DNA from: a virus
IMG/VR virus record: IMGVR_UViG_3300000224_000010
Span: 75-29,175 of that record
DNA length: 29,101 bases
Direction: 5' to 3' (one strand)
Shown: in pieces, positions 1 through 29,101 of the stretch
How the letters are laid out: each line of letters opens with the position of its first letter
Numbering within the stretch: position 1 is the first letter of the stretch
Notes under the pieces: model-generated
What the model saw: the letters and a program-made list of their open reading frames with translations, nothing else
What the model was told of the DNA's origin: nothing
Databases searched by the model: none
Made by a program: the position numbers and the translations under genes

Positions 1-272
1 CTGGAGCAAGAGGAGCAAGAGGAGCAGCAGGTTCGTCAGGAACAAGAACAACTGACTCTTTGTTTAAAGATTTAATTACTTTAAAAACAAAAATAGGCTC
101 TACTCAAAACAAGCTATCTTTCCAACCTGTTGCTCCTAAACAAAGAACGGTCGCTCCTAATCCGCGTCTTGATATTTTAGAACAGTTTATAAACGCAGGA
201 AAACAAGCAAATCCTACTAGAAGACAGGGTATGCTAACAGATGAACAACCAAAAAGAAGGTTCCCTTTCTAA
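1..272 (+). CDS. C-terminal part of a glycine-rich tail/fibre protein (5' end outside left edge)
   Basis: An open frame enters from the left edge (first full codon at base 3) and reads Gly-Ala-Arg-rich repeats (GARGARGAAGSSGT), then a Lys/Gln/Pro-rich tail ending RRFPF. A TTG at 60 lies in the same frame but has no ribosome binding site, so a gene starting there is unlikely; the frame upstream of it is open. The glycine-rich start matches the end of the truncated gene at 28762-29101, and the two frames join without interruption if the contig is circular, giving a protein of about 203 residues. The stop codon overlaps the next ATG (TAATG at 270-274). The function of the last 70 residues is not recognised. 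Confidence 0.7.
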   Translation, partial: GARGARGAAGSSGTRTTDSLFKDLITLKTKIGSTQNKLSFQPVAPKQRTVAPNPRLDILEQFINAGKQANPTRRQGMLTDEQPKRRFPF

Positions 273-916
273 TGACATACTTACAACTTGTAAACAGTGT
301 ACTACGCAGACTAAGAGAAAACGAGGTTTCTACTGTTTCTGAAACCAGTTACTCTCGCTTAGTAGGTGAGTTTGTTAATGACGCTAAACGTTTAGTAGAG
401 GATTCTTATGATTGGACTGCTCTCCGTACAACGTTAACTGTTTCTACTATTGATACTGCTTTTAACTATACTTTAATTGGCTCTCAAAACAAAATGAAGA
501 TATTAGATGTCATTAATGATACGTCTAACTTTTTTATGCAGTATAAGACTTCACGTTGGATGGACAGGGCTTTTTTAATTAATGATGTCCCAACAGGAAC
601 ACCTCAGTTTTATAGCTTTAATGGTGTAGATGCTAACGGTGATAACGGTGTTGATTTATACCCAAAACCTGATGCGGCTTATCAAGTACGCTTTAACGTG
701 GTTTTACGCACAGCAGACTTCACTACTGATTCAGAAATCCTAACTGTTCCCTCTTCTCCTGTTGTTCAACTAGCAACGGCTTTAGGAGCAAGAGAGAGAG
801 GAGAGACAGGTGGAACTAGTGCTGCAGAACTATTTGGTCTTGCTGATAGAACACTAGCTGATGCTATTGCTTTTGATGCTGCTCAACATCCTGAAGAAAC
901 TATCTGGTATTCTTAA
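272..916 (+). CDS. Putative head-tail adaptor protein (T7 gp11 / P22 gp4-like role)
   Basis: A 214-residue protein starting MTYLQLVNSVLRRLRE, with an N-terminal helical segment followed by WTALR and a long beta-rich middle (residues 55-165). Short proteins with a helical N-terminus and a 'WxxLR' segment directly before a large beta-rich nozzle protein are typical head-tail adaptors of podoviruses. Context agrees: it lies immediately before the 511-residue putative nozzle protein and begins on the stop codon of the preceding gene (TAATG), so it is probably translationally coupled. The call rests on size, position and general composition rather than a diagnostic motif. A minor tail protein is the main alternative. 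Confidence 0.55.
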   Translation: MTYLQLVNSVLRRLRENEVSTVSETSYSRLVGEFVNDAKRLVEDSYDWTALRTTLTVSTIDTAFNYTLIGSQNKMKILDVINDTSNFFMQYKTSRWMDRAFLINDVPTGTPQFYSFNGVDANGDNGVDLYPKPDAAYQVRFNVVLRTADFTTDSEILTVPSSPVVQLATALGARERGETGGTSAAELFGLADRTLADAIAFDAAQHPEETIWYS

Positions 917-2452
917 ATGGCTCAACAACTACAAAATATTACAGTAGCCGCCCCAGGATTTTCGGGGCTTAATACACAAGAGTCACCCATTGGAGGTAAT
1001 CCTTCTTTTGCTGCTGTGGCAGACAACTGTGTTATTGATAAGTTAGGGCGCATAGGCGCACGTAAAGGTTGGGAGGAAGTATCTTCTAATGGCTCTTCTG
1101 TCTTAGGGAACAGCCGTGGAATAGAAACAGTCTTTGAGTTTGTAGATACCACTGGCGATAAGATTATTATTTCCGCAGGTAACAATAAAATATTCAAAGG
1201 TAGTAGTACTCTTGTGGATATAACACCCAGCGGTTATACCCCTACAGCTAATAATTGGAAGTGTGTTACTTTTAACAATCACTTATACATGGTTCAGTTA
1301 GGTCATGTTCCTCTTATTGGTACAGATGAGTCAGGTTCTTTTGTCCTTGAAGCTATAACATCGCATTCACACGCTACAGGTACAATGCCTTTAGCTAACG
1401 AAGCTTTAGCTGCCTTTGGTAAGTTATGGGTTACAGATATTATAGACAACAAACATATTGTTTACTGGAGCGATACGTTAAATGGACATGCTTGGACAGG
1501 AGGAGCGTCAGGTAGTTTAAACCTTACAACTGTATGGCCTACTGGATATGATGAAGTAGTTTCTTTAGCTGTACATAATAACTTTTTAGTAATCTTTGGT
1601 AAAAAATCTATACTTGTATATTCAGGAGCTAGTTCTCCTGCCTCTATGACATTAACAGACACTGTAGAGGGCGTAGGTTGCATAGCACGTGACTCAGTAC
1701 AACACACAGGTACTGACATCTTATTTTTGTCGGACTCAGGTGTTCGTAGCTTTGGGCGAACTATTCAAGAAAAATCTATGCCTATGCGTGACATTAGTAA
1801 GAATGTACGCACTGATTTAACAAGTTTAGTACCTTTTCAAACCAACGCTATTAAGTCTTTATATAGTGCTGATAATGCTTTTTACTTACTTACGTTACCT
1901 GATAGTAACATAGTCTATTGTTTTGACATGCGAACACCTATGGAAGATGGCTCTCAAAGAGCTACTACGTGGTCAGGTATGTATCCGTTATGTTTTACTT
2001 TGCTTGAAAGCGGAGAAATTTACATAGGACTTTCTTCAGGTATTGTTGAGTATTCTAAGTATTTAGATGGTACTGCTAGTTATCAAATGAGATACTTTAG
2101 CAACCCCATGGATTTTGGAAATGCCTCAAACTTAAAGTTTTTAAAAAAGTTTAACATTACAATCATAGGGGGTCAGAACACAGAGTCTACATTAAGTTGG
2201 GGTTATGACTATACAAATAATTTTATTAAACAAGTTTTTACTTTAACAGGTTCTATACAAGCTGCGGAGTATGGTGTTTCAGAATATAATACTACAGCAG
2301 AATACGGAGACGCTGTAGTTATTAACACACCAAAAGTAAACACAAGTGGTAGTGGTGAAGTAGTCTCTATTGGCATTGAAACACAAATAAACAACACTTC
2401 TTTTTCTATTCAAAAAATTGACATACACGCTCTACTAGGGAGACTTATTTAA
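917..2452 (+). CDS. Putative tail nozzle / stabilisation protein (T7 gp12 or P22 gp10-like)
   Basis: A 511-residue, almost entirely beta-strand-rich protein. The N-terminus (GFSGLNTQESPIG, then ADNCVIDKLGRIGARKGWE near residues 35-52) resembles the start of podovirus tail-hub proteins, where a strand-rich propeller-like body caps the portal/adaptor. Ser/Thr/Gly/Asn-rich strands and few charged helices support a structural role. It starts one base after the adaptor-like gene stops (TAA then ATG) and its own stop overlaps the next ATG at 2452. A T7 gp12-type nozzle is usually longer; the length is nearer P22 gp10. No enzymatic motif is visible. Confidence 0.55.
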   Translation: MAQQLQNITVAAPGFSGLNTQESPIGGNPSFAAVADNCVIDKLGRIGARKGWEEVSSNGSSVLGNSRGIETVFEFVDTTGDKIIISAGNNKIFKGSSTLVDITPSGYTPTANNWKCVTFNNHLYMVQLGHVPLIGTDESGSFVLEAITSHSHATGTMPLANEALAAFGKLWVTDIIDNKHIVYWSDTLNGHAWTGGASGSLNLTTVWPTGYDEVVSLAVHNNFLVIFGKKSILVYSGASSPASMTLTDTVEGVGCIARDSVQHTGTDILFLSDSGVRSFGRTIQEKSMPMRDISKNVRTDLTSLVPFQTNAIKSLYSADNAFYLLTLPDSNIVYCFDMRTPMEDGSQRATTWSGMYPLCFTLLESGEIYIGLSSGIVEYSKYLDGTASYQMRYFSNPMDFGNASNLKFLKKFNITIIGGQNTESTLSWGYDYTNNFIKQVFTLTGSIQAAEYGVSEYNTTAEYGDAVVINTPKVNTSGSGEVVSIGIETQINNTSFSIQKIDIHALLGRLI

Positions 2453-2685
2453 TGTCCAACTATACAAAAACCACTAACTTTGCAGCTAAAGATACTCTTG
2501 CTTCTGGAAACTCTAATAAAATTGTAAGAGGTACAGAAATAGACACAGAGTTTAATAACATAGTTATAGCTAGTGCTACAAAAGCTAATATTAATGATCC
2601 AACATTCACAGGCACTGTTGCAGCTTCTATTGTTAATGTTACAGGTGTTTTAACAGCAGGAACAATTACTGGAGGGACTTACTAA
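2452..2685 (+). CDS. Short fibre-anchor-like protein
   Basis: A 77-residue protein (MSNYTKTTNFAAKDTLASGN...). The pattern 'TNFAAKDxLxSGNxxKIVRGTEIDTEFNNI' followed by 'KANINDPTFTGTV' is familiar from the N-terminal part of many phage tail-fibre proteins, where it precedes long beta-rich repeats. Here the gene stops after one such module, ending in GTITGGTY. It starts on the stop codon of the nozzle-like gene and ends on the start codon of the next gene (TAATG at both ends), so it looks like an intact small gene rather than debris. It may be a minor tail component or a shortened fibre anchor. Confidence 0.6.
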   Translation: MSNYTKTTNFAAKDTLASGNSNKIVRGTEIDTEFNNIVIASATKANINDPTFTGTVAASIVNVTGVLTAGTITGGTY

Positions 2686-3932
2686 TGGCCTCACCAATTC
2701 AACCGGCAGTTTATCAGCCTTGGAACAACAAGCCTAGACCGCAACTTGGTGGTGGTGTCCAACCTGCACCTTGGGCTGACCCAATGCCTCAGAATCCTTA
2801 CGGCTCTCCTAGAACAGCGGCCCCTCATCAAGGGCTACTGGAGCCAGAGGGGGACAGTATGCTTCCCTACGGCCCTCCTATAGCAGAAGTTCCTGAACAA
2901 GGGCTACTGGAGCCAACAATGTGGCAAGACATTGCTATGGACGGTATGGGTTCCTTAACAGGCGGCACTTCAAAGATGCAAGACCAACTGGATGCTACTA
3001 ACGCCCTCCTAGGTGGTGGTATCTTTGATAATTTTTTGGGTGGAGGTATTGGGGATCTATTTAGGACAGGCGGTGAATACATGCTTGGTCAAAAAAATAT
3101 AGATGACCTTCAGAACCTTGGGCGTGAAAAACAAGAGCAGTTTGGTCTATTAGCAGACAAAGCTCAAACAGGTACTGAGTTTAAACCTTATACTGTAACT
3201 AGTGGTTTAGCTAATGTAGGCACAACTGCTGAAGGCGGCTATGGTATTAACCTTTCTCCTGAGCAAGAGGCTTTACAACAGCAGCTAATGGGCCAAGCAG
3301 CAGGTTTATTTGGACAAGTAGGCCAAGACCCTGCGGCACAGCAAGCAGCTATATATGAGCAAATTAGAGCTACTCAACGGCCTGAAGAAGAAAGGAACCG
3401 TTTAGCCACAGAAGAGCGTATGCTTAGTCAGGGACGCTTAGGTATACAATCTAACGCTTATGGTGGTGCTTCTCCTGAGTTATTAGCACAGGAAACTGCT
3501 CGTCAGGAAGCAATGGGTCGTGCTACTCTAGCCGCAAGGGGCCAAGCTTTAGCAGAACAACAGCAAGCTTTACTTGGAGGACAGGGGTTACTAGAAGCAG
3601 GGTACTCTCCACAAGAGCAAGCATTAGCTATGTTACAAGGAAGTGCTGTACCTGCGGGATATGCTGATGTAGGGCGTAGAACAGGTACTGAGTTAGGTTC
3701 TCAGCTACAACAAAGCGGCTTAGAAGGACGTATGCAATCAGAAGATATGGCTAATCAGTTAAGACTAGGACAACAACAAGCTTTGTTAGAAGGTTTGTTC
3801 GGTCAACAGCTTTCCGCGCAAGATAAGTTAAGAGCTGCTGAACTTGGGCTGGGTGAAGCTTTTGGTAACGAGAGTGGTTTATTTGGTCAAGTAGGTGGGT
3901 GGCTAGGAAGCTTATTTGGAGGAAAAGGATAA
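2685..3932 (+). CDS. Gln/Gly/Ala-rich virion protein, probable internal or ejected protein
   Basis: A 415-residue protein. The first 85 residues are Pro-rich and contain two copies of QGLLEP (nucleotide repeat at 2829-2846 and 2898-2915). Residues 185-400 are Gln/Ala/Leu/Glu-rich and strongly helical (EQEALQQQLMGQAAGLFGQ and similar), and the C-terminus is Gly/Phe-rich (WLGSLFGGKG). It sits after the tail genes and before three other large virion-protein candidates, the place where podoviruses encode internal virion proteins. No lytic transglycosylase motif was seen. Start and stop both overlap neighbours by one base. Confidence 0.55.
   Translation: MASPIQPAVYQPWNNKPRPQLGGGVQPAPWADPMPQNPYGSPRTAAPHQGLLEPEGDSMLPYGPPIAEVPEQGLLEPTMWQDIAMDGMGSLTGGTSKMQDQLDATNALLGGGIFDNFLGGGIGDLFRTGGEYMLGQKNIDDLQNLGREKQEQFGLLADKAQTGTEFKPYTVTSGLANVGTTAEGGYGINLSPEQEALQQQLMGQAAGLFGQVGQDPAAQQAAIYEQIRATQRPEEERNRLATEERMLSQGRLGIQSNAYGGASPELLAQETARQEAMGRATLAARGQALAEQQQALLGGQGLLEAGYSPQEQALAMLQGSAVPAGYADVGRRTGTELGSQLQQSGLEGRMQSEDMANQLRLGQQQALLEGLFGQQLSAQDKLRAAELGLGEAFGNESGLFGQVGGWLGSLFGGKG
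2829..2915 (+). repeat. Direct repeat, 18 bases, two copies (in-gene)
   Basis: CAAGGGCTACTGGAGCCA occurs at 2829-2846 and again at 2898-2915, 69 bases (23 codons) apart and in the same reading frame. It encodes QGLLEP twice in the Pro-rich N-terminal part of the 2685-3932 gene. This looks like an internal duplication of a short linker motif. Confidence 0.85.
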
Positions 3933-5248
3933 TGGCTAATCAAGATTTAATGCGTATGCTAACTGGTATCAGTAGCGGACAACAACCTGTAATGCAAAAG
4001 CCTGTAGCGGGATCTCCTAACTTTAGAGGGGAGTTTGCCGCACAGCAAAACCAACGTGTAAGTCAAGGCTTAGGTAGAGCTATGCGTGGTGGCGCACCAT
4101 CAGATCAAGAAAAGATGGATATGGCTGAAGCTAAGTTAGACTTAAACACTGTTGAAGGTTTGACCACGTTAGGTAGACTACAACAAATTCGTGGTGATAT
4201 GGCAGGGGCAGCTAAGACGGCCGCCCAAGTTCAAGCTATGAAGAAAGCAGGTAAACAACGAGAACAATTAATTGCACAGGCGACTAAACTTAAGCTTCCC
4301 GAAACAGCCGACATGCTTATTGGTGGGGGTGATATAGCGACAGCGACTAAACAAATTTTAGAGGCCGAAGAACGTGGAATTCTTAGTAGACAAGGTAGAA
4401 AAGGTAAGTTAGCAGTTGCTGAATCTAAAAACGCAGGTAAAGCGGTATATGATGGTATTAAAAAAGGCGATTATGACGACATTTCAGATACTCTATTCTT
4501 AGAGCAAATGAAAGGTGAGAAAGCAGATCTTAAAATTTATCAACAAACTGTTGATGGACGATCAGTTTCTAAACCTTTCCGTGTAAACCCCGCAGGGAAA
4601 GTCTGGGATTCTACTGTTAATAAATGGGTTAACCCTTCTGAAATGGGCTTAAGCCAAGCTCCGCAAATTACTCAAGTTCTTTCGGAAGCAAATAATATTG
4701 CTAAAGCTTTAACAGATGGAGCTACTACAAAGTATTTAGAGCTAAACGAAGCAGCTAACACAGCTTCAGAAATTTTAACACTTAACGCACGATCTACACA
4801 AATTATGAATGAAGGAATTAAAACAGGGTTTGGTGCTGAATTTAGATTGAATACTGCACGTTTAGCAAAAGAACTAGGTTTAGTTCCTCAGTCTATGGAC
4901 GATGTAGCAGCAACTGAAGAGTTTATAGCTATACGTGCAAGACAGCTAATGAAGCTACTTCCTGCTTTTGGTGCGGGTAGTGGTATTTCTGATAGAGACG
5001 TTGACATTGCTAGGGGTATTGCAGGTGGTGATATTAAACTATCAGAAGATGCTCTTAGGCGTATCTTAGCTATGGAAGAAGCTTTAGCTAGAGATTTAAT
5101 AACTAAAAACAATACTTCTCTTGAGAGACTTCAGAACATAACAGGGGAAGAAATGGATTCTAATATATACGAAGGTTTTTATATTACTATGCCACAACGA
5201 GCAGGGTACTCTACTCCACCAAACGCTGCAAAATATCTGCCTCAATAG
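3932..5248 (+). CDS. Putative internal virion protein, helical
   Basis: A 438-residue, mostly helical protein starting MANQDLMRMLTG. The ATG at 3932 is preferred to a GTG at 3899 because a strong GGAGGAAAAGG ribosome binding site lies just upstream and the ATG overlaps the previous stop (TAATG). Residues 55-100 (DLNTVEGLTTLGRLQQIRGD, then AGAAKTAAQVQ) are a heptad-like segment of a type seen in internal-virion-position proteins of marine podoviruses. The C-terminal half contains SGISDRDVDIARGI and a helical region up to the stop. I do not recognise an enzyme domain; the role is inferred from position. Confidence 0.5.
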   Translation: MANQDLMRMLTGISSGQQPVMQKPVAGSPNFRGEFAAQQNQRVSQGLGRAMRGGAPSDQEKMDMAEAKLDLNTVEGLTTLGRLQQIRGDMAGAAKTAAQVQAMKKAGKQREQLIAQATKLKLPETADMLIGGGDIATATKQILEAEERGILSRQGRKGKLAVAESKNAGKAVYDGIKKGDYDDISDTLFLEQMKGEKADLKIYQQTVDGRSVSKPFRVNPAGKVWDSTVNKWVNPSEMGLSQAPQITQVLSEANNIAKALTDGATTKYLELNEAANTASEILTLNARSTQIMNEGIKTGFGAEFRLNTARLAKELGLVPQSMDDVAATEEFIAIRARQLMKLLPAFGAGSGISDRDVDIARGIAGGDIKLSEDALRRILAMEEALARDLITKNNTSLERLQNITGEEMDSNIYEGFYITMPQRAGYSTPPNAAKYLPQ

Positions 5249-5257
5249 GGAATAAAC

Positions 5258-6943
5258 ATGGATTATACAAAAGAACAACTAACTGCTGCTTTAGCTCAAG
5301 CAGATGCAGCGCAGGACATGGCCGCTGTTAATGAGCTTGTGGGTATGTTAGATTCTTTAGAAGCCTCTGCTCCAGTAGAGGGGTATGACCCCGCTGCTTT
5401 TACTTCCGGTGAGAACTATAATAAAACTTTTGGAGCTATGGGTGAAACCATTGCTGATGTACCTGTGTTTGCAAAAGAATTAGGTCAAGAGTTTGATGAT
5501 CCTGCTAATCCTGAGAAAGTTTTTGCTTTTGGTGCTTCTAAGCGTGGTTTATTAGGTACAGGATTAGACTTGTTAGGGCAGGGAGCAAAGCTTTCAGCTA
5601 TGCAGTATAGCGACATGATACCTGATACTGTTGAAAAAAAGATAGTTGATAGCCTGTCTGAAACAGCAAGAGTTGTCGCAGAAAACCCTTTAATAAATGC
5701 AGGGCTAGAGGCAGCTAAGTCGGGCTTTACTGCTTACATGGAATGGAAAGACGCTAACCCTCGTTCCGGTAGAGCAATGGAAGGTGTGTTTAACACTGCT
5801 GAGTTGTTTGCTCCACCGTTAAAAAGAAAACCTGTTAGGGATACGTCACTTATACGTACACTGGCTGACGAACAGTATGCAAGATCAATACATTTAGAAT
5901 CAGGAAAAAGAAGGGACTACTTAAATACAGTTATTGAGCCTATTCAAACACCAGCTAATGATCTTAAAAGAGCAGAACGAATGACTCAGGATGAGAAGGG
6001 ACGCAACTCTTACACTCCTACAGAAACTGAAACTGAAATGGTTAACGTATTGCAAGGCATTGAGGATATAAACTCTGACAAGTCGTTTGTTGCTATAAGA
6101 GAAACTTTAGAAAAAGAAGTAAACAAAACACACAACAGTTTAAACAAGCTATTGGGTAAATCTAAGTTTAAATTTAATAAAGCAGAGCTAAACTCACAAT
6201 TAAAAAAACGTGTTGAGTTAGATTTAAAAGATAATCCTGTTCTTGTTGGAGATGCAGGTAAAGTCGCTGAAAGAATATATAGTAAAGCATTAGACTTATT
6301 AAAAAAGTCTGATGGTTCTCCATCTAGTGTAATGGACGTTAGACGACAACTAGATGATTGGGTAAAGTCCAACGGTAAGTCATCGTTTGACGGCAATGAG
6401 AATGCTTATACCGTAGCTCAACGATCTATTAGAGACTTTCTTAATGAAAAAGTAGCGGAAGCTGTACCCAACACTAAAGTTTTAGAGAAGCTACGTAGGC
6501 AACATTTACTTTTAAGAACTAAAGACCGTGTGTTGCCTAAAGCAGCCCAAGAAGCTGACACTAAAATAGGCCGTCTTACGCAGAATGTAGGCAATGCTCT
6601 TGATGTGTCAATGCCTAAAACTCCGTTAGGTAAAATAGCTAACATAGGTATAGCGGCTTCTGTGTTAGGTGGTGCTGCTTTTGTTGGTGCTTTACCTGCC
6701 TTAACAGGACTTGCGGCTACAGGAACCCTAGGTTATGCAGTGTATCGCCAAAGTGTTAGTCCTACCTTACGTAGAAGCCTTTCAGCGGCCTTAAGACAGG
6801 TAGATGATGTCTTAGCTAAGAAAAGCCTGGGTAATGACATGCGTAAAGCTTTACAGACTGATCGTGCTATGCTAGTAGAGATTATGAAACTACCCACGGC
6901 TCCTGAAGGTGCTGATGATGACGAAGGTACTATAGATGAGTGA
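5258..6943 (+). CDS. Putative internal virion protein with hydrophobic C-terminal segment
   Basis: A 561-residue protein. The N-terminus (LTAALAQADAAQDMAAVNELV) has the 'ALxxADAAGDxxAAxxLA' type of helix pair often found at the start of large podovirus internal or ejected proteins. Residues 280-430 are charged and helical (possible coiled coil). Residues about 465-500 (IANIGIAASVLGGAAFVGA and following) form a Gly/Ala-rich hydrophobic stretch long enough for a membrane hairpin, fitting a protein that enters the host envelope during DNA ejection. Weak AGGG ribosome binding site, and an 8-base overlap with the next gene. Function is inferred, not shown by a catalytic motif. Confidence 0.5.
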   Translation: MDYTKEQLTAALAQADAAQDMAAVNELVGMLDSLEASAPVEGYDPAAFTSGENYNKTFGAMGETIADVPVFAKELGQEFDDPANPEKVFAFGASKRGLLGTGLDLLGQGAKLSAMQYSDMIPDTVEKKIVDSLSETARVVAENPLINAGLEAAKSGFTAYMEWKDANPRSGRAMEGVFNTAELFAPPLKRKPVRDTSLIRTLADEQYARSIHLESGKRRDYLNTVIEPIQTPANDLKRAERMTQDEKGRNSYTPTETETEMVNVLQGIEDINSDKSFVAIRETLEKEVNKTHNSLNKLLGKSKFKFNKAELNSQLKKRVELDLKDNPVLVGDAGKVAERIYSKALDLLKKSDGSPSSVMDVRRQLDDWVKSNGKSSFDGNENAYTVAQRSIRDFLNEKVAEAVPNTKVLEKLRRQHLLLRTKDRVLPKAAQEADTKIGRLTQNVGNALDVSMPKTPLGKIANIGIAASVLGGAAFVGALPALTGLAATGTLGYAVYRQSVSPTLRRSLSAALRQVDDVLAKKSLGNDMRKALQTDRAMLVEIMKLPTAPEGADDDEGTIDE

Positions 6944-8603
6944 TGCTTTAGATAAAGATGAGTTACCTTGGTATGCTAAACCTTCAGGGTTAGGAGGCTC
7001 TTTAAAGGAGAGAGTTTCCAACATAAAGAAAGCTGCACAGCCTCAAACAAACACTTACGGTTATAAAGATTATAGTCCAATGCATGTTTTAGAGACTACT
7101 CTTGGAGAAGGAGTAGGCGCGGTTGGTGATCTTATTGGAGAAGGAATTACTTTGCCTTTTAAAGCTATGGGTTTAGGTGTTCCAGATTTTGTAGAAGAGT
7201 GGGTAGGTAACAAAATACAGGGGATTTCAAACAGTAAATCAGGAAAAGCTGTTGCTGAGTGGGCAAGAAACAACCCAAAAGATTGGCAGTCTGTTAAAAA
7301 CGTAACTAATGTTATGACGTTTGGGCAGGGAGCTTCCATAGTAAACAGCGCACAAAAAGCAAACAAAGGTGCTTGGGCAGCAGGACAAAAGAATTATATT
7401 AAAAACTTTTATGGCAACGATAAGCCAGATGTAAAACCTACTATGTTTGAAGAAACTTTAGGTAAGCAAGGGTTAAAAATAAAGGGGGCTGACGCAACAC
7501 CTGCAAATGTGGCGTTAGCGGGTAAAAAATTAAAAGGCATGTTGGATTGGGCTAAAGACGCTCCTGCAAACATATTAGATGCTACCTTCAATCCTAACTC
7601 ACGCGCATTGTTTGCTGAGACAGGAATAAGTGGTAAAGGACAGAAAGCTGTAAAAGATTTAATTGATAACCCCAATGCTACACCTAGAGACATAGAAAAA
7701 GCAGCCGCACAGGTCACTTATAACAGACACAACCTAGAGCAATCAGGAAGAAAAGGAGAAATTGGAACTCCGTTGCTTGATGTTGAAGATTTTAATAATG
7801 TTCAAGGCTATACAGAGCTTAGTAAAGACTCTTTTAGGTCAGGCTCAAAAGCAACTAAAACAACCATTGATGGTAAAAAAATAACCACTTCCACCAAAAA
7901 CATTGATAAAGCTTATGACTATATATTAGATGCTTGGAAAATTAACCCTAATAAAAAAACTAAGGTTGTTTTTAAAGAGCCAAGCGGAGGAGCTTCTGGC
8001 GATCATTTAAAAGACCTTGCATTTAAAAACCCTGTAAATAAAACAATTAGAAAAGTATTATCTAAGTCACCTAAAAGACCTACTACCGAAAAACTTTATC
8101 AAGACCTTCTCAAAGAGTCTAATAAAAAAGATAGTGGGTTTAAAGTTTTAAACACTTCATCTGAAGATGTTGCTAAAAACGGTTTATGGGTTCAGTCTGG
8201 AATGGTAGGAACTGCTGTTGTAGAAGGAGGCGTAAACGCTTTGTATAAAGTTTTACCTAATGGTAGGGTTGTCGCTTACATGTCTGACAAACATGACTTC
8301 TTAGAAAAACTACCTGTAGTGGGTAAGGTTTTAGAAAAGTCTTTACCCATTGATTTGCTTGCTGTGTCAGGCCCAATGCATTTAGACATAATGAACACCA
8401 AATGGGGGCAAAAATCTTTAGAAAAAGAAGGTAAAAAATACAAAAAACGGTCTAGCCCCACACCTAAAAAAAGAGAAGGAAGAAAAGACGCTATGGATAT
8501 TTTAAAGTCTTATTCTACTACAAAACCTACCAACCTTGGTCGCGGTTTTGACCCTGTAATTGGAACTGGGTTAATGGCTAAAACTCCTAAAGACGAAGAA
8601 TAA
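6936..8603 (+). CDS. Large uncharacterised virion-region protein, last gene of the late unit
   Basis: A 555-residue, Lys-rich protein overlapping its upstream neighbour by 8 bases. Residues 35-110 contain Gly-rich hydrophobic helices (LGEGVGAVGDLIGEGITLP). The middle is charged and low in hydrophobics. Residues about 345-495 form a separate-looking region (VVFKEPSGGASGDHLKDLAF ... NGRVVAYMSDKHDFLEKLP ... IDLLAVSGPMHLDIM) that I do not recognise, followed by a very basic tail. Position immediately before the terminator suggests an ejected protein or a packaged effector; that is inference from context. Confidence 0.5.
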   Translation: MSDALDKDELPWYAKPSGLGGSLKERVSNIKKAAQPQTNTYGYKDYSPMHVLETTLGEGVGAVGDLIGEGITLPFKAMGLGVPDFVEEWVGNKIQGISNSKSGKAVAEWARNNPKDWQSVKNVTNVMTFGQGASIVNSAQKANKGAWAAGQKNYIKNFYGNDKPDVKPTMFEETLGKQGLKIKGADATPANVALAGKKLKGMLDWAKDAPANILDATFNPNSRALFAETGISGKGQKAVKDLIDNPNATPRDIEKAAAQVTYNRHNLEQSGRKGEIGTPLLDVEDFNNVQGYTELSKDSFRSGSKATKTTIDGKKITTSTKNIDKAYDYILDAWKINPNKKTKVVFKEPSGGASGDHLKDLAFKNPVNKTIRKVLSKSPKRPTTEKLYQDLLKESNKKDSGFKVLNTSSEDVAKNGLWVQSGMVGTAVVEGGVNALYKVLPNGRVVAYMSDKHDFLEKLPVVGKVLEKSLPIDLLAVSGPMHLDIMNTKWGQKSLEKEGKKYKKRSSPTPKKREGRKDAMDILKSYSTTKPTNLGRGFDPVIGTGLMAKTPKDEE

Positions 8604-8637
8604 AAAAGCCCCTTAGGTCTCCCTAGGGGGCTTTTTT
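8602..8637. terminator. Bidirectional rho-independent terminator between convergent units
   Basis: A 16-bp stem (AAAAAAGCCCCTTAGG paired with CCTAGGGGGCTTTTTT, one G-T wobble) with a TCTC loop. A-tract on the left and T-tract on the right let it work in both directions. It overlaps the stop codon of the plus-strand gene ending at 8603 and lies 41 bases beyond the stop codon of the minus-strand reductase at 8678, exactly at the convergence point of the two large transcription units. Confidence 0.92.
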
Positions 8638-8677
8638 ATACTACAGTATACATTGTAAACTATATGAAACAAATACG

Positions 8678-10555
8678 CTACACTATTTCACATGCACCAC
8701 CCACACAGGCTAACTCTTGACTGCCTGTTGTATTATCCTCTTGTTCAAAGTTAACAAGGTCATTCCAATCTACACCTTTTGGCATCTCTGCTAGTAGCTT
8801 ATTGTAATCTTCAGCACTGATGTCCTCATAAGGAGCTTGCTGATATACATGGTCACTCACTGGCAACAAACTAATACCGCTGCAGATGTCAAAGTTATCC
8901 CATATCCACTGAGCAACTTGCAGGAACTCATCATCTGTATAATAAACAGTGATGCTTGGCTTATGCTCACACCAATGGTTCTGGTAAGCTTTCCATAAAG
9001 CTAACTGTTGCATAGCTCCAACTTGCTTAACAGTTGTACTAGACTTAGGTGCTTTCACAGGAAAGCTAAACACAGAAGAACTGGGTGACATTACATCTTG
9101 CTCTACTGGGAATCCTGCTTGCTCCATAAAGACTGCAAGTGGGTCTTTCTTGTCGCTACGTACCCTTCTAATGTAGTGCTTAGAGAAACGAGGATGTATG
9201 CCAGAGGCACTGTCAACAAGCTGAGATACAGTACCGCTTGGCTTAACACATGTAATAGCGACAGACTGATTAATGCCAAGCTTCTCAGCCCACTTCTTGT
9301 TTGTCTTAACAGCCACATCTTTTAGTTCCTCTAACCACTGCTCTGTCCTATCTGTTGCTGACCCAATAACAGGGTGATCCATGATACCTGTCATGCTGAG
9401 TCCTAGCAACGCCTCTTCTTCTGTATTCTTCTTCCAAATATTCCTAAGGTATCTAAAGTCAGTCAAGGTTGCCTGTAGTGTGCCTATCATAGCCGCCACT
9501 TCTACCTTAGCCTTAAGAGTACTAAGTGTATCATCTGCACGTACTACCACCTCAGATAGATTACAGAACTGGTTACTACGTAGAATTATCTCACTGCAAG
9601 GGTTTGTACCAAAGTCCTGCTCTGCATCCCTACGTCCATTACGTGCGGCAATCTTCTGTGCCGCTACACGACTAAAGATACCACGCTCACCTGCCTTAGA
9701 CTCGTACATGGTCTGCATCTCTGACAGGAATGATTGAAAGTCAGGCTTCTCTGTGTACGCTACACTGTTGTTAGCCAATGCACGTTGCCCTTCATTCCTC
9801 CACCAATCACCGGACTTAGCCTTAGCCATACGCTGATCCGACAGGTTAGACAGGCTAATCAATGCTGAACGTCTAACACCACCTACAACGACTATATCTG
9901 CAATCTTACAAACAATATCATGGCACTCAATGGATGTCAGCTTACGACCCTTAGCTTTCTGGAAGACTTCAATACAGAAGTTAAATAAATCTACCAAAGG
10001 TTCTGGCCCAGACGCACGACCACCAAAGGTTTTAAGTCTCTCTCCTGACCCTCTGACTCTGCTTACGTCCCACTGAGGTATCTTACCTGCGTACAGCATG
10101 GCAATCAACTCACGGAATGCGGAAGCCCATCCAATCTTGCTGTCCGACACCACGATGAGGCTGTCAGTCTTATGGAATGTCTCAGCAATCTCTGGTAGCT
10201 TGTTGATAAAGTTACGTTCAACACTAAAGCCTACACCTGTGCCACACATAAGTACGTACATAAGCTCGTCAAAGGAGCGTGGAGAGTCTATGTGCAAGTA
10301 GCTACAGTTAAACCCTGCTACGTTGTCTTTGTCTAAGGCTACCCCTGCTGTCATCATGCAGCGCATAGATGGCATGACTTCTAGGTTGTGGATAGCGTCA
10401 TACAACTTCTTCTCTTCTTTGACTGTGATCTGTCCCCGCGCCCTCCAGAAAGAGGCATAACGGTTGACTGTCTCACTCCAAGTTTCTCTACGGCTTTCAT
10501 CTGGCATCCAACGTGCGTAGCGGCTCTTGTGTATAAACTGTTGATACTGATCCAT
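8678..10555 (-). CDS. nrdJ: Adenosylcobalamin-dependent (class II) ribonucleoside triphosphate reductase
   Basis: Reduces ribonucleotides to deoxyribonucleotides for phage DNA synthesis, using B12 to generate the thiyl radical. In the 625-residue protein, conserved elements are GFNCSYL (Cys84, redox pair), NPCSEIIL (Cys320 radical cysteine and Glu322), QFCNLSEV (Cys331, second of the redox pair), VKPSGTVSQL (438-446) and the C-terminal CVGGAC (Cys617, Cys622) shuttle pair. This arrangement fits the monomeric Lactobacillus RTPR-like class; that enzyme is about 740 residues, so this one is shortened. An ATG at 10555 is preferred to an upstream start at 10603 because GAGGAG precedes it and it overlaps the DUF3310 stop (TGATG). 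No separate small subunit or activase is present, as expected for class II. Confidence 0.93.
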   Translation of the reverse strand: MDQYQQFIHKSRYARWMPDESRRETWSETVNRYASFWRARGQITVKEEKKLYDAIHNLEVMPSMRCMMTAGVALDKDNVAGFNCSYLHIDSPRSFDELMYVLMCGTGVGFSVERNFINKLPEIAETFHKTDSLIVVSDSKIGWASAFRELIAMLYAGKIPQWDVSRVRGSGERLKTFGGRASGPEPLVDLFNFCIEVFQKAKGRKLTSIECHDIVCKIADIVVVGGVRRSALISLSNLSDQRMAKAKSGDWWRNEGQRALANNSVAYTEKPDFQSFLSEMQTMYESKAGERGIFSRVAAQKIAARNGRRDAEQDFGTNPCSEIILRSNQFCNLSEVVVRADDTLSTLKAKVEVAAMIGTLQATLTDFRYLRNIWKKNTEEEALLGLSMTGIMDHPVIGSATDRTEQWLEELKDVAVKTNKKWAEKLGINQSVAITCVKPSGTVSQLVDSASGIHPRFSKHYIRRVRSDKKDPLAVFMEQAGFPVEQDVMSPSSSVFSFPVKAPKSSTTVKQVGAMQQLALWKAYQNHWCEHKPSITVYYTDDEFLQVAQWIWDNFDICSGISLLPVSDHVYQQAPYEDISAEDYNKLLAEMPKGVDWNDLVNFEQEDNTTGSQELACVGGACEIV

Positions 10556-10899
10556 CAAATATTCTCCTCTGCAACCATTACGGTTAGTTTGTTTAGATAC
10601 CATGTAGCTTTCTGTAGGTCTTCCACTTGCTTGCCCTTGTAGTCATAACGCCATAAGTATTTCAGGCAGTTGCCCTTGAGATACCCTTTAAACGCTACTG
10701 AGGACATGGACTCTTCTATTGCCTCAATACACTCAATGTTGCCTGTGTTGTAATGCTTGGGTTTATTAACTACATCCTCAAGCTCGTTGTCCGCTATGTC
10801 GTGGTATGCTTTCATAGCTTTATCTATTGAAGGTACGACAGCAGGATGTTCTTTACGTAGTCTGTCCCACTCAGTAGGTGTTGCGTCATTAATGCTCAT
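10555..10899 (-). CDS. DUF3310-type protein (phage nucleotide-kinase-like annotation)
   Basis: A 114-residue protein with the DUF3310 signature: VVNKPKHYN (about residues 43-51), then IECIEAIEESM, GNCLKYLWRYDYKGK and DLQKATWYLNKL. The family is common in phages next to nucleotide-metabolism genes and is often annotated, on thin evidence, as nucleotide kinase-like. The order here fits, because the ribonucleotide reductase follows with a one-base overlap. An ATG at 10899 with GAGGAA upstream is preferred to the adjacent TTG at 10902. The biochemical role is not established from this sequence. Confidence 0.85.
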   Translation of the reverse strand: MSINDATPTEWDRLRKEHPAVVPSIDKAMKAYHDIADNELEDVVNKPKHYNTGNIECIEAIEESMSSVAFKGYLKGNCLKYLWRYDYKGKQVEDLQKATWYLNKLTVMVAEENI

Positions 10900-11071
10900 C
10901 AATCATTTCCTCATCTTTAAATTCTTCAGCAAGCTCATCAAAGTTTCTGATAAGCCTATGTTCAAAAGCTTCTAACAAATCTTTAGTGCTTATGTCTAGC
11001 ATCTCAAGAACTAACAACTCATCTACATTTATTATAATCTTTTCTTTAAGTTCTTCAAGTGTTAAGGACAT
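10889..11071 (-). CDS. Small acidic protein, unknown
   Basis: A 60-residue, strongly acidic, predicted helical protein (MSLTLEELKEKIIINVDELLVLEMLDIS ... LAEEFKDEEMIDEH). It overlaps endonuclease I upstream (10 bases) and DUF3310 downstream, so it lies inside a tightly packed operon. No conserved cysteines or catalytic motif are visible. Small acidic helical proteins of this size are often inhibitors or partners of larger proteins, but nothing here identifies a partner. Confidence 0.7.
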   Translation of the reverse strand: MSLTLEELKEKIIINVDELLVLEMLDISTKDLLEAFEHRLIRNFDELAEEFKDEEMIDEH

Positions 11072-11445
11072 GGCTTCTTCTTCCCTTTAATATACTTTGT
11101 CATTTCCTTTGCTGTGTCAACCGTGTAGTGTTTAAAGTTATTCTTCTCACACCACTCGCCCATTGTAATCTTACCGCCTTTCCTTACCTTCTTGCTTGGG
11201 TTGCTTAGGACAAACACTAGTTCCCAGTTGTCGAGACTATCTCGCACCGCTGTATACTTCTGTGTATCTCCTGCCCTAAAGAACCCTTTGCACTCTATCA
11301 ATACCTTCTTGTCTTCATGTACAAAGTCCGGTATGTAGTTCCTGTGTGTAGTGTAAGGTAAGCTGTAAGGCTCAAACTTGTACTGACCATCTAACTTCTC
11401 TGATAAGTTCTTCTCAAGTCCTGATCTAAAAACCTGTTTCGTCAT
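11062..11445 (-). CDS. Endonuclease I (T7 gp3-like Holliday junction resolvase)
   Basis: A 127-residue homologue of T7 endonuclease I, which cuts branched DNA and helps resolve replication intermediates before packaging. The PD-(D/E)XK catalytic set is intact: FRSGLE (Glu11), YIPDF (Asp40), IECKG (Glu51, Lys53), aligning with the known T7 active-site residues. The later GEWCEKN corresponds to GEFCEKH in the T7 protein as I recall it. Slightly shorter than T7 gp3 (about 149). It overlaps the RecB-like nuclease gene upstream by 20 bases, so the two nucleases are likely co-translated. Confidence 0.93.
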   Translation of the reverse strand: MTKQVFRSGLEKNLSEKLDGQYKFEPYSLPYTTHRNYIPDFVHEDKKVLIECKGFFRAGDTQKYTAVRDSLDNWELVFVLSNPSKKVRKGGKITMGEWCEKNNFKHYTVDTAKEMTKYIKGKKKPCP

Positions 11446-12310
11446 ACGTTATCTCCTTAACTCGCGGTTCTTTAATAACTTCTACCAAGAACTTTTTTCC
11501 GTATGAGTAATTGAAAGCCCTTAAACTTGGATAACAATGGTCTTTGAACTGACAGTAAGAGCAACCAATAGCAAGCTTTAAGTTTCCTGATTTGCCGTCC
11601 GGTAAAGGATCGTAGCACCACGCGCTTGGTTCTGTTTGCTCTACTAGCTTTTTTACATATTTTACTCGCTCTGTAATGTCTTCTTTAAGGACTTTATATA
11701 CCGGAGCTTCTGTGTCATCTAAGTCATATTTAAGATAAGTCAAGTGACCGTTTGCTTTATCCATTGCTAACCAACCAAACTTCCTTTCTCCGCAAGAATA
11801 AGCGTAGGCTTTTATCTGATCTATGTATCCAAAAGGATCGTCAAAGGCCAATGTGCCGTCCTTAAACTTCTTGAACCCAAAACTACTGGCAGATTTAACA
11901 TCAGTCACAATCCCATCAATTTTGCAGTCCATGTGTCCCACCACGCCCTCTACCTTGCATACTTTCTGCTCGTCTGTAACTGAGTGTCCCGCCATGCGCG
12001 TAAGGAACAGTAACATTTCTTCAATCAAGTGACCATACATAAACTTGACGTAAGTGTGTGGTTCAATCTTTTCACCTTCTGTACCATTAAAGTGATTCCA
12101 AAGATATTTGTCAGTGCGGCCAATATTCGACAAGCGTAGCTTGCGGTTATCCTCTCGCTTTTTCCGACCAAACTCTGTACGCATTAGAGCCTTAACACCT
12201 TCTCCAAACTTCTCTATCTCTGCTTCAACATCCACGGATGGGTCAGCGTCCTTGCTTTCCATCAGTGCGTATATATCGTCTACTACATTGTCTGTTGTTT
12301 TAGTACCCAT
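11426..12310 (-). CDS. RecB/Cas4-like PD-(D/E)XK exonuclease with cysteine cluster
   Basis: A 294-residue nuclease. Motifs: YGHLIEE (His94, Glu97), VGHMDCKIDG (125-133), TDVKS (Asp137, Lys139) and QIKAYAY (Gln165-xxx-Tyr169), the RecB-family nuclease set. A C-terminal GCSYCQFKDHC (Cys250, Cys253, Cys259), possibly with Cys232, could hold an iron-sulphur cluster as in Cas4/AddB-type enzymes; in AddB the first cysteine lies before the nuclease core, so this layout is unusual. Likely role: processing DNA ends in recombination or host DNA breakdown. It ends in ETGF, like the acidic-phenylalanine tails of the SSB and helicase. It overlaps both neighbours. Confidence 0.82.
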   Translation of the reverse strand: MGTKTTDNVVDDIYALMESKDADPSVDVEAEIEKFGEGVKALMRTEFGRKKREDNRKLRLSNIGRTDKYLWNHFNGTEGEKIEPHTYVKFMYGHLIEEMLLFLTRMAGHSVTDEQKVCKVEGVVGHMDCKIDGIVTDVKSASSFGFKKFKDGTLAFDDPFGYIDQIKAYAYSCGERKFGWLAMDKANGHLTYLKYDLDDTEAPVYKVLKEDITERVKYVKKLVEQTEPSAWCYDPLPDGKSGNLKLAIGCSYCQFKDHCYPSLRAFNYSYGKKFLVEVIKEPRVKEITYDETGF

Positions 12311-12740
12311 GAATCACTTCCAATATTAATTCGTTAGCTATAGCAGGGGGCAACCTAAACCACTCGTTGATGTTGTCACATTCCTTGGCTAATCTTGCGT
12401 GTGCCGCAGCTTCCCCTGCTCTCCTGTCGTTTACCTCATAAGAGTACAATAAACTATAATCTCTAAACGGTGAGGACGTTTGGTAATTCTTAATCCTATC
12501 CATAGCATCTACTGCCATTCCTACCTTTACCCAACCATCCCAAGCAGGGTTCGTGATTATATACACCTGACCCTCTGGACTAGTTTTGTAGTTCTCTAAG
12601 GAACTAAAGGCCGCTTCCTCAAACCCTTTGTAGCGTCCTGCTTTGTACAAGGGGTGAGTCTTTGACACATACTCACCATTTACCCACATTCTCCCTGCGT
12701 TATTTATATCATGTGTTTCTTTGTTATCTTTATAGTACAT
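12300..12740 (-). CDS. GIY-YIG-type protein (T5orf172 / MUG113-like)
   Basis: A GIY-YIG-superfamily domain of the T5orf172 kind: QVYIITNPAWDGWVKVGMA (VYI and VKVG standing for GIY and YIG), DRIKNYQTSSPF with Arg82, RRAGEAAAHARL (Glu110, His114) and NEWFRL. N-terminal residues 1-55 (MWVNGEYVSKTHPLYKAGRYKGFEEAAF) look like a small DNA- or metal-related module but I do not recognise it. The start is uncertain: ATG at 12740 (146 residues, GGA 5 bases upstream) avoids overlap with the polymerase, whereas GTG at 12800 would overlap it by 41 bases. The gene overlaps the nuclease gene downstream by 11 bases. Nuclease activity is plausible, not shown. Confidence 0.75.
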   Translation of the reverse strand: MYYKDNKETHDINNAGRMWVNGEYVSKTHPLYKAGRYKGFEEAAFSSLENYKTSPEGQVYIITNPAWDGWVKVGMAVDAMDRIKNYQTSSPFRDYSLLYSYEVNDRRAGEAAAHARLAKECDNINEWFRLPPAIANELILEVIHGY

Positions 12741-12759
12741 AGGCTTCCCAGTATCAGGA

Positions 12760-14487
12760 TTAATGGGTGTCTGCCCAAGTGTTTCCGACTTTGTAATCAC
12801 CCTCAAGTGGGCAGTTGAGTTTGTAGTAGAGTCCTGCGGCTTGCATACAGCTTGTGGCAAGTCTCCCAAAGACATCTGCTTTTCCTGCAATAACTTCCGT
12901 TTGGATTTCATCGTGTATATTTCCTATAAAGTTATAGTCTATACCCCATAGTATAGCATATTCGTCAAGTAAACACAACGCTTTCTTCATTACAATCGCA
13001 CCCGCTGACTGCAACAAAGTGTTTAATGCCGCGTGTGATGATCGTACATAGACCCTTCTTTTATCCAATCCAAGAACATAGCCTCTTCCAGATGCCACTC
13101 CAACTCGTTCTCGTAATCTTCCAAGAGAAGGCGTATTTGCAAGGAACTTTTCCTTAAGTCGTTTACCATCCTTTGCAGTTCCGCCAACGATATTTCCGAT
13201 TTTTGCGTCCCCTGCTCCATATAGGAAAGCGTATATAAAAGTCTTTGCTTGATCTCTAGTTTCAAGGCCCGCAGCCAACTGATTTGCCGTGTGAATATCT
13301 CCGTTGAGTACTTCATTTGTGTATCCCTCGTCATTCATATAGTGTGCTAACATTCTAAGCTCTAGCTGAGATGCGTCCATACCTACCAACTTGTATCCCT
13401 CTGGCACAGTCCACACATCTCTGCACTCTCTGCCGTAAGGTGAATACACTGCCGGAATCTGTCCCATATTCGGACTACTATGGGTCATACGTCCTGTCAC
13501 AGCACCGTTGGAATTAACATAGCCGTGAACCCTGCCGTCATCCTTAACTGCCTCTAGCCAGCTCTGAACCTGAGCTATGCGCTTCTGTAGCATAAGGTAC
13601 TCACCTATCAACGCGGCCTCCGGTATGTCTTTGACTGCTCTAAGCACTGCCTCATCAACAATAGGCTGACCCTTCTCAGTGAACTGCTCAGGCTTCCAAC
13701 CGTAGTACTGTAGGTGTCTGCCTATCTGCTGTCGTGAACCTAGATTAAACACTGGGAAGTCTATGCGGCTAAATGGTGCTATAGCTGTTTCCCATTGCTC
13801 TCCTAGGAACTTGAGTCCGACAACAGAGATCGTACCGTCTTTCTTAATCTTTGGCGTAACCTTCTTGATGAATGTAGGCAACGGTTTGAAAACTTCATGT
13901 ACTTTGTCTTCGAGATCATACTTCTTCTCCTTTAATTCAGCTAATAATAAAAAACACTTCTCTTGGTCTAAGAGCCAACCTGTTTTAATCTGACTTGAAA
14001 TAATACCCTGTACTTGATGCTCGAGATTAATGCACTCAGGCTCAAAACCCTTAAGCTCAGAAAGTAATCTCTTGTACACCAACGTATTAACTTTAACATC
14101 CTGTACACAATACTCCAACATATCATGCGAGAAATTATCCCAATCATTATAATCACCTTTTGGTTGGTTTAGTGTCTGTCCCCAACTCTCTAAAGAATGT
14201 CCACCGTCCCTTGAGGGATTCGCTAGTCTTGATAGGACTAGGGTGTCCGTAATTTTACACTTACTAAAATCAGTACCTAATAATCTCTCCAACACTGGTA
14301 TGTCATAGCCAATTATATTATGGCCTATCACTTCACAGTTATCAAAGCCTAGAAGCCACTCATTGAAGTCAAACAAACTGAAGCCGTGAAACTCAAAGAA
14401 CTCTTCAGTGCCTACAATGTGAGCAACGATACACCACACCTTATCAGGGGTCAGACCGTTAGCCTCTATGTCAAATACTATTTTCAT
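12760..14487 (-). CDS. Family A DNA polymerase with 3'-5' exonuclease (T7-type)
   Basis: Replicative polymerase of 575 residues. Exonuclease motifs: FDIEANG (Asp6, Glu8), HNIIGYD (Asn57, Asp62), YCVQD (Tyr126, Asp130). Polymerase motif A MDASQLELRML (Asp371), motif B RDQAKTFIYAFLYGAG (Arg411, Lys415, Tyr419), motif C IHDEIQ (His525, Asp526, Glu527). The order and wording closely follow T7 gp5, but the protein is about 130 residues shorter and I see no region matching the thioredoxin-binding loop. Tyr419 sits at the position equivalent to Phe762 of E. coli Pol I, as in T7. It begins on the stop codon of the primase-helicase (TAATG). Confidence 0.96.
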   Translation of the reverse strand: MKIVFDIEANGLTPDKVWCIVAHIVGTEEFFEFHGFSLFDFNEWLLGFDNCEVIGHNIIGYDIPVLERLLGTDFSKCKITDTLVLSRLANPSRDGGHSLESWGQTLNQPKGDYNDWDNFSHDMLEYCVQDVKVNTLVYKRLLSELKGFEPECINLEHQVQGIISSQIKTGWLLDQEKCFLLLAELKEKKYDLEDKVHEVFKPLPTFIKKVTPKIKKDGTISVVGLKFLGEQWETAIAPFSRIDFPVFNLGSRQQIGRHLQYYGWKPEQFTEKGQPIVDEAVLRAVKDIPEAALIGEYLMLQKRIAQVQSWLEAVKDDGRVHGYVNSNGAVTGRMTHSSPNMGQIPAVYSPYGRECRDVWTVPEGYKLVGMDASQLELRMLAHYMNDEGYTNEVLNGDIHTANQLAAGLETRDQAKTFIYAFLYGAGDAKIGNIVGGTAKDGKRLKEKFLANTPSLGRLRERVGVASGRGYVLGLDKRRVYVRSSHAALNTLLQSAGAIVMKKALCLLDEYAILWGIDYNFIGNIHDEIQTEVIAGKADVFGRLATSCMQAAGLYYKLNCPLEGDYKVGNTWADTH

Positions 14488-16115
14488 TAAAACTCCGTCT
14501 CATTACCTATAGGACAACTGGTTTCTATCATTCTACCAGACTCCTTATCATAATACAGGTAACAGGCCGGCCCTGTCAAGCCCACGAACCTATTTTTTAA
14601 CACTCTCACACAGGTTGTGTTACGTGTCTCAGGGTCTGCGTGTTGCTGATCTCGCTCTAAACCAATAACTATGTCGCTAAGTTGCGCGATTGCCGCTGAA
14701 CCTCTAAGTTCTCCCAAGCTGATCTTACCGCCATCTTCATGTGCCTTTGAGCCGCTAGGTCTACGCAGGTGTGATACTAAGAATAGTCCTACACCTGTCT
14801 CTTGTACTAGCTTACGCAAATTGGTCATAATGCTGTCGATAGCTTTACGCTCGTCACCATTGTCCTGATCGCTGACCACGATGCTAAGGTGATCCAAGAT
14901 GATCCACTTGCAGTCCAAGCCTTTAGCCATGTAACGTATGCGGCCTAGCAGGTTGTCCTCGCTCGTAGAACCCCAATGGTCAAACATATAGATACGGCCT
15001 GAACCTAAAGTCCTGTCCCAATAACCCTTCTTCTCTTCCTGTGATACCGTCTTGTCGAGGTGAAGCTGCTTGTTGGCCTCTATGGACATAATGCCTAACG
15101 CTGTCTTAGGGATGTCCTCCTCTAACGCTAGGATACCAATGTTGTCCTCAGTCGCGCCTAGCAGATAATGCTCTAGCTCTCTGACTATCTGCGACTTACC
15201 CATGCCCGAGCCGGACGTAATGGTAACTAGCTCCTTAGGTCTAAAGCCGTGAGTATACTCATTAAGACACGCCCACGGATAGTCGATTGACTTCACGTTG
15301 GACTGCTTAATAATCATGTCCCAAGTCTCATTACCTGCCACGATACCATCAGGCTGATAGATCTTAGCGTTCCACCACTCCTTGACAAAATCCTGCACCT
15401 TACGAGCCTTGAGCATGTCCCCTGCATCCTTCATGGGTAGGGTGACGTTCTTAGCCTTATTGGGGGTGAACAAGTCCAGTACTGACCTTGCGGCCTCTTG
15501 TCCTGCCTTGTCATTGTCAAAGCATATAATCACATTGTCGAACGTCTCAAGCCACTCAAGATTAGCCTTAATGTCTTTAGCCGCACTAGCCGCACCCGAC
15601 CTAATGGATACTACAGGCCACTTACCGTCAAACATCTCATTAACTGCCAGAGCGTCTGCCTCTCCTTCTACTACTGTTATGTACTTGCCGCCTGACTTGA
15701 ATGCTTGTTGACCAAAGAGTCCTACATTGTCAAAGGAGCCTGTCGCATAAAATTGTTTGTTCTCTACTATACGTACCTTAGTGCCTGAAGCCACGCCTGT
15801 GTCTTTATCGTGGTAGGGGTAGTGGTGTTTGGTAATTGTCCCATCAGTACCGTACTCAACTGTGACACCATACCGCTTGGCTGTCTCTTGGTTGATCCTA
15901 CGATCAGGGATTGCCGCGATTACACCTGTCATCTCTAATATCCTTGTAGGCTTGTTGTTGCTTGATAATTGACTGATCTGTCCGTTGCCATGTTCATAAT
16001 GACCACAACCACCCGAAAAACAGGTGGCGTGGCCGTCCGAATAACGAGCCAGATTGTCGGATGAACCGCACGATGGGCATGGTTCATGTCTAACAAAGGT
16101 TGACTCGACTGACAT
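14487..16115 (-). CDS. Primase-helicase (T7 gp4-like)
   Basis: A 542-residue fusion that primes and unwinds DNA at the fork. N-terminal zinc-binding segment: Cys13, Cys16, Cys32, Cys37 (CPSC ... CFSGGC). Toprim primase core: VVEGEADAL with Glu150, and CFDNDKAG with Asp200 and Asp202. DnaB/RecA-like helicase: Walker A SGSGMGKS (301-308), Walker B WIILDH (404-409), and VSHLRRP (447-453) followed by LRGS (470-473) near the C-terminal motifs. It ends ETEF; in T7 the acidic tail and final Phe of gp4 contact the polymerase. It starts on the stop codon of the SSB gene (TAATG). Confidence 0.95.
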   Translation of the reverse strand: MSVESTFVRHEPCPSCGSSDNLARYSDGHATCFSGGCGHYEHGNGQISQLSSNNKPTRILEMTGVIAAIPDRRINQETAKRYGVTVEYGTDGTITKHHYPYHDKDTGVASGTKVRIVENKQFYATGSFDNVGLFGQQAFKSGGKYITVVEGEADALAVNEMFDGKWPVVSIRSGAASAAKDIKANLEWLETFDNVIICFDNDKAGQEAARSVLDLFTPNKAKNVTLPMKDAGDMLKARKVQDFVKEWWNAKIYQPDGIVAGNETWDMIIKQSNVKSIDYPWACLNEYTHGFRPKELVTITSGSGMGKSQIVRELEHYLLGATEDNIGILALEEDIPKTALGIMSIEANKQLHLDKTVSQEEKKGYWDRTLGSGRIYMFDHWGSTSEDNLLGRIRYMAKGLDCKWIILDHLSIVVSDQDNGDERKAIDSIMTNLRKLVQETGVGLFLVSHLRRPSGSKAHEDGGKISLGELRGSAAIAQLSDIVIGLERDQQHADPETRNTTCVRVLKNRFVGLTGPACYLYYDKESGRMIETSCPIGNETEF

Positions 16116-16483
16116 TAAAACTCCTCACCATCGTCTTGTTCTGCTACTTCTAGCACCTTGATCTTGTTAAGGTAGGTGCTAGTGCCGTGTACTGGATGTG
16201 GTGCGCCTGACTCAGCCCATAAGAGCCGTACCTTAGAACCTCGACCAATCCGACCTGTAAAGGGCATACCTTCCTTGTCGTAGATGGGTACATCATATTT
16301 AGTGGCAAACTTCCGCTGTTTGACACCCTCATACTCTCGCAGCTTAACGCCCATGCCGCTTAAATTATCAGCAGTATCATCATCTAAACTAATGACTACT
16401 GAGTATTTACCTGTGGATTGACCTTGATACATTTCGTGAGTATCTAGGTTCTCAAATGCCAATGTGCCTTCTACTACTGCCAT
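16115..16483 (-). CDS. Single-stranded DNA-binding protein (gp2.5-like)
   Basis: A 122-residue, beta-rich, OB-fold-like protein (EGTLAFENLDTHEMYQGQ ... GKYSVVISLDD ... RGSKVRLLW) with an acidic C-terminal tail EQDDGEEF. The acidic tail ending in Phe is the hallmark of T7 gp2.5, where it binds the polymerase. It is about half the length of T7 gp2.5, so this is a reduced form or a related small SSB family. Position as first gene after the consensus promoter at 16574-16602, directly before primase-helicase and polymerase, supports the role. Good ribosome binding site (GAGGAAG). Confidence 0.8.
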   Translation of the reverse strand: MAVVEGTLAFENLDTHEMYQGQSTGKYSVVISLDDDTADNLSGMGVKLREYEGVKQRKFATKYDVPIYDKEGMPFTGRIGRGSKVRLLWAESGAPHPVHGTSTYLNKIKVLEVAEQDDGEEF

Positions 16484-16504
16484 AGTTACTTCCTCGCTTG
16501 TTAT

Positions 16505-16518
16505 GATACTTAAGTATC
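16505..16518. promoter_or_regulatory. Perfect 14-base palindrome, putative operator
   Basis: GATACTTAAGTATC lies in the leader between the replication promoter and the SSB start codon. Its 12-base core ATACTTAAGTAT is found again at 18665-18676 in the leader of the plus-strand unit. A second CTTAAG at 16565-16570 (TTCTTAAGTAT) lies at the expected transcription start of the same promoter. Confidence 0.6.
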
Positions 16519-16573
16519 GTTTAGTTAAACTTTAATTATAATCTTTAAAATATTTCCTTTGCTTCTTAAGTAT

Positions 16574-16602
16574 ATTATACTGCTAATTGATTGACCTGTC
16601 AA
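16574..16602 (-). promoter_or_regulatory. Sigma-70-type promoter for the replication genes
   Basis: On the minus strand: TTGACA (16602-16597), 17-base spacer, TATAAT (16579-16574), a full match to the bacterial housekeeping consensus. It reads into SSB, primase-helicase, polymerase and downstream genes. It is embedded in the last codons of the small cysteine-rich gene that ends at 16583. Confidence 0.9.
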
Positions 16603-16777
16603 GTACCAATTCATCTAATTTTAATTCAACGTTAGAATCACTCCACGCATCTTGCATTGCATCCGTTGAATACCTAGCACAAACATTACATAGGTCTAAA
16701 TGGTGTCCGGTGTTGTGGTCAATACGCTTAAGCTCGTATTCATTCATAATCACATCACATGCTTTACATCTACTCAT
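16583..16777 (-). CDS. Small cysteine-rich (zinc-finger-like) protein
   Basis: A 64-residue protein with CKAC (Cys4, Cys7) and CNVC (Cys30, Cys33), a spacing suited to one zinc site, plus HH at about 25-26. Short two-pair zinc proteins of this type in phage early regions are usually regulators or host-protein binders, but no specific family is recognised. It overlaps the preceding gene by 4 bases (ATGA). Its 3' end contains the consensus promoter of the SSB operon. Confidence 0.75.
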   Translation of the reverse strand: MSRCKACDVIMNEYELKRIDHNTGHHLDLCNVCARYSTDAMQDAWSDSNVELKLDELVLDRSIN

Positions 16778-16992
16778 TTGAACACCTCGTTATATTTCTT
16801 TGTCATATTCTCGTATGAATTATTATAGTATTCATCCGTCATTTGCTTGGTTACTCTAGCCATTAGCTCAGAGAGGGACATACAATATACTTGGTACTCT
16901 ATAAGCTCATTAACCATGTTCTGTGCCGCTGGCTCTATCCACTCGCTAGGCTCGTACTCATAGCCTATTAGCTCCTCTTTAATCTTGCTCAT
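16774..16992 (-). CDS. Small acidic helical protein, unknown
   Basis: A 72-residue protein (MSKIKEELIGYEYEPSEWIEPAAQNMVNELIEYQVYCMSLSELMARV ...). ATG at 16992 is chosen over the in-frame TTG at 17004 because GGGAGAG lies just upstream. Predicted helical, without cysteine pairs or catalytic motifs. It overlaps both neighbours (14 and 4 bases), as is usual in this small-gene cluster. Similar short 'YEYEPSEWIEP' proteins occur in marine phages; function unknown. Confidence 0.75.
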   Translation of the reverse strand: MSKIKEELIGYEYEPSEWIEPAAQNMVNELIEYQVYCMSLSELMARVTKQMTDEYYNNSYENMTKKYNEVFK

Positions 16993-17173
16993 ATACTCTC
17001 CCAAAGGTTATCACTATAAAGGGCAAGTATAACAGAACACCCATAAACGGTAAAGCCCCTATCTCTTCTGTTTCCCTGTTAACTGTCCACACTGCGCGAC
17101 TATCTGCCAGTTCTAAGAACACCCCACAACCGTTAATAAGCTCTATGCTTAAATGCCTGTTAAATATCATCAT
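16979..17173 (-). CDS. Small protein with one hydrophobic segment
   Basis: A 64-residue protein beginning MMIFNRHLSIELINGCG. Residues about 41-57 (LPFMGVLLYLPFIVITF) form a hydrophobic stretch compatible with a single membrane span, leaving a 40-residue polar N-terminus. Start overlaps the upstream stop (ATGA), and an alternative ATG lies one codon later. A membrane-active early protein is possible; holin function cannot be assigned from a single segment. Confidence 0.7.
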   Translation of the reverse strand: MMIFNRHLSIELINGCGVFLELADSRAVWTVNRETEEIGALPFMGVLLYLPFIVITFGRVYEQD

Positions 17174-17337
17174 ACGCTTGCCTCCATTAATCCCGCTTTA
17201 GCTTTGAGCGACTCAATAGCCGCGTCTATCTCCCATTTTTGCATAGGCTCATACTCGTATGCATCCGGCAATTCTTGGGCATCGTGTAGGTCGTCACCGT
17301 GTAGCCAATCCCGTGCGTCGTCATTCCAACCACTCAT
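17170..17337 (-). CDS. Small acidic protein, unknown (55 residues)
   Basis: Reads MSGWNDDARDWLHGDDLHD ... and ends LMEASV. It has a very good ribosome binding site (GGAGGTGAC directly upstream) and 4-base overlaps with both neighbours, which is strong evidence that it is translated. Asp/Glu/Trp-rich, with 'DAYEYEPMQKWEIDAAIESLKAKA' as a likely helix. No known family recognised. Confidence 0.75.
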   Translation of the reverse strand: MSGWNDDARDWLHGDDLHDAQELPDAYEYEPMQKWEIDAAIESLKAKAGLMEASV

Positions 17338-17498
17338 AAGTCACCTCCAAGCACTACAACTGCCATTGTATACATTATAAGGGCTATTACAGCCGTTCCA
17401 ACGCTTAAGAGTGCCCAACCTACCACATCGACTATAAACGTCTTACGTGCGTCTCTATGGGCTTCTCGCTTGTCCATCAATATTTTTGCTTTGTTCAT
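17334..17498 (-). CDS. Small membrane protein (54 residues)
   Basis: Reads MNKAKILMDKREAHRDARKTF followed by a hydrophobic segment of about 28 residues (VGWALLSVGTAVIALIMY and on to VVVL) and a short GGDL tail. Basic N-terminus and a single membrane span suggest an inner-membrane protein with its N-terminus in the cytoplasm. AGGAG ribosome binding site upstream; start and stop overlap neighbours by 4 bases. Holin or small membrane regulator are both possible. Confidence 0.72.
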   Translation of the reverse strand: MNKAKILMDKREAHRDARKTFIVDVVGWALLSVGTAVIALIMYTMAVVVLGGDL

Positions 17499-17581
17499 TT
17501 TTTATTTCTCCTATCGTGTTTGCCTGATTCCCAGACCGCATATAGTCCGGACGTAATTAATAATATACTCAATACTAGCAT
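17495..17581 (-). CDS. Very small membrane peptide (28 residues)
   Basis: Reads MLVLSILLITSGLYAVWESG and ends HDRRNKK. A hydrophobic N-terminal helix followed by a basic tail. Evidence for translation: an AGGAGGG ribosome binding site 7 bases upstream of the ATG, a 7-base overlap with the upstream gene and a 4-base ATGA overlap with the downstream gene. No family recognised. Confidence 0.65.
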   Translation of the reverse strand: MLVLSILLITSGLYAVWESGKHDRRNKK

Positions 17582-17730
17582 AATTCAACCCTCCTATGAT
17601 TTAAATAGCGGCCAATTCGAATGACCTTGTGTGCTTTGTCTACCGGCATTCCGTAGTATTCCGCGAATCGTTCAACTGTTAAAAAGTTATTGAACCAATC
17701 AAGGTACAATGCTTCTATTTTGTTTTTCAT
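17575..17730 (-). CDS. Small DNA-binding-like or regulatory protein (51 residues)
   Basis: Reads MKNKIEALYLDWFNNFLTVERFAEYYGMPVDKAHKVIRIGR and ends in a short basic tail. The segment 'FLTVERFAEYYGMPVDKAHKVI' has the look of a small helix-turn-helix (…FAEYYG…A..VI). Proteins with this 'DWxNNFLTVExFAEYYG' pattern recur in marine phages. The start overlaps the 80-residue gene by 4 bases. A transcriptional role is plausible but unproven. Confidence 0.72.
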   Translation of the reverse strand: MKNKIEALYLDWFNNFLTVERFAEYYGMPVDKAHKVIRIGRYLNHRRVELC

Positions 17731-17969
17731 GCTGTCACCTCATTAGTTAAGTTATCAATAAAATCTTGTGCTACTGCTTCAACATCAGCCATAACACCTT
17801 TTAACCAGTTATTAACGTGTTTTGTCGTGGTAACACTATACTTGGTGCTAGTCTTAACGTATCGACCGCTTGGAAGCATTGCGGCCACTGGTGTCTCATA
17901 GCTAAATAATACTACTGTACCGTTGATTAATAGTTCCGTTTGGTTACTACCTATTTGTTTCAGTTTCAT
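17727..17969 (-). CDS. First gene of early unit; small beta-rich protein
   Basis: An 80-residue protein reading MKLKQIGSNQTELLINGTVVLFSYETPVAAMLPSGRYVKTS, then TTTKHVNNWL. This 'IGSNQTEL...VLFSYETPVAA' pattern is widespread in small phage proteins of unknown function (possibly what is catalogued as DUF8033; I cannot check). It is the promoter-proximal gene of the minus-strand early unit, with AGGAG and a 50-base leader behind a sigma-70-type promoter, so it should be made first in infection. Confidence 0.78.
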   Translation of the reverse strand: MKLKQIGSNQTELLINGTVVLFSYETPVAAMLPSGRYVKTSTKYSVTTTKHVNNWLKGVMADVEAVAQDFIDNLTNEVTA

Positions 17970-18018
17970 CTGGTGTTACTCCTAATTGTTTGTGTTTGTT
18001 TGTTTGCTTGATGGGTTC

Positions 18019-18047
18019 AGTATAGCGCCTAGGCTAACAATGTACAA
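18019..18047 (-). promoter_or_regulatory. Early promoter for the minus-strand unit
   Basis: On the minus strand: TTGTAC (18047-18042), 17-base spacer, TATACT (18024-18019). The -10 box matches 5 of 6 consensus bases, the -35 only 3 of 6. The spacer contains an 8-base palindrome GCCTAGGC (18027-18034), which may be an operator. It lies about 50 bases ahead of the first early gene. Confidence 0.65.
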
Positions 18048-18186
18048 TGATTTAAACGCATGACCTATATAAACTATATGCATCTAGTGCATGACTATAT
18101 GCTACCTTCTAACACACGCGTGCGCGTAGCAATAACCATGCCAACTATTGTAGGGTTGTGTCATGCAAGAGTCATGCCAATGTTTA

Positions 18187-18206
18187 CTAGTGTGTGCTAG
18201 TGTGTG
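18187..18206 (+). repeat. Tandem repeat CTAGTGTGTG x2
   Basis: Two directly adjacent copies of the 10-mer CTAGTGTGTG, followed by CT, immediately left of the DnaA-box-like cluster. Confidence 0.85.
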
Positions 18207-18218
18207 CTATAGGTATCC

Positions 18219-18325
18219 TTATGCACACTCACACTTGCCTGTGGATAACTTATGTATAACTTATGCACACCTTATGCACAGGCCCTGTATAACTCATGTA
18301 TAACTTATGTATAACCTGTGGATAA
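18219..18325. other. Putative replication origin: DnaA-box cluster
   Basis: Two perfect DnaA R-boxes (TTATCCACA, read on the minus strand) at 18240-18248 and 18317-18325 bracket the cluster. Three one-mismatch boxes TTATGCACA lie on the plus strand at 18219-18227, 18261-18269 and 18272-18280. Four TGTATAAC units lie at 18253, 18286, 18297 and 18308. A related TTATGCATA is at 18420-18428. An AT-rich stretch follows to the right (about 18500-18700), a possible unwinding region. Boxes of this density are the known signature of bacterial-type origins bound by host DnaA; function here is inferred. Confidence 0.65.
18286..18325 (+). repeat. Iterons spaced 11 bp
   Basis: TGTATAAC begins at 18286, 18297 and 18308, an exact 11-base period that keeps all copies on one face of the helix, then TGTGGATAAC begins at 18317. 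A fourth TGTATAAC at 18253 follows the left perfect DnaA box. The units share the ATAACTTA extension with the DnaA boxes. Confidence 0.8.
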
Positions 18326-18404
18326 CTTAGGGGGCGGGGGGCCGCGTGGTTTCTTGTGTGTATCAGCGGTACCCTCCGGTATACAAAATAGTAGGAAATT
18401 AGGA

Positions 18405-18432
18405 TTGACAACTGTATCCTTATGCATACTAT
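18405..18432 (+). promoter_or_regulatory. Candidate distal plus-strand promoter
   Basis: TTGACA (18405-18410), 16-base spacer, TACTAT (18427-18432). Perfect -35 and a 4-of-6 -10. The spacer holds the right-hand GTATCCTTATGCA repeat, so transcription from here could be affected by proteins on the origin cluster. A further TTGACA at 18475-18480 has no fitting -10. Confidence 0.5.
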
Positions 18433-18532
18433 AACCTCTTGTAATACATAAGAAAACACAGGTCGCCCCTAGGGTTGACACAAGCAGCCTAAAGGGACAG
18501 GAGAATAACTTAGATAATAGAGTAAATAATGC

Positions 18533-18561
18533 TTGACTTCTGATTAATAATATGCTATAAT
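18533..18561 (+). promoter_or_regulatory. Strong plus-strand promoter for packaging genes
   Basis: TTGACT (18533-18538), 17-base spacer, TATAAT (18556-18561), with a TGC extended -10. Near-consensus for the host housekeeping sigma factor. A 10-base palindrome TAGTATACTA (18565-18574) covers the expected start point. Nearly the same promoter recurs at 23147-23175. Confidence 0.87.
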
Positions 18562-18596
18562 AACTAGTATACTAAAGAGATAAAGATAACCAAGAG

Positions 18597-18685
18597 CCTT
18601 AAGGGTACTTAAGAAAAACTTTAAGAATTAACTTTAAAGAAATAATTAAAGTAAAAACTAAAGCATACTTAAGTATACTTAAGAT
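18597..18685. promoter_or_regulatory. Array of CTTAAG palindromes in the leader
   Basis: CTTAAG-centred sites are centred at 18600.5 (CCTTAAGG), 18610.5 (TACTTAAGAA), 18670.5 (ATACTTAAGTAT, perfect) and 18680.5 (ATACTTAAGAT). The spacing is 10, 60 and 10 bases, so all lie on the same helical face. A 12-base direct repeat AAGATAACCAAG at 18583-18594 and 18681-18692 flanks the array. The layout suggests a dimeric regulator bound in pairs, possibly with looping. Confidence 0.55.
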
Positions 18686-18701
18686 AACCAAGGGGTATAT
18701 T

Positions 18702-19094
18702 TTGAGTGATGAAAAGCAGCCTATTGTAAAAAAGAAAGGCAGACCAAAGAAGAAAGATGTTGTGTCAAAAACAACAGGCAATAGAAATAAGGTAGGTCGT
18801 CCTAAAGGTGATGCTTCAATCATTAACGACTATAAAGCTAGAATGCTTGCTTCACCTAAAAGTAGGAAAGTATTAGATTCTATATTGTCAGCAGCATTGG
18901 ACGATGACCATAAGAATCAAGCAGCAGCATGGAAGCTTTGTATGGATAGATTACTACCTGTCAGTTACTTTGAGAAGGATAAAGCAACTGGGGGCAAGAG
19001 TGCGATTAATATATCAATTACAGGCGTTGGTGGAGAAACTACTGTTATCTCTGGCAACCAAGAACCCATTGAAGGGGACTACACAGATGTATAA
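18702..19094 (+). CDS. Putative small terminase subunit / DNA-binding protein with AT-hook-like motifs
   Basis: A 130-residue protein. Residues 12-37 contain KGRPKKK and VGRPKGD, two AT-hook-like basic motifs; residues 40-90 are helical (DYKARMLASPKSRKVLDSIL, then KNQAAAWKLCMDRLLPV). First gene of the plus-strand packaging unit, two genes before the large terminase, the usual place for the small terminase that recognises phage DNA. The start is TTG, chosen because AAGGGG lies 6 bases upstream and no in-frame ATG gives a better site. A different DNA-binding role cannot be excluded. Confidence 0.6.
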   Translation: MSDEKQPIVKKKGRPKKKDVVSKTTGNRNKVGRPKGDASIINDYKARMLASPKSRKVLDSILSAALDDDHKNQAAAWKLCMDRLLPVSYFEKDKATGGKSAINISITGVGGETTVISGNQEPIEGDYTDV

Positions 19095-19461
19095 CATCAA
19101 CAAAGATTTAGATTACTTTACTAGAGAAGAGTTTGCTTGTCAGTACACAGGCGAGAATGAAATTAAAGATAGTTTACTTCTAAAGTTAGATATGTTACGC
19201 AACCGCTGTGGGTTCCCTTTTGTCATTACTAGTGGTTATAGATCAGAAGACCACCCCATTGAAAAGAAGAAGGAGAGAGCAGGAACTCATGCCCAAGGTA
19301 TTGCAGCGGACATTAAGGTCAGCGATGGAACACAGCGTTATAAGATTGTTGCAGAAGCTATTAAGATGGGCTTCTCAGGAATTGGAGTTGCTGCTGACTT
19401 TGTGCATGTTGACCTCCGCAGCTTGGACACTAACGAGTCTCCTGTAATGTGGTGCTATTGA
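19087..19461 (+). CDS. M15-type zinc peptidase, endolysin candidate
   Basis: A 124-residue protein of the peptidase M15 (D-Ala-D-Ala carboxypeptidase / L-Ala-D-Glu peptidase) type: SGYRSEDHP (49-57), GTHAQGIAADIKV with His68 and Asp75, and FVHVDLR with His107 and Asp109; His68, Asp75 and His107 are the expected zinc ligands. Such proteins cut peptidoglycan stem peptides and act as phage endolysins. ATG at 19087 is preferred to upstream in-frame starts; it overlaps the preceding gene by 8 bases. No signal peptide. The place between small and large terminase is unusual for a lysis gene. Confidence 0.87.
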   Translation: MYNINKDLDYFTREEFACQYTGENEIKDSLLLKLDMLRNRCGFPFVITSGYRSEDHPIEKKKERAGTHAQGIAADIKVSDGTQRYKIVAEAIKMGFSGIGVAADFVHVDLRSLDTNESPVMWCY

Positions 19462-20715
19462 TTGGCTGATCTAAAGGTTGAACTACTACCTTGGCAGCAA
19501 ACAGTATACGAAGACAAGACACGCTTTAAGGTTATAGCAGCAGGTAGACGTACAGGTAAGTCACGATTGGCTGCTTGGGCTTTGATACTTAACTGTTTGT
19601 CAGCCAAGAAGGGTCAGGTGTTCTACGTAGCTCCTACACAGGGACAGGCTAGGGACATCATGTGGCAGATGCTGCTAGAGTTAGGCAACCCTGTTATCTC
19701 TTCAAGCCATGTCAATAACTTACAGATCAAGTTTATCAATGGCGCACTCCTGACACTTAAAGGAGCAGACAGGCCGGAAACCATGCGTGGTGTCAGCCTT
19801 AAGTTCCTAGTCATGGATGAATATGCAGATATGAAGCCAGAGGTGTGGGAGCAAATCCTACGTCCTGCTCTTGCGGATCAGAAGGGTGATGCAATGTTCA
19901 TTGGTACGCCAATGGGACGCAACCACTTCTATGATTTATACTCATACGCAACCATTAGTAAAGATGATACCTTTGTAGGCTACCATTTTACAAGTTTTGA
20001 TAACCCACTGCTAGACCCTAAAGAGATTAAAGCTGCTGAGAAATCTATGTCAGCCTTTTCCTTCCGACAGGAGTTTATGGCATCCTTTGAGGCTCACGGT
20101 AGTGAACTATTTAAGGAAGATGATGTCAAGTTTAGTGAAGATGAACCTAAAGACGGTGAGTTCTACATTGCAGTTGACTTGGCAGGTTTTGCTGATGTAC
20201 AGAAAGTAACCACTAAAACAAACAGACTAGACCAAACAGCCATATCAGTCGTTAAAGCGGGTGTTGACGGTTGGTGGGTCGCTAATATTATACACGGACG
20301 TTGGGGCGTAGAAGAGACTGCCCGAAGAATCTTTGAAGCGGTTAGAGATTACCAACCAGTAGCCGTAGGTATTGAGAAAGGTGCTTTAAAGAACGCTGTA
20401 CATCCCTATCTAAACGATCAGATGAAGAAAAATCAACGGTTTTTTAGGGTAGAAGAGCTTACTCACGGCAATAAAAAGAAAACAGACAGGATTGTTTGGG
20501 CCTTACAGGGTCGTTTTGAGCATGGTAACATAACATTAAACAAAGGAAAGTGGAATAGTCAGTTTTTAGACGAGTTATTTCAGTTCCCTAATCATTTAGT
20601 CCATGATGACTTGATAGATTCATTAGCGTACATAGATCAACTTGCAAAAGTTTCTTATGCTTATGATTATGAAGAAGAAGACTATGAATTCCTAGACAAA
20701 TACGCAGGGTATTAA
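19462..20715 (+). CDS. Large terminase subunit (packaging ATPase-nuclease)
   Basis: A 417-residue DNA-packaging motor. N-terminal ATPase: Walker A GRRTGKS (28-34), Walker B FLVMDE (115-120) and the GTP coupling segment (148-150). C-terminal RNase H-like nuclease: YIAVDLAG (Asp239), VGIEKG (Glu305), HDDLIDSLAY (Asp382/383). The start is a TTG directly after the TGA of the peptidase gene without a clear ribosome binding site, so expression probably depends on termination-reinitiation. Shorter than T7 gp19 (about 586) but all motifs are present. Confidence 0.95.
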   Translation: MADLKVELLPWQQTVYEDKTRFKVIAAGRRTGKSRLAAWALILNCLSAKKGQVFYVAPTQGQARDIMWQMLLELGNPVISSSHVNNLQIKFINGALLTLKGADRPETMRGVSLKFLVMDEYADMKPEVWEQILRPALADQKGDAMFIGTPMGRNHFYDLYSYATISKDDTFVGYHFTSFDNPLLDPKEIKAAEKSMSAFSFRQEFMASFEAHGSELFKEDDVKFSEDEPKDGEFYIAVDLAGFADVQKVTTKTNRLDQTAISVVKAGVDGWWVANIIHGRWGVEETARRIFEAVRDYQPVAVGIEKGALKNAVHPYLNDQMKKNQRFFRVEELTHGNKKKTDRIVWALQGRFEHGNITLNKGKWNSQFLDELFQFPNHLVHDDLIDSLAYIDQLAKVSYAYDYEEEDYEFLDKYAGY

Positions 20716-20717
20716 CT

Positions 20718-22679
20718 ATGTTAGAAAGTAAAGATAATTTCTCTACAGAGCAAGACCTAGAAGGTTGGATAATTACTAAATGTGATGGTTGGAGAGATCA
20801 CTACGAAGCTAACTACTCACAGAAGTTTGACGAGTACTATCGCCTATGGCGTGGTATTTGGTCTGAGGAAGACAGAACACGCGCTACAGAGCGTTCTAGG
20901 ATTATTACCCCCGCTTTACAGCAAGCAGTCGAATCCTCAGTAGCTGAGTTAGAGGAAGCTACCTTTGGTCGAGGTAAGTGGTTTGATATTAAAGATGACA
21001 TACACGATCAAAACAGCCAAGACATTGAGATGTTACGTAATCACCTTGACGATGACTTTAAAAAGAACAAGATACGTAAAGGTGTAGCAGAGTGTCTTAT
21101 AAATGCCGCTGTGTTTGGCACAGGCATTGCTGAAATTGTGTTGTCCGAAGAAAAAGAAATGGCCCCTGCTACAGAAGCAGTCATGGGTGGTGAGCTACAA
21201 GCCGTAGGTGTGAACATACGTGATCGTACCTGTGTTAAGTTGCGCCCTGTAATGCCCCAAAACTTTCTTATTGATCCTGTAGCTACTGATATTGATTCAG
21301 CTTTAGGATGTGCTATTGATGAGTTTGTGTCATCACACTTAGTAGAGCAGCTACAAGAAAGTGGTGTCTATCGTGATGTTGATGTTCAACTAGCTAGTAC
21401 TGATTTTGACATTGAACCAGATCAAGACTTAACCATGTATAATGAAGACAAAGTACGTCTTACTAAGTACTACGGTTTAGTCCCTCGTCACTTGCTTGAG
21501 AAGGCAATGAAGGATGAAGAATCAGAAGAAGAAGAAGTTGTTGAGTTAGATACAGAAGAAAGCTCTTCTTATTATATAGAAGCGTCTGTTGTTATTGCTA
21601 ACGGTAGTATTCTTCTTAAAGCGACAGAAAACCCCTACATGATGCAAGATAGACCTGTTATAGCATTCCCATGGGATGTCGTTCCTAGCCGTTTCTGGGG
21701 CAGAGGGGTATGTGAGAAAGGGTATAACTCTCAAAAAGCGTTAGACACTGAAATACGAGCTAGAATAGACGCTCTTGCGCTTACCATACACCCTATGATG
21801 GCAATGGATGCCTCACGTATGCCTAGGGGTGCTAAACCCTCTATCCAGCCGGGAAAAACTATACTAACAAACGGTAATCCTTCTGAAATACTACAGCCGT
21901 TTAACTTTGGCAATGTTAATCAGATCACCTTTGCACAGGCACAAGCCCTACAGACGATGGTACAGACATCTACAGGTGCTGTTGATTCCGGTGGTATATC
22001 AGGTGGTGTCAATGGAGAAGCAACAGCCGCAGGGATCTCTATGTCCCTTGGTGCTATTATTAAGAGACACAAGCGTACCTTAATTAACTTCCAAGAGTCT
22101 TTTATACTTCCTTTTGTAACTAAAGCAGCTTGGCGTTATATGCAGTTTGAGCCTGAGATGTATCCGGTAGCTGACTATAAGTTCCACACCTCTAGCTCAC
22201 TAGGTATTATTGCGCGTGAGTACGAAGTTACTCAGCTAGTACAGCTTCTACAAACGATGTCTCCCGACACTCCCATGTATCCTAAGTTGGTTATGTCTAT
22301 TATTGACAACATGAACCTATCTAACCGTGAAGAGCTTATTAGAACACTTGAGCAAGCTAACACTCCTAATCCTGAAGCACAACAAGCTGCTCAACAAGCA
22401 CAAGAAGCTGCACAACAAGCAGAAATGGCGTTTAAGGCTTCTCAGTCTGCTGCCCTTAACGGACAAGCACAAGAATCAACCGCAAGGGCGCAGAAGTTAT
22501 CAGTCGAAGCACAGTCTATACCTCAAGAACTTGAAATTAATAGAATTAAAGCTGTAACGACTAACCTTAGAGCAGGTGACGCTGATGACAAGGAGTTCCA
22601 GAAGCGCATTGAAATGTCCAAACAAATGCTTAAGGAAAGAGAAATAGCTGTTAAAGAAGGAGGTAATAATAATGGCTAG
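20718..22679 (+). CDS. Portal protein (podovirus head-tail connector)
   Basis: A 653-residue protein after the large terminase, forming the dodecameric ring through which DNA passes. Features: acidic N-terminus with YRLWRGIWSEEDR, then RSRIITPALQQAVESSVAELEEATFG (about 56-84), a central WDVVPSRFWGRG segment typical of podovirus portals, and a long Gln/Ala/Glu-rich helical C-terminus (about 540-653) ending NNNG, likely the barrel or crown. An acidic insertion EESEEEEVVELDTEES (about 257-272) is a probable surface loop. It overlaps the next gene by 8 bases. Confidence 0.88.
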   Translation: MLESKDNFSTEQDLEGWIITKCDGWRDHYEANYSQKFDEYYRLWRGIWSEEDRTRATERSRIITPALQQAVESSVAELEEATFGRGKWFDIKDDIHDQNSQDIEMLRNHLDDDFKKNKIRKGVAECLINAAVFGTGIAEIVLSEEKEMAPATEAVMGGELQAVGVNIRDRTCVKLRPVMPQNFLIDPVATDIDSALGCAIDEFVSSHLVEQLQESGVYRDVDVQLASTDFDIEPDQDLTMYNEDKVRLTKYYGLVPRHLLEKAMKDEESEEEEVVELDTEESSSYYIEASVVIANGSILLKATENPYMMQDRPVIAFPWDVVPSRFWGRGVCEKGYNSQKALDTEIRARIDALALTIHPMMAMDASRMPRGAKPSIQPGKTILTNGNPSEILQPFNFGNVNQITFAQAQALQTMVQTSTGAVDSGGISGGVNGEATAAGISMSLGAIIKRHKRTLINFQESFILPFVTKAAWRYMQFEPEMYPVADYKFHTSSSLGIIAREYEVTQLVQLLQTMSPDTPMYPKLVMSIIDNMNLSNREELIRTLEQANTPNPEAQQAAQQAQEAAQQAEMAFKASQSAALNGQAQESTARAQKLSVEAQSIPQELEINRIKAVTTNLRAGDADDKEFQKRIEMSKQMLKEREIAVKEGGNNNG

Positions 22680-22935
22680 AACTAGTCCGGCAAAGGGTAA
22701 AGCTAAAGTTAAGATTACATCTAGCGGTAAGAAAGTTAGCTACGGTCAGGCAGGTAAAGCTAAAGATGGTAGCTCAAGGGTAAAGCCAGGTACATCTAAA
22801 GGAGATAGTTACTGCGCTAGAAGTCTTGGTATTAAGAAGGGTCTATCTAAAGAAAAACAGAATGACCCTAACACGCCCAATAACTTATCACGCAAGCGTT
22901 GGAAATGTTCTGGCGCTAAATCTATGAGGAAATAA
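22672..22935 (+). CDS. Small basic protein after portal
   Basis: An 87-residue Lys/Ser/Gly-rich protein with SYCARSLGIKKGLSKEKQND (residues 45-64) and RKRWKCSGAKSM near the C-terminus. Basic, low-complexity N-terminus (MARTSPAKGKAKVKITSSGKK). GGAGG ribosome binding site inside the portal end. This type of short basic protein next to portals is common in marine podoviruses and may bind DNA or the portal interior; function unknown. Confidence 0.75.
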   Translation: MARTSPAKGKAKVKITSSGKKVSYGQAGKAKDGSSRVKPGTSKGDSYCARSLGIKKGLSKEKQNDPNTPNNLSRKRWKCSGAKSMRK

Positions 22936-22936
22936 C

Positions 22937-23026
22937 ATGCCATACGGTACAGGAACATACGGAACTAAAGTCGGAAGACCACCTGCTAAAAAGAAGCCAG
23001 TTAAAAAGAAAAAAGTAAAGAAGTAG
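22937..23026 (+). CDS. 29-residue basic peptide with GRPP motif
   Basis: Reads MPYGTGTYGTKVGRPPAKKK and continues with a run of Lys/Val to the stop. GAGGAAATAAC precedes the ATG, giving a normal ribosome binding site, and the next gene starts on its stop codon region (GTG shares one base). The VGRPP core resembles an AT hook. Short 'MPYGxGTYGxxxGRPP' peptides occur at this position in related phages, from memory; role unknown. Confidence 0.62.
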   Translation: MPYGTGTYGTKVGRPPAKKKPVKKKKVKK

Positions 23027-23145
23027 TGAAAGGTCAAACACATGGCGGTAAAGGAAGCAGTCAGCGGAAGACTGACCCAAAGAAGTTTGCAAGTAATTGG
23101 GACGCTATCTTTAAACAACCTAAAAAGAAAACAGAAAAGAAATAG
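23026..23145 (+). CDS. 39-residue basic protein (THGGKGSSQR type)
   Basis: GTG start overlapping the previous stop by one base. It reads KGQTHGGKGSSQRKTDPKKF, then ASNWDAIF, and ends Lys-rich. The 'THGGKGSxQRxTDxKxFxxNWDxIF' pattern is one I recognise from many small marine phage proteins, which supports a real gene despite its size. The ribosome binding site is weak (AAAGAAG). Function unknown. Confidence 0.62.
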   Translation: MKGQTHGGKGSSQRKTDPKKFASNWDAIFKQPKKKTEKK

Positions 23146-23146
23146 C

Positions 23147-23175
23147 TTGACTTTTACTTTATAATATGATATAAT
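23147..23175 (+). promoter_or_regulatory. Strong promoter for scaffold/capsid genes
   Basis: TTGACT (23147-23152), 17-base spacer, TATAAT (23170-23175) with a TGA extended -10. Same boxes, spacing and GCTTGACTT / TAATATG surroundings as the promoter at 18533-18561. It begins 2 bases after the stop of the 39-residue gene. Confidence 0.87.
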
Positions 23176-23221
23176 ATATAGAGTAACAACTTTAATAACT
23201 GTCCTTAGGGAGAAACAGTGA

Positions 23222-23467
23222 ATGATAGATAAAGACCTTGAAAAGTATTACAGCACTTACCGTGAACTTTTTACAAATGAAGGTTTTAAACTTTTAATTG
23301 AAGACTTAACAAACAACTCAATAGGAATTAACTCTATTGAAGCCACTAAAGATGCAAATGATATGTACTTCCGTAAAGGTCAAATGTCCATTATCGCAAG
23401 CATCATAAATCTAGAACAACAGATAGTATCAGCCGAAGAAAGTCTTGAAGAAGTGGAAGAAGATTAA
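23222..23467 (+). CDS. Small acidic protein, unknown
   Basis: An 81-residue, acidic, helical protein (MIDKDLEKYYSTYRELFTNEGFKLLIEDL ... LEQQIVSAEESLEEVEED), first gene behind the 23147-23175 promoter. AGGGAGAAACAG precedes the start. The C-terminal half is a likely coiled coil. The stop overlaps the next ATG (TAATG). Small acidic proteins here in related phages are uncharacterised; capsid-assembly partner is one possibility. Confidence 0.75.
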   Translation: MIDKDLEKYYSTYRELFTNEGFKLLIEDLTNNSIGINSIEATKDANDMYFRKGQMSIIASIINLEQQIVSAEESLEEVEED

Positions 23468-23697
23468 TGGCTTTACTCTTTGATTTCAAATGTGAAAACG
23501 GCCATGTTAATGAACGTATGGCTGATGCTGATTGTACACACATGCCATGTCTTGATTGTGAGGCTATGGCTAAAAAACTCATATCTCCTGTTCGTACTGT
23601 CCTTGACCCCATCTCTGGTGATTTTTTGGGTGCTACAGCTAAGTGGGCAAGAAACAGAAAACAGAAGTTAGAGCAAGAACGCAAGGCCAACTCTTAA
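23467..23697 (+). CDS. Small zinc-ribbon-like protein
   Basis: A 76-residue protein with an N-terminal zinc-ribbon-like arrangement: FKCENGH (Cys9, His13), Cys23 and CLDC (Cys28, Cys31), then ISGDFLGATAKWARNRKQKLEQERK. The N-terminus resembles FmdB-type zinc ribbons, which are frequent as tiny stand-alone proteins. Translationally coupled to the 81-residue gene. Its place before the scaffold hints at a structural or regulatory role in late infection, unproven. Confidence 0.75.
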   Translation: MALLFDFKCENGHVNERMADADCTHMPCLDCEAMAKKLISPVRTVLDPISGDFLGATAKWARNRKQKLEQERKANS

Positions 23698-23752
23698 CTA
23701 AGAAGCTTTGTATAATACACCTCCATAATGAGAATACTCACGGAGTTTAATA

Positions 23753-24541
23753 ATGGCAAGACTAATAGACGAGCGTACTGAAAAAGAAGAAGAAGAAAAT
23801 ACAACAGAACAAATAAGTCAACTTACAGCGGAACCTGAGTTACAGGAGACTCCCCAAGAAGACAGTATCCCTGACAAGTATAAAGGAAAATCAACTGCTG
23901 ATATTGTAAGGATGCATCAAGAGGCTGAAAAGCTCCTTGGTAGACAAAGCAGTGAAGTAGGGGAGTTACGTTCAGTTGTTGATAACTACATTCAGACACA
24001 ACTCGACACAACACCACAAGCAAGCCCAGAACCTGAAGAAGACATAGATTTTTTTACTGATCCTGATAAGGCGGTGGAAAAAGCAATTAGAAACCACCCT
24101 TCAATTAAAAAAGCTGAAGCAGTAACTCAGCAGTATAGACAGTCAGAAGCTCAAAGTCATTTACAAGAGAAACATCCTGACCTAAAAGCTATTCTGTCCG
24201 ACTCTGCTTTTATTGACTGGATCAAAGCCTCAAAAATCCGTACACAGCTTTTTGCACAGGCCGACACACAGTATGATTACGATGCTGCTGATGAACTTTT
24301 CACTAACTGGAAAGAACGTAAGCAGGTAGTTAAGCAGACTGTTGTTAATGAAAAAGCTAGTCGTAAAACTGCGGTTAAAGCAGCCTCAACAGGCAATGCC
24401 ACAGGAAGCGGTCAAAAGGCAGCACGAAAAATCTATAGACGTTCAGACATTATTAGACTTATGAAGGACGACCCTGATAGGTATTTATCTTTGAGTGACG
24501 AGATCACCCAAGCGTACCAAGAAGGTAGAGTCCGCAACTAA
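23753..24541 (+). CDS. Putative capsid scaffolding protein
   Basis: A 262-residue, highly charged, Glu/Gln-rich and helical protein located directly before the major capsid protein, the classic position of the scaffold. The N-terminus is acidic and disordered (TEKEEEENTTEQISQ), with IPDKYKGKSTADIVRMHQEA at about 46-65. The C-terminus has KIYRRSDIIRLMKDDPDRYLSLSDEITQAYQEGRVR, a basic helix pair of the kind that contacts coat protein in podovirus scaffolds. CGGAG ribosome binding site. A possible weak -10 (TATAAT at 23711-23716) in the preceding 55-base gap lacks a good -35. Confidence 0.78.
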   Translation: MARLIDERTEKEEEENTTEQISQLTAEPELQETPQEDSIPDKYKGKSTADIVRMHQEAEKLLGRQSSEVGELRSVVDNYIQTQLDTTPQASPEPEEDIDFFTDPDKAVEKAIRNHPSIKKAEAVTQQYRQSEAQSHLQEKHPDLKAILSDSAFIDWIKASKIRTQLFAQADTQYDYDAADELFTNWKERKQVVKQTVVNEKASRKTAVKAASTGNATGSGQKAARKIYRRSDIIRLMKDDPDRYLSLSDEITQAYQEGRVRN

Positions 24542-24563
24542 AACTCTTTAAGGAAGTATTATC

Positions 24564-25502
24564 ATGGCAACATCAGTATATCCCAATATGGGCGGTGCAG
24601 TAGACAACACTAGCGCAGCTAAGTTTATCCCAGAAATTTGGAGTGACGAAGTAATCGCAGCTTATCAGACTAACTTGGTTCTAGCTAACCTTGTTAAGAA
24701 GATGAGCATGACAGGTAAGAAGGGCGATGTTATTCACGTACCTAAGCCTACTCGCGGTTCTGCACACGCTAAAGTAGCTAACACCGCAGTAACCATCCAA
24801 AACTCTGTTGAGTCAGAAGTTTTGATTAACATTAACAAGCACTTTGAATTCTCTCGTTTGATTGAAGACATTACCGAAGTACAGGCTCTTGCTTCTCTAC
24901 GTCAGTTCTATACTGGTGATGCAGGTTATGGCCTAGCCAAGCAAGTAGACGATGATTTGTTTGCTCTTGGTAAGTCTTTTGGTAACGGTGACGGAACAGC
25001 TTGGAACACAAGTGCTGCTTTCCAGATCGCTGCTAACGGAACTTTGGAAGCATTTGACATTGACGGTGCTGCGGATATTAACTTATTCAAAGACAACTCT
25101 TTCCGCGCTTTGATTCAGAAGATGGATGATGCAGACGTACCAATGGACGGACGTAGCTTTATTGTTCCTCCTTCACTACGTAACGAGATCATGGGTATTG
25201 ATCGTTACTCTTCCTCTGATTTTGTAGATGGAAGAAGCACTCAAACTGGCAAGATTGGTGAGCTTTATGGGGTTGACGTTTTTGTTTCTACTAACGTTCC
25301 TGTTATCGATACTACTGGAGGTGCTTCTGTACGTGGCGCACAGTTGATCCATAAGGACACAAGTGTTCTTGCAGAGCAACAGGCAGTTCGTTCACAAATC
25401 CAGTACAAGCAGGAGTTCTTAGGCACTCTCTACACTGCTGATACTCTTTATGGTTGTCAAGTTATGCGACCAGAAGCCGGTTTTGTACTAGCTGTAGCGT
25501 AA
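24564..25502 (+). CDS. Major capsid protein (HK97-fold type)
   Basis: A 312-residue protein (MATSVYPNMGGAVDNTSAAKFIPEIWSDEVIAAY ...). Features typical of phage coat proteins: 'FIPEIWSDEVIAAYQTNLVLANLV' N-arm, a Gly-rich and beta-rich middle, FIVPPSLRNEIMG (residues about 195-207), and a C-terminal QYKQEFLGTLYTADTLYG segment. It follows the scaffold and is followed by a terminator, so it can be expressed at a high level as its own unit end. AAGGAAG ribosome binding site. No protease for prohead cleavage is visible nearby. Confidence 0.9.
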   Translation: MATSVYPNMGGAVDNTSAAKFIPEIWSDEVIAAYQTNLVLANLVKKMSMTGKKGDVIHVPKPTRGSAHAKVANTAVTIQNSVESEVLININKHFEFSRLIEDITEVQALASLRQFYTGDAGYGLAKQVDDDLFALGKSFGNGDGTAWNTSAAFQIAANGTLEAFDIDGAADINLFKDNSFRALIQKMDDADVPMDGRSFIVPPSLRNEIMGIDRYSSSDFVDGRSTQTGKIGELYGVDVFVSTNVPVIDTTGGASVRGAQLIHKDTSVLAEQQAVRSQIQYKQEFLGTLYTADTLYGCQVMRPEAGFVLAVA

Positions 25503-25519
25503 AGTTAAGAAGTAAACTA

Positions 25520-25550
25520 GGGGATTCCTTTGGAGTCCCCTTTTCTTTTT
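25520..25550 (+). terminator. Rho-independent terminator after capsid gene
   Basis: GGGGATTCC, loop TTT, GGAGTCCCC (9-bp stem with one wobble) followed by TTTTCTTTTT. It separates the capsid gene from the fibre genes, so fibre transcripts would depend on read-through or an undetected promoter. Confidence 0.85.
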
Positions 25551-25573
25551 GTTTATTTTTGTAGGGGCTATTG

Positions 25574-27241
25574 ATGGCTATATTTAGAGGTGATGGTGGA
25601 GCAGGTGATTCTAACACAGATTCCATGCTATCATTGGTTACAGCACAGGCGGTAATAGCTACTACAAAAGCAAGCGAAGCCGCATCGAGTGAAACAAACG
25701 CAAGTAATTCTGAAACAGTTGCAACAACTAAAGCAAATGAGGCTAGTGCCTCTGCAACAGAAGCAGCTAACTCAGCAACAGGTGTATCACAATATGCCAC
25801 AGCAGCCGCAAACAGTGCAACTGCGGCAGCAAACTCAGCAACTAACGCAAGCACTTCAGCAACTGCGGCAGCAAGTTCAGCAAGCTCAGTATCTAGCGAT
25901 GCAGCAGCCGCTGCTACTTCAGCCACTAATTCAGCTTCTAGTGCTACAGCATCAGCAAGTAGCGCAACTACTGCAACAACTAAAGCAAGTGAAGCGTCTA
26001 CGTCAGCATCAGGAGCATCTACATCAGCCACTAACGCGGCTACTTCCGCTACTAATGCTTCTTCTTCTGAATCTGCTGTAGCTACTAATGCTACTAACGC
26101 AGCTAATTCTGCAACCGCTGCTGCCTCGTCAGCTAGTGGAGCATCTACATCAGCTACTAACGCAAACAACTCCGCTATCGCTGCGGCTGCTAGTGCGGCC
26201 TCTATTGGTACTGATCCTAGCTTTAACTCTGTCACTGTCACAGGTACTACTGCTGTTAAGATGTCAGCAGGAACAACCGCACAGCGTCCAACAGGCGTAG
26301 CAGGACAGTTTAGATATAACACCACTGAAGGTAAGTTTGAAGGGTATTCAACGGAGTGGGGCGAAATTGGTGGTGGTGCGGCTGACCTTAGTCTTAACAG
26401 TTTCACAGGTAATGGATCAACCACTGCTTATACTTTGTCTACTTCTCCTGTCGAAGACAACACTCTTGTTTATATTGACGGTGTGTACCAGAATAAAACT
26501 GGCTATGCCATTGTTGATAACGTTCTTACATTTTCTTCTGCACCTCCAAACAGTTCTGCTATTGAGATTACAGCGGCAACGATTGCGCCAGTAACAGCAA
26601 GCACAGAGTTTAAGTTAAGCCAGTTTACAGGCAATGGAAGCACGACCGTATTTACGCTATCTGCACAGTCTCCAGAAAATAATACTAACGTGTACATTGA
26701 TGGCGTGTATCAAAGCAAGTCTAACTACGCTGTCTCTGGCACAACGCTGACGTTTAGCACTGCGCCTCCTAGCGGATCTGCGATAGAAGTTATGGCGGCA
26801 AATGCTGTTGTAGTGTCTGTTAGCACGCCTGATGACGGCACAGTGACTACAGCTAAGATAGCTAACAATGCCGTTACAACAGCAAAGATAGCTGATGCTA
26901 ACGTTACTACAGCAAAGATAGCTGATGGCTCTATTACAACTGCAAAGTTAGCCGCAGGGGTAGGAGGAGCTTTTAATGACTTTGTTATCAAGACAGCAGA
27001 TTACACCGCAGTTACGCGAGATCAGCTAATTGTAAACTCTGCAAGCGCACGGACTATTACGCTCCCCGCAAGTCCTAGCGCGGGTAATGTAGTGTTCATT
27101 AAAAACTCTGGGGCGGGTACTGTAACGGTGGCTCGCAATGGCTCAAACATAAATTCAACAGCAGACGATGGCGAACTAGCGACAGATGCAGGTGCAAGCC
27201 TTGTCTTTTGTGATTCAACTATTGGTTGGAAGGAGTTATAG
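25574..27241 (+). CDS. Tail fibre protein, modular
   Basis: A 555-residue protein starting MAIFRGDGG (ATG at 25574 with AGGGG upstream; TTG at 25571 is less likely). Residues about 20-210 are an Ala/Ser/Thr/Asn low-complexity stretch, a likely coiled-coil stalk. Then PSFNSVTVTGTTAVKMSAGTT, two about-60-residue beta modules (FTGNGSTTAYTLSTSP ... VYIDGVYQ and FTGNGSTTVFTLSAQSP ... VYIDGVYQ), a VTTAKIADxx repeat tract, and a C-terminal module TITLPASPSAGNVVF ... VARNGSN. This domain order is typical for podovirus or cyanophage-type fibres that carry receptor-binding tips. Confidence 0.85.
   Translation: MAIFRGDGGAGDSNTDSMLSLVTAQAVIATTKASEAASSETNASNSETVATTKANEASASATEAANSATGVSQYATAAANSATAAANSATNASTSATAAASSASSVSSDAAAAATSATNSASSATASASSATTATTKASEASTSASGASTSATNAATSATNASSSESAVATNATNAANSATAAASSASGASTSATNANNSAIAAAASAASIGTDPSFNSVTVTGTTAVKMSAGTTAQRPTGVAGQFRYNTTEGKFEGYSTEWGEIGGGAADLSLNSFTGNGSTTAYTLSTSPVEDNTLVYIDGVYQNKTGYAIVDNVLTFSSAPPNSSAIEITAATIAPVTASTEFKLSQFTGNGSTTVFTLSAQSPENNTNVYIDGVYQSKSNYAVSGTTLTFSTAPPSGSAIEVMAANAVVVSVSTPDDGTVTTAKIANNAVTTAKIADANVTTAKIADGSITTAKLAAGVGGAFNDFVIKTADYTAVTRDQLIVNSASARTITLPASPSAGNVVFIKNSGAGTVTVARNGSNINSTADDGELATDAGASLVFCDSTIGWKEL
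26388..26800 (+). repeat. Two copies of a fibre beta-module
   Basis: Two in-frame copies of about 190-210 bases (roughly 26388-26580 and 26608-26800) encoding 'QFTGNGSTTxxTLSxxSPExNTxVYIDGVYQxKxxYAxxxxxLTFSxAPPxxSAIEI'. The copies differ at many positions, so the duplication is not recent. Confidence 0.8.
26843..26955 (+). repeat. VTTAKIA repeat tract, four units
   Basis: About 30-base units, each with an ACTACAGC-AAGATAGCT-like core, encode VTTAKIANNA, VTTAKIADAN, VTTAKIADGS and ITTAKLA. A related decapeptide pattern starts the 28322 gene (VTADLIADDA, ITATKIASVP). Such tracts in fibres usually form beta-helical or hinge segments. Confidence 0.8.
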
Positions 27242-28114
27242 ATGGCGATTAAATTAGGCGGTGGCGGTGGAAGTGCCTCACAAGTAAACGAGATTGTAAA
27301 CTTAAATAATGACGCTGATACTGTTACTTTAGACGATGAACGCGTTTACCTAAAGGGTGGCGTGTATGAAACCACTTTAAGTAATTACCCATTAGCCAAA
27401 ACATCTCTTAAATACTTAGGAACTAATTTTAGCATAGCCGCCCAAGATACTAGTCCTTTAGGAATAGCATGGGACGGTACTTATTTTTGGGTAGCAGGAA
27501 ACAATAGCACGAAAGTACTAAAATATAATTCGTCAGGGGTTTTTGTAAGTTCTTTTAGCATATCTTCACAGGTAAGCACACCCAACGGTATTATTAATGA
27601 TGGGACTTATATTTGGGTTCTAGATTCATATACTAACAAAGTACACAAATACTCCCAAGCAGGTGTTTATCAGAACGTGTTTTGGACGACTAGCGAAGGA
27701 GTGGAAAGTAAGGGCCTCACATTTGATGGTACTCACGTTTGGGTCAGTGACCAGTCAACTGGATACGCAAACCATGATAAGTATACCGTGGCAGGAGTCT
27801 ATACAGGTGTAACTTTTAGTTCTTATGCTCAATATCAGTACGGCAGAAGCCTCGCTTGGACAGGATCGCATTTCTGGGTTGCTGATGTCAATAGCTTTAT
27901 ATCTAAATATACTTCATCCGGTGTGTACACAGGAATCACTATAAATGTCAGCTCCGTAGCCACACAATTATCAGGGATTACATACAAGGACGGTTCTTTA
28001 TTTTTACTGTCTGATGGCACCGACAAAGTTTATCAATATTCGCCCGCTGTTGGGCTACCAAGTAATGGTGGCTTTGGTGAATGGGCAGGGCAAAACTATG
28101 TGAGGATTAAATAA
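27242..28114 (+). CDS. Beta-propeller-like fibre-region protein
   Basis: A 290-residue protein. The N-terminus is Gly-rich (KLGGGGGSASQVNEIVN), then about five repeats of roughly 43 residues (74-268) built on 'GIAWDGTYFWVAG...KVLKYNSSGVFVSSF', with aromatic-W-V-x-D and V-x-K-Y landmarks: YFWVAG, YIWVLD, HVWVSD, HFWVAD, LFLLSD. This is the look of YVTN/NHL-type beta-propellers. It sits between two fibre genes behind a good AAGGAG site, so it is probably a receptor-binding or tail-tip component. Confidence 0.72.
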   Translation: MAIKLGGGGGSASQVNEIVNLNNDADTVTLDDERVYLKGGVYETTLSNYPLAKTSLKYLGTNFSIAAQDTSPLGIAWDGTYFWVAGNNSTKVLKYNSSGVFVSSFSISSQVSTPNGIINDGTYIWVLDSYTNKVHKYSQAGVYQNVFWTTSEGVESKGLTFDGTHVWVSDQSTGYANHDKYTVAGVYTGVTFSSYAQYQYGRSLAWTGSHFWVADVNSFISKYTSSGVYTGITINVSSVATQLSGITYKDGSLFLLSDGTDKVYQYSPAVGLPSNGGFGEWAGQNYVRIK

Positions 28115-28320
28115 TGGCTTTAGTAAGAGAAGAAGATTTTAAACCAAACAATAACGATTCGGCTCGCCAATGGCGCGATGAAGAACTGACTCGCACTGAC
28201 ATAGCCGCTATAGTTTCTGACTACCCTAACGCAGATGCTTACATAGCTTATAGGCAGAGCCTCAGAGCGTGGCCGTCTACTTCAGACTTCCCAGACACCC
28301 GCCCAGAATTAGGAGAGTAA
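28114..28320 (+). CDS. Putative tail-fibre assembly chaperone (Phage_tail_APC-like)
   Basis: A 68-residue protein with 'RQWRDEELTRTDIAAIV ... YIAYRQSLRAWPSTSDFPDTRPEL', close to the pattern RDxLLxxTDW...W..YRQALRDxP...FPxxP of small phage tail assembly chaperones. Those proteins are encoded right after fibre genes and help fold or attach them. The start overlaps the previous stop (TAATG). Confidence 0.7.
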   Translation: MALVREEDFKPNNNDSARQWRDEELTRTDIAAIVSDYPNADAYIAYRQSLRAWPSTSDFPDTRPELGE

Positions 28321-28321
28321 A

Positions 28322-28765
28322 ATGGCTTTAACAAAAGTAACAACAGGCGTACTTGCGGATAATTCCGTGACCGCTGACCTTATAGCTGACGATGCCGTAG
28401 GAGCAGACCAGTTAGCCGCCAGTGCAGTTGTAACAACTTCTATAGTTGATGATGCAATTACAGCAACCAAGATAGCCTCAGTACCTATTGCAGTTGGCAT
28501 TACGTCTGTCGTAACGTCTAGCTCTTTAACAGCAACTGTCAACACGCACGTTTATGTCAGCGCGGCTACTAAGACTATTACACTTCCTGCATCTCCTGCT
28601 ATTGGGCAGAGAGTCTTAATTACTGTAGGTAACTTTACAGACACAGTAGTAGCTAGGAACGGCAGTAACATAATGAGTAGCGCGACTGACTTTACAATGG
28701 ATGCCGCTTATCTCGCAATTCAATTTATATACACAGACGCAACACAAGGGTGGGTGATGTCATGA
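28322..28765 (+). CDS. Short fibre-like protein
   Basis: A 147-residue protein. Residues 1-50 are repeat-like (VTTGVLADNSVTADLIADDA ... AITATKIA). The C-terminal 65 residues (TITLPASPAIGQRVLITV ... VARNGSNIMSS ... YTDATQGWVM) match the C-terminal module of the long fibre at 25574-27241 (TITLPASPSAGNVV ... VARNGSNINST ... IGWKEL). So it looks like a reduced fibre made of the repeat tract plus the tip module. AGGAG ribosome binding site. Confidence 0.78.
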   Translation: MALTKVTTGVLADNSVTADLIADDAVGADQLAASAVVTTSIVDDAITATKIASVPIAVGITSVVTSSSLTATVNTHVYVSAATKTITLPASPAIGQRVLITVGNFTDTVVARNGSNIMSSATDFTMDAAYLAIQFIYTDATQGWVMS

Positions 28766-29101
28766 GTAATTTTTCAGATTTTATAGGTGGCGGTGGCGGT
28801 GGTGGTGGACTGCCAGTAAACATAGTATTAGGACACTCACAAACATGGGTTCCTCCTGTTGATGGCAACATCTGTATCCACGTTGTAGGCGGCGGCGGCG
28901 GAGGCACTGGCACGTCAAGTAGCGCAATGAGTGGGGGAGGGGCTGGGTATTGTAAAAAGAACTCTCTGGCAGTCACAACTTCTGGTTCATTCACTGTAGT
29001 AGTAGGAGCAGGAGGCGCAGGAAATCGTAGCGCTGCTTCCGCCACAAATGGTGGCAACACAACCGTAGCAGGTACAGGATTAGGCTCTACACTTACAGCC
29101 A
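28762..29101 (+). CDS. Glycine-rich tail protein, N-terminal part (3' end beyond right edge)
   Basis: Starts MSNFSDFIGGGGGGGGLPVN, overlapping the previous stop by 4 bases (ATGA). 113 codons are visible. Glycine runs (GGGGGG, SGGGAGYC) alternate with strands such as ICIHVV and SFTVVVGAGGAGN, the pattern of glycine-rich tail or adhesin domains. The last base starts a codon that is completed by bases 1-2 of the window (ACT, Thr); the frame then continues GARGARGAAG to the stop at 272. The joined protein would be about 203 residues. Confidence 0.78.
   Translation, partial: MSNFSDFIGGGGGGGGLPVNIVLGHSQTWVPPVDGNICIHVVGGGGGGTGTSSSAMSGGGAGYCKKNSLAVTTSGSFTVVVGAGGAGNRSAASATNGGNTTVAGTGLGSTLTA

Follow-up and report, generated by a model that had tools for sequence, protein, structure and literature searches.

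CTTAAG palindromes shared by the replication and packaging leaders of uncultured marine podovirus-like phages are probably pairing arms of a structured RNA

The window, the whole 29-kb stretch of an IMG/VR virus record analyzed here (29,101 nucleotides), comes from a member of a large, apparently uncultured group of marine podovirus-like phages. Among deposited phages its TerL has distant matches, with top identities of approximately 30 to 40%. The primase-helicase is closest to those of the pelagiphages HTVC115P, HTVC103P, and HTVC104P (approximately 51%) and the portal to those of HMO-2011-type phages (approximately 22%), and none of these three comparisons revealed a close cultured relative. 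Both leaders described below belong to a podovirus whose replication genes are T7-like. In this phage group both main transcription units start with host-type promoters, and the genome part covered by the window showed no gene for an RNA polymerase. The two promoters of the window are near-consensus, of the sigma-70 type, and each precedes a leader with CTTAAG sites. That of the replication unit, on the minus strand, reads TTGACA-17-TATAAT (16602-16574) and overlaps the end of a Cys-rich gene. That of the packaging unit, on the plus strand, reads TTGACT-17-TATAAT with a TG before the -10 element (18533-18561) and is conserved in relatives. A Shine-Dalgarno-like AAGGGG (18690-18695) precedes a gene with a TTG start at 18702 (18702-19094, plus strand), which we assign to the small terminase (TerS) from its position before TerL. 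Its product carries two GRPK motifs and had no match in Pfam or PHROGs.

An earlier note on this DNA had pointed to a 12-bp palindrome, ATACTTAAGTAT, in both leaders, and all of its coordinates were correct: the copies lie at 16506-16517 and 18665-18676, the first of them inside a 14-bp palindrome, GATACTTAAGTATC (16505-16518). The four CTTAAG sites of the packaging leader were also confirmed, with centers at 18600.5, 18610.5, 18670.5, and 18680.5. We refer to them as A1 (18598-18603), A2 (18608-18613, 10 bp from A1), B1 (18668-18673), and B2 (18678-18683), all read on the plus strand. The additional site placed by the note at the predicted replication start point is located as described (16565-16570, minus strand, about -4 to +2 relative to that point) and could pair with 16509-16514 in the window, but most relatives have no palindrome there. 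Only two exact copies of TACTTAAGTA are present in the 29 kb, one in each leader. Across the window, neither this sequence with up to two mismatches (27 occurrences versus 29 expected) nor CTTAAG itself (16 versus 14.5) is enriched. What is unusual is clustering and extragenic density rather than total count, with 1.9 CTTAAG per kb outside ORFs of 100 amino acids or more versus 0.3 per kb inside them, and CTTAAG is denser outside than inside the larger ORFs in ten relatives too. The resemblance of the two leaders extends beyond the palindrome: in an alignment of 45 columns, positions 18633-18676 match 16549-16506 on the minus strand at 84% (E = 2e-6).

The palindromes are genuine and have been kept across hundreds of related, uncultured marine phages. 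A 19-mer, ATACTTAAGTATACTTAAG, is present in 60 IMG/VR stretches, and the four-site design of two pairs was found in at least 120 IMG/VR contigs, in most of which it precedes TerS, with TerL identities as low as approximately 48 to 50%. In relatives it typically lies after a TTGAC-N17-TATAAT promoter and ahead of the gene, and among TerL relatives fetched regardless of the motif it is frequent without being universal. The 10-bp spacing inside each pair is retained, mostly exactly, and the distance from the first site of one pair to the first site of the other ranges from about 49 to 83 bp. Of 75 distinct packaging leaders, 43 keep all four hexamers intact; the other 32 have deviating hexamers, mostly non-palindromic (CTTAGG, CCTAAG, CTAAAG, CTTTAG). 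A scan of bacterial and archaeal genomes for the CTTAAG pattern returned 12 stretches, mostly tandem repeats, none of which resembled these leaders. Rfam covariance models gave zero matches to 16400-18800 up to an E value of 1, and a literature search returned no paper tying CTTAAG palindromes to phage leaders. The earlier note would have abandoned its proposal had the motif been as common within genes. Since CTTAAG is conserved in relatives and concentrated outside ORFs, the shared element came through that test, the same kind of element being present in both leaders and conserved among related phages.

The two pairs of the packaging leader face each other as a 16-nt inverted repeat, 18598-18613 and 18668-18683, which is 88% complementary: between A1-N4-A2 and B1-N4-B2, 14 of the 16 positions form Watson-Crick pairs and one a G-U pair. 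Mean predicted pair probabilities are 0.95 for A2-B1 and 0.67 for A1-B2, the latter in a shorter 3′ context, and a central stem-loop (18614-18667, plus strand) is predicted between the pairs, built on an inner inverted repeat (18621-18637 and 18646-18662). Constrained to this long-range fold, the leader of the window reaches -23.0 kcal/mol, compared with -18.7 for local hairpins. In the free optimum, at -23.9, B2 pairs with the start region instead of A1, which adds a second hairpin over the start. We did not retain this last pairing, which is seen in the window and is absent by eye from several relatives. Local hairpins formed by A1 with A2 and by B1 with B2 were likewise set aside: they are weaker in the window, their flanks are unpaired, and deviating hexamers match the long-range partner at least as well. 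RNAalifold on the clade of the window, however, favored the local hairpins, against the long-range reading. Among 24 representative leaders, many are dominated by long-range pairing and some by local hairpins, and in three A1-B1 pairing prevails.

Sequence deviations among relatives bear on the same choice. In the 32 deviating leaders, long-range pairing was better than local pairing in five and worse in none. Between L014 and L510, for instance, the change of A2 from CTACAG to CTACGG is accompanied by a change of B1 from CTTAAG to CCTAAG; between L291 and L288, the same change of B1 faces CTTAGG at A2. Long-range compensation was also found in L376, L286, L201, G010, and L148, and in the replication leader of L246 (CTTAAGAGGTCTTTAG / CTAAAGACTTCTTAAG). 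Pairing continues just outside A1 and B2 (1.24 versus 0.70 in shuffles, p = 0.004) and is depleted outside the local A hairpin (0.05 versus 0.40), the p values here and below ignoring relatedness. Complementarity of the N4 spacers, considered as proof of the stem, was not found (p = 0.56). The spacers show no excess of G-U over A-C among their mismatches (3 versus 9), and the mismatch spectrum thus fails to single out RNA. When CTTAAG was masked in leaders having pairs, their own long-range pairing did not exceed that of swapped arms (mean z, +0.34), showing that the long stem of those leaders rests on the hexamers. Terminase relatives that lack CTTAAG often carry another, unrelated long stem, which is strong and long-range in several (L021, L036, and L034; z of about -4).

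In the replication leader, the palindrome at 16505-16518 would form a hairpin, GAUAC-UUAA-GUAUC on the minus strand, 21 nt before the start codon of the gene for a single-stranded DNA-binding protein (SSB). Relatives of this gene have frequently lost CTTAAG and retained a hairpin of 5 to 7 bp before the start codon, in the context AACCAAAC-[hairpin]-ANAAC and mostly 19 to 27 nt 5′ of the ATG. The stems at the homologous place covary, including GAUAC/GUAUC, GAUACU/AGUAUC, GUAUACU/AGUAUAC, GGGUAC/GUACCC, GCUACU/AGUAGC, GAUCC/GGAUC, and GACCCU/GGGGUC. A formal score for these hairpins was perfect but inflated, because they had been picked for having stems. In a fairer, anchored test, a full partner was present for 18 of 23 arms in their own leader versus 44 of 161 in swapped ones. 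These covarying hairpins make the best case for the palindrome acting as a pairing stem. In G005, G010, and L201, the replication leader itself has the four-site design, which folds into long near-perfect stems.

Compared with shuffles that keep dinucleotides, the leaders fold well. The mean folding z was -2.94 for those with two pairs (n = 26), -2.67 for those with one pair (n = 12), and -2.09 for those with no pair (n = 22), versus -0.29 for upstream and -0.64 for coding controls; leaders without CTTAAG thus also fold well below shuffled expectation. The packaging leader of the window has a z of -2.07, and its replication leader folds no better than shuffles (z, +0.99). Compensatory changes are clear in the replication hairpins and in individual packaging leaders, and outside the hexamers of leaders with the pairs there is no general excess of them.

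Conservation, position after the promoter, folding in excess of controls, and compensatory changes in relatives are thus all observed, and we consider that the CTTAAG sites probably serve as pairing arms within a structured RNA leader common to the replication and packaging transcripts. We infer that the leader works as RNA, in cis, on the transcript that carries it. In the packaging leader, A1-N4-A2 would pair with B1-N4-B2 and close an imperfect stem-loop of 86 nt that includes a central stem. This element would begin approximately 30 nt after the predicted transcript start and stop 6 nt short of the Shine-Dalgarno sequence. The second palindrome of the replication leader would form the short hairpin located 21 nt ahead of the SSB start codon. 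The likeliest action of such an element, to which we give slightly less than an even chance, would be control of mRNA fate, by protecting the 5′ end or through processing of the RNase III type, together with access to the ribosome site. The RNase III processing stem-loops of T7-type phages are long imperfect hairpins, located in intercistronic or leader RNA and interrupted by an internal loop. The packaging element is likewise predicted to be a long imperfect hairpin, with a compatible stem length and internal loop; in contrast to the T7-type stem-loops, its hexamer sequence is nearly frozen, and its processing is putative. In phage T4, the gene 32 SSB represses its own mRNA through an autogenous leader (PMC535899). 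The replication unit similarly has a structured, AU-rich leader before the gene of a phage single-strand-binding protein. However, a related leader here also precedes the packaging unit, and the pseudoknot is a feature of T4. A shared structured leader with no Rfam match would be a testable control element in hundreds of contigs, the many natural leader variants would serve as ready-made mutants, and the element could bear on the order of early and late expression in this marine phage group.

An alternative use of the same RNA would be antitermination. The nascent leader would bind host RNA polymerase and allow it to read through terminators in long operons, by analogy with the put sites of phage HK022. 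We regard this as unlikely, and it ranks second because a gene for an RNA polymerase was not found in the covered portion of the genome, a difference from T7, which makes its own enzyme. Structured RNA does lie directly after the host-type promoters of both multigene units, and a terminator-like site is present within the rightward unit (25519-25541), but the regional count of terminators equals shuffled expectation (10 versus 9.4). HK022 put RNA is approximately 70 nt long, lies just downstream of PL, works without a phage protein, and consists of two stem-loops that bind the zinc-binding domain of the beta-prime subunit (PMC9378689). The present leaders are similar in being structured RNA of approximately 70 to 90 nt near the starts of host-type-promoter transcripts, in two transcription units. 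They may differ in that the packaging leader is predicted to have one long stem-loop and the replication leader a short hairpin: the constrained fold of the window shows a single stem-loop enclosing the central stem, but the free optimum adds a second hairpin over the start, and in L147 two tandem hairpins were recognized by inspection.

The earlier note had favored a DNA-level explanation, a set of operators for one dimeric protein, all on one helical face. A phage protein would bind the duplex CTTAAG-N4-CTTAAG pairs, repress or loop the packaging promoter, and act on the replication promoter through the start-point site. We find this a little less probable than antitermination, for all that several observations fit it: the hexamers are nearly invariant, more constant than pairing alone requires, the spacing within pairs is 10 bp, CTTAAG is concentrated outside genes, one site is at the replication start point, and the two spacers of the packaging leader resemble each other (p = 0.002) without being complementary, which is the pattern that repeated protein sites would give. 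Phage-repressor operator pairs are, like these sites, repeated palindromes close to promoters. In contrast to such operators, single sites here do not keep their palindromy, the deviating hexamers of 32 of 75 packaging leaders mostly lacking dyad symmetry, yet they keep the distant partner, long-range complementarity being maintained in several relatives. The covarying hairpin at the replication site varies freely in sequence, and the distance between pairs varies over the range given above. The helical phasing also fails, since 60 bp corresponds to 5.7 turns at 10.5 bp per turn and the two pairs are therefore out of phase. Thus, of the circuit that was proposed to link the two units, the shared, conserved, extragenic element is supported, and the independent dimer operators with helical phasing are not. 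The spacer likeness, the lack of a G-U excess, the masked test, and the overly constant hexamers together imply that a sequence-specific RNA or DNA binder may also exist, and the four near-invariant hexamers of the packaging leader may also act at the DNA level; hexamers that must pair with more than one partner would, we infer, be frozen likewise.

Comparison of contigs with the CTTAAG-type replication module (62 contigs) and with another module type (20 contigs) yielded no repressor gene to go with the palindromes. The three regulators suggested in the earlier note do not track the motif specifically. The 51-residue helix-turn-helix-like gene occurs in 14 of the 62 CTTAAG-type contigs and, in the other group, in 11 of 20; the corresponding counts for the Cys-rich gene are 62 of 62 and 14 of 20. 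The AT-hook-like protein at 18702 is TerS, which is 77 to 89% identical across both leader types. In contrast, the SSB gene (62/62 versus 0/20) and a 76-amino-acid ORF (53/62 versus 0/20) do track it. Two or more CTTAAG sites were found in 60 of the 62 contigs versus none of the 20, and in six independent switches leader type and replication module were always concordant (p = 0.031); the TerL-identical phages L039 and L042, for instance, differ jointly in both. Each early module might carry a matched pair of leaders, replication and packaging, recognized by a factor that it encodes, SSB or the 76-amino-acid ORF being the best co-occurring candidates. We assign a low probability to this idea; if it were true, a shared RNA element would couple late gene expression to DNA replication. 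Co-segregation was rejected as proof of a matched trans factor: in close-pair alignments the edge of homology falls within the first 12 to 31 TerS codons (about +37 to +93), so that leader, SSB, and the 76-amino-acid ORF may move in one exchanged DNA block, and such linkage suffices to explain it. In the other module type, three contigs give a suggestive match between leader sequences (E = 3e-4 to 3e-3), and two give none.

It is very unlikely that the repeats are a pac or cos site bound by terminase. They do lie immediately upstream of TerS, and the exchanged block joins the leader with the first TerS codons, but the same type of element occurs in replication leaders away from TerS (G005, G010, and L201), TerS remains 77 to 89% identical across leaders of wholly different sequence, and the element, which follows a promoter, extends nearly to the ribosome site. 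That the sites are functionless repeats of low-complexity, AT-rich leaders, which abound in TTAA and TTTAAAG, would agree with the lack of genome-wide CTTAAG enrichment but is hardly credible, because the double-pair design is conserved in more than 100 contigs, even at 48% terminase identity, and the leaders fold well below dinucleotide-keeping shuffles.

Early modules have been swapped whole between phages with near-identical terminases, as seen in L039, L042, L043, L484 and similar contigs (L and G numbers denote related uncultured phage contigs from IMG/VR). The swapped module comprises the replication genes, the packaging leader and the start of the small terminase gene terS. In the six pairs that were examined, homology breaks off inside terS, within its first 12 to 31 codons.

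The replication leader, which carries the CTTAAG sites before the gene of the single-stranded DNA-binding protein, is directly preceded by a gene for a Cys-rich protein of 64 residues (16583-16777, minus strand) that belongs to PHROG 10364, a family of unknown function. The 3′ end of this gene and the replication promoter overlap, and the gene is found in all 62 contigs with the CTTAAG-type replication module, the type present in the window.

In the packaging leader, the last CTTAAG (window leader, 18598-18683) overlaps the Shine-Dalgarno sequence, CTTAAGGAG, in L085, L118, L219 and other relatives, and pairing would thus cover the ribosome site in this group. Approximately 270 bp 5′ of the leader, the window harbors an array of some seven repeats of 11 bp (18231-18331) that include DnaA-box-like units (TGTGGATAAC and TTATGCACA), which has the appearance of a putative origin region. 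Clusters of DnaA-like boxes are also located 5′ of the leader in G001, G002, G004, G007 and G008.

Among contigs with the other module type, L484 and L486 contain a second, leader-like stem-loop in the early region (9.0-9.3 kb and 6.3-6.6 kb, respectively, in reverse-complement coordinates), which resembles the contig's own packaging leader in each case. In L484, judging from the sequence read rightward, this stem-loop seems to be preceded by a promoter-like sequence.

Within the rightward unit, the packaging operon, a third strong promoter (TTGACT-17-TATAAT) is predicted in the 23147-23220 region, which also contains a small hairpin, ACUGU...ACAGU, whose loop holds the ribosome site. Similar leaders are present in L043, L063 and L021, independently of the type of packaging leader. 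Further downstream, a strong terminator-like hairpin with a T-rich tail (25519-25541) directly follows the major capsid gene. T7-like phages have a terminator after their capsid genes, and the hairpin is placed alike.

Follow-up and report, generated by a model that had tools for sequence, protein, structure and literature searches.

A conserved array of predicted DnaA boxes in phages with T7-type replication genes: a possible host-factor-based replication origin

Five exact matches to the DnaA box were found close together between the replication genes and the packaging genes of a viral DNA stretch of 29101 b (the window), and arrays of such boxes occupy the same place in many of its relatives. 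Together with neighbouring sequences that resemble host promoters, this suggests that these uncultured T7-like viruses of bacteria, a family without an RNA polymerase of its own, rely on the host for the initiation of DNA replication, and the stretch could well be a host-factor-based replication origin combined with a divergent control region, in which DnaA opens the DNA for the phage replisome. Judged from the sequences, the array is a rapidly exchanged cassette, as it is absent from relatives that keep the adjoining core, even where the large terminase subunit (TerL) is identical.

Gene organisation of the window

The window comprises bases 75–29175 of a 29175 b IMG/VR virus record of class 'linear'. 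This record may be incomplete, as its ends lie in coding sequence resembling that of a tail fibre. At both window ends (1–272 and 28750–29101), this sequence is glycine-rich and would be read through in frame if they were joined, so that a repeat may have caused the break in the assembly. A circular contig was considered, as the last ORF is in frame with the first on joining, but there is no end repeat in the record, and the 74 additional bases outside the window are rich in repeats; circularity is therefore not claimed.

The block to the left of 17.97 kb consists of leftward genes for a class II ribonucleotide reductase, phage endonuclease I, a Cas4-like exonuclease, a family A DNA polymerase and a gp4-type primase-helicase, and includes a weak gp2.5-like match. 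To the right of 18.70 kb, rightward genes encode a probable small terminase subunit (terS), TerL, portal, scaffold (assigned from its position) and capsid. Known phages include distant matches to the TerL, capsid and portal. The genes referred to below are:

12760–14487, minus strand: family A DNA polymerase, T7-type (protein family matches)
14487–16115, minus strand: primase-helicase, T7 gp4-type, Toprim and DnaB_C (protein family matches)
16115–16483, minus strand: gp2.5-like ssDNA-binding protein, weak match (E 0.00017)
17727–17969, minus strand: first gene left of the region, 80 aa, phrog_5643 (function unknown)
18702–19094, plus strand: probable small terminase subunit gene (from position only; no family match)
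19462–20715, plus strand: large terminase subunit

The intergenic region between the minus-strand ORF at 17727–17969 and the likely terS ORF (17970–18701; 732 b) had been described in the initial annotation as the only long non-coding region. It is a long gap, but the adjoining stretch (17174–17726) is tiled by small minus-strand ORFs of 51–55 aa, so that only part of this description stands.

No isolate with a TerL near that of the window's family was found. A search of genomes for a host gave two matches (69%), both to metagenome bins and from phyla unrelated to each other, which were set aside as binning noise. Six contig ends in relatives (L013, L026, L034, L035, L051 and L056) fall within 24 b of one another, 120–143 b before TerL and inside coding sequence; by analogy, the equivalent position in the window is ~19319–19342.

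Replication genes

The family A polymerase and gp4-type primase-helicase confirm the earlier assignment of T7-type fork proteins, and 28 contigs with a box array encode both PolA and the primase-helicase. The accompanying claim that the phage has no RNA polymerase of its own was supported for the family: T7-type RNA polymerase (PF00940) had no match in 23 family records (13 and 10, the window's record included), and the positive control, Synechococcus phage S-RIP1, was found in both searches. This absence is strong but not absolute, as there is no completeness estimate for the records. An own single-subunit RNA polymerase, the criterion for the Autographiviridae (the T7 family), was accordingly not seen in them. 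Phage-encoded DnaA (PF00308, Bac_DnaA) was likewise without a match in 15 family records, and its positive control was found.

The DnaA-box array

Six exact TTATNCACA boxes are present in the whole window, where shuffling predicts 1.5, and five of the six fall within 18219–18325. The largest number in any 107 b span was two, both in 1000 shuffles of the window (reached in four) and in 2000 shuffles of 18001–18700 (reached in one), versus the five observed. Three of the five are on the plus strand, which is the minority strand in the family. The elements of the array are:

18219–18227, plus strand: predicted DnaA box TTATGCACA, exact match
18240–18248, minus strand: predicted DnaA box TTATCCACA, exact match
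18251–18259, minus strand: weak box TTATACATA, in the 11-bp register
18261–18269, plus strand: predicted DnaA box TTATGCACA, exact match
18272–18280, plus strand: predicted DnaA box TTATGCACA, exact match
18286–18315, minus strand: three TGTATAAC units at 11-bp spacing, one overlapping a weak box TTATACATA at 18306
18317–18325, minus strand: predicted DnaA box TTATCCACA, exact match

Units of the form TG(T/G)ATAAC start at 18242, 18253, 18286, 18297, 18308 and 18319, all in a single 11-bp register, and these six are among only eight in the entire window. The array is flanked by repeats of 17 nt that are 94% alike (18213–18229 and 18414–18430). The box cluster, the 11-bp phasing and the flanking repeats had all been pointed out in the initial annotation, and each proved to be real.

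Conservation of the array in relatives

Two scans of viral contigs, using the window TerL and primase-helicase as queries, gave 60 usable non-identical contigs, including the window. At least two exact boxes were found in the 800 b before the terS match in 40 of these and none in 17, and box density upstream of terS was 87 times that elsewhere. Of 151 boxes in this set, 132 are on the minus strand and 106 include the preferred C of the general DnaA box. For a third scan, the query was the TerL of L211, a more distant member that had been picked up through its own boxes. This yielded 54 usable contigs, of which 19 have two or more boxes and 30 have none, at a density 89 times background and with up to 11 phased boxes per array. 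Contigs with a short upstream region and identical upstream sequences were dropped from the counts, and L105, which is the same contig as L025, was removed by hand. Conservation in relatives, on which the initial annotation had made its proposal depend, is therefore seen in both sets, with the array at the same place.

A scan with DNA only, for two TGTGGATAA boxes 22 bp apart, returned at least 120 loci. Among the matches listed, 77 loci were new (L170–L246), many with the family terS or TerL beside the array, and others belonged to unrelated phages. Pairs of DnaA boxes near replication genes are thus not confined to the family: L172 has a box array at 2715, near a T7-type primase-helicase (L172:53–1402), and L189 has one at 3989, near a lambda P-like helicase loader (L189:3065–3844).

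Loci from this pattern scan are included in a set of 132 contigs, the box frequencies of which are therefore biased; this set underlies the figures for sigma-54-type sites, spacing, core, dyad and the distances to the G-cluster and of 27 bp given below. The counts for 60, 54 and 106 contigs derive from the protein scans only. Among the 106, an array is present in 50, a sigma-54-type site in 58, both in 40, the dyad in 31 and an IHF-like site in 36.

The spacing of successive TTATCCACA boxes on the same strand peaks at 22 bp (47 cases) and 11 bp (38 cases), and the last box lies 11–14 b from a G-rich element (the G-cluster) in 41 of 75 contigs having such a box. In the window, the box at 18317–18325 is 13 b to the left of the G-cluster, as in most relatives with an array. 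Ordered, helically phased and mostly co-oriented boxes are thus conserved across relatives, and array boxes are also found next to TerS proteins just 43–44% identical to that of the window.

The conserved core

To the right of the array, two further elements are conserved:

18330–18346, plus strand: G-cluster GGGGGCGGGGGGCCGCG, conserved on the plus strand in the family
18369–18404, plus strand: conserved core GTACCCTCCGGTATACAAAATAGTAGGAAATTAGGA, with the lowest family-average duplex stability beside the array

The core, to the right of the G-cluster, has the consensus GTAcCC..ATACAAAAAAG..AAATTAGGA. This is a loose consensus, from an alignment of 70 sequences preselected by a loose motif, and a strict regular expression for it matched 2 of the 132 contigs. 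The computed duplex stability, averaged over the family, is lowest beside the array between +80 and +100, counted from the G-cluster, so that a low-stability element of the unwinding type adjoins the array. IHF-like sites at +60 to +180 are present in 36 of 106 contigs versus 0.003 expected per contig (~0.3 in total); an exact IHF match is absent from the window. No repeated TAG trio, as in DnaA-trio repeats, was found in the family consensus of the core, and TAGTAG occurs once in the window. Contigs without an array keep the core, and their stability profile is unchanged.

Promoter-like sequences and an operator-like dyad

Sequences resembling promoters, and a dyad, were found on both sides of the array:

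18128–18143, minus strand: sigma-54-type promoter sequence TGGCATGGTTATTGCT, pointing left to the replication genes
18164–18179, minus strand: second sigma-54-type promoter sequence TGGCATGACTCTTGCA, strict pattern match
18213–18228, no strand assigned: imperfect dyad GTATCC-TTAT-GCACAC, in the left copy of the flanking repeat
18405–18432, plus strand: sigma-70-like promoter TTGACA-16-TACTAT
18414–18429, no strand assigned: dyad GTATCC-TTAT-GCATAC, operator-like
18533–18561, plus strand: sigma-70-like promoter TTGACT-17-TATAAT, before terS; similar pattern in 117 of 132 relatives

The window has three strict sigma-54-type matches (the third at 21116), for a shuffle mean of 0.03. Across the 132 contigs, the 1300 b preceding terS contain 163 occurrences of the pattern TGGCAYRN4TTGCW, compared with nine elsewhere, a 115-fold enrichment, and 146 of the 163 are on the minus strand, directed toward the replication genes. 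When the spacing of the half-sites was varied from 2 to 12, only 6, which is that of −24/−12 elements, was enriched (164 versus 3 or fewer). By pattern and spacing, the leftward sites therefore match predicted sigma-54 promoters. As a control, two E. coli K-12 regions gave a single match each, shortly before pspA and glnA, two known sigma-54 genes, when one mismatch was allowed; with none allowed, neither region had a match.

In 20 of 40 cases counted, precisely 27 bp separate the start of the first predicted DnaA box from that of the sigma-54-type site, an offset seen with 11 distinct sequences, including the distant relatives L183 and L200. The corresponding distance in the window exceeds 27 bp, and no strict sigma-54 site was seen in 25 of the contigs with an array. 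Tandem sites are present in array-less relatives (nine in L360, eight in L341), and L317 also has tandem sigma-54-type sequences upstream of terS. The sigma-54 activator domain (PF00158, Sigma54_activat) had no match in 15 family records, though its positive control was found, therefore any activator would have to be that of the host. A literature search that covered few subscription journals found no report of phage genes read from sigma-54 promoters, and such promoters would for this reason be a second surprise. The dyad, as GTATNC-N4-GNATAC, occurs 43 times in the region and once elsewhere, and is enriched at spacing 4 only.

Turnover of the array

The core is present and the array absent in roughly half of the relatives. 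L212, with 10 boxes, and L325, with none, have identical TerL, and L025 (no boxes) and L111 (three boxes) are neighbours at near-zero length in the primase-helicase tree, hence the array is dispensable for both the core and the replisome. In a TerL tree of 111 contigs, 105 of which were scored, a minimum of 24 changes in the state of the array is required. Linkage to one type of replisome found no support in 30 contigs, for which the minimum is nine changes on the primase-helicase tree and seven on the TerL tree. In L340 and L297, other repeats (CCTAAGTCTAACTGTTG and TAACTCAAGT) stand in the array position to the left of the G-cluster and are possible sites of other initiators or regulators, and some array-less relatives have no clear repeat there.

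GC skew

A change in GC skew had been proposed in the initial annotation as a check on the origin. The minimum of the cumulative skew is indeed at 18.3 kb. However, this is also where gene orientation switches, and with little skew at third codon positions (0.09 and 0.04), the skew is not independent evidence. The minimum lies at the array in G001 but also near the divergence in G016, which has no array; the skew thus does not discriminate and was rejected as evidence for an origin.

A possible DnaA-opened origin

The array, the low-stability core, the IHF-like site, the divergent promoters and the T7-type primase-helicase together fit an origin opened by DnaA, a reading that we favour with moderate confidence. 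From this arrangement we infer binding of DnaA and IHF, melting, helicase entry, the start of replication and promoter use. Host DnaA would bind the mostly one-way, 11-bp-phased boxes and oligomerise, and the resulting complex, with the G-cluster on one flank, would open the AT-rich core in the interval between roughly +80 and +100 relative to the G-cluster, with IHF bending the complex in many relatives. The gp4-type primase-helicase of the phage would then enter at the opened core. T7 gp4 loads onto single strands without a loader. The PolA-type phage polymerase would extend primers in both directions, while the leftward replication genes would be read from the sigma-54-type promoters beside the array and the rightward packaging and capsid genes from the sigma-70-type promoter before terS.

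The original proposal, a host-DnaA origin driving a T7-type replisome, thus gains from the conservation of the array, the missing RNA polymerase and the T7-type fork, but is weakened by the relatives that keep the core without the array. Most boxes in the family also point away from the AT-rich core, while R1 in E. coli oriC faces the unwinding element; this polarity speaks against a simple copy of oriC. In Thermotoga maritima, box direction can be tolerated and polarity differs among origins, according to the available part of the source (PMC10316083). More tentatively, the region may be a single exchangeable cassette of host parts, with an origin opened by host DnaA for the phage-coded T7-type replisome and with replication genes read by host sigma-54 polymerase. 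A single nucleoprotein complex, built on the 27-bp offset, would then couple early transcription to the start of replication, and close relatives would swap the cassette for other repeat arrays round the same core.

Alternative explanations

A regulatory role is a serious rival, as many relatives have the core with no array and the sigma-54-type sequences abut the array. The array would then be a transcription switch, in which DnaA bound beside a sigma-54-type promoter activates early leftward transcription, shuts it off or sets its timing, while the core and the sigma-70-type promoter serve the rightward genes and replication starts elsewhere or from transcripts made here. The fixed 27-bp offset of the nearest box in half of the cases and the fast turnover, which suits a regulator more than an essential origin, make this the main rival, and the position between divergent gene blocks, the enrichment of sigma-54-type sites at the right spacing only and that of the dyad at a single spacing agree with it. 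However, arrays of up to 11 phased boxes exceed the usual need of a promoter switch, 25 of the array contigs lack a strict sigma-54 site, and the box nearest the G-cluster keeps a near-fixed distance from the core and not from the promoter alone, so that a switch of this kind is considered somewhat improbable. That the array is a decoy, soaking up host DnaA so that host initiation stops and nucleotides are freed for the phage, appears unlikely. The many boxes of some members would suit it, as would presence and absence between near-identical relatives, which is expected of a dispensable anti-host trait, but a decoy would need neither a fixed place, one-way orientation and 11/22-bp phasing nor fixed distances to promoter or G-cluster, all of which are seen.

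The core may instead concern packaging. In lambda cos, a G-rich site, a motif, an IHF site and the terS gene follow in a similar order, and here the G-cluster, GTACCC...ATACAAAAAAG...AAATTAGGA and the IHF-like site lie just upstream of terS and persist where the array does not, as would be expected if they were the terminase packaging start (cos/pac) and the array were unrelated. Yet 137 left contig ends show no sharp peak at the G-cluster and contigs run through it; a packaging end at the G-cluster was rejected for want of such a pile-up, and a packaging role for the core is judged to have little probability. Finally, the repeats could be sites for an unknown phage protein that resemble DnaA boxes by chance, with the iterons of other members suited to variant proteins. 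The different repeats in the same position in L340 and L297 agree with this, but what is enriched matches the general DnaA box exactly, down to the preferred C, and the same box recurs beside the distant TerS proteins, making a chance resemblance very unlikely.

Comparison with known systems

The DnaA-opened origin proposed here shares with bacterial origins (E. coli oriC, Bacillus subtilis, T. maritima) several TTATCCACA boxes at short regular spacing, low-stability DNA adjoining the boxes and, in many relatives, IHF-like sites. It differs in being phage-borne with a T7-type helicase and polymerase, in the lack of conserved DnaA-trio repeats, in a box polarity opposite to that of E. coli R1, with the boxes facing away from the AT-rich DNA, and in the absence of the array from many close relatives.

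With the T7 primary origin (Autographiviridae), it has in common a gp4-type primase-helicase and family A polymerase. T7 replication starts from transcripts made by the phage RNA polymerase, whereas the 23 family records revealed no such enzyme. S-RIP1 (29.7 of 44.9 kb covered), HTVC200P and CRP-804, which have the RNA polymerase, carry no such array. T7-type replication genes with no RNA polymerase are also a feature of marine and cyanobacterial phages, namely the Cobavirus group, the HMO-2011 type, Pf-WMP3/A-4L and HTVC115P. The Cobavirus group is described as T7-like without RNA polymerase in the available part of PMC6918029. PF00940 had no match in HMO-2011, A-4L, Pf-WMP3 or HTVC115P, and no box array was found in HMO-2011 and HTVC115P (50 kb of each) or in the stretches covered of A-4L and Pf-WMP3. 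Among named phages, the best listed matches for capsid, portal and terminase share less than 42% identity, and most of them are partial. A literature search gave no answer as to how replication begins in T7-like phages that lack an RNA polymerase. The present family offers a specific, testable answer with natural controls, namely relatives with identical terminase that do or do not have the array.

The same search, which took in few subscription journals, found no report of a DnaA-box array in T7-like phages or with a T7-type replisome. The extract available for a Pseudomonas phage reports an origin with DnaA boxes predicted by Ori-Finder (PMC11512268). In the parts available of two further sources, DnaA boxes are described at the origins of mobile replicons, near the primosome site in ColE1 and as a pRA2-type box in a corticoviral prophage (PMC3640518, PMC1950889). 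As far as those extracts go, these are single boxes used with a Rep protein or the host replisome, unlike the phased array found here beside a phage-coded T7-type replisome. If the proposed origin is correct, it would be a minimal way to couple the opening of a bacterial origin to a self-loading helicase, and a T7-type replisome started by DnaA would join two systems that are usually treated separately.
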